This document shows positions 1 to 64,000 of a DNA stretch of 64,000 bases, in pieces. This DNA is from Albimonas marina (GTDB lineage: Bacteria; Pseudomonadota; Alphaproteobacteria; Rhodobacterales; Rhodobacteraceae), in NCBI RefSeq assembly GCF_029223255.1, contig NZ_JARHUC010000010.1, positions 124,001 to 188,000 of the forward strand, in the 5' to 3' direction. Made by a program: the position numbers and the translations under genes. The notes under the pieces were generated by a model. The model saw only the letters and a list, made by a program, of their open reading frames with translations, had not been told where the DNA came from and made no database searches. Position 1 is the stretch's first letter, and each line of letters opens with the position of its first letter.

Positions 1-321
1 CGCTGCGCGCTGCGCTTCATCCGCTGGCTGGAGAAGCGCAACGCCTCGCATCCGCACCAGTGGCGCTGCCGGATCGGCATCGCCTCGGGGCCGGTGGTGG
101 GCTGCGTGGTGGGGGTGCACAAGTACGTCTACGACGTGTTCGGGCCGCCGGTGAACCTGGCCGCGCGGCTGCAGGCGCAGGCCGAGCCGATGACGGTGGC
201 CGCCACCGCCGAGTTCGCCGCGGGCCTGGGCGACGCCTTCCAGTGGTCCGCCGGCGAGGTGCGCGACCTGCGCGGCTTCGGCGAGGTCGACATCCGCCGG
301 GTGGAGGCGCGCAGGGGCTGA
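1..321 (+). CDS. Class III adenylate/guanylate cyclase, C-terminal fragment
   Basis: The reading frame is open from the first base of the window and stops with TGA at 319-321, so only about the last 106 residues are seen. The fragment reads RIGIASGPVVGCVVG, then VYDVFGPPVNLAARLQ. This is the C-terminal half of the class III nucleotidyl cyclase catalytic fold, including the conserved G-x-x-VN-x-A-A-R-L block that contacts the purine and ribose. Such enzymes make cAMP or cGMP from ATP or GTP, usually downstream of a sensor domain, which would lie outside the window. Substrate specificity cannot be judged from this piece. A strong hairpin follows at 531-569. Confidence 0.85.
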   Translation, partial: RCALRFIRWLEKRNASHPHQWRCRIGIASGPVVGCVVGVHKYVYDVFGPPVNLAARLQAQAEPMTVAATAEFAAGLGDAFQWSAGEVRDLRGFGEVDIRRVEARRG

Positions 322-530
322 GGGGGCGGACCCGAGACGGGACCTGAAAGGGGGGGCCTGAGACGCGGTCTAGAGGCGGGGGGCGGCGCCCTCCGCCGTC
401 CCGAAGAGACGCGATCGCGACGACCGGACGGCGCCTCCGCGCCCGGCGGGGCGGGCCGCGGTCGGGGCGCGGCGCCGGATGCGGCGCGCGCGCCGGAGGT
501 CGGGGCGGGGGCCGTCCCCCCGCCCCGCGG

Positions 531-569
531 CCCGCGCTCCGGTCCCGCCCCAGCGGACCGGAGCGCGGG
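531..569 (+). terminator. Perfect 15-bp GC hairpin downstream of the cyclase gene
   Basis: CCCGCGCTCCGGTCC (531-545) pairs perfectly with GGACCGGAGCGCGGG (555-569) across a 9-nt loop. There is no U-tract, so it may act as a Rho-independent-like stop or as a 3'-end stabilising hairpin for the cyclase mRNA. Function is inferred from position. Confidence 0.45.
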
Positions 570-614
570 CGTCATGCCGCGGCGGGTCGCTACTTGCGGC
601 TCCGCGGGGACGCT

Positions 615-800
615 GGGCGGCGTCGACGGCGTCCGGCCTCCGTGGCGGGCCGCGTCGACGGCGCCCGGGTCCGGAGCGGGCGGTTTCGACGGCGTCCGGC
701 CAGCGGGGCCGTCGGCTTGGATGGCCTCGGGCCTGCGGGGCGGGCCGCCTGGATGGCTTCCGGTTCCGAGGGCGGGCGGCGTTGACCGGCCGGTCGGTCG
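615..800 (+). repeat. Degenerate ~32-bp tandem repeat, about six units
   Basis: Units start near 615, 647, 678, 706, 742 and 774 (mean spacing about 32 bp). Each begins GGGCGG/GGGCCG and is followed by a variant of CGTCGACGGCGTCCGG or CTTGGATGGCCTCGGG. The array lies just upstream of the quinone oxidoreductase promoter and reads through in the same frame as that gene, but the conserved protein begins only at 847. It is therefore most likely noncoding. The first three units resemble each other more than the last three. Confidence 0.6.
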
Positions 801-810
801 GACCTACTCC
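782..810 (+). promoter_or_regulatory. Candidate sigma-70 promoter of the quinone oxidoreductase gene
   Basis: TTGACC (782-787), a 17-nt spacer and TACTCC (805-810) lie 36 nt before the ATG. The -35 is near consensus; the -10 is GC-rich, as is common in this type of genome. Confidence 0.45.
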
Positions 811-846
811 TGCGGGCGACCCGTTCCCCAGCCCGGAGGTTTCCCG

Positions 847-1821
847 ATGACCCGCGCGATCGTGCTGCGCCGCCCCGGCGGCCCCGAGGCCCTGGCGATG
901 GAGGATCACGATCCCGGCCGCCCCGGGCCGGGAGAGCTGCGCGCCCGGATCACCGCGGCGGGCGTGAACTTCCACGACGTCTACGTGCGCTCGGGCCTCT
1001 ACTCGACCCTGCCGCTGCCCGGCGTGCCGGGGATCGAGGCGGCGGGCGTGGTCGAGGCGGTCGGCGAGGGGGTCGAGGGCATCTCCGTCGGCCAGCGCAT
1101 CGCCTGGGTGACGCGCGGCTACGGCGGCTACGCCGAGGCGGCGGTGATCCCCGCGGGCCTGGCGCTGAAGCTGCCCGACGGGGTGAGCGACGTGCAGGCG
1201 GCCTCGCTGACGCTGAAGGGGCTGACGGCGCGGATGCTGGTGAAGGACGTATGGACGCTGGAGGCGGGGCAGACCGCGCTGGTCCATGCCGGCGCGGGCG
1301 GCGTGGGGCAGATCCTGGTCGCCTGGTCCAAGGCCCTGGGGGCGGAGGTGATCGCGACCGTGGGCTCGCCCGCCAAGGCCGAGGTGGCGCGCGCCTGCGG
1401 GGCCGATCACGTGGTGCTCTACCGCGAGGAGGATTTCGTGGCGCGGGTGGCCGAGATCACCGGCGGGCGGGGCGTGGACGTGGCCTACGACTCGGTGGGC
1501 AAGGACACGTTCGAGGGCTCGCTCGACTGCCTGGCGCGGCTGGGGCGGCTGGTGAACTTCGGCCAGAGCTCGGGACCGGTGGCGCCGCTGGAGGTGTCGC
1601 GTCTGTTCAAGGGCTCGAACTCGCTGGCGCGCCCGTCGGTCTTCGCCTACCTGGCCGATCCCTGGCGGGCGGAGGCGATGGCCGCGGACCTCTTCGCGGC
1701 GATCGAGGCGGGGGTGGCGAAGACCCGGGTGGAGCGCGAGCTGCCGCTGGCCGAGGCCGCCGAGGCGCACCGCCTGCTGGAAAGCCGGACCCTGGCGGGC
1801 GCGGTGGTGCTGCGGCCCTGA
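847..1821 (+). CDS. NAD(P)H:quinone oxidoreductase, zinc-independent MDR family
   Basis: A 324-residue member of the medium-chain dehydrogenase/reductase superfamily, close to the QOR/crotonyl-CoA-reductase-like branch that reduces quinones with NADPH in the cytosol. The N-terminal GroES-like domain (about residues 1-115) is followed by a Rossmann domain with the dinucleotide motif AGAGGVG at about 146-152. The cysteines that bind structural zinc in alcohol dehydrogenases are absent, as expected for QOR. ATG at 847 is chosen because GGAGG lies at 835-839 and the conserved sequence begins MTRAIVLRR. A longer in-frame start at 574 would only add translated tandem repeat. The physiological substrate is not evident from context. 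Confidence 0.85.
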   Translation: MTRAIVLRRPGGPEALAMEDHDPGRPGPGELRARITAAGVNFHDVYVRSGLYSTLPLPGVPGIEAAGVVEAVGEGVEGISVGQRIAWVTRGYGGYAEAAVIPAGLALKLPDGVSDVQAASLTLKGLTARMLVKDVWTLEAGQTALVHAGAGGVGQILVAWSKALGAEVIATVGSPAKAEVARACGADHVVLYREEDFVARVAEITGGRGVDVAYDSVGKDTFEGSLDCLARLGRLVNFGQSSGPVAPLEVSRLFKGSNSLARPSVFAYLADPWRAEAMAADLFAAIEAGVAKTRVERELPLAEAAEAHRLLESRTLAGAVVLRP

Positions 1822-1900
1822 GCGGGGCGCGCGGCGGATTTTTCCTCGACGCCGCAGGGGCCTGAGGCGCGGGCGGCCCGTCGCCTGCGCCTTCGTCCCC

Positions 1901-1963
1901 CGGGACGCGGGCGCCCCGGCGCGTCCGCTGCGCGGCCGCGACCGCCCCGCCCGGCGTCCCCGT
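1901..1963 (+). repeat. 63-bp dispersed hairpin repeat, copy 1
   Basis: Matches 44876-44938 in 60 of 63 positions by direct comparison. The ends are self-complementary: GGGACGC then GGGCG at the left pair with CGCCC and GCGTCCC at the right, with a single bulged base (G here, T in the other copy). Both copies lie in noncoding DNA. Confidence 0.65.
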
Positions 1964-2023
1964 CCCGGCTCGCGCGGCGGCCGGAGGAGGGGTGCGGCGG
2001 CGGCCCTTCGCGCGACGCGGCCG

Positions 2024-2042
2024 AGCCCGCCCGCAGGGCGCC
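2024..2042 (+). repeat. 19-bp motif AGCCCGCCCGCAGGGCGCC, isolated copy
   Basis: The same 19 bases occur at 12692-12710 and, reverse-complemented, at 4331-4349. Those two copies lie just beyond the tail of palindromic elements C and A; this one has no palindrome next to it. Confidence 0.5.
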
Positions 2043-2151
2043 TCCTCTCCGCCGACCGCGCGGCCCGGCTGCGCCGGAGGCCGGCGAGCGCCGGCGGGAC
2101 GCGCCGCAGGCGCCCCGGAGACGTCGCGGAGACCTCGCGGGGACGGGCGGG

Positions 2152-2180
2152 CTTGACGGGAGGGGCGGGAGCGTCTAGAG
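2152..2180 (+). promoter_or_regulatory. Promoter of rpsB-tsf
   Basis: TTGACG (2152-2157), a 17-nt spacer and TAGAGG (2175-2180) form a well-spaced housekeeping promoter typical of strongly expressed Rhodobacterales genes. Transcription from about 2187 would give a leader of roughly 118 nt before rpsB. S2 autoregulates its own mRNA in other proteobacteria, but I cannot identify the binding structure here. Confidence 0.6.
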
Positions 2181-2304
2181 GCCCGCCATCCAAATCCGCA
2201 TGCGGGGTTCGGGCCGGCCGGGGAGACATCCCGTCCGGTCCTCCGGTTGGACCCTCCGGTCCTCACCCCCGCAGAGGCGCAAACCGGAAAGGAACGTGCG
2301 AACC

Positions 2305-3102
2305 ATGGCCCTGCCTGAGTTCTCCCTTCGTCAGCTGCTCGAGTGCGGCGTTCACTTCGGCCACCAGACCCACCGCTGGAACCCGAAGATGGGCGCCTAC
2401 ATCTATGGCGAGCGCAACGGCATCCACATCATGGACCTGACGCAGACCGTCCCGCTGCTGGACGCCGCTCTGCTGGCCATCCGCGACACCGTCGCCAAGG
2501 GCGGCCGCGTCCTGTTCGTGGGCACCAAGCGCCAGGCGGCCCAGCCGCTGGCCGAGGCCGCCGAGCGCTGCGCGCAGTACTACATGAACCACCGTTGGCT
2601 CGGCGGCACGCTGACCAACTGGAAGACCGTCTCGAACTCGATCGAGCGCCTGCGCAAGCTGGACGAGATCTTCGAGGCCGGCGCCGAGGGCTTCACCAAG
2701 CGCGAGCGTCTGTCGCTGGAGCGTGAGCGCAACAAGCTCAACGCCTCGCTGGGCGGCATCCGCGAGATGGGCGGCGTTCCCGACCTGATCTTCGTGATCG
2801 ACACCAACAAGGAAGACCTGGCCGTCGCCGAGGCGAACAAGCTGGGCATCCCGGTGGTCGCGATCCTCGACACCAACTCGGACCCGACCGGCATCGCCTA
2901 CCCGATCCCGGGCAACGACGACGCCTCGCGCGCCATCTCGCTCTACTGCGACCTGGCCTCGCGTGCGGCGCTGGACGGCATGGCCGCGGCCATGGGCGAG
3001 AGCGGCTTCGACATCGGCGAGATGGAGGACCTTCCCGAGGAGGAGTTCGCCGCCGAGGAAGGCGCCGCCGAGGCCCCGGCCGAGGAAGCCGCCCAGGGCT
3101 GA
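2305..3102 (+). CDS. rpsB: 30S ribosomal protein S2
   Basis: This 265-residue protein matches the S2 family from its start, [20 protein letters not shown]. The characteristic segments [35 protein letters not shown] and [19 protein letters not shown] all follow. S2 binds late to the 30S head-body junction and supports recruitment of S1 and mRNA. The C-terminus is an acidic, alanine-rich tail ([21 protein letters not shown]), a common extension in alphaproteobacteria. ATG at 2305 is supported by the conserved N-terminus and a GGAAAGGA-type site upstream. It is followed after 231 nt by tsf, the near-universal bacterial arrangement. Confidence 0.98.
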
Positions 3103-3128
3103 GGCCCGGGCGCGCAGTCCAGACCCTC

Positions 3129-3156
3129 GCGTCCCGCCCCTTCGGCGGCGGGACGC
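3129..3156 (+). terminator. Intercistronic hairpin between rpsB and tsf
   Basis: GCGTCCCGCC (3129-3138) pairs with GGCGGGACGC (3147-3156) across an 8-nt loop. No U-tract follows, so it is more likely a partial attenuator or processing signal that sets the S2:EF-Ts ratio than a full terminator. Confidence 0.45.
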
Positions 3157-3333
3157 GCCCCCCCCGCGACGGCGGGGGCGTGCGAATGACGGAACCATGA
3201 CGCCCGCGCCGCTTGACGAGCGGGGCGCGGGCGTGGACCCAAGCCCCCGGAACCCCCGGGGCCGCCGCGCGGGATTCGCGCGAGGCCCCTCCGGCCCCCT
3301 CCGGGCGGCGCACGACGGACCAGGAGAGAGACG

Positions 3334-4230
3334 ATGGCGATCACCGCTGCGATGGTGAAGGAGCTCCGCGACACGACGGGCGCGGGCATGATGGACGCGA
3401 AGAAGGCCCTCGTCGAGAACGACGGGAACATGGAGGCCGCGGTCGACTGGCTGCGCACCAAGGGCCTGGCCAAGGCCGCGAAGAAGTCGGGCCGCACCGC
3501 CGCCGAGGGCCTGGTGGCCGTCGCCGCCGGCGAGGGCGTGGGCGTCGCCGTCGAGGTGAACGCCGAGACCGACTTCGTGGCGCGCAACGCCGAGTTCCAG
3601 GAGATGGTCTCCAAGATCGCGCAGGCCGCCCTGGGCGCCTCCGATCTCGAGGGCCTGCTGAACGCCGACCTGGGCGGCAAGACCGTCGCCGCGACCGTGA
3701 CCGACAAGATCGCCACCATCGGCGAGAACATGTCGGTGCGCCGCATGGCGCGCCTGGAGGGCGACGTGGTCGCCTCCTACGTCCACAACGCCGCCGCGCC
3801 CTCGATGGGCAAGATCGGCGTGCTGGTCGCGCTGACCGGCTCGGACAAGGCCGCGATGGAGGCGATCGGCAAGCAGGTGGCGATGCACGTCGCCGCGACC
3901 AACCCGGCCTCGCTGTCCGAGGCCGACCTGGATCCCGCGCTGGTCGAGCGCGAGAAGGCCGTGCTGACCGAGCAGGCCCGCGAGTCCGGCAAGCCCGACG
4001 CGGTCATCGAGAAGATGATCGTCGGCCGCCTGAACAAGTACTTCCAGGAGGTCTGCCTGCTGAAGCAGTCCTTCGTGATCAACCCCGACCTGACCGTCGA
4101 GAAGGCGGTCGCCGAGGCCGGCGCCGACATCAAGGTCGTGGGCTTCGCCCGCGTCGAGGTCGGCGAGGGCATCGAGAAGGAAGAAGAAGACTTCGCCGCC
4201 GAGGTCGCCAAGGCCGCTTCGGGCGCCTGA
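3334..4230 (+). CDS. tsf: Elongation factor Ts
   Basis: A 298-residue EF-Ts, the guanine-nucleotide exchange factor that regenerates EF-Tu-GTP during translation. The N-terminal UBA-like domain carries the signature [19 protein letters not shown] (about residues 9-27). The core follows with [12 protein letters not shown] and the dimerisation region with [19 protein letters not shown]. Length is typical of the family. GGAGAGAGAC immediately precedes the ATG at 3334. A perfect intrinsic terminator (4263-4296) ends the unit. Confidence 0.98.
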
Positions 4231-4262
4231 TCGCCTTCCTCCCGCTTCGGGACCTGAGATCG

Positions 4263-4296
4263 AACCGCCCCGCGCTCGCGCGGGGCGGTTTCCGTT
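4263..4296 (+). terminator. Intrinsic terminator after tsf
   Basis: AACCGCCCCGCG (4263-4274) and CGCGGGGCGGTT (4279-4290) form a perfect 12-bp stem with a CTCG tetraloop, followed by TCCGTT. It would end the rpsB-tsf transcript. Confidence 0.75.
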
Positions 4297-4330
4297 CGGG
4301 GCGAGGGGATCGGAAAGGGATCGGAGAGGG

Positions 4331-4349
4331 GGCGCCCTGCGGGCGGGCT
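4331..4349 (-). repeat. 19-bp motif AGCCCGCCCGCAGGGCGCC, reverse copy next to palindrome A
   Basis: Reverse complement of 2024-2042 and 12692-12710. It lies about 60 bp outside the tail of palindromic element A, the same relative place as the copy beside element C. It may therefore belong to a longer form of the element. Confidence 0.5.
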
Positions 4350-4400
4350 TGGGCCCCTGTCGGAGGGCGCGCCTGGGGGGCGTGCGCCGGAGCCTCCGGC

Positions 4401-4594
4401 GGGCTCCTGACTCACCCAAGAACAGGGCCCGCGCCTGTCCTCCGGAGCCGTCTCTCGCTGATGGATGCCTGAGCGACTCGGCCCGCGGGGTCAAGGACAA
4501 GCCCTCCTTCGGAGGGTCGCTACGCGATCCTTGACCCCGCGGGCCGAGTCGCTCTTTACGGCATCCGCGAGAGACGGCTCCGGAGAACAGGCGC
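4401..4594 (-). repeat. Palindromic intergenic element, copy A (inverted orientation)
   Basis: The 164-bp core (4431-4594) is an imperfect palindrome with arms of about 67 nt: GCGCCTGT...GGGGTCAAGGA pairs with TCCTTGACCCC...ACAGGCGC. The tip carries its own hairpin, CCCTCC-TTC-GGAGGG. The directional tail (GGGTGAGT reading outward) lies at the low-coordinate end here. The arm containing GTAAAGA lies at the high-coordinate end. Both features show that this copy is inverted relative to copies B, C and D. It lies between the tsf terminator and the gene at 4760 and contains no ORF with protein-like features. Confidence 0.85.
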
Positions 4595-4759
4595 TTTGCG
4601 AGGGCCGCAGGGCGCGCGCCGGGGCGCGAGGTCTGTGGGCGGGGCGATGCGGGGCCGGGGCCGCCGAGGGGGGCATCGTCCGGAGCTTCGGTCTTCGTTG
4701 ACAGCGGCGGGGTTCGGGACCTCTTGTGGTCGCCCCTGCCGCAACGGAAATCCCGCGCC

Positions 4760-5467
4760 ATGACCGCCGTTCAGCCCGCCGTCCTCTTCGGTCCCGTCGC
4801 CGTCCGCATCCTGCTGGGCGAGGTGGCGGCGCGGTTCCGGAACGAGACCGGGGAGGCGGTGGAGCTGCGGCTGGATCTCAATCCCGCGGTGGCGGAGCGG
4901 ATCCGCGGGGGCGAGGCCTACGACCTAGGGATCACCAACCCCGAGCACGCGGCCCCGCTGTTCGCCGACGGGCTCGCCGCGCCCGAAAGCCACCGGCCGC
5001 TGGGCGCGGCGCCGCTGGCGGTGGCGCGGAGGTCGGGGACGGGCGGCGAAGTCGCGCGGGAGGCCGCGGCGCTCGCGGACCTGCTTCGGGGCGCGGCCTC
5101 GGTCGGCTACACGGCGCCGGGGACCAGCGGGAAGACCTTCCTCGCGGCGCTGGCGCGGCTGGGGATGGAGGGCGCCTCCGATCCCCGCTTCCGGCCGATG
5201 GGCGGGGGAGAGCCCGCGGCCGCGACGGCGGCCGGCGAGACCGAGCTCGCCGTCGCGCCGCTGACCACCGTGCTCTCCTATCCCGGGCTGGAGCTGGCGG
5301 GCGTGTTCCCCGAGGCGGTGGTCCCCGCGATCCGCATGTCGATGTTCCTCGCGCCCGGCGCGGCCGACGCGCGGCCCGCGGCGGCGCGGCTGCAGGATTT
5401 CCTGGCCGATCCTGCGCTCGACCCCTGGCTGGAGGCGCGCGGCCTGCATCGCTTCGCCCTCGACTGA
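4760..5467 (+). CDS. Periplasmic-binding-fold (molybdate-type) substrate-binding protein without signal peptide
   Basis: The 235-residue protein resembles the molybdate/tungstate-type solute-binding family (SBP_bac_11, ModA-like). It has an N-terminal strand VLFGPVAVRILLGEVAARF, a YDLGITNPEHAAPLFADG segment and a mid-protein SVGYTAPGTSGKTFL ligand-loop region. The mature-like sequence starts directly after MTAVQPA, so there is no Sec or Tat signal and no lipobox. It would stay in the cytoplasm, or act as a binding domain rather than as an importer partner. No permease or ATPase lies nearby. Start chosen at ATG 4760; an upstream in-frame ATG at 4724 adds only 12 unconserved residues. The ligand is unknown. 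Confidence 0.6.
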   Translation: MTAVQPAVLFGPVAVRILLGEVAARFRNETGEAVELRLDLNPAVAERIRGGEAYDLGITNPEHAAPLFADGLAAPESHRPLGAAPLAVARRSGTGGEVAREAAALADLLRGAASVGYTAPGTSGKTFLAALARLGMEGASDPRFRPMGGGEPAAATAAGETELAVAPLTTVLSYPGLELAGVFPEAVVPAIRMSMFLAPGAADARPAAARLQDFLADPALDPWLEARGLHRFALD

Positions 5468-5579
5468 GCCGCCGGGCCTCGCGACGCGGCCCGGCGCCCG
5501 GCCTTCGCGGCATCGCGAGGCCCGATCCATCACCGATCATTCACGTGACATCGGGTCTGCGCGCGCTACTGTCGCCCGC

Positions 5580-6011
5580 ATGATCAGGATCGCACTCCCC
5601 CTCCTCGCCGCCTGCGCGGCTCTCGCCCTCTCCGCCTGCGCCCAGCCGGAGCCGCTCAAGGCCCAGTCGGGCGGCGGGGCCCCGCAGGTGAACCGCCACG
5701 CCAACGGCTCCTACACCGTTCGCTACGACAACGGCTGCATCGTCACCTACAATGAGAGCGGCCGCCGCTCCGGCTCCCAGGCCTGCCGGCCGGGCCAGGT
5801 GGAGCGGGCGGACGCCGCCGTGCAGGACGACGCGACCACCCGCGGCGGCGGCGGGCTGACGGTACAGCGGCTCGACAACGGCTCGGCCACCGTGCGCTTC
5901 AACGACGGCTGCGTGGTGACCTACAACAAGGACGGCCGCCGCTCCGGCTCGCGCGGCTGCGTGCCCAAGCAGGTGGCCCGCGCCGACAAGGCGATGCAGA
6001 AGCGCGGCTGA
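5580..6011 (+). CDS. Small lipoprotein with an internally duplicated YTVRYDNGC domain
   Basis: A 143-residue predicted lipoprotein. A hydrophobic signal (residues 3-19) ends in the lipobox L17-S-A-C20, so Cys20 would be lipidated and the protein anchored in the envelope. The rest is two copies of a ~41-residue unit (42-82 and 100-140). Each has the pattern NGS-x-TVR-x-x-x-GC-x-VTYN-x-x-GRRSGS, then C, then a short helix ending in RAD-x-A-x-Q. Each unit has two cysteines (53/69 and 111/127), suggesting one disulfide per repeat in the periplasm. I do not recognise the family. It lies 112 nt after the binding protein and may be co-transcribed with it. Confidence 0.7.
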   Translation: MIRIALPLLAACAALALSACAQPEPLKAQSGGGAPQVNRHANGSYTVRYDNGCIVTYNESGRRSGSQACRPGQVERADAAVQDDATTRGGGGLTVQRLDNGSATVRFNDGCVVTYNKDGRRSGSRGCVPKQVARADKAMQKRG

Positions 6012-6120
6012 CGCCCCGCAGGCGCCCCCGAGGCCGGGGGCGCCCCTTCCCTCTCCCCTGCCCGACAGGCGCCTCCGCCCGCCGGCCTGCGCCAGGCGCG
6101 CCGCCTGCCAGGGGCGCGAA

Positions 6121-6318
6121 GCGCCTGTTTCCCGGAGCCGTCCGTCGCTGATGCCGATCGGAGCCGCGCGGGGAGCGGGGTCAAGGATCGCGGAACGCGA
6201 CCGGCGAAGCCGGCTCGTCCTTGACCCCGCGCCCCGCGGGGCTCAGGCATCTGAAGCGACGGACGGCTGCGGGAAGCGGGCGCGGCCCTGTTTCCGGGTG
6301 AGCTCCCGAAGCGACCTT
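6121..6318 (+). repeat. Palindromic intergenic element, copy B
   Basis: Core 6121-6283 plus tail to about 6318. The outer arm CGTCCGTCGC pairs with GCGACGGACG. The inner arm GGGGTCAAGGA pairs with TCCTTGACCCC. The tip hairpin is CCGGC-GAA-GCCGG. The tail reads CCTGTTTCCGGGTGAG. The arm and tip sequences differ from copy A at both strands of the stem, so pairing is kept. It lies between the lipoprotein gene and pyrH. Confidence 0.85.
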
Positions 6319-6559
6319 CCGGCGCCCCCGCGGGGGCGCCCGCGCGCAGCGCGCACGCCGAGAGAGCCCCGCCTCGCGAGGCCCCCCCTCGCGCCCCGCG
6401 CGCCGTCCTCGGGGCGCCGACGGGACGGGCGCCGCCCGCGGCATCCGCCGCCGCGGCGGGCGCCGGCGCCGCGGGGGCGTCGCGCCGCACTTGCGACGCT
6501 TGCGCCCCGGGCCCCCTTCCGACACATTGCGCGCGCCCGCCGACAGGAGACTCCCGCGC

Positions 6560-7300
6560 ATGACCGAGGCCGCTCAACCGCCCGCCCCGCTTCTCTATCC
6601 GCGCGTGCTGCTCAAGATATCCGGCGAGGCCCTGATGGGGGACACGAGCTTCGGGCTCCACCCCCCCACCGTCGCCCGCATCGCCGCCGAGGTGAAGCGC
6701 GTCCACGACATCGGCGTCGAGCTGTGCCTGGTGATCGGCGGCGGCAACATCTTCCGCGGGCTGCAGGGCTCGGCGCAGGGGATGGAGCGGGCCTCGGCCG
6801 ACTACATGGGCATGCTCGCGACCGTGATGAACGCGCTGGGCATGCAGTCCGCGCTCGAGGAGCTCGGCGTGCAGACCCGGGTGGTCTCGGCTATCCCGAT
6901 GGACCAGATCTGCGAGCCCTACATCCGTAGGCGGGCCATCCGGCACCTGGAAAAGGGCCGCGTGGTGATCTTCGCCGCCGGCACCGGCAACCCGTATTTC
7001 ACCACCGACACCGCCGCGACCCTTCGCGCGATGGAGATGAACTGCGGCGCGATCATGAAAGGCACCCAGGTCGACGGCGTCTACACCGCCGACCCCAAGA
7101 CGAACCCGGACGCCAAGCGCTACGACCGGGTGAGCTACGACGAGGTGCTGATCAAGAATCTCAAGGTGATGGACGCCTCCGCCATCGCGCTGGCCCGCGA
7201 CAACAACCTGCCGCTGATCGTCTTCTCGCTGCACCAGTCGGGCGGATTCGCGGAGGTCTTGAGCGGTCGCGGAAAATTCACCATTGTCGAGCAGTCATGA
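6560..7300 (+). CDS. pyrH: UMP kinase
   Basis: A 246-residue bacterial UMP kinase of the amino-acid-kinase fold, phosphorylating UMP to UDP with ATP in de novo pyrimidine synthesis. It works as a cytosolic hexamer, normally activated by GTP and inhibited by UTP. Diagnostic segments are [53 protein letters not shown] and [18 protein letters not shown] 6560 is preceded by AGGAGA (6545-6550). It is the first gene of a six-gene cluster and is followed by frr after 39 nt. In relatives it usually lies close to tsf; here about 2.3 kb containing two palindromes and two unrelated genes intervenes. Confidence 0.97.
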
Positions 7301-7339
7301 CGCGGGGACGCTCAACCCCGCGCGCCGAGGAGACCCTCT

Positions 7340-7903
7340 ATGAGCGATGAGATCGAGATCGACACCGACGACATCGAGCGTCGGATGGACGGCGCCCTCG
7401 CCTCTCTGCGCCAGGAATTCGCCTCGCTGCGCACCGGGCGCGCGACGGCCTCGATGCTGGATCCGGTGATGGTCGACGCCTACGGCGTGGACACGCCGCT
7501 GAACCAGGTCGGCACGATCAACGTGCCCGAGCCGCGGATGATCACGCTGGCGATCTGGGACAAGCAGATGGTCGGCAAGGTCGAGAAGGCGATCCGCTCG
7601 TCGGGCCTGGGCCTGAACCCGGTGGTCGACGGCACCCTGATCCGCCTGCCGATCCCCGAGCTGAACGAGGAGCGGCGGCGCGAGCTGGCGAAGGTCGCCG
7701 GCCAGTACGCCGAATCCGCCAAGGTCGCCGTGCGCAACGTGCGCCGCGACGGCATGGACACCGTGAAGAAGGCGCAGAAGGACGGGCTGAGCGAGGACGA
7801 CGCCAAGTTCTACTCGGACGAGATCCAGGCGCTGACCGACGCGGCGATCAAGAAGATCGACGCGGCGCTGGAGCACAAGCAGGAAGAGATCATGCAGGTC
7901 TGA
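7340..7903 (+). CDS. frr: Ribosome recycling factor
   Basis: A 187-residue RRF, the tRNA-mimicking three-helix-bundle protein that splits post-termination ribosomes together with EF-G. The sequence is typical: [20 protein letters not shown], then the domain II region [17 protein letters not shown], and [15 protein letters not shown] near the middle. Length matches the family. Immediately downstream of pyrH, as in most bacteria. Confidence 0.97.
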
Positions 7904-8053
7904 GCGGACGCGCGTCCGCGCGGCGCCCGGCGCCGTCCGACGGCCGCGAACGCGCCTCCGAACCGCCCAGACGCAGGGCGAGTCACGAGGGGATCACGGC
8001 TGGATCGGCAATGAACACGGGCGCGGACGGATCCGCGTCTTCGGGAGCAGCGA

Positions 8054-8848
8054 ATGTTCAACTCCTCGCCCCTGACCGCGGCCCAGTCCGCGGAGGAGGT
8101 CAAGACCCCCGGACTCGCCGGCGCGGCCCAGGCGGCCGGCGACGGCGGGGCGCGGCCGCGGCACGTGGCGATCATCATGGACGGCAACGGCCGCTGGGCG
8201 AAGGCCCGCGGCCTGCCGCGCCTGGCGGGCCACCGCCGGGGCGCGGAGACCGTGCGCCGCATCGTCGAGGCCGCCCCGGACCTGGGGGTGGAGTGGCTGA
8301 CCCTCTACGCCTTCTCGACCGAGAACTGGAAGCGCTCGGCCGAGGAAGTGACCGGGCTGATGGAGCTGTTCGCCATCTACATCCGCCGCGAGGGGCGCGA
8401 GCTGAAGCGCCGCGGCGCCCGCGTGCGCTTCATCGGGGAGCGGGGGCGCCTGGCGCCGGACCTCGCCGCCGCGATGGCGCGGCTGGAGGCGGACACCGCC
8501 CAGAACGACAAGCTCAACCTGACCATCGCCATCAACTACGGCGGCCGGGACGAGATCGCGGCCGCCGCGCGCCGGCTGGCCGAGGACGTGGCCGCGGGCC
8601 GGCTGGACCCCGCCTGCGTGGACGCGGCGGCGCTGGAGGCGCGGCTGAACACCTGCGGCTTCCCGGACCCGGACCTGGTGATCCGCACCTCGGGCGAGAT
8701 GCGCACCTCGAACTTCCTGCCCTGGCAGACCGCCTATTCCGAATTCGCCTTCGTCGACGACTTCTGGCCCGACTTCACGGTCGAGCGCTTCGGCGAGGCG
8801 CTGGCCTCGTTCGGCGCGCGCCAGCGTCGCTTCGGGGCGGTCGGCTGA
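8054..8848 (+). CDS. uppS: Isoprenyl transferase (undecaprenyl diphosphate synthase)
   Basis: A 264-residue cis-prenyltransferase that elongates farnesyl diphosphate with isopentenyl diphosphate to make the C55 carrier lipid for peptidoglycan and O-antigen. The catalytic motif DGNGRWAK starts at about Asp43, followed by the family segments GHRRGAETVRR, TLYAFSTENWKR, NYGGRDEI and IRTSGEMRTSNFLPWQ. The N-terminal ~38 residues (MFNSSPLTAAQSAEE...) precede the conserved fold. The gene overlaps nothing but lies 5 nt before cdsA. Confidence 0.95.
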   Translation: MFNSSPLTAAQSAEEVKTPGLAGAAQAAGDGGARPRHVAIIMDGNGRWAKARGLPRLAGHRRGAETVRRIVEAAPDLGVEWLTLYAFSTENWKRSAEEVTGLMELFAIYIRREGRELKRRGARVRFIGERGRLAPDLAAAMARLEADTAQNDKLNLTIAINYGGRDEIAAAARRLAEDVAAGRLDPACVDAAALEARLNTCGFPDPDLVIRTSGEMRTSNFLPWQTAYSEFAFVDDFWPDFTVERFGEALASFGARQRRFGAVG

Positions 8849-8853
8849 CCGCG

Positions 8854-9681
8854 ATGGCCCCCGGCGCCCCCAAGGCGCGGAGCTTCGCCGACCTTCGCGC
8901 CCGCACCCTGGCCGGGGTGGCGATGGCCGCGCTGGCCGCGCTGGCGCTGGGCGTCGGCGGCTGGGTCGCGGCCCTGTTCGCCGCCGCCTGCGCGGGCGGC
9001 ATGGGCTGGGAGCTGCGGCGCATGGTGGCCGGCCGCTTCGACGGCGCCGGCTGGGCGATCGCCGCCGCGGGCGTCGCCGCCAGCCTCGCCACCCAGGGCG
9101 CCTTCTTCCGCTCCGGCCTCGCCGTCGCCGCGGCCTGCCTGCTGGCCGCGATCCTGCTGACCCGGGGCGACGGCCGCTGGGCGCGGCTGGTCACGCTGAT
9201 CGGCGGCGGCTACGTGGCGGTGGCCTGCGCGGGCCTGGTCGGCCTGCGCGACGATCCCCTCTACGGCTGGGAGGCGGTGCTGTGGGTGGTGCTGGTGGTG
9301 GTGGCGACCGACGTGGGCGCCTATTTCGCCGGCCGCATCATCGGGGGGCCGAAGCTGTGGCCCCGCGTCAGCCCCTCGAAGACCTGGGCGGGGCTGGGCG
9401 GCGGCATGGCCTGCGCGACCGTCACCGGGGCGATCTTCTCCTCGGCCACCACGGGGACGCTGGTGCATGAGGTCGCCATCGTCTCGGGCGTGATGGCCGT
9501 GGTCAGCCAGGGCGGCGACCTCGCCGAGAGCGCGATCAAGCGCAAGGCCGGGGTCAAGGACAGCTCCAACCTGATCCCCGGCCACGGGGGCCTGCTCGAC
9601 CGCATGGACGGGCTGATGGCCGCGGCGCTGGTCGCGGCGATCATCACCTTCCTGCGCGGAAAATCGGTGTTCATATGGTGA
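8854..9681 (+). CDS. cdsA: Phosphatidate cytidylyltransferase (CDP-diacylglycerol synthase)
   Basis: A 275-residue multi-pass inner-membrane enzyme converting phosphatidic acid and CTP to CDP-diacylglycerol, the precursor of all phospholipids. The C-terminal signature is complete: SPSKTWAGLGGG followed by SQGGDLAESAIKRKAGVKD and IPGHGGLLDRMDG. Several hydrophobic helices precede it, for example VAMAALAALALGVGGWVAAL. ATG 8854 lies 5 nt after the uppS stop, and its last 7 nt overlap the start of dxr, so the three are translationally linked. Confidence 0.95.
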   Translation: MAPGAPKARSFADLRARTLAGVAMAALAALALGVGGWVAALFAAACAGGMGWELRRMVAGRFDGAGWAIAAAGVAASLATQGAFFRSGLAVAAACLLAAILLTRGDGRWARLVTLIGGGYVAVACAGLVGLRDDPLYGWEAVLWVVLVVVATDVGAYFAGRIIGGPKLWPRVSPSKTWAGLGGGMACATVTGAIFSSATTGTLVHEVAIVSGVMAVVSQGGDLAESAIKRKAGVKDSSNLIPGHGGLLDRMDGLMAAALVAAIITFLRGKSVFIW

Positions 9682-10916
9682 GCGAGGGCGACGTCGCGCC
9701 GGCCGAGGCGCCGCCCCCGGGGCGGCGGATCTCGGTGCTGGGGGCCACCGGCTCCATCGGCCGCTCGACCCTCGACATCCTGCGCCACGCGGGGCCCGAG
9801 GCCGCGCAGGTCGTGGCGCTGACCGGGCATTCCAACATCGCGGCCCTTGCGGAGGCGGCGCGGGAGTTCCGCGCCGAGATCGCGGTGACCGCCGATCCCT
9901 CGCGCTACGAGGATCTGAAGGAGGCGCTGGCCGGCACGGGCATCGAGGCCGCGGCGGGCGAGCGCGCGGTGATCGAGGCGGCGGGCCGTCCCGCCGACTG
10001 GACCATGGCCGCCATCGTCGGCTCGGCCGGCCTCGCCCCCACGCTCGCCGCCCTGCGGCAGGGCACGACGCTGGCGCTGGCGAACAAGGAATGCCTGGTC
10101 TCGGCCGGCCCCCTCTTCATCGAGGAGGCGGCGGCGGCGGGCGCCCTGCTGCTGCCGGTGGACAGCGAGCACAACGCGATCTTCCAGGTGCTGGACCGGC
10201 CCAACCGCGCGGCGGTGGAGAAGATCCTGCTCACCGCCTCGGGCGGGCCGTTCCGCGACTGGCCGCTGGAGCGCATCGCCAAGGCCACGCCCGAGGAGGC
10301 GGTGGCCCATCCCAACTGGGACATGGGGGCGAAGATCTCGATCGACAGCGCCTCGATGTTCAACAAGGGGCTGGAGATGATCGAGGCGATGCACCTGTTC
10401 GGCCTGACGCCGGCGCAGGTGCAGGTGCTGGTGCATCCGCAGTCGATCATGCATTCGGCCGTGGCCTACGTGGACGGGGCGGTGCTGGCCCAGATGGGGG
10501 CGCCCGACATGCGCCACGCCATCGGCCACGCCTTCCACCACCCCGCCCGCGCCCCCCTGCCCGTCGAGCGTCTGGACCTGGCCGCCATCGGCGCGCTGGA
10601 GTTCCGCGCCCCCGACGAGGTGCGCTTCCCCGCCCTGCGCCTGGCGCGCGAGGCGATGGAGGCGGGCGGCCTCGCCGGCTGCGCGCTGAACGCCGCCAAG
10701 GAGGCGGCGCTGGAGGCGTTCATGGACCGCCGGCTGCCCTTCATGGGCATGGCCGAGGTGGTCGAGGAGGTGCTGGGCGCGCTGGCGCCCTTCGGCCCCG
10801 CCTCGACGCTGGACGACGTCTTCGCCATGGACGTGCGCGCCCGGGCCGCGGCGGGGGAGCGCATCGCAGCGCGATTCCGCGCCGCCGGGCTGGGAAAAGG
10901 GGCGGCGTTCGCCTAG
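9675..10916 (+). CDS. dxr: 1-deoxy-D-xylulose-5-phosphate reductoisomerase
   Basis: A 413-residue DXR, the second enzyme of the MEP isoprenoid pathway, which rearranges and reduces DXP to MEP with NADPH. The N-terminal Rossmann motif is SVLGATGSIGRSTLDIL. The active site contains LALANKECLVSAG, PVDSEHNAIFQ (metal ligands and flexible loop) and TASGGPFRDW, with HPNWDMGAKISIDSASMFNKG further on. The start overlaps the cdsA stop by 7 nt, which supports ATG 9675. The pathway context fits uppS upstream, as IPP feeds undecaprenyl synthesis. Confidence 0.97.
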   Translation: MVSEGDVAPAEAPPPGRRISVLGATGSIGRSTLDILRHAGPEAAQVVALTGHSNIAALAEAAREFRAEIAVTADPSRYEDLKEALAGTGIEAAAGERAVIEAAGRPADWTMAAIVGSAGLAPTLAALRQGTTLALANKECLVSAGPLFIEEAAAAGALLLPVDSEHNAIFQVLDRPNRAAVEKILLTASGGPFRDWPLERIAKATPEEAVAHPNWDMGAKISIDSASMFNKGLEMIEAMHLFGLTPAQVQVLVHPQSIMHSAVAYVDGAVLAQMGAPDMRHAIGHAFHHPARAPLPVERLDLAAIGALEFRAPDEVRFPALRLAREAMEAGGLAGCALNAAKEAALEAFMDRRLPFMGMAEVVEEVLGALAPFGPASTLDDVFAMDVRARAAAGERIAARFRAAGLGKGAAFA

Positions 10917-10970
10917 ATTTACGGCGGTTCATCCGCGTGCGGGGGTCGCGCGCGCCTGTTCGGAGGTCCC

Positions 10971-12338
10971 ATGGACGCGTTCTCCCTGCTGTCGAGCGTC
11001 GGCGGCGTCGGCTTCGCCATCGCCTCGTTCCTCGTGGTGCTGGGCGTCGTGGTCTTCATCCACGAATACGGCCACTACATCGTGGCCCGCTGGTGCGGGA
11101 TCCACGCCGAGGTGTTCTCGATCGGCTTCGGCAAGGAGCTTTTCCACTGGGTCGACAAGCGCGGCACCCGCTGGCGGCTCGCGGTGCTGCCGCTGGGCGG
11201 CTACGTGAAGTTCCTGGGCGACGGGGACGCCGCCTCGGCCCGCGCGGACCTGCACGAGCTGGAGAACATGAGCGAGGCGCAGCGCGCCCGCTCCTTCCCC
11301 GGGGCGGCGCTGTGGAAGCGCGCGCTGGCGGTGGCCGCGGGCCCGGGGTTCAACTTCATCCTCTCGATCGTGATCTACGCGGGGCTCGCGATGAGCCTCG
11401 GGATCGGCTCCGACCGGCCGGTGATCGGCGCGGTGGACGAGAGCGCGACGGCGATCGAGGCGGGGCTCGACCCGCTGCAGGTCGGCGACGAGGTGATCTC
11501 GGTCGAGGGGACGCCGGTCGAGCGTTTCGCCGACATCTCGCGCGCCTTCGCCGCCGCCTCGGACGCCGAGCCCGGGCGCGAGCGGTTCGAGGTGGTGGTG
11601 CGGCGCGACGGGCAGGAGCTGGCGCTCGAGACGCCGGCCGCGATCCCGCCGGTGGTGGGGGCGGTGACGCCCGACAGCCCGGCCGAGGCCGCGGGCTTCA
11701 AGCCCGGCGACCGGATCCTGACGATCAACGGCCAGAAGGTCGGCGCCTTCGCCGACCTGCAGCGGATCGTGATCGCCTCGGGCGGCGCCGACCCGGTGGA
11801 GATGGTGCTCGACGACGGCACGGGCCCGCGCGAGACGCTGCTGACCGCCAAGATGCAGCCTTATCCCACCGCCGACGGGGGGATCGAGATGCGCCCGCTG
11901 ATCGGGGTGACCGCGATCCCGCGGCTCGCGCCCGAGGTGGTGACGCCGGGCCCGCTGGAGGCGGTCGAGCTGGGGGCGGTGCGCACCTGGCAGATCATCG
12001 CCTCGTCCTTCGCCTACGTGGGGGCGATCATCGACGGCCAGGCCGACAGCTCGGGCCTGGGCGGGCCGATCAAGATCGCCTCGCTCTCGGGCCAGGCGGC
12101 GGGGGCGGGGATCGTGGCGTTCCTGGGCATGATCGCGATGATCTCGGCCTCGATCGGCATGATCAACCTGTTCCCGATCCCGGTGCTGGACGGCGGCCAC
12201 CTGCTGTTCTACGCGATCGAGGCGCTGCGCGGCCGCCCGCTGGGCGAGAAGGCCGCCGAATACGCCACCGGCTTCGGCCTCGCCGTGGTGGTCGGCCTGA
12301 TGGTGTTCGTGACCTACAACGACCTGATGGGCCTCTGA
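10971..12338 (+). CDS. rseP: Site-2 intramembrane zinc metalloprotease RseP
   Basis: A 455-residue inner-membrane protease that cuts anti-sigma factors and residual signal peptides within the membrane. The zinc motif H31-EYG-H35 lies in the first transmembrane helix. The third ligand motif LDGG lies near residue 406 in NLFPIPVLDGGHLLFYAIE. Two PDZ domains in the periplasmic loop are recognisable at GLDPLQVGDEVISVEG and AGFKPGDRILTINGQ. It closes the pyrH cluster. In most relatives bamA follows directly, but here palindromic element C and unrelated genes follow. Confidence 0.96.
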   Translation: MDAFSLLSSVGGVGFAIASFLVVLGVVVFIHEYGHYIVARWCGIHAEVFSIGFGKELFHWVDKRGTRWRLAVLPLGGYVKFLGDGDAASARADLHELENMSEAQRARSFPGAALWKRALAVAAGPGFNFILSIVIYAGLAMSLGIGSDRPVIGAVDESATAIEAGLDPLQVGDEVISVEGTPVERFADISRAFAAASDAEPGRERFEVVVRRDGQELALETPAAIPPVVGAVTPDSPAEAAGFKPGDRILTINGQKVGAFADLQRIVIASGGADPVEMVLDDGTGPRETLLTAKMQPYPTADGGIEMRPLIGVTAIPRLAPEVVTPGPLEAVELGAVRTWQIIASSFAYVGAIIDGQADSSGLGGPIKIASLSGQAAGAGIVAFLGMIAMISASIGMINLFPIPVLDGGHLLFYAIEALRGRPLGEKAAEYATGFGLAVVVGLMVFVTYNDLMGL

Positions 12339-12459
12339 GCCCGGCCCCGGAGGCGCCCTCCGCGCGCCTCCGGAGCCCCCCTCTCCGCCGATCCCCCGTC
12401 CCATCCCCCCGCGCGCCCCCGGCCCGCAGCCCGGCGCCCGCGCCGGAGGCCCGCGCGAA

Positions 12460-12656
12460 GCGCCTGTTCCCCGGAGCCGTCCGTCGCTGATGCCGTAAAG
12501 AGCGACTCGCGGGGAGGGGTCCAGGATCGCGCAGCGACCCCGCGCAAGCGGGGCTTGTCCTTGACCCCTCCCCGCGAGTCGCTCAGGCATCTTCAGCGAC
12601 GGACGGCTGCGGGGGACAGGCGCGGCCCTGTTCCCTGGTGAGTTCAGAAGCGGCCT
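12460..12656 (+). repeat. Palindromic intergenic element, copy C
   Basis: Core 12460-12622 with outer arms CGTCCGTCGC/GCGACGGACG. The inner arms are GAGCGACTCGCGGGGAGG and CCTCCCCGCGAGTCGCTC. The tip hairpin is CCCCGC-GCAA-GCGGGG, which presents a GNRA loop. The tail CCTGTTCCCTGGTGAG runs to about 12656. Left arm carries GCCGTAAAGAG, right arm CTCAGGCATC; this asymmetry is conserved in all copies. It lies directly after rseP. Confidence 0.85.
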
Positions 12657-12691
12657 GCGCGTCTCCCGGCGCCCCGCCGGCCCCGGGCCCA

Positions 12692-12710
12692 AGCCCGCCC
12701 GCAGGGCGCC
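12692..12710 (+). repeat. 19-bp motif AGCCCGCCCGCAGGGCGCC next to palindrome C
   Basis: Identical to 2024-2042 and to the reverse complement of 4331-4349; preceded here by GGGCCCA, as in the copy beside element A. Confidence 0.5.
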
Positions 12711-12778
12711 TCCGTCCCTCGCTCCCCGCGCCCCTGCCCCGCGCCGACCCGTCGCGCGCCCCGACGCCGGGGCGCCGA

Positions 12779-12807
12779 TTGACCTTCGCGCCCGGGCGGC
12801 GGAGAGT
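12779..12807 (+). promoter_or_regulatory. Candidate promoter of the psuK-psuG unit
   Basis: TTGACC (12779-12784), a 17-nt spacer and GAGAGT (12802-12807). The hexamers and spacing closely resemble the candidate promoter before pgl-pgi (TTGACG-17-GAGAAT). Transcription would start just upstream of the mini-ORF at 12839. Confidence 0.45.
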
Positions 12808-12838
12808 CCGCCCTCTCAGGACCCGGACCGGAGACAGG

Positions 12839-12931
12839 ATGCTCCCCGCCCCTCTCATGGCCGCCGCCGGCGGCGCGCGCGCGCTCCCCTCGGCCGTCCC
12901 TGCGGCCCCCGCCGCCGGGGCCCGTCGATGA
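12839..12931 (+). CDS. Short leader ORF coupled to the PfkB kinase gene
   Basis: A 30-codon ORF ([20 protein letters not shown]...) whose ATG is preceded by GGAGA at 12830-12834. Its stop TGA (12929-12931) overlaps the kinase start ATG (12928) as ATGA. The kinase itself has no visible Shine-Dalgarno sequence, so its translation may depend on this ORF. The peptide is alanine/proline-rich with no recognisable function, and conservation in relatives is untested. Confidence 0.4.
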   Translation: MLPAPLMAAAGGARALPSAVPAAPAAGARR

Positions 12932-13878
12932 AGGACGAGCGCGCCGAGCCGGGCGCGGCCGCCCCCGCCGACGCCGCCGCGCGCCCCGCGCCGCGCGGCC
13001 CGGCGGTGATCTGCCTGGGCGGCGCGCACTGGGACATGGTGGGGCGGCCCTCGGGCCCGCTCGCGCCCGGGGGCGACCTGCCGGGGCGGATGATCCGCCG
13101 GCCCGGGGGGGTGGCGCTGAACCTCGCGCTCTCCTTCGCCTCGCTCGGCCGGCCGACGGTGCTCGCCGCGCCCGTGGGGCGCGATCCGGAGGGGGCGGCG
13201 CTGGCGGCCCGGCTCTCGGCCCGCGGCGTCAGCCTGCGCCGGATGGGGCCGGAGGCGCCGACGGGCCTCTATCTCGCCATCGAGGACGGGGCCGGGGGCC
13301 TCGCCGCGGCGGTCGCCGACCTGCCCGGCTGCGAGGCCGCCCTGCCCGAGCATCTGCGCGAGGTGCTGACCCCCACCGCCGCCAACGCCGCCGCCTGGGT
13401 GATCGAGGCGAACCTGCCCGCCGAGACGCTGGCCGCGATCGTGGCGGCCCATGCCGCCCTGCCGCCCGGCGCGCGCCCCTGGCTGGTGGCGAACCCCGCA
13501 TCGCCCGCGCGGGCGGAGCGGCTGGCGGGCCTGCTGGGGGCGCTGGACCTGCTGATCTGCAACCGGGCCGAGGCCGAGACCCTGGCCGGGCGGCGGTTCG
13601 AGGACGCGGCCCAGGCCGCCGCCGCGCTGCGGGCGCTGGGGCTGGCCGAGGTCGCGGTCACCGACGGCCCCGCCCCGGCCGCGGCCGCCGACGCCCAGGG
13701 CGTCGCCGCGCGCATCCCGATCCCCGCCCCCGCGGCGCCGAGCCTGCTGATGATCACCGGGGCCGGCGACGCGCTGTTCGCGGCCTACCTGCACGCCCGC
13801 CTGAAGGGCGAAGGCGCGACCGAGGCGCTGGAGCATGGCCTGCGCGCCGCCCGCGCCCGCATGGAGACCGCCGAATGA
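12928..13878 (+). CDS. psuK: PfkB-family carbohydrate kinase, probable pseudouridine kinase
   Basis: A 316-residue ribokinase-superfamily protein. The C-terminal PfkB signature with anion hole and catalytic Asp is visible as ITGAGDALFAAYL (Asp at about 281). The N-terminal substrate region includes GGAHWDMVG and PGGVALNLALSFASLG. The first ~27 residues are a low-complexity Ala/Pro extension. The gene overlaps psuG by 4 nt (ATGA), and PsuG cleaves pseudouridine 5'-phosphate, so phosphorylation of pseudouridine is the natural inference. Sequence alone would allow other nucleoside or sugar substrates. Confidence 0.8.
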   Translation: MKDERAEPGAAAPADAAARPAPRGPAVICLGGAHWDMVGRPSGPLAPGGDLPGRMIRRPGGVALNLALSFASLGRPTVLAAPVGRDPEGAALAARLSARGVSLRRMGPEAPTGLYLAIEDGAGGLAAAVADLPGCEAALPEHLREVLTPTAANAAAWVIEANLPAETLAAIVAAHAALPPGARPWLVANPASPARAERLAGLLGALDLLICNRAEAETLAGRRFEDAAQAAAALRALGLAEVAVTDGPAPAAAADAQGVAARIPIPAPAAPSLLMITGAGDALFAAYLHARLKGEGATEALEHGLRAARARMETAE

Positions 13879-14795
13879 CCCCGCCGCTCGTCTGGTCCCC
13901 CGAGGCCGCCGCCGCCCGCGACGCGGGCCGCCCGCTGGTGGCGCTCGAGAGCACGATCATCACCCATGGCCTGCCGCATCCGCGCAACCTCGAGGTCGCC
14001 CGCGCCATCGAGGACGCGGTGCGCGACGCCGGCGCGGTTCCCGCCACCATGGCGGTGATGCAGGGCGCGATCCGGGTGGGGCTGGGCGCGGACGACCTGG
14101 AGCGGCTGGCCGTCGCGAAGGGCGTCGCCAAGCTCTCGCGCGCGGATCTCGCCGCGGCGCTGGCGACGGGGCGGCCGGGGGCGACCACGGTCGCCGCGAC
14201 GATGATCTGCGCCCGGCTCGCGGGGATCGAGGTCTTCGCCACGGGCGGCATCGGCGGCGTGCACCGCGGCGCGGAGGCGAGTTGGGACGTCTCGGCCGAC
14301 CTGCAGGAGCTGGCGCGCACCCCGGTGACGGTGGTCGCGGCCGGGGCCAAGGCGATCCTGGATCTGCCGAGGACGCTGGAGGTGCTGGAGACGCTGGGCG
14401 TGCCGGTGATCGGCTGGCGGACCGGCGATTTCCCCGCCTTCTGGTCGCGCGCCTCGGGCCTGCCGGCGCCGCTGACGATGGAGACGCCCGAGGCGGTCGC
14501 GCGCGCCCACCGACTGCGCGGGGCGCTGGGGATCGAGGGGGGCCAGCTCCTGGCGAACCCGATCCCGCCCGAGGCCGAGATCCCCGCCGAGACGCTCGCC
14601 CCCCTGATCGAGCAGGCCATCGCCGAGGCCGAGGCGCAGGGCGTCGCCGCCAAGGCCGTGACCCCGTTCCTGCTGGGCCGGATCCTGGAGCTGACCGGCG
14701 GCGCGAGCCTGGAGGCGAACGTGGCGCTGGTCCTGAACAACGCCCGCCTCGCGGCGCAGGTGGCGACGGCGCTGGCGGCGCTGCCGAAGGGCTGA
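13875..14795 (+). CDS. psuG: Pseudouridine-5'-phosphate glycosidase
   Basis: A 306-residue PsuG-family enzyme that reversibly cleaves the C-glycosidic bond of pseudouridine 5'-phosphate to uracil and ribose 5-phosphate, for salvage of modified nucleosides from RNA turnover. Family blocks are LVALESTIITHGLPHPRNLE, TMAVMQGAIRVGL, GATTVAATMICA, FATGGIGGVHRGAE and GVPVIGWRTGDFPAFW. Start overlaps the kinase stop, forming a two-gene catabolic unit. The next gene, miaA, acts on tRNA modification and starts 161 nt downstream. Confidence 0.95.
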   Translation: MTPPLVWSPEAAAARDAGRPLVALESTIITHGLPHPRNLEVARAIEDAVRDAGAVPATMAVMQGAIRVGLGADDLERLAVAKGVAKLSRADLAAALATGRPGATTVAATMICARLAGIEVFATGGIGGVHRGAEASWDVSADLQELARTPVTVVAAGAKAILDLPRTLEVLETLGVPVIGWRTGDFPAFWSRASGLPAPLTMETPEAVARAHRLRGALGIEGGQLLANPIPPEAEIPAETLAPLIEQAIAEAEAQGVAAKAVTPFLLGRILELTGGASLEANVALVLNNARLAAQVATALAALPKG

Positions 14796-14956
14796 GGCCC
14801 GCGCCCGCGGCAGGGGCTGGGCCTCCGCCGCGCTCCGCCCCCCGGTGTCCGCCGCCGTCCCCCGCCGCGTGGCGCAGGCTTCGCCCGCGCGGCGCCGCCC
14901 CCTCGCCCTGCCCGCCCCCGCTTGACCGGGCCGCGCGGGCGGGCGATCAGCGGGGC

Positions 14957-15877
14957 ATGGCCCGCCCCGATCTCAGCCCCGACCCGCGCCCGATCCTGAT
15001 CGCCGGCCCGACCGCCTCGGGCAAGTCGGGGCTGGCGCTGCGGCTGGCGGAGCGGGCGCCCTCGGTGGTGATCAACGCCGACGCGCTGCAGGTCTACGAC
15101 GGCTGGCGGGTGCTGACCGCGCGGCCCTCGGCGGAGGAGGAGGCGCAGGCGCCCCATCGCCTCTACGGCCACGTGCCGGTGCAGGAGACCCACTCCGCCG
15201 GGCGCTGGCTGCGGGAGGTGGCGGCCGAGCTCGAGGCGGCGCGGGCGGCCGGGCTGCGGCCGATCGTGGTGGGGGGCACGGGGCTCTATTTCACCGCGCT
15301 CACCCAGGGGCTCGCCGAGATCCCCGAGACCCCGCCGGAGGTCCGCGCGGCGGCGGAGGCGCGGCTGGCGGAGCTGGGGGCGGAGGGGTTCGCGGCGGAG
15401 CTGGCCCGGCTCGACCCCGCCACCCATGCCCGCATCGACCTGCGCAATCCCCGCCGGGTGATGCGCGCGTGGGAGGCGTTCCACGTCGCCGGCCGGCCGC
15501 TGTCGGAGATGCAGGACGCGACGCCGCCGCCGTTGCTGCCCCTCGCCCACGCCCGGCCGCTGCGGCTGATGCCGGAGCGCGAGCGGCTCTATGCCCGGAT
15601 CGAGGCGCGGTTCGACCAGATGCTGGCGGAGGGCGCGCTGGAGGAGGCGCGCGCGGCGCTCGACTGGCCGTCGCCCTCGCCGGCGGCGATGAAGGCGATC
15701 GGGGCGGCGGAGCTGACGGCGCATCTGCGGGGCGAGATCTCGCTGGCCGAGGCGCGCGAGGCCGCGGTGCAGGCCACCCGCCGCTACGCCAAGCGCCAGC
15801 TCACCTGGATGCGCAACCGGCTGGGGGACTGGCCGGCCGCGGAGGACCCTGACGAGGGGCTGCGGCTGCTGGGCTGA
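14957..15877 (+). CDS. miaA: tRNA dimethylallyltransferase
   Basis: A 306-residue MiaA that adds the dimethylallyl group from DMAPP to N6 of A37 in tRNAs reading codons starting with U. The P-loop G17-PTASGK-S24 is at the N-terminus, followed by VINADALQVYDGWRVLTARP, VVGGTGLYFTALTQGLAEIP and PRRVMRAWEAF. ATG 14957 gives MARPDLSPDPRPILIAGPTASGKS; upstream in-frame sequence is a shadow of psuG. Its DMAPP substrate derives from the MEP pathway to which dxr contributes. Confidence 0.96.
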   Translation: MARPDLSPDPRPILIAGPTASGKSGLALRLAERAPSVVINADALQVYDGWRVLTARPSAEEEAQAPHRLYGHVPVQETHSAGRWLREVAAELEAARAAGLRPIVVGGTGLYFTALTQGLAEIPETPPEVRAAAEARLAELGAEGFAAELARLDPATHARIDLRNPRRVMRAWEAFHVAGRPLSEMQDATPPPLLPLAHARPLRLMPERERLYARIEARFDQMLAEGALEEARAALDWPSPSPAAMKAIGAAELTAHLRGEISLAEAREAAVQATRRYAKRQLTWMRNRLGDWPAAEDPDEGLRLLG

Positions 15878-16072
15878 GGCGCGGGGCGCGCGCGGGGGGC
15901 CTGCGAGGCGCCCCTTTCGAAGTCCCCTGCCCGGCCGACGTCGCGTCGGGGCGGCTTCGTGCCGCGCTGATCCTTCGGGCGCCGTCGTATTCTGTTTCGC
16001 GGCGCGACGCCGGCCCTGCGGCCCGTCGCGTCTCATCCCATCCGGGCGTGCCGCGGCGTCGTCGTGAGGCCC

Positions 16073-16103
16073 TTGACCTCGACCTTGGTCGAGGACCTAG
16101 CCC
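16073..16103 (+). promoter_or_regulatory. MerR-type promoter/operator with 19-bp spacer
   Basis: The perfect dyad CCTCGACC-TT-GGTCGAGG (16077-16094) lies between a -35 TTGACC (16073-16078) and a -10-like TAGCCC (16098-16103) separated by 19 bp. An overlong spacer filled by a dyad is the hallmark of promoters controlled by MerR-family regulators (MerR, SoxR, CueR), which untwist the DNA on binding ligand. The start codon of the MFS gene lies 35 nt downstream. No MerR-family gene is in this window. Confidence 0.7.
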
Positions 16104-16137
16104 TTGGACCTCGCCGCATGACCTGCCGGAGCCCGCG

Positions 16138-17589
16138 ATGACCGCGCCCGATCCCGTGATCCCCTCGCCCGACCTGTCCGCCGCCGCCGCCGCCGAGGGC
16201 TCGGCGCGGTGGGGGGAGCTGCTGACGCGGGCGCATCTGCCGGCGCTGGCGATGGTCAGCCTCGCGGTGTGGCTGCATGCGGCGAACTCGATGGTCACGG
16301 CCACGCTGATCGACGCGATGCTCGACGAGATCGGGGGCGAGCGCTGGGTGGCGTGGTCGACGGCGCTCTACCTCGTGGGGTCGATCTCGGCCTCCTCGGT
16401 CGCGGGGCTGGCGGCGCGGCGCAAGGGGCTCCGGCCGGTGATGACGGCGGCGGCCGCGCTGTTCGGCCTGGGCTGCGCGGTGCAGGCGATGGCGCCGACG
16501 ATGCCGGTGGTGCTGGCCGCGCGGCTGGCGCAGGGCGTGGGCGGCGGCGGGCTGGTGGCGCTGGGGTTCGTGGCGGCGGGGCAGCTGTTCCCGCGGCGGC
16601 TGTCGGCGCGGGTGGTGGCGGTGATCTCGACGCTGTGGGGCGTCTCGGCGCTGATCGGGCCGCTGTTCGGGGGCGCCTTCGTCGCGGCGGGAAGCTGGCG
16701 GGCGGCGGTCTGGTGCTTCGGGCTGCAGGCGGCGGCGCTGGCGCTGCTGCTGGCCTTCGGGCTGAAGGGCGCGGGCGGCGCGAGGCCGGAGGCGGCGCCG
16801 GGCGCGGCCTCGCGCCCGCCGCTGGCGCGCCTGGGGCTGATCTCGGCGGGGGTGTTCCTGATCGCGGCGGGCGGCGTCGAGGTGGCGCCGGTGAAGACCA
16901 GCCTGTTCCTGCTGGCGGGGCTGGGGTGCCTGGTCTGGGCCTTCCGGCGCGACGCCGCGCGGGGCGAGGACCGGATGTTTCCGCCGGGCGCCTTCCGGCT
17001 GTCGGACCGCACCGGCGCCTCGCTTCTGATGATGTTCGCGCTGTGCTTCGCGACGGTGCCCTATCTCGCCTACGGGCCGGTTCTGCTGATCCGCCTGCAC
17101 GGGGTGGCGCCGATCGAGGCGGGGCTGGCGCTGGCGAGCCTGTCGGTGACCTGGAGCCTGGCGGCGGTCGTCGTCTCCTCCTGGCCCGAGCGGCGGGATC
17201 CGCTGGCGGTGACGGTGGGGGTCTGCCTTGTGGCGGCCACCCCGCTCGCGCAGGCGCTGGTGTTCCCGGAGGGGCCGGTCTGGGCGATCGTGGCGGTGGG
17301 CATCGTCGAGGGGGCGGGCTTCGGCATGTCCTGGACCTTCGTGCTGCGCCGCGCCCAGGCGCTGTCGGCGGAGGAGGACCGGGCCCGCGTCGCCTCGGGC
17401 CTGCCGACCTCGGAGCAGCTGGGCTATGCGGCGGGGGCGGCCTTCGCCGGCGTCGCCGCCAACGCCGCCGGCTTCGCCGAGGCGGGCGACCCGGAGGCGC
17501 TGGCCACCTCCGCGCGCTGGATCTTCCTCGCCACCCTGCCCGCCGCCGCGCTGAGCCTGGTGGCGCTGAGGGCCTTCGTGCGGAAGTGA
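16138..17589 (+). CDS. MFS transporter, drug:H+ antiporter type
   Basis: A 483-residue polytopic inner-membrane protein with about 12-14 hydrophobic helices. Features include the antiporter-like segment ARLAQGVGGGGLVALGFVAAG and the loop-motif region ARRKGLRPVMTAAAALFGLG between helices 2 and 3. The architecture fits DHA2-type exporters that expel toxic compounds using the proton gradient. ATG 16138 is chosen over an in-frame ATG at 16048 because the longer start lies upstream of the promoter dyad. The MerR-type operator suggests induction by a small toxic ligand or redox stress, but the substrate cannot be read from sequence. Confidence 0.85.
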   Translation: MTAPDPVIPSPDLSAAAAAEGSARWGELLTRAHLPALAMVSLAVWLHAANSMVTATLIDAMLDEIGGERWVAWSTALYLVGSISASSVAGLAARRKGLRPVMTAAAALFGLGCAVQAMAPTMPVVLAARLAQGVGGGGLVALGFVAAGQLFPRRLSARVVAVISTLWGVSALIGPLFGGAFVAAGSWRAAVWCFGLQAAALALLLAFGLKGAGGARPEAAPGAASRPPLARLGLISAGVFLIAAGGVEVAPVKTSLFLLAGLGCLVWAFRRDAARGEDRMFPPGAFRLSDRTGASLLMMFALCFATVPYLAYGPVLLIRLHGVAPIEAGLALASLSVTWSLAAVVVSSWPERRDPLAVTVGVCLVAATPLAQALVFPEGPVWAIVAVGIVEGAGFGMSWTFVLRRAQALSAEEDRARVASGLPTSEQLGYAAGAAFAGVAANAAGFAEAGDPEALATSARWIFLATLPAAALSLVALRAFVRK

Positions 17590-17750
17590 GGCGGCGGGCC
17601 CGGCCCCCTCGCGCGCCGTGGGCCGAGGGGCAGGACCCCCACGAGGCCGCGCCCCGCGCCGGGGGGCGGGGGCCGGGCCGACACATGCGGCTTGCCGCAG
17701 ACGTCATTCCGTCGCACGCTGTTTGGGCATGGACGAGGAGGGCGACCCGG

Positions 17751-18545
17751 ATGAAACACGCTTGGCTGGTCGCGCCCGTCGCGATCGCGGCGTCGCTGTG
17801 GGGCGCCGCGGCGCAGGCGACGATCGTCACCACCCTGATCACCGAATCCGACTGGGGCCCCGGCGCCGTCGCCACCAGCTTCGACGACTCCGGCTTCGGG
17901 ACGCCGAGCGCGGCCCAGGACCTGTCCGACGGGCTGGCGGCGCCGGGCTATCTCGTCTCGCAATATGACGCGGGCTACGTCGTGGGCGTGCACCGGCTGC
18001 CGGACGAGAGCCTGGGCCTGGGCGGCCGGCGGGTCGTGGATTTCGAGTTCACGATCGACTTCAGGTTCCTCGACGGTCTCTACGCGTCTCTCGAGGAGGC
18101 GGCCCTGCAGGAGGTCGGCTTCTACCTCGAACAGGACGGCCACGGCTGGGGCTACACCGGCAATCTCGCCGGGATCTCGGGCGTCTACAACGACGGGTCG
18201 TGGCATCGCTTCCAAGCCGGCGGCCTGACCGCGGCCAGCTTCACGCGGTTCTACGGCATCGGGGCCGACCCGTTCGCGACGCTGAGCCTCGAGGCCGGGG
18301 CGGCCCCGCTGAGCTTCGGCTTCTACACCTACACCGACGGCTCCTGGGTGGGGGCGACGGCGATCTACGACAACCTCCAGATCCGGGCGCGCACCGAGGC
18401 CGTGCCGCTGCCGGGGGCGGCGGGGTTGCTGGCGCTGGGCTGCGCGGCGCTGGCGGGCGCGGGGCGAGCCGCCGCGGTTCGCCGGTCGATCCGACGCCGG
18501 GGCCGCACGATCCTCGCCGCCGCCGGGCCCCGCCCCCGCGCCTGA
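17751..18545 (+). CDS. VPLPA-CTERM sorting domain-containing exported protein
   Basis: A 264-residue secreted protein. The signal peptide (residues 1-23, AQA cleavage site) is followed by an aromatic and Gly/Asp-rich body with no recognised enzyme motif. The C-terminus carries the tripartite sorting signal V218-PLP-G, then a hydrophobic helix AAGLLALGCAALAGAG and a basic cluster RRSIRRRGR. This VPLPA-CTERM type is handled by a dedicated exosortase in Rhodobacterales, which removes the tail and probably attaches the protein to an exopolysaccharide or surface layer. The tail runs about 15 residues past the basic patch, longer than usual. No exosortase gene is nearby. GAGGAGGG precedes the ATG. 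Confidence 0.75.
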   Translation: MKHAWLVAPVAIAASLWGAAAQATIVTTLITESDWGPGAVATSFDDSGFGTPSAAQDLSDGLAAPGYLVSQYDAGYVVGVHRLPDESLGLGGRRVVDFEFTIDFRFLDGLYASLEEAALQEVGFYLEQDGHGWGYTGNLAGISGVYNDGSWHRFQAGGLTAASFTRFYGIGADPFATLSLEAGAAPLSFGFYTYTDGSWVGATAIYDNLQIRARTEAVPLPGAAGLLALGCAALAGAGRAAAVRRSIRRRGRTILAAAGPRPRA

Positions 18546-18857
18546 GGTGGACGGCTGAGGTGGACGCCTGAGTTCGACGCGCGCGTGACGCGACCTCCGC
18601 CCCATGCGCAGGGGCTGGGCCGCGGCGCGGGCCGGCCGCCGGCCAGGGGCGCGAGGGCCGACGCGCCGCTCCCGCTCCCGGCCCCCGGCGCAGACGTCGC
18701 CGCTGGAGCGCCCGGCCCGCCGTCGTCGCCGCGCCCGCGGGCTCGGCGCGCCGCCCGTCGGGGGCGCCTGCACCCCGCGACGTTGCGGGAGAAGCACGGA
18801 AAGTTGCGCGCAGACCGGGCGGCGCGCAATTTTCTCCGCCGAGGCCGGGTTTCGGGG

Positions 18858-18886
18858 TTGACCGGCGCCCCGGCGCCCGGTAGTCA
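18858..18886 (+). promoter_or_regulatory. Promoter of the ilv operon
   Basis: TTGACC (18858-18863), 17-nt spacer, TAGTCA (18881-18886). It lies 37 nt upstream of the leader peptide start, the correct geometry for an attenuation-controlled operon. The stretch 18546-18857 before it holds no supported gene. Confidence 0.6.
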
Positions 18887-18922
18887 CCCGGCTGCGGAAA
18901 GACGGAAGGCTGGGGACCCGAC

Positions 18923-18958
18923 ATGGCTCTCATCGTACTTAGGGACGGGCGCGACTGA
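18923..18958 (+). CDS. ilvL: ilv operon leader peptide (attenuator)
   Basis: An 11-residue ORF reading M-A-L-I-V-L-R-D-G-R-D. Four consecutive branched-chain codons (CTC ATC GTA CTT) include GTA and CTT, which are rare in this GC-rich sequence; a run of such codons is what an amino-acid-sensing leader needs. GGAAGG and GGGGA lie just upstream as possible ribosome sites. It is followed by an intrinsic terminator before ilvB. A shortage of charged Leu, Ile or Val tRNA would stall the ribosome here and favour read-through. The gene symbol follows the E. coli analogue; the peptide is too short for homology. Confidence 0.8.
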   Translation: MALIVLRDGRD

Positions 18959-19019
18959 CGGCGGACGAGGTTCTCGTTCCCCAAGCGCCCGCATGCCCCC
19001 TTCGACCGGGGGTTTTTTT
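18946..19019 (+). terminator. ilv attenuator: pause pairing and intrinsic terminator
   Basis: CCCCC (18996-19000) pairs with GGGGG (19008-19012) and is followed by seven T residues (19013-19019), a classical terminator upstream of ilvB. A candidate competing pairing is CGGGCGC (18946-18952, in the leader ORF) with GCGCCCG (18985-18991). If a stalled ribosome covers the first, the second could instead pair with CGGG at 19007-19010 and block the terminator. The exact alternative folds are inferred. Confidence 0.75.
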
Positions 19020-19096
19020 GTGCCCGGCGCGATGATCAGCCCCGACCGAAAGACCCCCTTCCGCCCGACCAGACCATACGCCAGAGGAAAGAACCG

Positions 19097-20851
19097 ATGC
19101 CCCGTGAGATGACCGGCGCCCAGATCGTCGTCCAGGCCCTGAAGGATCAGGGCGTGGACACCGTGTTCGGCTACCCCGGCGGCGCGGTGCTTCCGATCTA
19201 CGACGAGATCTTCAAGCAGAACGACATCAAGCACATCCTGGTCCGGCACGAGCAGGGCGCGACCCACGCGGCCGAGGGCTACGCCCGCTCGACCGGCAAG
19301 CCGGGCGTCGTTCTGGTCACCTCGGGCCCCGGCGCGACCAACGCGGTCACCGGGCTGACCGACGCGCTGATGGACTCGATCCCGATGATCGTCCTGACCG
19401 GCCAGGTCCCGACCTTCCTGATCGGCTCCGACGGGTTCCAGGAGGCCGACACCGTCGGCATCACCCGCCCCTGCACCAAGCACAACTGGCTGGTGAAGGA
19501 GACGGACCACCTGGCCGACGTGATCCACCAGGCCTTCCATGTCGCCATGGCCGGCCGCCCCGGCCCGGTGCTGATCGACATCCCCAAGGACGTCCAGTTC
19601 GCCACCGGCACCTACAACGACCCCTCCGAGGCCGAGGAGCTGCCCTACAACCCCCGGCGCGAGCCCGACGACGACGCGGTCATGGCCATGGTCGAGATGA
19701 TCGAGACCGCCGAGCGGCCGATCCTCTACACCGGCGGCGGCGTGATCAACTCGGGGCGCGAGGCCTCGCGCCTGCTGCGCGAGCTGGCCGAGGAGACGGG
19801 CTTCCCGATCACCTCGACCCTGATGGGCCTGGGCGCCTATCCCGCCTCCGGCAAGCTGTGGCTGGGGATGCTGGGCATGCACGGCATGTACGAGGCGAAC
19901 ATGGCCATGCATGGCTGCGACGCGATGTTCTGCATCGGCGCGCGCTTCGACGACCGCATCACCGGGCGGCTGGACGCGTTCTCGCCGAACTCGAAGAAGG
20001 CGCATATCGACATCGACCCCAGCTCGATCAACAAGAACGTCCATGTCGACGTTCCGATCCTGGGCGACGTGGGGACCACGCTGGCCCGCGTGCTGGAGAA
20101 GTGGCGCGCCCGCGGCTCCCAGACCCGCCGCGACCGGCTGGCCGGCTGGTGGACCCAGATCGAGGCCTGGAAGGCCATCAAGTGCCTGACCTACAAGAAC
20201 TCGAAGTCCGTGATCAAACCGCAGTACGCGCTCGAGCGGCTGGAGGCGCTGACCAAGGGCCGCGACCGCTACATCACCACCGAGGTCGGGCAGCACCAGA
20301 TGTGGGCCGCCCAGTTCCTGGGCTTCGACGAGCCCAACCGCTGGATGACCTCGGGCGGGCTGGGGACGATGGGCTACGGCGTGCCGGCCTCGATCGGCGT
20401 GCAGATCGCCCATCCCGAGAGCCTGGTGATCAACGTCGCCGGCGAGGCCAGCTTCATGATGACCATGCAGGAGCTCTCCTGCGCGGTTCAGTACATGGCG
20501 CCGGTGAAGCAGTTCATCCTCAACAACGAGCGTCTGGGCATGGTGCGCCAGTGGCAGCAGCTGCTGCATGGGGAGCGGTATTCGCACTCCTACTCCGAGG
20601 CGCTGCCTGACTTCGTGAAGATGGCCGAGGCCTTCGGGTGCAAGGGCATCCGCTGCACGGATCCCGCGGACCTGGACGACGCGATCATGGAGATGCTGGA
20701 CTACGACGGTCCGGTGATCTTCGACTGCCTGGTCGAGAAGCACGAGAACTGCTTCCCCATGATCCCGTCCGGCAAGGCGCATAACGAGATGCTGCTGGGC
20801 GAGGCCTCGACCGAGGGCGCGATCGACGTCTCGGGCTCGGTGCTCGTCTGA
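19097..20851 (+). CDS. ilvB: Acetolactate synthase, large (catalytic) subunit
   Basis: A 584-residue ThDP-, FAD- and Mg-dependent enzyme condensing pyruvate with pyruvate or 2-ketobutyrate, the first committed step to valine/leucine and isoleucine. The N-terminal GYPGGAVLPIYDE and HEQGATHAAEGYARSTGK (catalytic Glu region) are present, as are LVTSGPGATNAVTG and the C-terminal ThDP region, here read as NVAGEASFMMTMQELSCAVQ. Length fits the family. AGAGGAAAG lies ahead of ATG 19097. The gene stands first in the attenuated operon, with the regulatory subunit ilvN two genes downstream. Confidence 0.97.
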   Translation: MPREMTGAQIVVQALKDQGVDTVFGYPGGAVLPIYDEIFKQNDIKHILVRHEQGATHAAEGYARSTGKPGVVLVTSGPGATNAVTGLTDALMDSIPMIVLTGQVPTFLIGSDGFQEADTVGITRPCTKHNWLVKETDHLADVIHQAFHVAMAGRPGPVLIDIPKDVQFATGTYNDPSEAEELPYNPRREPDDDAVMAMVEMIETAERPILYTGGGVINSGREASRLLRELAEETGFPITSTLMGLGAYPASGKLWLGMLGMHGMYEANMAMHGCDAMFCIGARFDDRITGRLDAFSPNSKKAHIDIDPSSINKNVHVDVPILGDVGTTLARVLEKWRARGSQTRRDRLAGWWTQIEAWKAIKCLTYKNSKSVIKPQYALERLEALTKGRDRYITTEVGQHQMWAAQFLGFDEPNRWMTSGGLGTMGYGVPASIGVQIAHPESLVINVAGEASFMMTMQELSCAVQYMAPVKQFILNNERLGMVRQWQQLLHGERYSHSYSEALPDFVKMAEAFGCKGIRCTDPADLDDAIMEMLDYDGPVIFDCLVEKHENCFPMIPSGKAHNEMLLGEASTEGAIDVSGSVLV

Positions 20852-20880
20852 GGGCCGGCGCGGCCGGGGGGAGGAACGGC

Positions 20881-21528
20881 ATGACCGACATCGCGATCCT
20901 CGGCCCGGGCCCGGTGGGCGAGGCGCTCGGCGGGCGCTTCGCCGCGGCGGGCCATCGGGTGATCTACGGCTCCCGCGATCCGGGGGCCGAGGCGGTGCGC
21001 GCGGTCGTCGCGCGCACCGGCGACGGGGCCCGCGCGGCGGCGCCCATCGCGGCGGCCCAGGCCTGCGAGGTGGCGGTGATCGCCCTGCCCTGGGGCGCGG
21101 TCGAGACCGCGCTGCCCCCGCTGGCCGAGGCGCTGGCGGGCAAGACGGTGATCGACGCCACCAACCCCCTGCGCGCGACCCCCGCGGGGCCGGAGCTCTC
21201 GATGGGCTTCGACGTCTCGGGCGGGGAGCGGGTGCAGGCCCTGCTGCCCGGCGCGCGGGTGGTGAAGGCCTTCAACACCACCGGCTGGGGCGGCATGGTC
21301 GACCCGGTCTTCGAGGGCCGACGCTCGGTCATGTTCCACTGCGGCGACGACGCCGCGGCCTGCGAGACCGCCCGCGGGCTGATCGAGGACGTGGGCTTCG
21401 AGGCGGTGCACGCCGGCCCGCTGTCGGCGGCGCGCCTGACCGAGGCGCACGCCATGTTGTGGATTCACCTGGCTTATCGCGGCGGCCAGGGCCGCGACTG
21501 GGCCTTCGGACTTCTGCGCCGCGGCTGA
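20881..21528 (+). CDS. NADPH-dependent F420 reductase-like (NPDG family) oxidoreductase
   Basis: A 215-residue protein with an N-terminal NADP-binding Rossmann motif (AILGPGPVGEALGGRFAAAG and YGSRDP). The later segments VIDATNPL and VVKAFNTTGW are characteristic of the NADP oxidoreductase/F420-dependent family also found in bacteria lacking F420, where the true substrate is unknown. It is placed between ilvB and ilvN, 29 nt after one and 30 nt before the other, so it shares the ilv transcript. The usual ilvB-ilvN pair is thereby interrupted. IlvC, a ketol-acid reductoisomerase, is a much longer and different protein, so this is not a truncated ilvC. Confidence 0.7.
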   Translation: MTDIAILGPGPVGEALGGRFAAAGHRVIYGSRDPGAEAVRAVVARTGDGARAAAPIAAAQACEVAVIALPWGAVETALPPLAEALAGKTVIDATNPLRATPAGPELSMGFDVSGGERVQALLPGARVVKAFNTTGWGGMVDPVFEGRRSVMFHCGDDAAACETARGLIEDVGFEAVHAGPLSAARLTEAHAMLWIHLAYRGGQGRDWAFGLLRRG

Positions 21529-21558
21529 CGGCCCGGCGCCCGCAAAGACGGACTTCGC

Positions 21559-22128
21559 ATGAACGCGCTCAACATCCCCCAGGGCTCGACGGCCCATTCC
21601 GCCTACTCGCTTCGCCCCAGCCTCGCCGAGGGCGAGGAGCGCCGGACGCTGGCGGTGCTGGTGCGCAACGAGGCGGGCGTGCTGGCGCGCGTGATCGGCC
21701 TGTTCTCGGGGCGCGGCTACAACATCGAGAGCCTGACGGTCTCGGAGACGGACCACGCCTCGCGGCGCTCGCGGATCACGGTGGTGACGACGGGCGAGCC
21801 CGCGATCATCGAGCAGATCAAGGCGCAGCTGAGCCGGATGGTGGTGGTCATCGACGTCCACGACCTGACGATGGAGGGCCCCTCGGTCGAGCGGGAGCTG
21901 GCGCTGGTGAAGGTGGCCTGCACCGGCGAGGCCCGCGTCGAGGCCCTGCGCCTGAGCCAGGTGTTCCGCGCCTCGGTGGTGGACACGACCCTGAAGAGCT
22001 TCGTCTTCGAGCTGACCGGCGCCCCCGACAAGATCGACGCCTTCGTCGAGCTGATGGCCCCCCTGGGCCTGGTCGACGTCTCCCGCACCGGCGTCGCCGC
22101 CATCAAGCGCGGCCCCGATCCGATGTGA
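21559..22128 (+). CDS. ilvN: Acetolactate synthase, small (regulatory) subunit
   Basis: A 189-residue regulatory subunit with an N-terminal ACT domain: RRTLAVLVRNEAGVLARVIGLFSGRGYNIESLTVSETD (residues ~28-65), followed by the C-terminal ALS_ss domain. The ACT domain binds valine and transmits feedback inhibition to IlvB while also raising its activity. The length (about 160-190) is typical. It ends the operon at a perfect hairpin terminator (22159-22187). ilvC, which follows in many relatives, is absent here, replaced by palindromic element D. Confidence 0.96.
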   Translation: MNALNIPQGSTAHSAYSLRPSLAEGEERRTLAVLVRNEAGVLARVIGLFSGRGYNIESLTVSETDHASRRSRITVVTTGEPAIIEQIKAQLSRMVVVIDVHDLTMEGPSVERELALVKVACTGEARVEALRLSQVFRASVVDTTLKSFVFELTGAPDKIDAFVELMAPLGLVDVSRTGVAAIKRGPDPM

Positions 22129-22158
22129 CCCTCGCCGCCCATCGCTGAGAACGTCCCG

Positions 22159-22187
22159 AAGGGGCGCGGCCGGTCCGCGCCCCTTTC
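22159..22187 (+). terminator. Intrinsic terminator after ilvN
   Basis: AAGGGGCGCGG (22159-22169) pairs with CCGCGCCCCTT (22175-22185) across a 5-nt loop and ends in TTT. Confidence 0.7.
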
Positions 22188-22356
22188 GCGTCGCGCCCGC
22201 CACCCGCCGCAGGCGCCGCGTCGCCCCGCGCGCCGGCCGCCCCGCCCCGCCCGCGGCGCATTCCGTCCGTCGCGCCCATGGCCCCCTCCCCCCGGCCGGC
22301 CGCCCTCCGTCCTGCCCCGCCCGCCGCCGACGCCCCCGCCGGGCCTCCCGTGTCGA

Positions 22357-22554
22357 GCGCCTGTTCCCCGGAGCCGTCTCTCGCTGATGCCGTAAAGAGC
22401 GACTCGGCGGGAGGGGTCAGGGATCGCGAAGCGACCCCGCGCAAGCGGGGCTTGTCCTTGACCCCTCCCGACGAGTCGCTCAGGCATCAACCGCGAGAGA
22501 CGGATCCGGGGAGCAGGCGCGGGGCCTGTTCCCGGGTGAGTCTTGAAGCGGCCT
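22357..22554 (+). repeat. Palindromic intergenic element, copy D
   Basis: Core 22357-22520 with outer arms CGTCTCTCGC/GCGAGAGACG (as in copy A). Middle arms are GAGCGACTCGGCGGGAGG and CCTCCCGACGAGTCGCTC, with one mismatch. The tip hairpin is CCCCGC-GCAA-GCGGGG, the same as in C. The tail CCTGTTCCCGGGTGAG and GAAGCGGCCT runs to about 22554. It lies between ilvN and the terminator of the convergent urt operon. Confidence 0.85.
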
Positions 22555-22714
22555 CCCCCCGAGCCTGTCCGGCACGCCGCTCTCCCCAGGCCGCCTTCCC
22601 ACCCGCGCCCCCGCCTGCCCCGCGCCGCGGGCGCGCCCGGGCCACGGGCGCGCGGCCCGACGCGGCGCCTCCCTGCCCGCCGCGATCCGGTCCCCCGACA
22701 TCAAACCGGACATG

Positions 22715-22749
22715 AAAACGGCGCGCTCCTGCCGCGGAGCGCGCCGTTT
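22715..22749 (-). terminator. Terminator of the urt operon (bidirectional shape)
   Basis: AAACGGCGCGCTC (22716-22728) pairs with GAGCGCGCCGTTT (22737-22749), a perfect 13-bp stem. Read on the minus strand it is followed by T residues (AAAA at 22715-22718 on plus). It lies about 70 nt beyond the urtE stop. Confidence 0.7.
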
Positions 22750-22819
22750 CCGCCTCCCGCCCCGCGCGGCCGCCCTCGCGGTCGCGCGGGGCATCCCCTC
22801 GGGAGGCCCCCTCGGTCCC

Positions 22820-23515
22820 TCAGACCGTCAGGTGCCTGCGGACCTCCGGGTCGTCCAGGCTCTCGGCGGGGCCGGAGTGGACGATCTCGCCGCGGTCCAT
22901 GATGTAGATGCGGTCGGCGAGCTCCCGGCAGAAGTCGAGGTACTGCTCGATCAGCAGGATGGTCAGGCCGTGCTCGTCGCGCAGGAACTGGATGGCGCGG
23001 CCGATGTCCTTGATGATCGAGGGCTGGATGCCCTCGGTGGGCTCGTCGAAGGCGATCAGCTTGGGGCGCATCACCAGCGCCCGGCCGATGGCGAGCTGCT
23101 GCTGCTGGCCGCCGGAGAGGTCGCCGCCGCGGCGGTTGAGCATGGTCTTCAGGATCGGGAACAGCTCGAACACGTAGTCGGGGATGGTGCGGTCCTTCGA
23201 CGGAAGACCGGCGTAGCCGGTCTGGAGGTTCTCCTTCACCGTCAGCAGGGGGAAGATCTCGCGGCCCTGCGGCACCAGCCCGATGCCGGCGCGGGCGCGG
23301 TCGTGGGAGGAGCGGCGGCCCAGCGCGACGCCGTCGAAGGCGATGGAGCCGCCCGAGAGCGGGTGGTGCCCCACGATGGAGCGGATCAGCGAGGTCTTGC
23401 CGACCCCGTTGCGCCCGAGCAGGCAGGTGATCTTGCCCTGCTCGACGGTCAGGTTCACGCCGCGCAGGGCCTGGGCGGCGCCGTAGTGGAGGGTGGCGTT
23501 CTCGACGGTCAGCAT
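22820..23515 (-). CDS. urtE: Urea ABC transporter ATP-binding protein UrtE
   Basis: A 231-residue LivF-like ABC ATPase. Walker A is GRNGVGKTS, the signature LSGGQQQQLAIGRAL and Walker B KLIAFDEPTEGIQPS; the downstream LIEQYLDFC segment carries the switch region. With UrtD it powers urea uptake through UrtB/UrtC. Last gene of the minus-strand urtABCDE unit, starting 2 nt after the urtD stop. Confidence 0.95.
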   Translation of the reverse strand: MLTVENATLHYGAAQALRGVNLTVEQGKITCLLGRNGVGKTSLIRSIVGHHPLSGGSIAFDGVALGRRSSHDRARAGIGLVPQGREIFPLLTVKENLQTGYAGLPSKDRTIPDYVFELFPILKTMLNRRGGDLSGGQQQQLAIGRALVMRPKLIAFDEPTEGIQPSIIKDIGRAIQFLRDEHGLTILLIEQYLDFCRELADRIYIMDRGEIVHSGPAESLDDPEVRRHLTV

Positions 23516-23517
23516 GC

Positions 23518-24345
23518 TCAGCGCCCCAGATAGACTTCGATGACCTGCGGATCGGCCGAGACGTGGTCGAGCGAGCCCTCGGACAGGACGTGGCCCTCGT
23601 GCAGGCAGGTCACCTTCACGCCGAGCTCGCGCACGAAGCCCATGTCGTGCTCGACCACCACCACCGAGTGATCGACCGCGATCTCGCGCAGGAGGCGGGC
23701 GGTCTCCTCGGTCTCGGCGTCGGTCATGCCGGCGACGGGTTCGTCGACGAGCAGGAGCTTGGGGTCCTGTGCCAGCAGCATCCCGATCTCGAGCCACTGC
23801 TTCTGGCCGTGCGAGAGGTAGGCCGCGAGCTCGTTGCGCCGGGCGCCGAGGCGGATCTTGGCGAGGATCTCGTCGATGCGCTGCTCGTCCGTGCGGTTCT
23901 TTCGGTAGAAGAGCGCGGGGATCCCGCGCCGCTCGCCCTTCAGGGACAGGAGCAGGTTGTCGGCGACCGTCTGGGTCTCGAACACGGTGGGTTTCTGGAA
24001 CTTCCGGCCGATCCCCATCTGGGCGATGGTGGGCTCGTCATGCTTGGTCAGGTCGACGTCGCCCATGAAGTAGACGTCGCCCTTGTCGGGCCGGGTCTTG
24101 CCGGTGATGATGTCCATCATCGTGGTCTTGCCCGCGCCGTTGGGGCCGATGATGGCGCGCATCTCGCCCTTCATCAGCACGAAGCTCAGCTCGTTGATCG
24201 CCTTGAACCCGTCGAAGGAGCGCGAGACGCCGTCGAGGTAGAGGAGCGTGTCCTTGCGGGCCGAGGGGACGGGGGCGTGCTTCGGCGCGGCCCGGCGCGG
24301 CTCGGCCGGGGTCTTGAGGGGAAGCTTCACGGGGATCTCGGTCAT
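23518..24345 (-). CDS. urtD: Urea ABC transporter ATP-binding protein UrtD
   Basis: A 275-residue LivG-like ABC ATPase with Walker A GPNGAGKTT, a Q-loop in GRKFQKPTVFETQTV and Walker B KLLLVDEPVAGMTD. The signature is YLSHGQKQWLEIGMLL: SHGQ instead of SGGQ, which is usual for UrtD/LivG members. The first ~30 residues (KLPLKTPAEPRRAAPKHAP) are an unconserved basic extension. ATG 24345 has GGGGGAG just upstream. The gap to urtC is 5 nt. Confidence 0.94.
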   Translation of the reverse strand: MTEIPVKLPLKTPAEPRRAAPKHAPVPSARKDTLLYLDGVSRSFDGFKAINELSFVLMKGEMRAIIGPNGAGKTTMMDIITGKTRPDKGDVYFMGDVDLTKHDEPTIAQMGIGRKFQKPTVFETQTVADNLLLSLKGERRGIPALFYRKNRTDEQRIDEILAKIRLGARRNELAAYLSHGQKQWLEIGMLLAQDPKLLLVDEPVAGMTDAETEETARLLREIAVDHSVVVVEHDMGFVRELGVKVTCLHEGHVLSEGSLDHVSADPQVIEVYLGR

Positions 24346-24350
24346 CGCGC

Positions 24351-25535
24351 TCACTCCCCCGCGCCGGGACGCAGGGCGCCCGCGGGGGCGTCGGCGACGG
24401 GCGCGTCGGTCTCTTCGTCCTTGCCGCGGGGCGTGCGGGCGCGGCGGCCGAAGGCCTTGCGGATCAGGCCGGCGACGCCCTCGGGCAGGAGCAGGGTGGT
24501 CAGGATGAACAGGCCGCCCAGCGCGAACAGCCAGTATTCGGGCAGGACGCCGGTGAACCAGGACTTGGCCGCGTTCACAAGCACCGCGCCGCCGATGGGC
24601 CCGACCAGGGTGCCGCGGCCGCCGACGGCGGTCCACACCACCATCTCGATCGAGTTGGCGGGGGCGAACTCGCCGGGGTTGATGATGCCGACCTGGGGCA
24701 CGTAGAGGGCGCCGGCGATGCCGGCCATCACGGCCGAGACCACCCAGGCGAACAGCTTGATGTTCTCGGGCCGGTAGCCGAGGAAGCGCGTCCGGCTCTC
24801 GGCGTCGCGCACGGCGCGCAGGATCTTGCCGTACTTGGACCCCGTGATCGCGGCGGCGATCAGCAGGTTGAGCGCCAGGAAGAAGGCGGTGAGGAAGAAC
24901 AGGGCCGAGCGGGTCTCGGCCGCCTGCAGGTCGAAGCCGAGCACGTCCTTGAAGTCGGTCAGGCCGTTGTTGCCGCCGAAGCCCATGTCGTTGCGGAAGA
25001 AGGCCAGCAGCAGGGCGTAGGTCATCGCCTGGGTGATGATCGAGAGATAGACACCCGTGACGCGGCTGCGGAAGGCGAACCAGCCGAAGATGAAGGCGAG
25101 CAGGCCGGGGACGGCCATCACCATCAGGCAGGCGAACCAGAACTGGTCGAAGCCGTACCAGAACCAGGGCAGCTCGTTCCAGTTCAGGAACACCATGAAG
25201 TCGGGCAGGATCGGGTCGCCGTAGACGCCGCGCGTGCCGATCTCGCGCATCAGGTGCATGCCCATGGCGTAGCCGCCCAGCGCGAAGAAGGCGCCGTGGC
25301 CCAGCGAGAGGATCCCGCAGTAGCCCCACACCAGGTCGAGCGCGAGGGCGGCCATGCCGTAGCACAGGTACTTGCCGTAGAGGGGCACCATGTGGTCGGC
25401 CACGTGGAAGGTCGAGCCCGGCTCGACCGCCATGTTCAGCACCGGGATCAGCACCCCGATCCCGAGGATGACCAGCATGGCGACGAGCACCACGGGGGAC
25501 TTCAGACCCCCGGCGAGAAATCGTCCGAAAATCAT
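24351..25535 (-). CDS. urtC: Urea ABC transporter permease UrtC
   Basis: A 394-residue LivM-like inner-membrane permease with roughly ten hydrophobic helices. Recognisable UrtC segments are VWGYCGILSLGHGAFFALGGYAMGMHLM and FRNDMGFGGNNGLTDFK. The C-terminal cytoplasmic tail is charged (RRARTPRGKDEETDAP). The start overlaps the urtB stop by 4 nt, which supports ATG at 25535. It forms the heteromeric translocation channel with UrtB. Confidence 0.95.
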   Translation of the reverse strand: MIFGRFLAGGLKSPVVLVAMLVILGIGVLIPVLNMAVEPGSTFHVADHMVPLYGKYLCYGMAALALDLVWGYCGILSLGHGAFFALGGYAMGMHLMREIGTRGVYGDPILPDFMVFLNWNELPWFWYGFDQFWFACLMVMAVPGLLAFIFGWFAFRSRVTGVYLSIITQAMTYALLLAFFRNDMGFGGNNGLTDFKDVLGFDLQAAETRSALFFLTAFFLALNLLIAAAITGSKYGKILRAVRDAESRTRFLGYRPENIKLFAWVVSAVMAGIAGALYVPQVGIINPGEFAPANSIEMVVWTAVGGRGTLVGPIGGAVLVNAAKSWFTGVLPEYWLFALGGLFILTTLLLPEGVAGLIRKAFGRRARTPRGKDEETDAPVADAPAGALRPGAGE

Positions 25536-27136
25536 GATTCGACCGCGCGTCCCTTCAGCGCGAACAGGCCGCGGGGCCGGCGCTGGATGAAGAGGATGAT
25601 GAAGACGAGGATCAGGATCTTGCCCAGAACCGCGCCCGCGTAAGGCTCGAGGAACTTGTTGGCGACGCCCAGCGTCAGGCCCCCCACCAGCGTGCCCCAC
25701 AGGTTGCCCACGCCGCCGAAAACCACGACCATGAAGCTGTCGATGATGTAGCCGCGCCCGAGGTTGGGGGAGACGTTGTCGATCTGGCTGAGCGCGACGC
25801 CCGCGATCCCCGCGATGCCCGAGCCCAGCGCGAAGGTCAGCGCGTCGACCCAGGGGGTGCGGATGCCCATGGCCGAGGCCATGCGCCGGTTCTGGGTGAC
25901 GGCGCGCATCTGCAGGCCCAGCGAGGAGCGGTTGATCGCCAGCAGCAGGATCACGAAGACCGCCAGCGCGAAGCACACGATCCACAGGCGCGACCAGGTG
26001 ATCGAGAGCTCGCCCAGCTCGAACGCGCCCGACATCCAGGAGGGGTTGCCGACCTCGCGGTTGTTGGGGCCGAAGATGGTGCGCACCGCCTGCTGGAGGA
26101 TCAGCGAGACGCCCCAGGTGGCCAGCAGGGTCTCGAGCGGGCGGCCGTAGAGGAAGCGGATGATCCCGCGCTCCATCGCCAGCCCCACCAGGCCCGCCAC
26201 CAGGAAGGCGAGCGGCAGGGCGATCAGCAGCGACCAGTCGAACAGCCAGGGGAAGGAGTTCCGGATCGTCTCCTGCACCACGAAGGTGGTGTAGGCGCCC
26301 AGCATCACCATCTCGCCATGGGCCATGTTGATGACGCCCATCACGCCGAAGGTGATGGCGAGCCCGATGGCGGCGAGGAACAGGACCGAGCCCAGCGAGA
26401 TCCCGTACCAGATGTTCTGCCCGGCCTGCCACATGGCAAGCTTGGTCTCGATCGCCTCGATGCCGGCGTCGGCGGCGTCGGCCATCTCGCCTTCCGCCTG
26501 GTTGCGGTAGCCCAGCAGCACGCCCAGCGCCGCCTGGTCGCCGCGCTCGGAGATCACCTCGATCGCGTCGCGGATGGTCTGGGGCTCGTCGGAGGAGGCG
26601 AGCTGGATCGCCGCGATCGCCTGGCCGAGCCGGCGCTTCACGTCCGGGTCCTGCTCGGCCTCGAAGGCGGACTGGACGGGGGCGAGCTGCTCGGGGTCGG
26701 CGGCGGCGAAGATGGTGTCGGCGGCCGACATGCGCACCACCGGGTCGGCGGCGCGCAGGGTGAGGGCCGAGATCGTCTCGTCGATCATCGAGCGGATCGA
26801 GTTCTTGATGCGGATCCGGTCGAGCTTGGCGCCCTTGTCGGCGACCTTCTCGCCGCTGACCGGATCGAGCAGGCCCGAGGGCGCCTCGATCACGACCTTG
26901 CCGTCGGGGGCGACCTTCAGGTCGGACGAGCCCAGCGCGCGGAGGGCGGGCACGGCGGCGGGATCGCCCAGCGCGCCGAGCTCCTGGATCACGGCCTCGA
27001 CCTGGGGGAATTTCTTGGCCTGGGAGAATTTCTGCACGACCGCCGAGACCTGCGCCGCATCGGCGAGGGTGCGTTCGGCGGCCAGCGCGCCGAGCGCGAA
27101 GACGACGGCGAGGGCGAGAAAGCGGAGGAGCTTCAT
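25532..27136 (-). CDS. urtB: Urea ABC transporter permease UrtB
   Basis: A 534-residue LivH-like permease. It starts with a signal-like helix (MKLLRFLALAVVFALGALA), then a ~200-residue helical periplasmic domain typical of UrtB and absent from amino-acid LivH. The membrane domain begins about residue 245 (SLGSVLFLAAIGLAITFGVMGVINMAHGEMVMLGAY). The later FGGVGNLWGTLVGGLTLG motif is the EAA-like coupling loop region. Position 2 of urtABCDE, separated from urtA by a 12-bp hairpin. Confidence 0.95.
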   Translation of the reverse strand: MKLLRFLALAVVFALGALAAERTLADAAQVSAVVQKFSQAKKFPQVEAVIQELGALGDPAAVPALRALGSSDLKVAPDGKVVIEAPSGLLDPVSGEKVADKGAKLDRIRIKNSIRSMIDETISALTLRAADPVVRMSAADTIFAAADPEQLAPVQSAFEAEQDPDVKRRLGQAIAAIQLASSDEPQTIRDAIEVISERGDQAALGVLLGYRNQAEGEMADAADAGIEAIETKLAMWQAGQNIWYGISLGSVLFLAAIGLAITFGVMGVINMAHGEMVMLGAYTTFVVQETIRNSFPWLFDWSLLIALPLAFLVAGLVGLAMERGIIRFLYGRPLETLLATWGVSLILQQAVRTIFGPNNREVGNPSWMSGAFELGELSITWSRLWIVCFALAVFVILLLAINRSSLGLQMRAVTQNRRMASAMGIRTPWVDALTFALGSGIAGIAGVALSQIDNVSPNLGRGYIIDSFMVVVFGGVGNLWGTLVGGLTLGVANKFLEPYAGAVLGKILILVFIILFIQRRPRGLFALKGRAVES

Positions 27137-27216
27137 TTAGGCGGCCCTGGATCATTCAGGCCCCGGGGCGCGCGCGGCGCGCGGAACGCGCAGGGCCGGC
27201 GGCGGCGGGGGCGGGC

Positions 27217-27245
27217 GGAGGGCGGACCGCTCGGGTCCGCCCTCC
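27217..27245 (-). terminator. Intercistronic hairpin between urtA and urtB
   Basis: GGAGGGCGGACC (27217-27228) pairs perfectly with GGTCCGCCCTCC (27234-27245). No U-tract on the minus strand, so it probably protects the urtA mRNA 3' end or partly attenuates, keeping the binding protein in excess over membrane subunits. Confidence 0.5.
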
Positions 27246-27272
27246 CTCTGCTCGACGGTTCGGGCGAAGGGC

Positions 27273-28559
27273 TTACGAGCCCTTGCCGCCGCACTTGCCG
27301 GTGGCGACGTTGAAGTTCCCGCAGGACATCGGGGCGCGCCAGTCGGAGATCAGGTCCTTGGAGTCGGGCAGGAAGTCCGACCACGCATCGCCGGGAACCA
27401 GGCCCGGGGTCTCCCACACGACCGAGAACTGGCCGTCGTCCTCGATCTCGCCGATCAGGACCGGCTTGGTGATGTGGTGGTTGGGCATCATCGCCGAGTA
27501 GCCGCCCGTCAGGTTCGGGACGGTCACGCCGATCAGGCTGTCGATCACCGCGTCGGGGTCGGTGGTGCCGGCGGCCTCGACGGCCTTCACCCACATGTTG
27601 AAGCCGATGTAGTGGGCCTCCATCGGGTCGTTGGTCACGCGGTCGGCGCCGGCGAAGGCCTTCCAGGACTCGATGAACTCGGCGTTGACGTCCGCCTCGA
27701 CCGACTGGAAGTAGTTCCACGCGGCCAGGTGGCCGACGAGCGGCGCGGTGTCGAGGCCGGCGAGCTCCTCCTCGCCGACCGAGAAGGCGACGACGGGGAT
27801 GTCGGTGGCGGAAACGCCCTGGTTGCCGAGCTCTTTATAGAACGGGACGTTGGCGTCGCCGTTGATGGTCGAGACCACCGCGGTCTTCTTGCCGGCCGAG
27901 CCGAAGGCCTTGATGTCGGACACGATCGTCTGCCAGTCGGAGTGACCGAACGGCGTGTAGTTGATCATGATGTCTTCTTCGGCCACGCCCTTCGCCTTGA
28001 GGTAGGCCTCGAGGATCTTGTTCGTGGTGCGCGGGTAGACGTAGTCGGTGCCGGCCAGGACCCAGCGCTCGACGCCTTCCTCGTTCATCAGGTAGTCGAC
28101 GGCGGGGATCGCCTGCTGGTTCGGGGCGGCGCCGGTGTAGAACACGTTGCGCTGCGACTCCTCGCCCTCGTACTGGACGGGGTAGAAGAGGATCGAGTTC
28201 AGCTCCTCGAACACCGGCAGCACGGACTTGCGCGACACCGAGGTCCAGCAGCCGAACACCGCCGAGACGCCGTTGCCCGAGATCAGCTCGCGCGCCTTCT
28301 CGGCGAACAGCGGCCAGTCGGAGGCGGGGTCGACGACGACGGCCTCGAGCTGCTTGCCCAGCACGCCGCCCTTCTTGTTCTGCTCCTCGATGAGCATGAG
28401 CATGACGTCTTTGAGCGTCGTCTCCGAGATCGCCATCGTGCCGGACAGCGAGTGCAGGATGCCGACCTTGATGGTCTCCTGCGCCTGGGCCGACAGGGCC
28501 AGGGTCATGGTGGTCAGGGCCGTGGCCGCGGCGAGCGCGGTCTTGCGGGCGGAAATCAT
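27273..28559 (-). CDS. urtA: Urea ABC transporter substrate-binding protein UrtA
   Basis: A 428-residue periplasmic binding protein (LivJ/AmiC-like fold) with a Sec signal cut after A24-Q-A26. Diagnostic UrtA sequence includes KVGILHSLSGTMAISETTLKD near the start, SAVFGCWTSVSRKSVLPVFEE and NSILFYPVQYEGEE. It captures urea with high affinity for UrtBCDE. ATG 28559 fits AGGGAG with 6-7 nt spacing; an in-frame ATG at 28565 abuts the Shine-Dalgarno. A sigma-54-type promoter lies ~60 nt upstream, consistent with nitrogen-limitation control. No urease genes occur in the window. Confidence 0.96.
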   Translation of the reverse strand: MISARKTALAAATALTTMTLALSAQAQETIKVGILHSLSGTMAISETTLKDVMLMLIEEQNKKGGVLGKQLEAVVVDPASDWPLFAEKARELISGNGVSAVFGCWTSVSRKSVLPVFEELNSILFYPVQYEGEESQRNVFYTGAAPNQQAIPAVDYLMNEEGVERWVLAGTDYVYPRTTNKILEAYLKAKGVAEEDIMINYTPFGHSDWQTIVSDIKAFGSAGKKTAVVSTINGDANVPFYKELGNQGVSATDIPVVAFSVGEEELAGLDTAPLVGHLAAWNYFQSVEADVNAEFIESWKAFAGADRVTNDPMEAHYIGFNMWVKAVEAAGTTDPDAVIDSLIGVTVPNLTGGYSAMMPNHHITKPVLIGEIEDDGQFSVVWETPGLVPGDAWSDFLPDSKDLISDWRAPMSCGNFNVATGKCGGKGS

Positions 28560-28616
28560 TGGCATCTCCCTCTTGGTGTGTCCCGGATCGGGTTGCGTAG
28601 GCGCCGAGGCCCTACC

Positions 28617-28633
28617 TGCAAGCGCCGGGCCAA
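28617..28633 (-). promoter_or_regulatory. Sigma-54 promoter of the urt operon
   Basis: Minus strand reads TTGGCCCGGCGCTTGCA, matching the RpoN consensus YTGGCACGN4TTGCW with a single difference. The GG (-24) and GC (-12) elements have the required 10-nt gap. Start of transcription would be near 28606, about 47 nt before urtA. NtrC-type activator sites were not identified with confidence. Confidence 0.7.
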
Positions 28634-28754
28634 GTGGCGCGGGGCCCCGCCGCTTGGTGGCGATTTCGCGGCGGGAAAGGGGCCGGGGGCGCGGCGCGGA
28701 CCGGGCGGAGCGGCTGCGACGCATGAGAGGACGAACACGACGCATTAGCTCAGG

Positions 28755-28783
28755 TTGCCGAAACGTTGTGCAGTGTTCAGATT
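28755..28783 (+). promoter_or_regulatory. Candidate promoter of nasT-nasS
   Basis: TTGCCG (28755-28760), 17-nt spacer, CAGATT (28778-28783), in a locally AT-richer patch between the divergent urtA and nasT genes. A 5' leader of roughly 150 nt would precede nasT; no other feature was recognised in it. Confidence 0.35.
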
Positions 28784-28942
28784 AACGGCAGGTTCGGCGC
28801 GCAAGAGCTGGGCGCCGCAGGGGCCGACAGCCTCTTAAGCAGGCGACGCTGCGGCAGGAGCGCAGCGTCGCGCCCCCTGCGCGGGCTTGCGTCGGGCGTG
28901 CTGCGGCGCAACACTCGCCGCGGACCGAAGGGGAGGCCATCC

Positions 28943-29527
28943 TTGGCCAAGACGCTCAAGATCGCCGTGGTGGAGCGCGACCGGGATCGCGCGCTGATGA
29001 TCGTCGACGGGCTGCGCGACGCGGGCGACCACGAGGTGATCGTGATCGGCGACGACACCGGCCTGTCGCGCCGCCTGTCGGAGATCAATCCCGACGTGGT
29101 GCTGATCGACCTCGAGAACCCGTCGCGCGACGTGCTCGAGGAGCTGGCGCTGGCCTCGGGCCCGATGGAGCGGCCGGTGGCGATGTTCGTCGACCGCTCG
29201 GACGGGGCGCTGACCCAGGCGGCGATCGAGGCGGGCGTCAGCGCCTATATCGTCGACGGGCTTCAGAAGCAGCGGATCAAGCCGATCATCGACGCCGCCG
29301 TGGCGCGCTTCCAGATGTTCGCGCGCGTGCGCTCGGAGCTCGCCGCGACCAAGGCGGCGCTGGCCGAGCGCAAGACCATCGACCGCGCCAAGGGCATCCT
29401 GATGAAGGCGCGCGGCATCTCGGAGGACGAGGCCTACGCGCTGATCCGGCGCGCGGCGATGGACCAGGGGCGCAAGGTGGCCGAGGTGGCGCAGGCGCTG
29501 ATCACGGCGGCGGAGCTTCTGAAATGA
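28943..29527 (+). CDS. nasT: ANTAR-domain antiterminator NasT
   Basis: A 194-residue protein with a pseudo-receiver domain ([21 protein letters not shown]...[18 protein letters not shown]) and a C-terminal ANTAR RNA-binding domain (about 140-190: [31 protein letters not shown]...[16 protein letters not shown]). NasT binds a two-hairpin leader RNA and prevents termination ahead of nitrate-assimilation genes; NasS holds it inactive without nitrate. No ATG fits the conserved start, so TTG at 28943 is chosen, preceded by GGGGAGG (28931-28937). The stop overlaps nasS by 4 nt. Confidence 0.95.
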
Positions 29528-30702
29528 ACCGCGAGGCGATCGAGGTCGGGTTCATCCCGCTGGTCGACTGCGCGCCCCTGGTGGTGGCGCGCGAGATCGG
29601 CTTCGCCGAGGAGGAGGGGCTGGCGCTGGAGCTGCGCAAGGCGCCCTCCTGGTCCGCCCTGCGCGACCGGCTGGCGCTGGGGGCGCTGGACGCGGCGCAC
29701 ATGTTGGCCCCGGTGCCGGTGGCGATGAGCCTCGGCCTCGGCGGCATTCCCGCCCCGCTGGACGCGCTGGCGATGATGTCGATGAACGGCGACGTGATCG
29801 GCGTCTCGATGCCGCTGGCCGAGCGGATGGCGGCGCTGGGGGAGCGGCCGGGCTTCATGGACGCGGCCGCCGTGGGCCGGCGCCTGATCGAGGCGGCGGA
29901 GGGGCGGCTGCGGCTGGGGGTGCCCTTCCCGTTCTCGATGCATGCCGAGCTTCTGTACTACTGGCTGGACGCGCTGGGGCTGAAGGCGCCGCAGGGGCTG
30001 GACGTGCGCACCGTGCCCCCGCCCCAGATGGCCGAGGCGATGGCCGCGGGCGAGATCGACGCCTTCTGCGTGGGCGAGCCCTGGGGCTCGGTCGCCGTCG
30101 AGACCGGGGTGGCGGAGCTGATCCTGCCCGGCTGCGCGATCTGGCGCTTCGCGCCCGAGAAGGTGCTCGCCGTGCGCCGCGGCTGGGCGGAGGAGCAGCC
30201 GGCCAAGGCCGAGCAGCTGATGCGCGCGGTCTGGCGCGCGGGGCGCTGGCTGGCCGATCCCGCGCACCGGCTGGCGGCGAGCGAGCTGCTGGCCCGGCCG
30301 GACTACGTCAACGTCCCCTCGGAGATCATCGAGCGCTCGCTGGCCGGGCGGCTGGTGGTGGCGCCGACGGGGGAGGAGCGGCGCGCGCCCCGCTTCGTCG
30401 AGTTCTTCGACGCCGCCGCCACCTTCCCCTGGCGCAGCCAGGCGGTGTGGATGGCGACCCGGATGGCCGAGCGCAACGGGCTCGACCGGGCCGAGGCCGC
30501 GAAGGCCGCGCGGGCCTGCTTCCGCACCGACCTCTACCGGCGCAACCTCGGCCCCGCGGGGGCCGACCTGCCGGGCGCCTCGGAGAAGCTGGAGGGCGCG
30601 CTGGACCAGCCCACCGCCGTCGCCTCGGCGGCGGGGCGGATGATCCTGGGGCCGGACCTGTTCTTCGACGGCCGGGTCTTCGACCCCTCCGAGGCCGCCT
30701 GA
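29524..30702 (+). CDS. nasS: Nitrate/nitrite sensor NasS (NrtA-like, cytoplasmic)
   Basis: A 392-residue protein of the CmpA/NrtA nitrate-binding family that starts directly with the mature fold ([21 protein letters not shown]), with no signal peptide. It is therefore a cytoplasmic sensor rather than a transporter component. The segments [24 protein letters not shown] and [28 protein letters not shown] match its transported homologue NrtA downstream. Nitrate or nitrite binding releases NasT. ATGA overlap with nasT indicates coupled synthesis at a fixed ratio. Confidence 0.95.
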
Positions 30703-30841
30703 ACGCCGGCGGCCGCTGCACGCCAGCTGAGGCCCGATCTGCACAAGAATCAGGCGTCCGCGGATGGGCGCCCGCGACCTTGGCGCCGGAGCGGGTTTTT
30801 GCACTTGCGTCCTGGCGCGGATTCGGGCTAGGAAAATTTCA

Positions 30842-30887
30842 GCGCAGGGCAATGGAGTCCGGCGCGCCACTCACCCAAAGCACGGGT
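30842..30887 (+). ncRNA. Putative ANTAR (NasT) target leader: two small hairpins
   Basis: Hairpin 1: GCGC-A-GGGC (30842-30850), hexaloop AATGGA (30851-30856), GTCC-G-GCGC (30857-30865). The hexaloop has A at position 1 and G at position 4, the consensus for ANTAR targets, and the stem has a single A/G mismatch. Hairpin 2: ACCC (30873-30876), loop AAAGCAC, GGGT (30884-30887), again A1/G4 but with one extra loop base. They lie immediately upstream of a strong terminator, between nasTS and nrtA. This is how NasT-regulated leaders are built. Confidence 0.65.
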
Positions 30888-30898
30888 AACGCGGGCAA

Positions 30899-30959
30899 GG
30901 CTGCTCGATCGTCTCGGACCTCTCATCGGTCCGGGGTCTCGATCGCGCGGCCTTTTTTT
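30899..30959 (+). terminator. Leader terminator upstream of nrtA (NasT-controlled)
   Basis: A long hairpin with arms containing CGATCG and CGGACC (30905-30920) against GGTCCG and CGATCG (30928-30945), extended by GGC/GCC at the base (30899-30952). It is followed by seven T residues (30953-30959) and then CGTTTTT. It would stop transcription before nrtA unless antiterminated. Confidence 0.75.
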
Positions 30960-31013
30960 CGTTTTTCCCCCTGCCGACCGGCGACGGCGCGCAGGGACGA
31001 CCGGAGACAGAGC

Positions 31014-32390
31014 ATGACCCACGTCAAAGGCGCGGCCGCCCTCCTCGGCGCCGCCTCCCTGATCGCCCTCGCCGCGCCGGCCTTCGCCGAGGTCCACGTG
31101 GTGGAGAAGGACGAGCTGAAGTTCGGCTTCATCAAGCTGACCGACATGGCGCCTCTGGCCATCGCCTACGAGAAGGGCTTCTTCGAGGACGAGGGCCTGT
31201 TCGTGACGCTCGAGCCGCAGGCCAACTGGAAGGTGCTGCTGGACCGCGTGATCGACGGGCAGCTGGACGGCGCCCACATGCTGGCGGGCCAGCCGCTGGC
31301 CGCCACCATCGGCTACGGCACCGAGGCGCACATCATCACGCCCTTCTCGATGGACCTGAACGGCAACGGCATCACCGTGTCGAACGAGGTCTGGGCGGAG
31401 ATGAAGAAGCACATCCCCATGGGCGCCGACGGCAAGCCGGTGCATCCGATCCCGGCCTCGGCGCTGAAGCCGGTGATCGACAAGTACCGGGCCGAGGGCA
31501 AGCCCTTCAACATGGGCATGGTCTTCCCCGTCTCGACCCACAACTACGAGCTGCGCTACTGGCTGGCGGCCGGCGGCGTGAAGCCCGGCTACTACTCCCC
31601 CGAGAACGTGACCGGGCAGATCGACGCCGAGGCGCTGCTGTCGGTGACGCCCCCGCCGCAGATGCCCGCGACGCTCGAGGCCGGGACGATCTACGGCTAC
31701 TGCGTGGGCGAGCCGTGGAACCAGGCGGCGGTCTTCAAGGGCATCGGCGTGCCGGTGATCACCGACTACGAGATCTGGAAGAACAACCCCGAGAAGGTGT
31801 TCGGCATCACTGCGGCCTTCGCCGAGGAGAACCCGCAGACCGCCATCGCCGTGACCAAGGCCCTGATCCGCGCGGCCATGTGGCTGGACGAGAACGACAA
31901 CGCCAACCGCGCCGAGGCGGTGGAGATCCTCTCCCGCCCCGAATACGTGGGCGCCGACGCCGAGGTCATCGCCAACTCGATGACCGGGACCTTCGAGTAC
32001 GAGAAGGGCGACAAGCGCGAGGTGCCCGACTTCAACGTCTTCTTCCGCCACCACGCGACCTATCCCTACTACTCGGACGCGGTCTGGTACCTGACCCAGA
32101 TGCGCCGCTGGGGCCAGATCGCCGAGGCGAAGCCGGACGCCTGGTACGACGAGACGGCGAAGGACGTCTATCGCCCCGACATCTACCTGGCGGCGGCGAA
32201 GTCGCTGATCGACGACGGGCTGGCGAGCGAGGCGGACTTCGACTTCGCCACCGACGGCTACAAGGCCCCGCAGTCGGAGTTCATCGACGGCGTCACCTAC
32301 GACGGCCGCGCGCCCAACGCCTATCTCGAGCAGTTCCCCATCGGCCTGAAGGGCGACCAGAAGGTCGTGGGCTCGGGCGTCGAGGGCTGA
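31014..32390 (+). CDS. nrtA: Nitrate ABC transporter substrate-binding protein
   Basis: A 458-residue periplasmic binding protein of the CmpA/NrtA family with a Sec signal peptide (cleavage after A23-F-A25). It shares blocks with Nas[58 protein letters not shown] and [25 protein letters not shown]. It delivers nitrate (and possibly nitrite) to NrtB/NrtCD. ATG 31014 has GGAGA upstream. A 10-bp hairpin separates it from nrtB. Confidence 0.94.
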
Positions 32391-32412
32391 GGCCCGACGC
32401 TCGCGCCGCCCC

Positions 32413-32438
32413 CGGCGGATCCCGCCCCGGATCCGCCG
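32413..32438 (+). terminator. Intercistronic hairpin between nrtA and nrtB
   Basis: CGGCGGATCC (32413-32422) pairs with GGATCCGCCG (32429-32438), loop of 6, no U-tract. Same arrangement as between urtA and urtB, probably favouring higher level of the binding protein. Confidence 0.5.
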
Positions 32439-32512
32439 AGGGGCCCCCTTCCCCGCCCCTCCCCCCGAAGTCGCGGCGCGCCCCGCGCCCCATCCTTGAA
32501 AGGCCCTTCAAG

Positions 32513-33592
32513 ATGACCGCGATCCCCGACCAGTTTCCCGACGCAGCGCGCGCCGCGCGCAAGGCCCGCCTGTTCACCCGCATCAACAAGGCGGCGGGGT
32601 GGCTCGACATTCTCGGCCTGTCGTTCCTGACGCCGCTGCTCAAGATCGCCGCCGGCGACGATCCCCGCGCCCAGGGGCGGGAGCTGTGGCGCCTGCTGGG
32701 GGTGCCGGTGCTGGCGATCTGCGCGTTCCTCGCGCTGTGGGCCTGGCTCGCGCCGCAGGTCGAGACCTCGCTGGGCGCGGTGCCGGGGCCGGCGCAGGTC
32801 TGGGCCGAGGCGGTGGAACTGGACGCCGACGCCGCGCGCAAGGCCGCCGACGAGGCCGCCTTCTACGAGCGGCAGGAGGCGCGCAACGCCAAGCTGGAGG
32901 CCGCGGGCAAGACCGAGGCGATCAAGTGGCGCGAATACACCGGCGCGCCCAGCTACTACGACCAGATCTGGACCTCGATCCAGACGGTGTTCTTCGGCTT
33001 CCTGATCGGGGCGCTGATCGCGGTGCCGCTGGGGATCGCCATGGGCCTCTCGCCCTACGCTGCGGCCGGGCTGAACCCGCTGATCCAGGTGTTCAAGCCG
33101 GTCTCGCCGCTGGCCTGGCTGCCGATCGTGACGATGATCGTCTCGGCGGTCTACGTGACCAACGACGGCATGTTCTCGAAGTCGTTCCTGAACTCGGCGA
33201 TCACGGTGACGCTGTGCTCGCTGTGGCCGACGCTGATCAACACCTCGCTGGGCGTCGCCTCGGTCGACAAGGACCTGGTGAACGTGGGGCGGGTGCTGAA
33301 GCTGACCACCTGGACGCGGATCACCAAGCTGATCCTGCCCTCGGCGCTGCCGCTGATCTTCACCGGGCTGCGGCTGTCGCTGGGCGTGGGCTGGATGGTG
33401 CTGATCGCGGCCGAGATGCTGGCGCAGAACCCGGGCCTGGGAAAGTTCGTCTGGGACGAGTTCCAGAACGGGTCCTCCAGCTCGCTCGCCAAGATCATGG
33501 TGGCGGTGTTCACCATCGGGATCATCGGCTTCCTGCTGGACCGGCTGATGTTCGCGATCCAGTCGATGTTCACCTTCTCGACCAACCGCTGA
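32513..33592 (+). CDS. nrtB: Nitrate ABC transporter permease
   Basis: A 359-residue BPD-type permease. The membrane core (about residues 155-355) contains FFGFLIGALIAVPLGIAMGLS, VFKPVSPLAWLPIVTMIVSAVY and the EAA-like LKLTTWTRITKLILPSALPLIFTGLRLSLGVGWMVL. Before it is an unusually long N-terminal part with one hydrophobic helix (VLAICAFLALWAWLA) and a charged stretch (ADAARKAADEAAFYERQEARNAKLEAAGKTEAIKW) likely helical/coiled in the periplasm. Works with NrtA and NrtCD; 10 nt before the ATPase gene. Confidence 0.93.
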   Translation: MTAIPDQFPDAARAARKARLFTRINKAAGWLDILGLSFLTPLLKIAAGDDPRAQGRELWRLLGVPVLAICAFLALWAWLAPQVETSLGAVPGPAQVWAEAVELDADAARKAADEAAFYERQEARNAKLEAAGKTEAIKWREYTGAPSYYDQIWTSIQTVFFGFLIGALIAVPLGIAMGLSPYAAAGLNPLIQVFKPVSPLAWLPIVTMIVSAVYVTNDGMFSKSFLNSAITVTLCSLWPTLINTSLGVASVDKDLVNVGRVLKLTTWTRITKLILPSALPLIFTGLRLSLGVGWMVLIAAEMLAQNPGLGKFVWDEFQNGSSSSLAKIMVAVFTIGIIGFLLDRLMFAIQSMFTFSTNR

Positions 33593-33602
33593 GGAGGCGA
33601 CG

Positions 33603-35291
33603 ATGACCCCCATTCTGGAATTCAAGGGCGTCTCCAAGGGCTTCGGCGAAGGGCTGGGCCGCGAGGAGATCCTGCGCAACATCACGCTGACGGTCCGCGA
33701 CGGGGAGTTCCTGGCGATCCTGGGCTTCTCGGGGACCGGCAAGTCGACGCTGATCAACCTGATGGCCGGGCTGATCGCGCCCGACCGCGGCGAGGTCCTG
33801 TTCCGCGGCAAGCCCGTGCAGGGGCCGGGGCCGGAGCGGGGGCTGGTGTTCCAGTCCTACTCGCTGATGCCGTGGCTGACGGTGAAGGGCAACGTGATGC
33901 TGGCGGTCGACGCCGTGCATCGCCGCCTGCCCAAGGCCGAGCGGCAGGCGCTGGCGGCGACCTACATCGGGATGGTCGGCCTGGCCCACGCCGCCGACCG
34001 GCGTCCGGCGGAGCTGTCGGGCGGCATGCGCCAGCGCGTCTCGGTCGCCCGGGCGCTCGCCATGCGCCCCGAGGTGCTGTTGATGGACGAGCCGCTGTCG
34101 GCGCTGGACGCGCTGACGCGGGCCAACCTCGCCGACGAGATCGAGCGCATCTCCCAGGTCGAGAAGAAGACGGTGGTGCTGATCACCAACGACGTGGACG
34201 AGGCGATCCTGCTGGCCGACCGGATCGTGTGCCTGAACCCCGACGGGACCCTGGGCGCGCAGTACGAGGTCGCCCTGCCCCGCCCGCGGGAGCGGGCCGC
34301 GATGAACCATGACGCGGCCTTCAAGGCCCTGCGCGGGCGGATCACCCAGCACCTGATGGACGTGGGCATCGACGCGAAGTCGGCCGAGACCCGCCGCCTG
34401 CCCGACGTGATCCCGCTGCACGCCCTGCCCACGGCCTACGCGAAGGCGGCGGAGGCGACCTCGGACGAGCGCTACCTGCAGTACTCGCAGCTCCACAAGA
34501 TCTACCCCACGCCGAAGGGGCCGCTGACGGTGGTCGAGGATTTCGACCTGACCCTGAAGAAGGGCGAGTTCGTGAGCCTCATCGGCCACTCGGGCTGCGG
34601 CAAGTCCACGGTGCTGACGATGACCGCGGGGCTCAACGACATCTCGCAGGGGGCCATCGTGCTCGACGGCCGCCATGTCGAGGGGGCGGACCCCGAGCGC
34701 GCGGTGGTGTTCCAGAGCCCGAGCCTGTTCCCCTGGCTGACCGCCAAGCAGAACGTCGCCGTGGGCGTGGACCGGGTTTATCCCAAGGCCACCCAGGCGG
34801 AGCGGCAGGAGGTGGTGGAGCACTACCTCGAGCGGGTGGGCCTGGCCGACGCGATGGACAAGCCCGCCTCGGAGATGTCGAACGGCATGCGCCAGCGGGT
34901 GGGCATCGCGCGGGCCTTCGCGCTGAGCCCGAAGCTGCTGCTGCTCGACGAGCCCTTCGGGATGCTCGACAGCCTGACCCGCTGGGAGCTTCAGGAAGTG
35001 CTGATGGAGGTGTGGTCGCGCACCCGCGTCACCGCCGTCTGCGTCACCCATGACGTGGACGAGGCGATCCTGCTGGCCGACCGCGTGGTGATGATGACCA
35101 ACGGTCCCCACGCCACCATCGGCAAGATCATGGACGTGAACCTGCCCCGCCCCCGCACCCGCAAGGCGCTGCTGGAGCACCCCGACTACTACGCCTATCG
35201 CGAGGAGGTCCTGGGCTTCCTCGAGGACTACGAGCATGGCCGCACGCCGGCCGCCCCCACCTCGAAGACCGCGAAGAAGGAGGCCGCGTGA
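33603..35291 (+). CDS. Nitrate ABC transporter, tandem-ATPase subunit (NrtC-NrtD fusion)
   Basis: A 562-residue polypeptide with two complete ABC domains. Domain 1: Walker A from G41 (GFSGTGKST), signature LSGGMRQRVSVARAL, Walker B VLLMDEPLSALDA. Domain 2: Walker A from about G328 (GHSGCGKST), signature MSNGMRQRVGIARAF, Walker B LLLLDEPFGMLDS. Most nitrate transporters use separate NrtC and NrtD, and NrtC carries a binding-protein-like tail; here that tail is missing and the two ATPases are joined by a ~45-residue linker. Domain 2's signature has SNG instead of SGG. Overlaps nirB by 4 nt. Confidence 0.9.
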   Translation: MTPILEFKGVSKGFGEGLGREEILRNITLTVRDGEFLAILGFSGTGKSTLINLMAGLIAPDRGEVLFRGKPVQGPGPERGLVFQSYSLMPWLTVKGNVMLAVDAVHRRLPKAERQALAATYIGMVGLAHAADRRPAELSGGMRQRVSVARALAMRPEVLLMDEPLSALDALTRANLADEIERISQVEKKTVVLITNDVDEAILLADRIVCLNPDGTLGAQYEVALPRPRERAAMNHDAAFKALRGRITQHLMDVGIDAKSAETRRLPDVIPLHALPTAYAKAAEATSDERYLQYSQLHKIYPTPKGPLTVVEDFDLTLKKGEFVSLIGHSGCGKSTVLTMTAGLNDISQGAIVLDGRHVEGADPERAVVFQSPSLFPWLTAKQNVAVGVDRVYPKATQAERQEVVEHYLERVGLADAMDKPASEMSNGMRQRVGIARAFALSPKLLLLDEPFGMLDSLTRWELQEVLMEVWSRTRVTAVCVTHDVDEAILLADRVVMMTNGPHATIGKIMDVNLPRPRTRKALLEHPDYYAYREEVLGFLEDYEHGRTPAAPTSKTAKKEAA

Positions 35292-37774
35292 TGGATGGCG
35301 CGATGGAGCACGCCCCCGACGCGCTCGCCGTGGGCGAGCGCGCGAAGCCCCGGCTGGTGGTGATCGGGGCCGGCATGGCCTCGGGCCGGGCGCTGGAGGA
35401 GCTGTTCGCCCTCTCGCCCGGCGGCTGGGAGGTGACGCTGTTCGGCGCGGAGCCGCGGGGCAACTACAACCGCCTGATGCTCTCGCCCGTGCTGGCCGGC
35501 GAGAAGACCTGGGAGGAGATCGTCACCCATGACGACGCCTGGTACGCCGACAACCGCGTGACCTGCCGCTTCGGCGAGGCGGTGACCGGCATCGACCGGG
35601 CGCGCAAGGTGGTGATCTCGGCCCGGGGCGAGACGCCCTACGACAAGCTGATCGTGGCCACCGGCTCGCAGCCCTTCATCATCCCGGTGCCGGGCAAGGA
35701 CCTGCCCGGGGTGCTGACCTTCCGCGACCTCGACGACGTGACCGCCATGCGCGCGGCCGCGGCGACGCCCGGCGCGAAGGCGGTGGTGATCGGCGGCGGC
35801 CTGCTGGGGCTCGAGGCCGCGGCGGGGCTGCAGGTGCAGGGGATGGAGGTGACGGTGCTGCACCTGATGCCCCACCTGATGGAGCGTCAGCTCGACCCCG
35901 CCGCCGCCTACCTCCTCCAGAAGGAGCTGGAGGGGCGCGGGATCAGGGTGATGTGCAAGGCCGACACGGCGGAGATCCTCGGGTCCGACCGCGTCGAGGG
36001 CGTGCGCCTGAAGGACGGGACCGAGATCGCGGCCGACATCGTGGTGATGGCCGTGGGCATCCGTCCGGAGACGGCGCTGGCCAAGGCCGCGGGCCTCGCG
36101 GTCGGGCGGGGCGTGCACGTGGACGACCAGATGGTGACGTCCGATCCCGACATCCTCGCGGTCGGGGAGTGCGTGGAGCATGACGGGGCGGTCTACGGGC
36201 TGGTCGCGCCGCTCTACGAGATGGGCAAGGTGCTGGCCCGCACGCTGGCGGGGGAGGCCGCGGCCTACAAGGGCTCGGTCATGTCCACGAAGCTGAAGGT
36301 GACGGGGGTCGACCTGTTCTCCGCCGGGGATTTCGCCGAGGGCGAGGACCGCGACGAGATCGTGTTCCGCGACCCCTCCCGCGGGGTCTACAAGCGCCTG
36401 GTGCTGCGCGAGAACCGCATCATCGGCGCGGTGATGTACGGCGAGACCGGCGACGGGAACTGGTATTTCGGCCTGCTCAAGGACCGCGCCGACGTCTCGG
36501 AGATGCGCGACACGCTCGTCTTCGGCGCCGCCTTCCAGGGAGGGTCCCGGCTGGACCCTATGGCGGCCGTTGCAGCCTTGCCGGATGATGCGGAGATCTG
36601 CGGCTGCAACGGCGTGTGCAAGGGAACCATCGTCTCCGCGATCCGCGAGAAGGGGCTGACCGGCCTCGACGCGGTGAAGGCGCATACCAAGGCGTCGTCC
36701 TCCTGCGGCACCTGCTCGGGCCTCGTCGAGCAGATCCTGCAGGCGACGCTGGGGGGCGCCTACCAGGCGCAGACGGTCAAGCCGATGTGCCCCTGCACCG
36801 AGCTGACCCACATGGACGTCCGCCGCTTGATCAAGAGCCAGCAGCTGAAGTCGATCCCCGCGGTGATGCAGGAGCTGGGGTGGAAGACGTCCTGCGGCTG
36901 CGCCTCCTGCCGGCCGGCGCTGAACTACTACCTGCTCTGCGACTGGCCGGGGGAGTACGAGGACGACTACCAGTCCCGCTTCATCAACGAGCGGGTGCAT
37001 TCCAACATCCAGAAGGACGGCACCTTCAGCGTCGTCCCGCGGATGTGGGGCGGCATCACCAACCCCGCCGAGCTGCGCGCCATCGCGGACGCGGCGGAGA
37101 AGTACAACGTCCCCACGGTGAAGGTCACCGGCGGCCAGCGCATCGACCTGCTGGGCGTGAAGAAGGACGATCTGCCGAAGATCTGGAAGGACCTGAACGC
37201 GGCCGGGCTGGTCTCGGGCCAGGCCTATGCGAAGGGGCTGCGGACCGTGAAGACCTGCGTGGGGACCGACCATTGCCGGTTCGGCACGCAGGACTCGGTG
37301 GGGCTGGGCATCGAGCTGGAGAAGAAGCTCTGGGGCTCGTGGACGCCGCACAAGGTGAAGATGGCGGTCACCGGCTGCCCGCGGAACTGCGCCGAGGCGA
37401 CCTGCAAGGACCTGGGCGTGGTCTGCGTGGACTCGGGCTTCGAGGTCCATATCGGGGGCGCGGCGGGGCTGCACGTGAAGGCGACGGAGCTGCTGTGCAA
37501 GCTGACCTCCGAGGCCGACGTGGTCGAGCACTGCGCGGCGGCCATCCAGCTTTACCGCGAGGAGGCCCAGTACCTGCACCGGATGTACAAGTGGATCGAC
37601 GCCGTCGGCCTCGACCACGTGAAGGCGCGGGTGGTCGAGGACGCCGAGAGCCGCAAGGCGTTGGCCGCGCGCTTCTACCACGCCCAGACCTTCATGCAGC
37701 AGGACCCGTGGAGCGAGCGCGCGAGCGAGGGCAAGGACGCCCACGAGTTCGCCCCCCTCGCCGAGATCGCCTGA
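35288..37774 (+). CDS. nirB: Assimilatory nitrite reductase (NAD(P)H), large subunit
   Basis: An 828-residue cytoplasmic flavo-sirohaem enzyme reducing nitrite to ammonium. Order of domains: FAD-binding VVIGAGMASGRALEEL (~24), NAD(P)-binding VVIGGGLLGLEAAAGLQ (~168), two BFD-like [2Fe-2S] regions with CGCNGVC...CGTC (~438-478) and CPC...CGCASC (~500-541), and the nitrite/sulfite reductase ferredoxin-like and sirohaem domains. The [4Fe-4S]-sirohaem cysteines occur in CVGTDHCRFG (~657) and VTGCPRNCAEATCK (~697). Start ATG overlaps the ATPase stop. No sirohaem synthase gene (cysG) is in the operon. Confidence 0.96.
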   Translation: MMDGAMEHAPDALAVGERAKPRLVVIGAGMASGRALEELFALSPGGWEVTLFGAEPRGNYNRLMLSPVLAGEKTWEEIVTHDDAWYADNRVTCRFGEAVTGIDRARKVVISARGETPYDKLIVATGSQPFIIPVPGKDLPGVLTFRDLDDVTAMRAAAATPGAKAVVIGGGLLGLEAAAGLQVQGMEVTVLHLMPHLMERQLDPAAAYLLQKELEGRGIRVMCKADTAEILGSDRVEGVRLKDGTEIAADIVVMAVGIRPETALAKAAGLAVGRGVHVDDQMVTSDPDILAVGECVEHDGAVYGLVAPLYEMGKVLARTLAGEAAAYKGSVMSTKLKVTGVDLFSAGDFAEGEDRDEIVFRDPSRGVYKRLVLRENRIIGAVMYGETGDGNWYFGLLKDRADVSEMRDTLVFGAAFQGGSRLDPMAAVAALPDDAEICGCNGVCKGTIVSAIREKGLTGLDAVKAHTKASSSCGTCSGLVEQILQATLGGAYQAQTVKPMCPCTELTHMDVRRLIKSQQLKSIPAVMQELGWKTSCGCASCRPALNYYLLCDWPGEYEDDYQSRFINERVHSNIQKDGTFSVVPRMWGGITNPAELRAIADAAEKYNVPTVKVTGGQRIDLLGVKKDDLPKIWKDLNAAGLVSGQAYAKGLRTVKTCVGTDHCRFGTQDSVGLGIELEKKLWGSWTPHKVKMAVTGCPRNCAEATCKDLGVVCVDSGFEVHIGGAAGLHVKATELLCKLTSEADVVEHCAAAIQLYREEAQYLHRMYKWIDAVGLDHVKARVVEDAESRKALAARFYHAQTFMQQDPWSERASEGKDAHEFAPLAEIA

Positions 37775-37787
37775 GGAGGCCCGGACC

Positions 37788-38138
37788 ATGACGGTTTCAA
37801 CGACCGAATGGGTGGACGTCGGCGCGCTGGAGGACATTCCCGTCCGCGGCGCGCGCAAGCTCAAGACCCCGATCGGCTGCGTGGGGGTGTTCCGCACCGC
37901 CGCGAACGAGGTCTTCGCGCTGGTCGACCGCTGCCCCCACAAGGGCGGCCCGCTGTCGGAGGGGATCGTGCACGGCCGCGCCGTGACCTGCCCGCTGCAC
38001 AACTGGGTGATCGCGCTCGACACCGGGCTCGCCCAGGGCGCGGACGAGGGGGCGGTGCCCACGGTGCCGGTGAAGCTGGCCGCCGGGCGGGTGCTGGTGG
38101 ACCGCGGCGCGGTCGCGCTGGCGCAGGCCGCGGAATGA
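37788..38138 (+). CDS. nirD: Nitrite reductase small subunit (Rieske-type)
   Basis: A 116-residue Rieske-fold protein that accompanies NirB. All four [2Fe-2S] ligands are present: C49-P-H51 in DRCPHKGGPL and C68-PL-H71 in TCPLHNWV. The E. coli NirD has lost these ligands, so here a cluster-bearing, electron-transferring version is likely. 13 nt after nirB. Confidence 0.93.
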   Translation: MTVSTTEWVDVGALEDIPVRGARKLKTPIGCVGVFRTAANEVFALVDRCPHKGGPLSEGIVHGRAVTCPLHNWVIALDTGLAQGADEGAVPTVPVKLAAGRVLVDRGAVALAQAAE

Positions 38139-38182
38139 GGCGCGCGCGGCCGGCGTGCAGGCCCGGCCGCGCCTGAGCCCTG

Positions 38183-38213
38183 CCGCGCGGGGAGGGGCCT
38201 TCTCCCCGCGCGG
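38183..38213 (+). terminator. Intercistronic hairpin between nirD and nasA
   Basis: CCGCGCGGGGAG (38183-38194) pairs perfectly with CTCCCCGCGCGG (38202-38213), 7-nt loop, no U-tract. A possible processing or attenuation point in a 207-nt gap inside the nas operon. Confidence 0.45.
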
Positions 38214-38345
38214 CCCCGGCGCCCGGCCCGCGGCTTGCCGCGCGGGCCGGGCGCCGGATGCGCGGCGCGCGAGGGGCCTTTCCGGCCGGCTTGCGCCCCG
38301 CCCTCCCTCCCCGGGGCCGCGGCCCCCCGATCCGAGGTCCGAAGG

Positions 38346-41024
38346 ATGACCGAGATGGCGAGCGATCTGTCCGACGGCGCGGTGCGCACCGCCTGCCCCT
38401 ATTGCGGGGTCGGCTGCGGGGTGCTGGCCACGCCCGACGGCCGCGGCGGCGCAGCGATCGCGGGCGATCCGGCGCATCCGGCGAACTTCGGGCGGCTGTG
38501 CTCGAAGGGCTCGGCGCTCGGCGAGACGCTGTCGCTCGACGACCGGCTGCTGACGCCGCGCATCGGCGGGCGGGAGGCGGGCTGGGACGAGGCGCTGGAG
38601 CTGACGGCGACGAAGTTCCGCGAGGCGGTGGCCGAGCACGGGCCGGATTCGGTCGCGCTCTACGTCTCGGGCCAGCTGCTGACCGAGGACTACTACGTCG
38701 CCAACAAGCTGATGAAGGGCTTCATCGGCTCGGCCAACATCGACACCAACTCGCGCCTGTGCATGGCCTCGGCGGTGGCGGCCTACCGGCGGGCCTTCGG
38801 GACCGACACGGTGCCCACCTGCTACGAGGACCTCGAGCAGGCCGACCTGGTGGTGCTGGTCGGCTCGAACCTCGCGTGGTGCCACCCGGTGATCCACCAG
38901 CGGCTGGCGGCGGCGAAGGCGGCGCGGCCGGGGATGCGGGTGGCGACGCTCGATCCAAGGCGCACGGCGACCTCGGACCTCGCGGACCTGCACCTGGCGC
39001 TGAAGCCGGGCTCGGACGCGGCGCTGTTCAACGCGCTGCTGGCGCGGATCGAGGCGGAGGGCGCGATCGACTGCGAATACGCCGCCGCCCATACAGAGGG
39101 CCTGCCCGCCGCCCTGCGCGCGGCCCGCGACTGGACGCCCGAGCGCACGGCCGAGGCGACGGGCCTGCCGCTGGCCGAGGTGGAGGCGTTCCTGCGCCTG
39201 TGGGTGCGGCGCGAGAAGGTGGTGACGCTCTGGTCCCAGGGCGTGAACCAGTCGAGCTCGGGCGCCGACAAGGGCAACGCGATCATCAACTGCCACCTCG
39301 CCACGGGCCGGATCGGGCGGCCGGGGATGGGGCCGTTCTCGATGACCGGCCAGCCCAACGCGATGGGCGGGCGGGAGGTGGGGGGGCTCGCGAACATGCT
39401 GGCCGCCCACCTCGACCTCGAGGAGCCGGCGCACCGGGCGGCGGTGCAGGGCTTCTGGGCCTCGCCCGCGATGGCCGAGCGGCCGGGGCTGAAGGCGGTG
39501 GACCTGTTCCGCGCCTGCGCCGAGGGGCGGATCAAGGCGCTGTGGATCATGTCGACCAACCCCGTCGTCTCGATGCCCGACGCCGACGCGGTGCGCGCGG
39601 CGATCCGGGCGGTTCCGTTCGTCGCGGTCTCGGAGGTCATCGCCTCGACCGACACGGGGCGGGAGGCGGACGTGCTGTTCCCCGCCGCGGCCTGGGGGGA
39701 GAAGACGGGCACCGTCACCAACTCCGAGCGGCGGATCACCCGGCAGCGGGCCTTCCTGCCGGCGCCGGGGCTGGCGCGGCCGGACTGGAAGATCGTCTGC
39801 GACGTGGCGGCCCGGATGGGCTTCGCCGAGGCCTTCGCCTTCGAGAGCGCCGCCGAGGTGTTCCGCGAACACGCCGCCCTGTCGGCGCTGGCCGGAGAGC
39901 TGGGGCGGGACTTCGACATCTCGGCCCGCGCCGGGATCACGGACGACGCCTATGACGCGATGGCCCCGTTCCAGTGGCCCGCGACGGCGCAGGGCGGCAA
40001 GGCGCGGTTCTTCGCGGACGGGCGGTTCTACACGCCTTCGGGGCGGGCGCGCTTCGTCGCCGTCACGCCGCGGGCCCCGGCCTCGCGCCTGTCGGAGGCG
40101 TTCCCGCTGCGCTTCAACACCGGGCGGGTGCGCGACCACTGGCACACGCTGACGCGCACCGGCAAGTCGGCGCGGCTGAGCCAGCACATCGCCGAGCCCT
40201 ACCTCGAGATCCACCCCGCCGACGCGCGGCGCGCGGGCGTGGGGCCGGCGGACCTCGCCCGCGTCTCGAGCCCGCAGGGGGAGGCGCTGCTGCGGGTGCT
40301 GGTGACGCGCCGGACGCCCGAGGGCGCGGTCTTCGCGCCGATGCACTGGACGGAGGAGCTGTCCTCGGCGGGCCGCGTGGACGCGGTGGTGCGCGCGGAG
40401 GTGGACCCGGTCTCGGGCCAGCCGGAGCTGAAGGGCGCAGCGGTGCGGGTGGAGAAGTTCGCCGCCGCCTGGCACGCCTTCGCGATCTCGGCCGCGCGGC
40501 CCGACTGCTCGGGCGCCGACTACTGGGCGCTGGCCCGAGCGGAGGGCGGCTGGCGGGCGGAACTGGCGGGGACGCAGGCCCCCGCCGACTGGGCGGCGTT
40601 CGCGCGCAGGCTCTTCGGCCTCGCCCCCGGCGCGGGCGAGGTCGCGGCGGTCGAGGATGCGGCCCGCGGGGTCGTGCGCCTCGCGCTCTTCGTCGAGGGG
40701 CGGCTCGCGGGCGCGCTCTTCGCGGCGCGGGAGCCGGTGGAGGTCGCGCGGGGGCATGTCGCGGCGATGCTGGCCGAGGCGGAGGCGCCCCCGGACCTGC
40801 TGGCGGGACGCCCCGGCGCGGACCGGCCGGATCCGGGCGCGATCCTGTGCGCGTGCTTCTCGGTCGGGGTGAACACGATCGCGGCGGCCATCGCCGAGCA
40901 GGGGCTGGCCGACGTCGCCGCCATCGGCGCGGCGCTGGGGGCGGGGACCAACTGCGGCTCCTGCCGACCGGAGATCCAGGCGCTTCTTGACAAGACGATG
41001 GGCGACCGCACCTTGGCGGCATGA
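38346..41024 (+). CDS. nasA: Assimilatory nitrate reductase, catalytic subunit
   Basis: An 892-residue molybdopterin (Mo-bis-MGD) oxidoreductase reducing nitrate to nitrite in the cytoplasm. The N-terminal [4Fe-4S] site is C17-PY-C20-GVG-C24...C52. The Mo-ligand region is NIDTNSRLCMASAV (Cys ~139), followed by SQGVNQSSSGADKGNAIINCHLATG. A C-terminal BFD-like [2Fe-2S] domain (CACFSVGVNTIA...GTNCGSCRPEI, ~837-872) is typical of NasA/NarB that take electrons from NADH or ferredoxin modules. ATG 38346 follows GAGG at 38334-38337; ATG 38355 is also possible. Overlaps the next gene by 4 nt. Confidence 0.95.
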   Translation: MTEMASDLSDGAVRTACPYCGVGCGVLATPDGRGGAAIAGDPAHPANFGRLCSKGSALGETLSLDDRLLTPRIGGREAGWDEALELTATKFREAVAEHGPDSVALYVSGQLLTEDYYVANKLMKGFIGSANIDTNSRLCMASAVAAYRRAFGTDTVPTCYEDLEQADLVVLVGSNLAWCHPVIHQRLAAAKAARPGMRVATLDPRRTATSDLADLHLALKPGSDAALFNALLARIEAEGAIDCEYAAAHTEGLPAALRAARDWTPERTAEATGLPLAEVEAFLRLWVRREKVVTLWSQGVNQSSSGADKGNAIINCHLATGRIGRPGMGPFSMTGQPNAMGGREVGGLANMLAAHLDLEEPAHRAAVQGFWASPAMAERPGLKAVDLFRACAEGRIKALWIMSTNPVVSMPDADAVRAAIRAVPFVAVSEVIASTDTGREADVLFPAAAWGEKTGTVTNSERRITRQRAFLPAPGLARPDWKIVCDVAARMGFAEAFAFESAAEVFREHAALSALAGELGRDFDISARAGITDDAYDAMAPFQWPATAQGGKARFFADGRFYTPSGRARFVAVTPRAPASRLSEAFPLRFNTGRVRDHWHTLTRTGKSARLSQHIAEPYLEIHPADARRAGVGPADLARVSSPQGEALLRVLVTRRTPEGAVFAPMHWTEELSSAGRVDAVVRAEVDPVSGQPELKGAAVRVEKFAAAWHAFAISAARPDCSGADYWALARAEGGWRAELAGTQAPADWAAFARRLFGLAPGAGEVAAVEDAARGVVRLALFVEGRLAGALFAAREPVEVARGHVAAMLAEAEAPPDLLAGRPGADRPDPGAILCACFSVGVNTIAAAIAEQGLADVAAIGAALGAGTNCGSCRPEIQALLDKTMGDRTLAA

Positions 41025-42010
41025 CCTTCTCGCAGCTCGTCCGCACCCTTGGCCGCGGCCCCGGCCGTTCCCGCAACCTCGAACGGGGGGAGGCGGCGGA
41101 GGCGATGCGCCAGATGCTCGCCGGAACCCCGGCGCCGGAGGCGGTCGGGGCGCTGCTGATGCTGATGCGCTATCGCGGCGAGAACGCCGAGGAGATCGCG
41201 GGCTTCTGCGACGGCGCGACCGAGGGGCTGGAGGGCTGGCGCGCGCTGCGCCCGGCCATCGACTGGCCCAGCTACGCCGCGGGCAAGAGCCGGGGGCTGC
41301 CGCTGTTCCTGCTGGCGGCGAAGCTGGTCGCGGGCGCGGGCCTGCCGGTGTTCCTGCACGGCTGGAACTCGGCCGCGCACATGCGCGAGGCCGCGGACCT
41401 GCGCGGGATGCTGGGCCCGCTGGGGATCCCCGTGGTCGAGACGCCCGAGGCCGCGGGCGCGGCGCTGGAGGCGGGCGGCATCTGCTACGCCCCGCTGGAG
41501 GCGATGTCGCCCGAGCTCTACCGCCTGCTGCGGCTGCGCGACGTGCTGGGCCTGCGCTCGGCGGTGAACACGACCCTGCGGGTGATGAACCCGTCTGGGG
41601 CCGCGTGCTCGGTCCAGGGGGTGTTCCACCCGCCCTACCGGCCGCTGCAGGTGGCGGCCTCGATCCTGCGCGAGCAGCCCCGCCAGATGGCGCTGAAGGG
41701 CGGCGGCGGGGAGTTCGAGCGCAACCCGGCGAAGTCGGTGACGCTGGAGGGCGTGGTCGGGGGCGAGCGGATCGAGATCGAGGCCGCGCCGATCATCGAC
41801 GAGACCCGCCGGCTGGCCGACGAGGCGCCCGATCCCGCGAAGCTGCCGGCGCTGTGGACGGGCGAGGCGGAGGACGCGTTCTCCGAGGCGGTGGTTGTCG
41901 CGACCGCCGCCGCGGCGCTGCTCGCCGCCGGCGCCTGCACCGACCTGCCCGCTGCCGAGGCCGAAGCCGCGCGCCTGTGGTCCGAGCGCGGCGCCCTGCG
42001 GGCCGCCTGA
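41021..42010 (+). CDS. TrpD2/YbiB-like phosphoribosyltransferase-fold protein
   Basis: A 329-residue protein of the glycosyl transferase family 3 fold (anthranilate phosphoribosyltransferase superfamily). The N-terminal helical domain contains GEAAEAMRQMLAGTPAPEAVGALLMLMRYRGE, and GVPFHPP-like substrate-loop sequence appears as GVFHPPYRPLQ. The sequence lacks the GTGGD phosphoribosyl-diphosphate motif of TrpD: after DWPSYAAGKSRGLP there is no such glycine loop. This fits the TrpD2 branch, whose E. coli member YbiB binds nucleic acid and lacks TrpD activity. ATGA overlap with nasA makes it the last gene of the nitrate operon. Its role there is unknown. Confidence 0.7.
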   Translation: MTFSQLVRTLGRGPGRSRNLERGEAAEAMRQMLAGTPAPEAVGALLMLMRYRGENAEEIAGFCDGATEGLEGWRALRPAIDWPSYAAGKSRGLPLFLLAAKLVAGAGLPVFLHGWNSAAHMREAADLRGMLGPLGIPVVETPEAAGAALEAGGICYAPLEAMSPELYRLLRLRDVLGLRSAVNTTLRVMNPSGAACSVQGVFHPPYRPLQVAASILREQPRQMALKGGGGEFERNPAKSVTLEGVVGGERIEIEAAPIIDETRRLADEAPDPAKLPALWTGEAEDAFSEAVVVATAAAALLAAGACTDLPAAEAEAARLWSERGALRAA

Positions 42011-42227
42011 GCGCGGGGCCGCCGTTTCCCACACGACGCTGGACGCAAGGCGCGCCCCGGGCTCGACCCGGGGCCTCCTGCCCGACCTGCGCGCGACGCC
42101 GGGCAAGGGAGCGGCGCGTCGGCGGTCGCGCCGCTGGCGGACGTCGAGCCCGCGCCGCGATACGGCGGAGGCGCCTGGGGCGGGCGCGTCCTGGGGCGGA
42201 TGTCATGCCGAAGAGTTCGGGGGAGCT
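42011..42227. other. Intergenic DNA after the nitrate operon
   Basis: No gene supported; a short GC-rich tract leading to an unusually AT-rich island (about 42225-42300) that contains the operon terminator. 42263-42499 beyond the terminator also holds no gene. Confidence 0.5.
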
Positions 42228-42262
42228 ATTGGGGCGGGGCGGAGATCGCCCCAATTATTTTC
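42228..42262 (+). terminator. Intrinsic terminator of the nas operon
   Basis: ATTGGGGCG (42228-42236) pairs with CGCCCCAAT (42247-42255), then TATTTTCT. It lies in the only markedly AT-rich patch of this region and separates the convergent nas and aminotransferase units. Confidence 0.7.
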
Positions 42263-42499
42263 TAATTATTTCAGTGAAATAAGGTGAAAATCAGGGACCG
42301 CCGTCGATCGCCCGCCCATTTCGGGCGGGCGCGCGACTCGGGGGACGTTCGCGACGGCGAGACTACAGGGCCAGGCGACACATGGGATGACCGCTCCTTC
42401 CTTCTCGCGGAGGGAGCGGCGCGTCGGCCGTCGCGTCCGGGGCCGACCTTCAGTCGGCGCCGCGGCCCTGCCGACGCGCCGGGCGCTCGCCGCCCCGCC

Positions 42500-43747
42500 T
42501 TACTCGGCCGCCTGCGCGAGGCTCTCGTGGTGGCGGGCGAGCGCGGCGTCGGGGTCGGCGAGGAGCTTCTTCACCCCGCGCGCGGCCTGGCGGATGCGCT
42601 GCTCGTTCTCGACGAGGCCCAGGCGCACGAAGCCCTCGCCGTATTCGCCGAAGCCGATGCCGGGGGCGACGGCGACCGCCGCCTCGCGCAGCAGGATCTT
42701 GGAGAAGGCCATGGAGCCGAGCGCGCGGAAGGGCTCGGGCACGGGCGCCCAGGCGAACATGGTGGCGGGGGGGGAGGGGATCTCCCACCCCGCGCGGGTC
42801 ATCGCGTCGACCAGCACGTCGCGGCGGCGCTTGTAGAGGGCGCGGATCTCGCCCACGCACTCCTGCGGGCCGTTCAGCGCGGCGGCGGCGGCCACCTGCA
42901 CCGGCGTGAAGGCGCCGTAGTCGAGGTAGGACTTGATGCGCGCCAGCGCCCCGATCAGCCGCGGGTTGCCGACCGCGAAGCCCATGCGCCAGCCGGGCAT
43001 CGAGTAGGTCTTGGAGAGCGACGTGAACTCCACCGCGATGTCCTTCGCCCCGGGGATCTGGAGGATCGAGGGGGGCGGCGTCTCGTCGAAATAGATCTCG
43101 GCGTAGGCGAGGTCCGACAGCAGCCAGATGTCGTGGCGCTTCGCGAGCCGCACCAGCTCGGCGTAGAAGTCGAGGTCGCAGACCTGCGCGGTGGGGTTCG
43201 AGGGGAAGTTCACCACCAGCGCGGTCGGCGCGGGGACGGTGTGGATGCAGGCGTTCTCGACGTCGCGCAGGTACTGCTCGGGGTCGAAGCGCCCGCCCGC
43301 CACGGGGATGTGGCGCAGCGCGCCGCCGGCGATGATGAAGCCGTAGGGATGGATCGGGTAGGAGGGCGAGGGCGTCAGCACCACGTCGCCCGGCGCGGTG
43401 ATCGCCATGGCGAGGTTGGCGAGCCCTTCCTTCGAGCCCAGCGTCGCCACCACCTCGGTCTCGGGGTCCAGCGTCACGCCGAAGCGGCGCTGGTAGTAGC
43501 CCGCCTGCGCCCGTCGCAGGCCCGGGATGCCCTTGGAGGCCGAGTAGCGGTGGGTGCGCGGGCGCTGCACCGTCTCGATCAGCTTCTCGACGATATGGGC
43601 GGGGGTGTCGCCGTCGGGATTGCCCATCCCGAAGTCGATGATGTCCATGCCCTCGGCGCGGCAGGCTGCCTTCAGGCGGTTGACCTCGGCGAAGACGTAG
43701 GGCGGCAGGCGCTTGATGCGGTGGAATTCGTCCGAGGGTCTGGGCAT
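42500..43747 (-). CDS. Class I/II PLP-dependent aminotransferase (AlaC / DAP-aminotransferase-like)
   Basis: A 415-residue fold-type I aminotransferase. The PLP lysine is in SLSKTYSMPGWRMGF; other blocks are IDFGMGNPDGDTPAHIVEKL, YSASKGIPGLRRAQAGYY, TPSPSYPIHPYGF, NFPSNPTAQVCDLDFY and DLAYAEIYFD. It is closest to the group annotated as LL-diaminopimelate aminotransferase or alanine transaminase AlaC, which makes alanine or other amino acids from 2-oxo acids with glutamate. Start at 43747 (MPRPSDEFHRIKRLPPYVFAEV) is chosen by family N-terminus. The 263-nt gap upstream is unremarkable. Substrate is inferred only. Confidence 0.85.
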   Translation of the reverse strand: MPRPSDEFHRIKRLPPYVFAEVNRLKAACRAEGMDIIDFGMGNPDGDTPAHIVEKLIETVQRPRTHRYSASKGIPGLRRAQAGYYQRRFGVTLDPETEVVATLGSKEGLANLAMAITAPGDVVLTPSPSYPIHPYGFIIAGGALRHIPVAGGRFDPEQYLRDVENACIHTVPAPTALVVNFPSNPTAQVCDLDFYAELVRLAKRHDIWLLSDLAYAEIYFDETPPPSILQIPGAKDIAVEFTSLSKTYSMPGWRMGFAVGNPRLIGALARIKSYLDYGAFTPVQVAAAAALNGPQECVGEIRALYKRRRDVLVDAMTRAGWEIPSPPATMFAWAPVPEPFRALGSMAFSKILLREAAVAVAPGIGFGEYGEGFVRLGLVENEQRIRQAARGVKKLLADPDAALARHHESLAQAAE

Positions 43748-44010
43748 GGGCCGTATCCGGGGGTCTGGCGGGTGCTCTGGGGTTTCCGACCGGCGTTCTT
43801 GGCGCGCCGGGAGGGGCGTTATAGGCGCGAACGACGGCGGAATGAAGGGCGTATCGGAGCGCGGAACGGGCGGGATCGGCCCGCGACGCGGCAGGGTCGG
43901 AGCGGCCGGCGAGGGCCGCCGCGCCCTGCGCTGCGGACGGATCGAAGGCCGAGATCCGCGCATCGCCTGGCGGGCGCTCGGGAGGGTCGCCCGGCGGGCG
44001 CGGGTCCGGC

Positions 44011-44694
44011 TCAGCGCCCGTCCACGGTTTCGAGGAAGTGGGCGAGGCTGCGGTCGGGGCGCTGGGGAAAGACCTCGGTCAGGGTCCGCATCGCCTCGAT
44101 CCGGTCGAAGCGGAAATTGCGGTAGGCCTCGCGCGTCTCGCACCAGGCGAGCAGGGTCCAGCGGCCGGTCCAGGCGATCAGGCCCAGCGGCCAGACGATG
44201 CGCGAGGACGCCTCCCCGGCGGCGTCTCGATAATCGAGGTGGAGCTTCAGGCGCGCCTCGCAGGCCTCGCGGATCGCCTGGTGGCGCAGGCGCATGGCGT
44301 CGTCGGAGGGGATCACGGGCGCGCGGTAGGGCAGCGCGTCGGCCTCGGCCAGCAGACGGTCGTCTAGGATGGCGCGGATCTTGGCCTCGGCGGAGCGGGC
44401 GGCGGCGGCGAGGGCGGGGTCGGTGACCGCCTGCACCAGCCGCCCGCCGACCAGCAGGGCCAGCACCTCGTGGCGGTCGAACATCAGGGGCGGCAGGTCG
44501 AAGTCGGGCGAGAGGCGGTAGCCCACGCCCGCCTCGCCCGAGATCGGCACGCCCTGGGCCTGCAGGTCGGCGACGTCGCGGTAGACGGTGCGCAGGCTGA
44601 CCTCGAGGGCCTCGGCGAGCTGGCGGCCGGTGACCGCGAAGCGGCGTCCGCGCAGCAGGGTGACGAGCTCGAACAGGCGGTCGGCGCGGCGCAT
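44011..44694 (-). CDS. YafY/YobV-type HTH-WYL transcriptional regulator
   Basis: A 227-residue regulator. The N-terminal helix-turn-helix (HTH_11) reads RADRLFELVTLLRGRRFAVTGRQLAEALEVSLRTVYRDVADLQ (residues 3-45). The WYL-type ligand domain occupies about 130-200 and contains RIVWPLGLIAWTGRWTLLAWCETREAYRNFRFDRIEAM. Such proteins usually repress a neighbouring gene and sense small molecules or nucleic acid ends. The gene divergent to it is not obvious; the nearest minus-strand neighbour is the NTF2-like gene at 45118. Confidence 0.88.
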   Translation of the reverse strand: MRRADRLFELVTLLRGRRFAVTGRQLAEALEVSLRTVYRDVADLQAQGVPISGEAGVGYRLSPDFDLPPLMFDRHEVLALLVGGRLVQAVTDPALAAAARSAEAKIRAILDDRLLAEADALPYRAPVIPSDDAMRLRHQAIREACEARLKLHLDYRDAAGEASSRIVWPLGLIAWTGRWTLLAWCETREAYRNFRFDRIEAMRTLTEVFPQRPDRSLAHFLETVDGR

Positions 44695-45117
44695 GGGGTC
44701 GTCAGGCGCGCGGGGGGCGGGCGGCGGGGGCGGAGGTCATCGGGCGCGGGCTCCCTTCGGGACGGGGCGGTCTGGGGAACGACGGGACGTCCCGCGGGGG
44801 CTGCTGTCAACCTCCTGTCAGCGCAGCGGGGGGCGAGCGCCCTGCCTGGCCCGGATCGCGGCCGGCGCCGCCGCGCGGGACGCGGGCGCCCCGACGCGTC
44901 CGCTGCGCGGCCGCGACCGGCCCGCCCTGCGTCCCCGTTGGGGCGGGGCCTTCGCCGGGGCCGGCGCGGAGACGGGGACGGCGAGGCACGGGCCCGGCGA
45001 GGCGGACGGGGGCGCTCGCCTACGGCGGCAGGACGGTCGCGGCGACGGGATCGCGGCGGCGGGAGAGGCCGGGGCCGTGGGTGCGGGGGCGAGGCCCGTC
45101 TCACCGGGGCCGGACGG
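44695..45117. other. Intergenic region with 63-bp hairpin repeat
   Basis: 423 bp without a supported gene. It contains copy 2 of the 63-bp repeat (44876-44938). ORFs spanning it on both strands are strongly Arg/Ala/Gly-biased and lack domain features. Confidence 0.55.
44876..44938 (+). repeat. 63-bp dispersed hairpin repeat, copy 2
   Basis: 60 of 63 bases identical to 1901-1963. The terminal stem GGGACGC/GCGTCCC with adjoining GGGCG/CGCCC is preserved, and one of the three differences is in the bulged position. Confidence 0.65.
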
Positions 45118-45645
45118 TCACTCCCTCGGCGCCGAGACGCGGTCTGCCTCCGGATGCAGGGCGGAGCGTTCGCGTCCCGGCACGGACCAGCCGGCGGCGG
45201 CGTGGTCGTAGCCATCGAGCTCCGTCGTCTCGGGGCGCTGCTGGTAGTAGGAGCGGATCTCGGAGATCCGGCCGTCGCGAAAGCGAAAGAACTCGGCGCC
45301 GCGGGTGACGATGCGGGGCGCTTCGGGGGCGGCGCCGGGCGGGCGCCACCACATCGACCACTCGATGACAGTCTGCGGGCCCTGGGAGATCGCGCTCTCC
45401 ACCACCCAGCGGGCGTCGAGCATCCGCGTCGCCTTGCGCCAGTAGCGGGCGAGATGAGCGGCGCCGCGGACGGGGGCGGAGCCGGTGTTGGGGGCGAGGA
45501 AATAGTGCACGACCTCCGGGTGGAGCGTGGCGTGCAGCCCGTCGAGGTCGCCGGCCGTGCAGGCCTCGTAGTAGCGGCGCACGGTCTCGGTCTGGGGGTC
45601 GCGGGCGGGATGCGGCGGCGCGTCGGCCTGCGGGGCGTGGGGCAT
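45118..45645 (-). CDS. NTF2-like (SnoaL/nuclear transport factor 2) family protein
   Basis: A 175-residue alpha+beta barrel protein. The family opening RRYYEACTAGDLDGLHATLHPEVVHYF and the strands WVVESAISQGPQTVIEWSMWWR and GAEFFRFRDGRISEIRSYYQ are clear. This fold is used by polyketide cyclases, dehydratases and ligand-binding proteins, so the function cannot be assigned. Cytosolic (no signal). It may be controlled by the WYL regulator transcribed from the same strand 423 nt downstream. Confidence 0.8.
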   Translation of the reverse strand: MPHAPQADAPPHPARDPQTETVRRYYEACTAGDLDGLHATLHPEVVHYFLAPNTGSAPVRGAAHLARYWRKATRMLDARWVVESAISQGPQTVIEWSMWWRPPGAAPEAPRIVTRGAEFFRFRDGRISEIRSYYQQRPETTELDGYDHAAAGWSVPGRERSALHPEADRVSAPRE

Positions 45646-46004
45646 GGACTCCTCCCGGGGGGCGGTTTCGCGCAGCCTGCCCCGGGCGGGCGGGCGACGG
45701 AAGGGTCTTGGTCAGCCCGCCGTGGAGTGGAGCAGCCAGGGACGGCGGGCGGACCTGTGAGCGCCCCAATGCTAGCGAAGCGATCCGCCGCGAGGCGGGC
45801 TCGGCCATGACGCGCCCGCCGGAAGCCGGCGCCGCCAAGTTTCTCAGCGGAAAAGGCCACCGGCCTCCGCGCCGCGGGAGGCCCGGGCGCCGCGACGGCC
45901 CCCCGCCCGCCACGCGCGCCGCGTCCGCCCCGCCGCGGCGAGCCGGAGGCCCGCCCCGGGCGCAGGGCGTCGCGCCGCGGCTCCCGCGCGGGGGGCCGGG
46001 CGGA
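45646..46004. other. Intergenic region without recognised features
   Basis: 359 bp between the NTF2-like gene and argB. It has only short GC palindromes and no credible gene, promoter or repeat of the families described elsewhere. Confidence 0.5.
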
Positions 46005-46901
46005 TCAGTCGGGGGTGGAGCGGCGGATCAGGGTGCCCGCGCCGTGGGAGGTGAACAGCTCCAGCAGGCAGGCGTGGGGCGCGCGGCCGTCGAGGATCAC
46101 CACCGCGTCCACGCCGCCCTCGATCGCGTCCAGCGCCGTGCGGCACTTGGGGATCATCCCGCCCGAGATCACGCCCGAGGCGATCAGCGATTCGGCCTGC
46201 TCTTCGGTGATGTCGGTCATCACCTCGCCGTCGGCGCCCTTCACCCCCGCCACGTCGGTCAGCAGCAGCAGGCGGTCCGCCTTCAGGGCGCCGGCGATGG
46301 CGCCAGCGGCGGTGTCGCCGTTCACGTTGAAGGTCTCGCCCGCGCGGCCCACGCCCACGGGCGCGATCACGGGGATGTAGTCCGAGGCGATGAAGGTCTC
46401 GAGCAGGCCGGGGTTCACCTCGACCGGGGTGCCCACGAAGCCGAGGTCGAGCACCTTCTCGATGTTCGACTCGGGGTCGCGGGTCTTCTTCATCGTCTTT
46501 TCGCAGATCATCAGGTCGGCGTCCTTGCCCGACAGGCCCACGGCCTTGCCGCCCTGGCGGTTCAGGGCGGTGACGATCGCCTTGTTGATGCGGCCGGCCA
46601 GCACCATCTCGACCACCTCGACGGTGGCCTCGTCGGTGACGCGCAGGCCGTCGACGAAATTGGACTGGATGGCGAGGCGCTTGAGCAGCTGCTCGATCTG
46701 CGGGCCGCCGCCGTGCACGATGATCGGGTGCACGTTGCACTGCTTCATCAGCACGATGTCGCGCGCGAACCGCTCCAGCGCGGGGGCGTCGCCCATGGCG
46801 TGGCCGCCGAACTTGATGACCACGCGCGCCCCGTCGTATCGCTGCAGATAGGGCAGCGCGTCCGAGAGGGTGCGGGCGGTGGCGATCCAGTCGCGTTTCA
46901 T
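46005..46901 (-). CDS. argB: Acetylglutamate kinase
   Basis: A 298-residue amino-acid-kinase-family enzyme phosphorylating N-acetylglutamate in arginine synthesis, often the feedback-controlled step. Typical segments: [79 protein letters not shown] and [30 protein letters not shown] 46901 (MKRDWIATA) has GGGAG about 9 nt upstream; an in-frame TTG at 46916 would add five residues. In relatives argB follows engB closely; here a methyltransferase and a PRC-barrel gene intervene. Confidence 0.97.
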
Positions 46902-47126
46902 CAGCAGGACTCCCAAGCCGCGCCCGAACCGAAACCGGCCTGCGCGAGACAGGCCTGCCGGGCGACCGGCAAGGTTCCTAAACGCAAGCGGCGGGCGGGG
47001 GAAGAGGGCTGCGCCCCGCAGGGCGCAGGAAACCGCAAGGGCGAGGCGCGGGGAACCCGCTCCGCGCAGACGCTGCGCGCGCGCCCGGATCGGTCCCGCC
47101 CCCTCGCCTCCCGGCCGACGCGCCGC

Positions 47127-47966
47127 TCAGGGCCGGCGCGCGACCATGATCACCGGGTCGAGGCGGTCGGCCTCGAGATTGGCGAGGTAGTTGCGGAACT
47201 TCGCGGGCGCGTCCTCGCCCGTCAGCAGGTGCAGGCCCAGCGGCGGCGGCCCGTCGCCCGGCGCGCGGGCGAAGGCCTTGCGGAAGAACTCCGTGGCGAA
47301 GTCCTTCAGGGAGACGCGGTGCACGATCCCGAACCCCGCCCCCTCCAGCAGGGCCGCGGTCTCGTCGGGGGTGCGCAGGAACGAGGTCGCCGGGGTCTGC
47401 GCCCAGGGCAGCGGGTAGAGCGTGCCCTCCCCGTGCGCGGGGCCGGCCATCACGTCGAAGAGCGCGAACTCCGCCCCGCCGCGCAGGACGCGCGCGATCT
47501 CGGCGTAGAAGGCGGCGCGGTCGGGGATGTTCATCGCCACGTGGAAGGTGACGGCGGCGTCGAAGCTCGCGTCCGGCCAGGGCAGGTCGAGGACCGAGGC
47601 CTGGTGGAAGTCGCAGCTTTCCTCCAGCCCCATGCGCGCGGTCAGGGCGCGGGCGACGTCCACGTAATCCTGGGTCAGGTCCACGCCGCTGACCCGCACG
47701 CCCTGCTCCAGCGCCAGCGCGCGCGCCGTGCCGCCGATTCCGCAGCCGGCGTCCAGGACCCGCATACCCGGCGCGATGTCCATCAATTCCAGCACCTTGA
47801 GCGTGGCGGCGCGTCCTGCCGTGTGAAATTCGTCCACCGCCGCAAGGGCTTCGGGTTCCGGGGCGGAGGGGTCCCCGCCGGCGGCGGCCAGGCCTTCGAG
47901 AATCCGCTTCTCCAGCAAGGGGTTGGCATAGTGTCTGGCGATCTCGCCTTCCTGCGCGCGGCTCAT
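47127..47966 (-). CDS. Class I SAM-dependent methyltransferase
   Basis: A 279-residue cytosolic methyltransferase. Motif I VLDAGCGIGGTARALALEQG lies at about 70-89, the acidic residue SGVDLTQDYVDVARAL at about 93-108, and the motif IV-like LPWPDASFDAAVTFHVAMNI further on. The pattern resembles UbiE/sarcosine-dimethylglycine methyltransferase-like enzymes (methyltransferase type 11), with a substrate lid in the C-terminal third. Substrate unknown. A GC hairpin at 47009-47028 lies between it and argB. Confidence 0.82.
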   Translation of the reverse strand: MSRAQEGEIARHYANPLLEKRILEGLAAAGGDPSAPEPEALAAVDEFHTAGRAATLKVLELMDIAPGMRVLDAGCGIGGTARALALEQGVRVSGVDLTQDYVDVARALTARMGLEESCDFHQASVLDLPWPDASFDAAVTFHVAMNIPDRAAFYAEIARVLRGGAEFALFDVMAGPAHGEGTLYPLPWAQTPATSFLRTPDETAALLEGAGFGIVHRVSLKDFATEFFRKAFARAPGDGPPPLGLHLLTGEDAPAKFRNYLANLEADRLDPVIMVARRP

Positions 47967-48115
47967 CGTGCGCCTCCCTTCGCTCCAGCGTCATGCACGC
48001 ACAGGATACCCGGTCGCCCCCATACGCACGATGACTTCGCGCCGATCGGCCCCTATGTTCATCGGCGTTGGGGGGACCCTCTGGACAGGCGCCCCAGGCG
48101 CCAGGAGAGAGAGTC

Positions 48116-48511
48116 TTGAGACGTTTGATGGAGAGAGAACTGCAGGTCGACGACGCACCGATGCTCGTGTCTTCGGACAACATGCGCGGCGTGGCCGTTC
48201 AGGGCGCCGATGGGCGCAGCCTGGGCCATGTCGACCATGTGATGATCGACAAGCGCGCCGGACGGCTGGCCTATGTGGTCCTGGCCTACGGAAGCGCGCT
48301 GGGCATTGGAGAGCGGCTCTATCCGCTTCCCTACGAGGCGCTGGCCTACGATCGCTCGATCGACGGCTACCGCGCCGTGGTGACCCGCGACGACGTCGAG
48401 GGCGCGCCGCATTCGCTGGCCGACGAAGGCCGCTGGTCCGATCCGAACTGGCGCTCGAAGATCGACGCGCATTTCGCGATCCCGCGGCAAGGGCAACGCG
48501 CCCACGCCTGA
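48116..48511 (+). CDS. PRC-barrel domain protein
   Basis: A short cytosolic protein (131 residues from TTG 48116, 127 from ATG 48128) with one PRC-barrel: SSDNMRGVAVQGADGRSLGHVDHVMIDKRAGRLAYVVLAYG. The barrel is followed by YPLPYEALAYD and a C-terminal WSDPNWRSKIDAHF. PRC-barrels occur in photosynthetic reaction-centre H subunit, RimM and many stress-related alphaproteobacterial proteins; a function is not assignable. AGGAG at 48103-48107 is ideally spaced for TTG 48116 and too far from ATG 48128, so the TTG start is preferred with moderate certainty. Confidence 0.8.
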   Translation: MRRLMERELQVDDAPMLVSSDNMRGVAVQGADGRSLGHVDHVMIDKRAGRLAYVVLAYGSALGIGERLYPLPYEALAYDRSIDGYRAVVTRDDVEGAPHSLADEGRWSDPNWRSKIDAHFAIPRQGQRAHA

Positions 48512-48730
48512 TCGGCGCGGCGGGTCCGCCCAGGTCCCGCGGGCGCCGCCCCGACGATCCCTGAATCCGATCCCGGCGGCGCCTGCGTCGTCCGCGGCCG
48601 GCGCCGCCGGTCGGCGGCCTGGACCTGTCCCGGAGCCGCGCGTCTTCCGAACCTCCGACCCCGCTGCGGAACGGGAGCGGAGACGGCGCGGCCGCTCGCT
48701 GCCCTCCGTCGGCGCGGCCGCGCCGCTTGC

Positions 48731-48764
48731 GCCCCGGCGCGCCCCTCAGGGGCTGCGCCGGGGC
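48731..48764. terminator. Bidirectional hairpin between PRC-barrel and engB genes
   Basis: GCCCCGGCGC (48731-48740) pairs with GCGCCGGGGC (48755-48764); inside, CCCC-TCA-GGGG forms a second stem. It separates convergent genes; no U-tract. Confidence 0.45.
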
Positions 48765-48807
48765 TTCGCATGTCCGGGGATGGGGAGGGGGCCTAGAGCC
48801 CCGCCCC

Positions 48808-49467
48808 TCAGCTCTCCAGCAGGCCCGCCACGGCGGCGCGCACCCGCTCCAGCCCCAAGTGCTTCTGGGAGGAGGTGGTGAGGATCTCCGGGTAGGCCGC
48901 GGGGTGACGGGCGAGGTCGGCCTTCAGCTTCTCGGCCACCTTGTCGAGCGCGCCGGCGCCGGGCTTGTCCGCCTTGGTCAGCACCGCCTGGAAGGGCACG
49001 GCCGAGCGGTCCAGCAGGTCCATGATCTCGTGATCGACGGTCTTGGCGCCGTGGCGCCCGTCGATCAGCAGGAACACCCGGCGCAGGGTCGGGCGGCCGG
49101 CGAGGTAGCCCCGCAGCGTCGCCTGCCACTGCTCGACCAGCTTCACCGGCGCCTCGGCGTAGCCGTAGCCCGGAAGGTCCACCAGCCGCAGCCGGTCGCC
49201 CAGGGCGAAGAAGTTCAGCGCCTGCGTGCGCCCGGGCGTGTTGGAGGCGCGCGCCATGCTCTTGCGCCCGGTGAGCGCGTTGATGAGCGAGGACTTGCCC
49301 ACGTTCGAGCGGCCGGCGAAGCAGACCTCGATCCGGTCGGCGGGCGGCAGGTGATGCAGCTCGGGCGCCGACAGCAGGAAGTCGACGGGGCCCGCGAACA
49401 GGCGCCGGCCGGCCTCGGCGAGCTCGGGATCGGGCTCGGGGTCGATGACGAAGGGCACGCCGCTCAT
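48808..49467 (-). CDS. engB: Ribosome biogenesis GTPase EngB (YihA/YsxC)
   Basis: A 219-residue GTPase required for 50S subunit assembly. G1 FAGRSNVGKSSLINALTG, G2/G3 region SNTPGRTQALNFF and LVDLPGYGYAEAP, G4 TKADK and G5 TTSSQKHLG are all present. The ATG overlaps the MOSC stop (ATGA), so the two are co-translated. Part of the conserved yidC-MOSC-engB block of Rhodobacterales. Confidence 0.96.
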   Translation of the reverse strand: MSGVPFVIDPEPDPELAEAGRRLFAGPVDFLLSAPELHHLPPADRIEVCFAGRSNVGKSSLINALTGRKSMARASNTPGRTQALNFFALGDRLRLVDLPGYGYAEAPVKLVEQWQATLRGYLAGRPTLRRVFLLIDGRHGAKTVDHEIMDLLDRSAVPFQAVLTKADKPGAGALDKVAEKLKADLARHPAAYPEILTTSSQKHLGLERVRAAVAGLLES

Positions 49468-50228
49468 GACGTCGCCTCCTCGACGGAAGCCGGGTCGCCC
49501 AGCGCGACCTCCCCGCCCTCGATCACCTGGGCGAAGACGCCGAAGTTCTCGGCCTGGCCCAGCGAGGTCAGGAGCGTGAGCATGTCGAGGTCGCGCTCGC
49601 CCGTCTCCGGATCCGCATGGGTGGCGGAGCAGCGGCCGATGGGCTCGGTCACCTTCAGGGTGCAGCCGCCGAGGCGGATCGTGCGGCCGATCCAGCGCGT
49701 CTCCTCCCAGGGCGCGAGATCCTCGAGCCAGAGGTTGCCGCGGAAGCGTCGGCGGTCCATCGGCCGGCCGGCGGCCTCGGCCACCGCGGCGAGCGAGGCG
49801 TCGGAGAGGATCGAGAGCCACTGCTCCGGCTGGTCGGTCATGCCGCGGCCGGGGGCGTGGGCGAGACGCGCGGGGCGCGGGGCGCCGGCGGGGATCAGCG
49901 CGTCGGCCCAGGCCACGAAGGCGGCCTCGCCCTCGGACGTCGCGGGATCGACGGTCAGGGGCGCGAGGTCGGGGTGGCGGAAGGTGATCGGGCCGCCGGG
50001 GGCGCCCTCGGCCGTCACCGCCATCAGCGAGGGGAAGGTGGCGCCGCGCAGGAAGGTGGTGCAGCGGGTCCACTGGGGGTCGTCGAAATCGAAGCGCGAT
50101 TTCTCGTGGGCGAGGGCCCAGACGCGGTCGCCGGGCATGGTCCGGCCGGCCTCGAGCGCGACGCGCGTCAGCGCCTCGCTGCCCAGGGCCTTCACCGGGT
50201 GGCGATGGATCGCGCTGATCCGGGGCAT
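49464..50228 (-). CDS. MOSC domain-containing protein
   Basis: A 254-residue protein with an N-terminal beta-barrel segment (ISAIHRHPVKALGSEAL...GDRVWALAHEKSRFD) and a MOSC domain (LSILSDASLAAVAEAAG...FRGNLWLEDLAPWEETRWIGRTIRLGG). MOSC proteins act in molybdenum-cofactor sulfuration or N-hydroxylated substrate reduction (YcbX/mARC-like), where a cysteine handles Mo or sulfur. The conserved Cys candidate here is in EPIGRCSATHADPETGERD, as in the mARC/YcbX branch. Start 50228 (MPRISAIHRHPVK). Confidence 0.85.
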   Translation of the reverse strand: MPRISAIHRHPVKALGSEALTRVALEAGRTMPGDRVWALAHEKSRFDFDDPQWTRCTTFLRGATFPSLMAVTAEGAPGGPITFRHPDLAPLTVDPATSEGEAAFVAWADALIPAGAPRPARLAHAPGRGMTDQPEQWLSILSDASLAAVAEAAGRPMDRRRFRGNLWLEDLAPWEETRWIGRTIRLGGCTLKVTEPIGRCSATHADPETGERDLDMLTLLTSLGQAENFGVFAQVIEGGEVALGDPASVEEATS

Positions 50229-50380
50229 GCGGCTTGGTCTCCCGTAGATGAGGGCGGCCGGGGCGGGCGACCGGGGCGCGCAGCGCCGCGGAGTCCCGAC
50301 CGGCCGCCGGGGCATGAACCCCGAACATGACGCGGCGCGGCGCCCGCGTCATCCCTTTCGGACCGGCGCCGCCTGCGATG

Positions 50381-50412
50381 AAAACGGCCGCGCGTCGGGG
50401 GACGCGCGGCCG
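50381..50412 (-). terminator. Intrinsic terminator of yidC
   Basis: CGGCCGCGCGTC (50385-50396), loop GGGG, GACGCGCGGCCG (50401-50412): perfect 12-bp stem. On the minus strand the stem is followed by TTTT (AAAA at 50381-50384). Confidence 0.75.
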
Positions 50413-50451
50413 CGGTCGTGTCTCGCCTGCGAAGCGAGGGGCGGAGGGCCG

Positions 50452-52251
50452 TCAGCCCTCGGCCTTCTTCTTTCGCTTGAAGCTTTTCTTCACGTTGCCC
50501 AGCACGTCCACGTCGACGCCCTGGCTGCGCATGATGATGTACTGCTGGGTGAAGGTGATCGTGTTGTTGGCCACCCAGTAGATCACCAGGCCCGAGGCGA
50601 AGCTGCCCAGCATGAACATGAACACCCAGGGCATCCAGGCGAAGATCATCGCCTGGGTCTTGTCCGCGGGCATCGGGTTCAGCTTCTGCTGGAGCCACAT
50701 GGTGATGCCCAGCAGGATCGGGAACACGCCGATCGAGACGATGCCCAGCATCGAGCTGTGGTCCGGCGCGGCCCAGGGCAGCGCCCCGAAGAGGTTCATC
50801 CACGAGGTCGGATCCGGCGCCGAGAGGTCCTGGATCCACAGCATGAACGGCGCGTGCCGCATCTCGAGCGTGACGAACAGCACCTTGTAGAGCGAGAAGA
50901 AGATCGGGATCTGCAGGATGATCGGCAGGCAGCCCGCGGCGGGATTGGCTTTCTCCCGCTTGTAGAGGGCCATCATCTCCTGCTGCATCTTCACGCGGTC
51001 GTCGCCCACGCGCTCCTTGATCTTCTCCATCTCCGGCTGGAGCTTCTTCATCTTCGACATGCTGACGTACGACTTGTAGGCCAGCGGGAAGAGCACGAGC
51101 TTCACCACGAAGGTCATGGCGATGATCGACCAGCCCATGTTGCCGATCAGCCCCTCGAAGAACAGCAGCATCTGGGCGAAGGGCTTGGTCAGGAAGAAGA
51201 ACCAGCCCCAGTCGATGGCGTCGACGAAGCGCGGGATGCCCGCGTCCTCGTAGGCCTCGATGGTCTTGAGCTCCTTCGCGCCGGCGAACAGCTTGGTCTC
51301 GATCGAGGCGGTGGCGCCGGGGGCGACGGCCTGCACGGGCAGGCGCATCTCGGTGCGGTACTCGGACCCGTCGGGACGGGCGACGTACTTGAAGACCGCG
51401 TCGAAGGGCTGGCCCGTCTCGGCGATCAGGGTGGTCATCCAGTACTTGTCGGTGAAGCCCAGCCAGCCGGCCTCGGTCACCGGGATCACCTCCTGGCGCA
51501 CGCCGGGGCCGCCGGAGCCCTCGAGATCCTGCAGGTCGTCGTAGTCGAGCTCGTTGAGCACGCCGTCGAACTTGCCCAGCGCGCCCTCGTGCAGGATGTA
51601 GAAGTTCACCGTCTCGGGCTCGCCCCGGCGCACCACGTAGGCGTAGGGCGCGAGGGAGACCTCGGCGTCGGAGGTGTTCTGGACGCTCTGCGCGACGGTG
51701 AACATGTAGTTGTCGTCGAGCGAGAGGGTGCGGCGGAAGATCTGCCCCTGCCCGTTGTCCCAGGCCAGCGTGATCGGGGAGGTCGGGGTCAGGGTCTCGC
51801 CCTTCTCCAGCGTCCACTCGGTGTTGGGGCCGGGGGTGGGGACCGGGGTCTCGGCCGTGGGCAGCCAGCCGTAGACGGCCAGGAACGGATGCGGCGTGCC
51901 CAGCGGGGCCAGCAGCGTGACGGTCGGCGAGCTGTCGTCGATCGTCTCGTGATAGTCGTCGAGCTTGAGCTCGTCGATGCGCCCGCCGCGCAGCGAGATC
52001 GACCCGGTCACCCGGTCGCTGTCGATCTTCACGCGCGGGGCGTCGGCGGCGGCGGCGGACGCCTCCGTCGCGCCGCCGGTCGCGGTTCCGCCGGCGGGCG
52101 TCTGCGCCGGGGCGCCGCTTTCGGTCGAGGAGACCTGAGCGGGCGCGTCTTGGGGCTGCTCGACCGGCGTCGGTGGGAACAGCACGAACCAGACCGCGAC
52201 CACCACGAAGCTCAGCACCGCGGCGATGAGCATGTTCTTCTGTTCGTTCAT
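50452..52251 (-). CDS. yidC: Membrane protein insertase YidC
   Basis: A 599-residue inner-membrane insertase/chaperone. The N-terminal anchor (MNEQKNMLIAAVLSFVVVAVWFVLFPP) is followed by a long Ala/Thr/Gln-rich linker, the large periplasmic beta-domain (about 95-365) and the conserved five-helix C-terminal core. The core contains the segments GWSIIAMTFVVKLVLFPLAYKSYVSMSKMKKLQPEM, LYKREKANPAAGCLPIILQIPIFFSLYKVLF and ITFTQQYIIMRSQGV. The C-terminus is basic (VKKSFKRKKKAEG), suited to ribosome contact. rnpA and rpmH, normally immediately upstream, are not present. Confidence 0.97.
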   Translation of the reverse strand: MNEQKNMLIAAVLSFVVVAVWFVLFPPTPVEQPQDAPAQVSSTESGAPAQTPAGGTATGGATEASAAAADAPRVKIDSDRVTGSISLRGGRIDELKLDDYHETIDDSSPTVTLLAPLGTPHPFLAVYGWLPTAETPVPTPGPNTEWTLEKGETLTPTSPITLAWDNGQGQIFRRTLSLDDNYMFTVAQSVQNTSDAEVSLAPYAYVVRRGEPETVNFYILHEGALGKFDGVLNELDYDDLQDLEGSGGPGVRQEVIPVTEAGWLGFTDKYWMTTLIAETGQPFDAVFKYVARPDGSEYRTEMRLPVQAVAPGATASIETKLFAGAKELKTIEAYEDAGIPRFVDAIDWGWFFFLTKPFAQMLLFFEGLIGNMGWSIIAMTFVVKLVLFPLAYKSYVSMSKMKKLQPEMEKIKERVGDDRVKMQQEMMALYKREKANPAAGCLPIILQIPIFFSLYKVLFVTLEMRHAPFMLWIQDLSAPDPTSWMNLFGALPWAAPDHSSMLGIVSIGVFPILLGITMWLQQKLNPMPADKTQAMIFAWMPWVFMFMLGSFASGLVIYWVANNTITFTQQYIIMRSQGVDVDVLGNVKKSFKRKKKAEG

Positions 52252-52641
52252 CCAGGGCTCCCGGACGCGCAATTCGGAGTCGGCCGCCTTGAACCTGCCG
52301 CGACGGGGAAGGTCAAGGCGTTTCGGGGACGCGGCACGGCGCCATGCCGCCGACCTCGCCGACCGAGCGGGTCGACGCGGACCGGTGGGTCCCGACCCGC
52401 GATGGGCGCGGGACGGGGGGTCAATGGCGCCCCGGGGCCGCCGACGCAAGCCCTCGCGCGTCGTCGGGGGCGGGGCGGAGGCGCCGGGCCGGCGGGGTTC
52501 CGCGCGCGCCGGAGCCATGCGGAGGCCCGGTATCACCCGGACCTGCCGCGTCCGCGCCGGTCCGCGGGAGCCGCGCCTGCGGCATCGGCGCGGGCCGCGG
52601 CGCAGCGTCGGTTCGCCCCGCCCCCGCGACGGGGGCGCGCC
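52252..52641. other. Intergenic region between yidC and the pgl-pgi promoter
   Basis: No supported gene. rnpA and rpmH, which usually sit here in relatives, are absent on both strands: no short basic RnpA- or L34-like ORF is visible. Contains the candidate yidC promoter (52288-52316). Confidence 0.55.
52288..52316 (-). promoter_or_regulatory. Candidate yidC promoter
   Basis: On the minus strand TTGACC (52316-52311), 17-nt spacer, TTCAAG (52293-52288), leaving a ~30-nt leader to the yidC ATG. Suggests yidC has its own promoter rather than following rnpA. Confidence 0.45.
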
Positions 52642-52670
52642 TTGACGCAGGAGACGCCCGCCGCGAGAAT
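52642..52670 (+). promoter_or_regulatory. Promoter of the pgl-pgi unit
   Basis: TTGACG (52642-52647), 17-nt spacer, GAGAAT (52665-52670). Start near 52677 would place the mini-ORF at 52723 about 46 nt into the transcript. Confidence 0.55.
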
Positions 52671-52722
52671 CCCTGCGACTGAGCCGCGCCCTGGGGGGGA
52701 GCGGCCGGAAGGAGCGTACGCG

Positions 52723-52926
52723 ATGGTTCCTCGCCGCCCGCGCGGACCGTCTTGTCCCGGCCCCCGGGCCGCGGACCCGATGCGGACCCCGACGCCCGGC
52801 CTCGCGCCGGCCCCGGGACCGGAGGTCGTCGCCGTCCGGCGCCCTGAGCCCTGCGCCCGGCCCCCCGTCGTCCTGGCCCGCCTCGTCTCGGCCCGCCGCG
52901 CCCCGATCCCGGTCTCGCCGCGATGA
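52723..52926 (+). CDS. Small Pro/Arg-rich ORF coupled to pgl-pgi
   Basis: A 67-codon ORF starting [19 protein letters not shown] with an excellent Shine-Dalgarno, AAGGAG (52709-52714), 8 nt before its ATG. Its stop TGA (52924-52926) overlaps the Pgl-Pgi ATG (52923) as ATGA. Pgl-Pgi has no recognisable ribosome site of its own, so translation is probably coupled. The amino-acid composition (Pro, Arg, Ala) is close to what random GC-rich DNA gives, so the peptide itself may have no function. It is not similar to any family I know. Confidence 0.45.
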
Positions 52927-55301
52927 GCGCCGATCTCGTCGCCGCCCCGCCCCCGCTCTACGAGCTGCGCCGCTTCCGCGATGCCGAGCAGCTCGCCGAG
53001 GTCGCCGCCGACCGCATCGCCGAGATCCTGAAGGCCGCCGTCGCGAAGCGCGGCCGCGCGGTCGCCGCCGTCTCGGGCGGGGCGACGCCGCAGCGGACCT
53101 ACGCGCGGCTGGCGCGGGCCGATCTCGACTGGTCGCGGGTGGCGCTGACGCTGGTCGAGGACCGCTGGGCGCCGCCGTCGGACCCGACCTCGACGCGCAA
53201 CATCCTCGACCTGTGCCTGTTCATGGACAGCCGGGCGCGGGGGGCGCGGTTCTCGCCCCTCTACACCGGCCATCCCACGCCCGAGGCCGGCCTGCCCGAG
53301 GCCGAGGCCCGCCTGCGCCGGCTGGGGCGGCCCTTCGACCTGGTGGTGCTGGGCTTCGGCCCTGACGGCCATGTCGCGGCGCTGCATCCGGGGGCCGAGG
53401 GGCTGGCCGGGGCGCTCGATCCCGACGGCGCCGCCCTGCTGGCGGCGATCCGCGCGCCGGGCCGGGGCGGGCCGCGCGTCACCCTGACGCTTTCGGCGAT
53501 CCTGCAGGCGCGGCGCATCCTGCTATTGTTCTCGGGACCGGCCAAGTCGCGCGCCTTCGCCCGCGCGCTCGAGCCCGGGCCGGTCGACGAAATGCCGATC
53601 CGCGCCATCCTCCGCCAGCGGCGCACGCCGGTCGAGGTTCTGTGCGCGCCAACCGATGGAGCCGACGTGACCACTCCGATCGACGCGGCCTGGAAGGCCG
53701 TAGAGACCGCCCGCGACCGCCTGGCCGGGCGTCGCATCGCGGACCTGTTCGCCGCCGACCCGACGCGGTTCGAGACGCTGTCGGCCCGGCTCGACGACAT
53801 GCTGCTGGATCTTTCCAAGACCGGGCTCGACAAGGGCGCGCTGGGGGCGCTGGCGGGCCTCGCCCGGGCGGCGGGGGTCGAGCAGCTGCGCGACGCGATG
53901 TTCGCGGGCGAGCCGATCAACGCGACCGAAGGCCGGGCGGTGCTGCACACGGCGCTGCGCGCCGCCCCCGGAGAGCGCTTCGCCGCCGAGGGCCAGGACG
54001 TGATGCCCGAGGTGCTGGAGGTGCGCGAGCGCTGCCTCGCCTTCGCCGAGGCGGTGCGGACGGGCGAGTACGCCTCGGTCTCCGGCAAGCCCTTCACCGA
54101 CGTGGTGAACATCGGCATCGGCGGCTCGGACCTCGGGCCGGTGATGGCGGTGGCGGCGCTCGCGCCCGTGCATGACGGGCCGCGGTGCCATTTCGTCTCG
54201 AACGTGGACGGGGCGCATGTGCACGACGTGCTGGCGGAGCTGGATCCGCAGACGACGCTGGTGCTGATCGCCTCGAAGACCTTCACCACCATCGAGACGA
54301 TGACCAACGCCCATACCGCCCGGGCCTGGATGGAGCAGGCGATCGGCGACCGCGCGGCGGCGCATTTCGCCGCGCTCTCCACCGCGCTGGACGAGGTGGG
54401 CAGGTTCGGGATCGACGAGAGCCGGACCTTCGGCTTCTGGGACTGGGTCGGCGGGCGCTATTCGCTGTGGTCGGCCATCGGGCTGAGCCTGATGATCGCC
54501 ATCGGGCGCGAGGACTTCGAGGCGTTCCTCGCCGGCGGCCGGGCGATGGACGCGCATTTCCGCGAGGCCCCGCTGGAGGAGAACCTGCCGGTGCTGCTGG
54601 CGCTGGCGGGCGTGTGGCACCGCGATGCGCTGGGCCTGCCGAGCCGGGCCGTGATCCCCTACGACCAGCGCCTGCTGCGGCTGCCGGCCTACCTCCAGCA
54701 GCTCGACATGGAATCGAACGGCAAGACCGCGCGCCTGCGCGACGGCCTGGCGGGCGAGACCGGGCCCGTGGTCTGGGGCGAGCCCGGGACCAACGGCCAG
54801 CACGCCTTCTTCCAGCTCCTCCACCAGGGCACCACGGTGATCCCGGTGGAGTTCCTTGTGGCCGCGCAGGGCTGGGAGCCGGAGCTCGCCCATCACCACA
54901 CCCTGCTGCTGGCGAACTGCCTCGCGCAGTCCGAGGCGCTGATGGCCGGGCGGTCGGAGGCCGAGGCCTACGAGATGATGATCGCCGATGGCAAGCCGGA
55001 GGCGGAGGCCCGCCGCCTCGCCCCCCACCGCGCCTTCGCGGGGGACCGCCCCTCGACCACCCTGCTCTACCGGCGGCTCGACCCGTTCACCCTGGGCCGG
55101 ATCGTGGCGCTTTACGAACACCGGGTGTTCGTGGAGGGGGCGATCTGGGGGGTGAACAGCTTCGACCAGTGGGGGGTGGAGCTGGGCAAGACCCTGGCCA
55201 AGGCGCTGGAGCCGATGGTGACGGGCGAGGCCTCGGCCGAGAACAAGGACGGCTCCACCGCCGGCCTGATCGCCGCCATCCACGCCCTGCGCGAGGGCTG
55301 A
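52923..55301 (+). CDS. pgl-pgi: Fused 6-phosphogluconolactonase / glucose-6-phosphate isomerase
   Basis: One 792-residue reading frame. Residues 1-~245 are 6-phosphogluconolactonase ([56 protein letters not shown]), which opens 6-phosphogluconolactone in the pentose-phosphate/Entner-Doudoroff route. Residues ~249-792 are a full-length glucose-6-phosphate isomerase ([76 protein letters not shown]). There is no linker. GTG at 53667-53669 with GGAG at 53658-53661 marks the Pgi boundary and looks like a retained internal start. zwf, the usual upstream partner, is not in the window. Confidence 0.9.
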
Positions 55302-55303
55302 GA

Positions 55304-55326
55304 GGGGGGCCGAGCGCCCCCCGATT
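55304..55326 (+). terminator. Hairpin after pgl-pgi
   Basis: GGGGGGC (55304-55310), loop CGAGC, GCCCCCC (55316-55322), then GATTT. It lies between the convergent pgl-pgi and alcohol dehydrogenase genes. Confidence 0.5.
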
Positions 55327-55350
55327 TCCCCGGCGGCCCCGCGCCCCCGC

Positions 55351-56493
55351 TCAGGCGGCGGCGGCGAGAAGGCGTTCGAGGTCGGCGGTCTCGAGCGTCG
55401 CGGGATTCGCCTTCATCGAAGAGGAGGCGAAGGCGGCCTCGGCGGCGGCGCGATGCTCGTCGGGCGAAAGGCCCATGGCGGCGAGGCCGGGCAGGCCCTG
55501 CGCGCGGCTCCACTCGGCCAGCGCGTCGAAGGCCGCCTCCGGGGCCACGTCGAGGGCCTGCGCCACGCAGGCGCGCACGGCGGCGATGCGGCGGGCGGGC
55601 TCGCCCGTCGCGCGCTCGGCGTTGAGCGCGAGGCCGAAGGGCAGCAGGCGGCCGCAGATCGCGCCGTGGGGCGCCCCCGTCAGCCCGCCCAGCACGCCGG
55701 CGAGGCCGTGGACCACGCCCAGCCCCGCGTTGGCGAGCGCGAGGCCTCCGCAGAGCGCCACCCAGGCCATCTCGTCCCGCGCGCCGGGATCCTCGCCCTG
55801 CGAGAGGCGGATGAGGGCCGCGAGGCCGCGGGGAATCGCGGGCGCGCACAGCGCGTCGGTGAAGGGCGTGGCGCGCGAGCAGATCCACGGCTCGACCACC
55901 TGCGTGATCGCGTCGAGGCCGGAGGCGAGCGTCGTCTCCCACGGGCAGCCGTCGGCCAGCGCCGGGTCGACCAGCGCCAGCCGCGGCAGCATCCGCGCGT
56001 CGCGCAGCGAGACCTTGCGGCGATGCTCGGGCACGTCGATGACCGCGTTGCGCGTGGCCTCGGCCCCCGCGCCGGCGGTGGTCGGCAGGGCCACGAAGGG
56101 CAAGGGCGCGGCCGGCAGGGGGCGGCCCTCGCCCACCACCTCGAGATAGCGCAGCGGCGGGCCGTCGGCGGTGGCGAGCGCGGCGGCGGCCTTGCCGAGG
56201 TCGATGGCGGCGCCCCCGCCCAGCGCCACGACGACCTCCGCCCCGCGCGCGGCCTCGGCGGCCTCGGTCGCGGCCTGGAGGGTGGGCTCGCCGGCGGAGG
56301 CGATCTCCTCGACCGTGCAGCCCTGCGCCTCCAGCGCCGCGCGCAGCCAGGCGGCGCGCTCGGGCGAGCGGCCGCGCACGAGCAGCACCCGGCGGCCGAA
56401 GGCGGCGATGCGGGGCGCGGCCTCGGCGGCGGCGCGCCCGCGGCCGAAGACGATCTCGGCGGGGCCGGCGAAGCCGAAGGGCGGCAGGGACAT
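55351..56493 (-). CDS. Iron-containing alcohol dehydrogenase family protein
   Basis: A 380-residue group III (iron-dependent) dehydrogenase. NAD-binding GGGAAIDLGKAAAAL and ALPTTAGAGAEATRNAVI are clear. Metal ligands are the Asp in LASGLDAITQVVEPW and the His residues in GLGVVHGLAGVLGGLTGAPHGAICG. The family includes 1,3-propanediol and lactaldehyde dehydrogenases, maleylacetate reductase and glycerol dehydrogenase-like members. It lies 140 nt downstream of glpV on the same strand, so oxidation of glycerol or a related short diol imported by the Glp transporter is a reasonable but unproven role. Confidence 0.85.
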   Translation of the reverse strand: MSLPPFGFAGPAEIVFGRGRAAAEAAPRIAAFGRRVLLVRGRSPERAAWLRAALEAQGCTVEEIASAGEPTLQAATEAAEAARGAEVVVALGGGAAIDLGKAAAALATADGPPLRYLEVVGEGRPLPAAPLPFVALPTTAGAGAEATRNAVIDVPEHRRKVSLRDARMLPRLALVDPALADGCPWETTLASGLDAITQVVEPWICSRATPFTDALCAPAIPRGLAALIRLSQGEDPGARDEMAWVALCGGLALANAGLGVVHGLAGVLGGLTGAPHGAICGRLLPFGLALNAERATGEPARRIAAVRACVAQALDVAPEAAFDALAEWSRAQGLPGLAAMGLSPDEHRAAAEAAFASSSMKANPATLETADLERLLAAAA

Positions 56494-56541
56494 GGCGGGA
56501 TCTCCGAAGACGGGCGCGGGCCGGGCGGGGCCCGCGCGAAA

Positions 56542-56574
56542 CGCGGCGCGGCGCGACCGGGGGGCCGCGCCGCG
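56542..56574 (-). terminator. Hairpin between glpV and the alcohol dehydrogenase gene
   Basis: CGCGGCGCGGC (56542-56552) pairs perfectly with GCCGCGCCGCG (56564-56574), 11-nt loop, no U-tract. Probably protects the 3' end of glpV mRNA or reduces read-through into the dehydrogenase gene. Confidence 0.45.
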
Positions 56575-56633
56575 CGAAGGATCGCATCCGGCCGGGTCCG
56601 GGGGAAAGCCCCCCGGGCCGCGGCCGGCGGCGG

Positions 56634-58355
<1,722 letters not shown>

Positions 58356-58443
58356 GTTGTCCTCCCTGGTGAGCTTCTGGTCTTTTGGGGGGCGCGGGCC
58401 CCGTGGGGCCCGGCGCGAAGGTCGCGCGGGGTCGGACCGGCGG

Positions 58444-58716
58444 TCAGACCCAGCGGAAGACGGCGGCGGCCCAGACGAGGCTGAGCGCGAGGCCCCACCA
58501 CTGCGTGGCGTCGGCGAGGCCGAGCCAGGCGAGGTTGATGAAGGCCGAGCCGAGCAGCGTGATGAACAGCCGGTCGCCGCGGGTGGTCTCGATCCGGAGC
58601 ACGCCCATGCGGGGCGTCTCGGGGTAGCGGATCGCGAGGATCGTGAAGACGATCAGCAGCGCCGCGATGACCGCGAAGAAGGCCGCCGTGGGCCAGGTCC
58701 ATGCCATCCAGGCCAT
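58444..58716 (-). CDS. glpU: Small membrane protein GlpU (DUF2160)
   Basis: A 90-residue protein with three hydrophobic segments (AAFFAVIAALLIVFTILAI, LFITLLGSAFINLAWLGLA, WGLALSLVWAAAVFRW) separated by the conserved RYPETPRMGVLRIETTRGDR loop. It is the DUF2160 member always found in GlpSTPQUV operons and of unproven role in glycerol transport. Gap of 13 nt to glpQ. Confidence 0.92.
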   Translation of the reverse strand: MAWMAWTWPTAAFFAVIAALLIVFTILAIRYPETPRMGVLRIETTRGDRLFITLLGSAFINLAWLGLADATQWWGLALSLVWAAAVFRWV

Positions 58717-58729
58717 TGCAGACCCTCCC

Positions 58730-61490
<2,761 letters not shown>

Positions 61491-61501
61491 GGTCCTCTCC
61501 C

Positions 61502-62590
<1,089 letters not shown>

Positions 62591-62922
62591 GCGGCCGTAC
62601 CTCCCGTCCCGGCGCGGGGCCGGGGTTCGCGGCGCCGTGGGCGCGCGCGTCGTCGTTTCGCGGGACGAGCGCCGACGCACGCGCTCGGTCGAGCGGCGCG
62701 GGCCGGGTTCGCCCCCTGGTTGGCATGACGAAAGCATCTCGCGGCGAACGGAGTCAAAGCTTCTCTTCGGATTTTTTCGGTTTCGGGCGTCCGCGCGCGT
62801 GTTGCAGCGCGTCAATTTTCATTTTGCGCGCGTTCGCGCCATGCCGCTTGCATTGACCGGCCAGATGGTCAAATTCGAAACTCCCCGAAGGCGCCCCGCG
62901 CGCCGAGACCAGGGAGGCGGCG
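62591..62922. promoter_or_regulatory. Divergent glpS/glpR promoter region
   Basis: 332 nt without a gene, including an AT-rich core (62750-62830) unlike the surrounding DNA. Between the divergent starts lie TTCGG repeats and an inverted repeat TTGACC-N8-GGTCAA (62853-62872) next to glpR. A possible glpR -35 (TTGCAT, 62848-62853) with -10 AAATTC (62871-62876) overlaps that inverted repeat, which is a plausible GlpR operator. Exact sites are inferred. Confidence 0.45.
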
Positions 62923-63726
62923 CTGTCCCTTCGACACCACGAGATCCTGGAGATCGCCCGGCAGGAGGGGCGGGTCCTGGTCGACGACCTGTCGGCCCGG
63001 CTGGGCGTCAGCGCGCAGACCATCCGCCGCGACCTGGGCGAGCTGGCCGAGGAGGGGCGGCTGGAGCGGGTGCACGGCGGCGCGGTCCTGCCCTCGGGCG
63101 TGCGCAACATCGGCTACGACGAGCGGCGGGCGATGAACGGCGAGGCGAAGGCCGCGATCGCCGCCCGCTGCGCCTGCGCGATCCCCGAGGATTCGTCGTT
63201 GTTCCTGAGCATCGGCACCAGCGCCGAGGCGGTGGCCCGCGCCCTGCTGGGGCATCGCAACCTGCTGGTGGTGACCAACAACATCAACGTCGCCAACATC
63301 CTGTCGGAGAACCCGACCTGCGACGTGGTGGTGACCGGGGGGGCGCTGCGCCGCTCGGACGGCGGCCTTGTCGGGGAGATGACCCTGCAGGTGATCGAGC
63401 GCTTCAAGGTCGACGTGGCGGTGGTCGGCTGCTCGGCGCTGGACGAGGACGGGGACATCCTGGACTACGACGCGCAGGAGGTGGGGGCGAGCCGGCGGAT
63501 CATCGCGCTGGCGCGGCGCACCTTCCTGGTCGCCGACCACGCCAAGCTCCAGCGCAGCGCGCCGGTGCGCATCGCCTCGCTGCGCGACGTCTCGGGCGTG
63601 TTCACCGACCGCCCCTTCCCGCCCCGGCTGACGCAGCTGTGCCGCGACTGGTCGACGGAGCTGGACGTGGCCTTCCCCCACGGCGCGCCGCCGGAGGCGG
63701 AGGCGCTGGACGAGCGCGGGATGTGA
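62923..63726 (+). CDS. glpR: DeoR-family transcriptional regulator GlpR
   Basis: A 267-residue DeoR-type regulator. HTH: LRHHEILEIARQEGRVLVDDLSARLGVSAQTIRRDLGELAEEGRLERVHGGAV; sugar-phosphate sensor domain with SIGTSAEAVARALLGH, VTNNINVAN, VVTGGALRRSDGGLVGE and the late VADHAKLQR. GlpR usually represses glycerol genes and is released by glycerol 3-phosphate. No ATG, GTG or TTG fits the start of the HTH; CTG at 62923 follows AGGGAGG (62911-62917), giving MSLRHHEIL. An ATG at 63070 would delete the HTH recognition helix. Divergent to the transporter it presumably controls. Confidence 0.88.
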   Translation: MSLRHHEILEIARQEGRVLVDDLSARLGVSAQTIRRDLGELAEEGRLERVHGGAVLPSGVRNIGYDERRAMNGEAKAAIAARCACAIPEDSSLFLSIGTSAEAVARALLGHRNLLVVTNNINVANILSENPTCDVVVTGGALRRSDGGLVGEMTLQVIERFKVDVAVVGCSALDEDGDILDYDAQEVGASRRIIALARRTFLVADHAKLQRSAPVRIASLRDVSGVFTDRPFPPRLTQLCRDWSTELDVAFPHGAPPEAEALDERGM

Positions 63727-63862
63727 GGTCGCGCGGCCCGGCCGGTTGACCCGCGCGGCCGGCGCGTTTAATCGGACCCCAGGAACCGCAGCCAGCCCGT
63801 CGCCAGACCGACGGTTCCGCGCCACGTGGCGCCTGCCTGAATTCCTGACCTCCCGAGGTGTC

Positions 63863-64000
63863 ATGACCGCACGCCTGACCGCCGGCGCCCGCGCCGATCT
63901 GTCGGAGCCCGCCGACGCCCTGCGCCGGCTGATCGAGGATTCCGTCGAGATGGAGCTGGGGCCGGAGCCGACCGAGGACGGCCGGCTGCGCCTGACGGGC
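63863..64000 (+). CDS. Unidentified ORF, truncated by the window end
   Basis: 46 codons starting MTARLTAGARADLSEPADALRRLIEDSVEMELGPEP and open to the last base; GAGG lies 8 nt before the ATG. Helical, acidic N-terminus without a signal peptide. Not enough sequence to name a family. Confidence 0.5.
   Translation, partial: MTARLTAGARADLSEPADALRRLIEDSVEMELGPEPTEDGRLRLTG

Follow-up and report, generated by a model that had tools for sequence, protein, structure and literature searches.

How might the intergenic leader behind the nasTS gene pair of Albimonas marina control the nitrate assimilation genes that follow it? We analyzed a window of 64,000 nucleotides, meaning the whole stretch of DNA under study, which lies on contig 2 of a genome of 5.85 Mb. 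Across 28.8-41.0 kb of the window, nasT, nasS, the leader, nrtA, nrtB, an nrtC-type ATPase gene, nirB, nirD and nasA follow one another on the plus strand. The nasT gene (28940..29527) encodes an ANTAR-domain antiterminator (Pfam ANTAR PF03861, 77.3 bits against a cut-off of 27.3) that is the top ANTAR match of the whole genome. Its open reading frame opens at a TTG at 28766, with homology from ~28940, and its product is 83% identical to that of Albimonas pacifica, the closest named relative among the NasT matches listed. Contig 20 (locus L002, 286619-286777) codes for another ANTAR protein, whose N-terminal domain is of the AmiR type. The nasS product (29524..30702; PF13379, E 1.1e-68) is of the nitrate-sensor type (NMT1_2). 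The genes for an ANTAR protein and an NMT1-like sensor are found together, beside nitrate assimilation genes, the arrangement by which a NasS-NasT pair is recognized.

The leader fills the 311-nt gap from the nasS stop (30702) to the start codon of nrtA (ATG, 31014), which bears out the position between nasTS and nrtA given in the original prediction. The first gene 3' of it, nrtA (31014..32390; PF13379, E 4.8e-94), encodes a nitrate ABC transporter binding protein. It is followed by the permease gene nrtB (32489..33592, start approximate; PF00528, E 6.3e-21), an nrtC/D-type ATPase gene (33603..35291; TIGR01184, 592 bits, above cut-off), nirB and nirD for assimilatory nitrite reductase (35288..38138; TIGR02374 above cut-off, Rieske domain PF00355), and a nasA-type assimilatory nitrate reductase gene (38235..41024; PF00384, PF01568 and PF04879, with NF047855 under its cut-off). 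The nitrate reductase carries a BFD-like [2Fe-2S] domain (PF04324) at its C-terminus. An open reading frame with glycosyl transferase family 3 domains (41021-42010) has a four-base overlap with the nasA stop codon and possibly closes the nitrate operon.

We observed three small hairpins and an intrinsic terminator within the leader, all on the plus strand. The first hairpin, P1 (30842..30865), is seen in folds and in relatives, where its stem covaries. It reads GCGC-a-GGGC[AATGGA]GTCC-g-GCGC, and its hexaloop (30851-30856) has A at position 1 (A1) and G at position 4 (G4) and is closed by the pair C30850-G30857; the hexaloop and the A.G mismatch in the stem had both been described correctly in the original prediction. 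The middle hairpin, M (30873..30887), found in folds, is ACCC[AAAGCAC]GGGT, with a heptaloop at 30877-30883 and G4 at 30880. The third, P3 (30892..30907), came from a hexaloop scan and has equivalents in relatives. It is an antiterminator candidate, CGGGC[AAGGCT]GCTCG, whose hexaloop (30897-30902) has A1 and G4 and the closing pair C30896-G30903; an extra A-U pair can close this loop further in the window. The terminator (30897..30959), identified by fold and coordinates, consists of a stem at 30897-30954 and a T-tract at 30953-30959, where a long terminator with a T-tract had been claimed. This region folds at -37.8 kcal/mol, compared to a shuffled mean of -19.4 (z -6.3). The P3 loop and the terminator stem share their first base, 30897, so that P3 overlaps the terminator 5' arm. 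The gap is 7 nt between P1 and M and 4 nt between M and P3, and the P1-P3 linker of 26 nt contains M; from loop to loop the distances, which are canonical, are 26 nt (P1 to M) and 20 nt (M to P3). When the nascent RNA was folded without the terminator 3' arm, P1, M and P3 all formed.

We scanned for pairs of C[A..G..]G hexaloops on stems of 4 bp or more in which the second hexaloop overlaps a terminator, and the whole window gave a single match, P1 plus P3. Dinucleotide shuffles of the 311-nt intergenic region (5000) gave 0 matches, as did each of 20 window shuffles. P1 and P3 together show the features of the dual-hexaloop leaders known for ANTAR proteins, namely A1 and G4, a closing C-G pair and an overlap with the terminator. 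The original prediction had named an AAAGCA-type loop with seven unpaired bases as the second ANTAR loop. The heptaloop AAAGCAC does exist, at 30873-30887, but the role assigned to it did not hold up, given that it has no terminator overlap and that its A1 is unconserved in relatives; AAGGCT at 30897-30902 is the likelier second loop. P3, which the original prediction missed, is, on sequence grounds, likely the antiterminator that competes with the terminator.

We consider it likely that 30842-30959 is a transcribed leader of the nrtABC-nirBD-nasA operon that works by ANTAR antitermination, and in which M may be a degenerate third ANTAR-type hairpin. By analogy with studied NasT and ANTAR systems, nitrate would be sensed by NasS, and NasT would bind the leader and bring about antitermination. 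When nitrate is absent, NasS would hold NasT, the terminator at 30897-30954 would fold and transcription would end near 30959. With nitrate present, freed NasT would bind the P1 hexaloop as it emerges and then the P3 hexaloop. Since P3 takes the first bases of the terminator 5' arm, a held P3 would shorten the terminator and RNA polymerase would pass. For M we infer an intermediate role, in which it would offer NasT a further contact and bridge the 26-nt gap between P1 and P3.

These features resemble those of the nasA leader of Paracoccus denitrificans, where the NasTS genes also lie directly upstream and hairpins are found in the intergenic leader (PMC3795266, PMC5424462, in the parts consulted). 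There, NasT is reported to bind the nasA leader, and nitrate dissociates the NasS-NasT complex (PMC3795266); hairpin HI is described as required for growth on nitrate (PMC5424462). Binding of NasT to the leader RNA and the need for HI in induction may have their counterparts in the window leader. In contrast to the window, the running text on Paracoccus denitrificans, figure aside, describes two mutated hairpins, HI and HII, and no middle one, and the downstream gene is nasA there and nrtA here. The Klebsiella nasF (NasR), Pseudomonas amiE (AmiR) and Enterococcus eut (EutV) leaders share with the window two A1/G4 hexaloops with closing C-G pairs, according to the text of PMC3369931, PMC7496416 and PMC8934654, and in them, too, the second hairpin overlaps the terminator (PMC3369931, PMC3369936). 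The closing C-G pair is the NasR SELEX consensus reported in PMC7496416, and the second hairpin of ANTAR antiterminators is described as drawing on the 5' base of the terminator (PMC3369931, PMC3369936). Unlike the nasF, amiE and eut leaders as these texts present them, the window leader has a third hairpin between the two. Linker length varies among such leaders; the P1-P3 linker of 26 nt compares with 5-12 nt in the E. faecalis eut leaders (PMC3369931) and with 2-25 nt in a curation of actinobacterial ANTAR targets (PMC8164766). In Bradyrhizobium diazoefficiens, NasT is reported to interact with the nosR leader and to permit read-through, much as we propose for the window leader; nosR differs in being a respiratory target, and this comparison concerns NasT action, hairpin layout aside (PMC6759348). 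We regard the window leader as an ANTAR antitermination leader of the known kind in a three-hairpin form.

The folding energies of the small hairpins are close to those of shuffles, and we therefore used conservation as evidence in place of energy. Alone, P1 gave a fold z of -1.7 (13/200 shuffles as good), the 7-nt loop hairpin M -0.05 (82/200) and P3 -2.1 (6/200); jointly, P1 and M gave -0.94 and all three hairpins -0.5. The case for the small hairpins is one of anatomy and conservation, and energy does not prove them. We collected relatives from 106 other genomes of the order with a NasT match <1e-50, from which 80 loci were fetched, and from a second set of 80 named loci that overlaps the first 80. 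Leaders were cut after nasS from 160 entries, window included; L076 was dropped as it has no nasS match, and 8 of the entries have no NrtA-like gene within 2.5 kb. This resulted in 148 distinct leaders, 117 of which, window included, are of the same type, the gene that follows being an nrtA orthologue (identity >=60%).

A P3 equivalent was found in 115 of the 117 same-type leaders. The two misses are L035, which by eye carries a comparable hairpin whose loop begins with G, and L072, where nrtA is far off. A P1-like hairpin was found in 108 of the 115, in 98 of them 38-58 nt upstream of P3; some of the P1 picks at odd spacing (10/108) are probably wrong. Both searches specified A1 and G4, that for P1 also the closing C-G and that for P3 also a limited set of stem letters, so the invariance of these positions is partly built in. 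Outside the search criteria, loop position 2 of P1 is A in 96 of the 98 leaders, and each of the stem pairs 3-8 occurs as five or six pair types. These stem pairs are paired in 98, 75, 75, 79, 68 and 51 of 98 leaders, counts that are not independent events because the relatives share ancestry.

Covariation was assessed in two alignments. In the first, which comprises the window and 43 of 60 listed leaders thinned by eye (44 rows), 93.3% of cells pair in the three-hairpin structure, compared to 19-48% if the structure is slid by 1-3 columns. The covariation score was 0.379 versus 0.189 in shuffled alignments, with 0/500 as high. The second alignment holds 38 leaders and lacks the window, L081, L092, L104, L113 and L134. 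Its covariation score was 0.354 versus 0.176 shuffled, a test in which M is favored by the omission of the five relatives, as these aligned poorly in the middle part. Pairs changed on both sides were no more frequent in the second alignment than in its shuffles (4 vs 4.1). P3 stems are nearly invariant and consequently contribute little covariation signal.

A covariance search had been proposed along with the original prediction. A leader model trained without the window recovered the window leader at 44.8 bits (E 3e-11), with the next window match at 11.9 bits; no Rfam family matched the window at its gathering score, and the leader had two Rfam matches below it (E 0.22 and 0.51). When run over 196 genomes of the order, the model gave matches at E <=1e-4 in 70. 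All of these belong to the 107 genomes with a NasT match <1e-50, 37 of which have no model match, and 0 of the 89 other genomes matched. The searched genomes supplied at least 24 of the 38 training leaders and all 38 lie behind nasTS, which makes the link to NasT partly circular; the zero matches in the 89 genomes without a strong NasT are not circular. Of 75 model matches, 69 lie within 3.5 kb of a nasT match and six lie elsewhere, in five genomes. We also searched the Albimonas marina genome for further targets and accepted none among 16 R1 matches at E <=10; the second-best, at 19.1 bits, has no T-run in the stretch inspected behind it. A class-wide R1 search matched 40 of 289 genomes at E <=0.01, of which just three scored above 40 bits. 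Twenty of these loci were fetched and 11 inspected, the other nine including the window and G001. T-runs stand behind the R1 match in three of the 11, namely L248, L249 and the NasT-linked L244, and by eye L248 and L249 show no clear P3. Taken with gene context, anatomy and conservation, the co-occurrence with NasT gives good support to the predicted reading as a NasT-responsive ANTAR leader, as far as sequence comparison can speak.

The seven unpaired bases, which the original prediction had flagged as a deviation from six, turned out to be real and recurrent, and to belong to the third, middle hairpin. We defined an M-type hairpin as three G-C pairs and one more, with a loop of 5-9, between P1 and P3. 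It is present in 68 of 98 linkers, compared to a mean of 10.3 and a maximum of 18 in 200 rounds of single-letter shuffling. The exact CCC-7-GGG form occurs in 59 of 115 leaders, and 53 of these 59 have G4 in the loop, against a linker G content of 22.7%. As a control, we took 29 hairpins of equal size from other parts of these leaders, and 5 of them have G at loop position 4. A1 is found in just 33/59, loop positions 1 and 7 are able to pair in 28/59, and the M-to-P3 loop distance is 19-23 in 55/59. For six leaders with two possible registers of M, the register nearest 20 nt from P3 was taken; without these six the counts are 47/53 for G4, 29/53 for A1 and 50/53 for the 19-23 distance. We rejected M as a plain third hexaloop in the group of the window, where loop size (seven in the window) and A1 are unconserved. 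Three chained canonical hexaloops are found in 6/117 same-type leaders versus 11/30 of the other type, in which the next gene is NrtA-like at ~30% identity or none is recognized. In these 11 (L044, L050, L053, L066, L135, L142, L145, L148, L151, L152 and L157) the spacings are 28-30 and 24-28 nt, and the named rows are four Pseudotabrizicola, two Rhodobacter and one Rhodobacterales bin.

Outgroups were represented by 40 of 58 nasT loci found beyond the family. A terminator-overlapping A1/G4 hexaloop with a further A1/G4 loop upstream was found in 17 of the 40. The nearest upstream loop is 18-27 nt away in 13 of these 17, by which spacing M occupies the place of the first hairpin in a compact leader. 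In L195, L197, L198 and L233 the sole upstream loop is 41-55 nt away; L198, which scores 42.2 bits with the model, has by eye a GCCCC[GATGAC]GGGGC hairpin between its two loops. L205, L227, L228, L230 and L234 (5/17, a raw scan count) have a pair of upstream loops, with 18-42 nt from each loop to the next.

The outgroup leaders bear on the reading of the original prediction, in which P1 and M are the two ANTAR hairpins and the terminator stands apart, downstream of them. This would fit the nearest outgroup loops, which lie about at the place of M, as well as the A1 and G4 that M carries in the window and the P1-M gap of 7 nt, inside the 5-12 nt range given for the E. faecalis eut leaders in PMC3369931. 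However, holding M would not block termination because M does not overlap the terminator, M in relatives has no fixed loop size or A1, and P3 has every canonical feature plus the overlap. We regard a P1-M pair as improbable. A harder choice arises within the three-hairpin explanation itself, as M might be a mere spacer hairpin that shortens the P1-P3 linker and makes no contact with NasT. In favor of a spacer are its variable loop size and unkept A1, the 26-nt length of the P1-P3 linker, and the report that a 20-nt extension abolished EutV antitermination in vitro (PMC8934654). A spacer needs neither the G4 kept in 53 of 59 leaders nor the full A1/G4 hexaloop that M forms in some relatives, and we favor M as a degenerate ANTAR contact. 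The pure spacer is nearly as likely, with a chance that falls a little short of even.

Two further explanations leave NasT out of the leader. The terminator could merely end the nasTS transcript, the small hairpins being incidental; it is a good intrinsic terminator that starts 195 nt past the nasS stop, and the shuffle-like energies of the hairpins agree with such a role. Conservation of P1 and P3 with covariation, the absence of scan matches in 5000 shuffles and the occurrence of the same RNA 5' of unlinked siroheme genes speak against it, and make it very improbable. Alternatively, another ANTAR protein could read the leader, for which the genome of Albimonas marina offers the AmiR-like protein of contig 20, with its AmiR_N and ANTAR domains. 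We give this hardly any credence, since the leader lies directly behind nasTS and no genome without a strong NasT, out of 89, has a model match.

The six model matches that are not linked to nasTS (L263-L268) lie directly 5' of siroheme synthase genes (four) or uroporphyrinogen-III methyltransferase genes (two). Siroheme is the cofactor of the NirB nitrite reductase. By eye, P1, P3 and the terminator are visible in all six (for example at 2001-2062 in L263 and 2092-2149 in L266), and M is readily seen in L263 and L264 and weakly in L267. These unlinked leaders are candidates for additional NasT targets. The uroporphyrinogen methyltransferase gene of Albimonas marina (contig 17) has neither a C[A..G..]G hexaloop hairpin nor a T-run in the 1.5 kb upstream. 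A NasT link to a siroheme gene within an operon is already known: in Pseudomonas aeruginosa, NasT is reported to act on nirBD-nasC-cobA, with the siroheme gene inside the nitrate operon (PMC8092218). The gene cobA is placed within the nas cluster of Pseudomonas sp. UW4 (PMC3596284), and cysG inside the nitrate operon of S. meliloti (PMC6616083). In the parts of these sources consulted, we did not find a separate NasT-type leader before an unlinked cysG described.

More tentatively, and with the balance tilted somewhat against it, these leaders could reflect a wider scheme in Rhodobacterales and some other proteobacteria. NasT would there read three loops, two canonical hexaloops and between them a functional contact of six to seven bases with G4 kept, and would either move along the RNA or occupy it as an oligomer. 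Some of these bacteria would also have a further copy of this RNA, through which a siroheme synthase gene unlinked to nasTS is coupled to nitrate assimilation. We found no description of a three-hairpin layout with a conserved middle hairpin in the literature searched (few subscription journals; figures and supplements aside). Published accounts give ANTAR antitermination two hairpins, and the EutV structure study PMC8934654 argues, in the text consulted, that the EutV dimer contacts one hexaloop at a time, visiting the loops in turn, with G4 as the sole base-specific contact. A widespread third loop at canonical spacing, be it a full hexaloop or a degenerate loop of 7 nt, offers a natural test of this stepping model and of the minimal needs of an ANTAR loop. 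Motif searches confined to short linkers could miss or misread three-hairpin leaders.

We also looked for promoters. A consensus scan gave no sigma-70-like promoter, and we make no claim for TTGCGT-17-CTAGGA at 30805-30833, which looks sigma-70-like by eye only. A sigma-54 promoter upstream of P1 was rejected, as 70 of 108 leaders lack the GG-N10-GC core and the closest fit in the window mismatches at 7 of 11 positions. Two relatives depart from the common arrangement. At G041:C5:72952-73868, the leader match lies 272 bases past the nasT match and nasS is not in between. In L054, M is seemingly doubled, with two CGC[GAGGA.]GCG-like loops that have G at position 1, which by eye gives this leader four hairpins.
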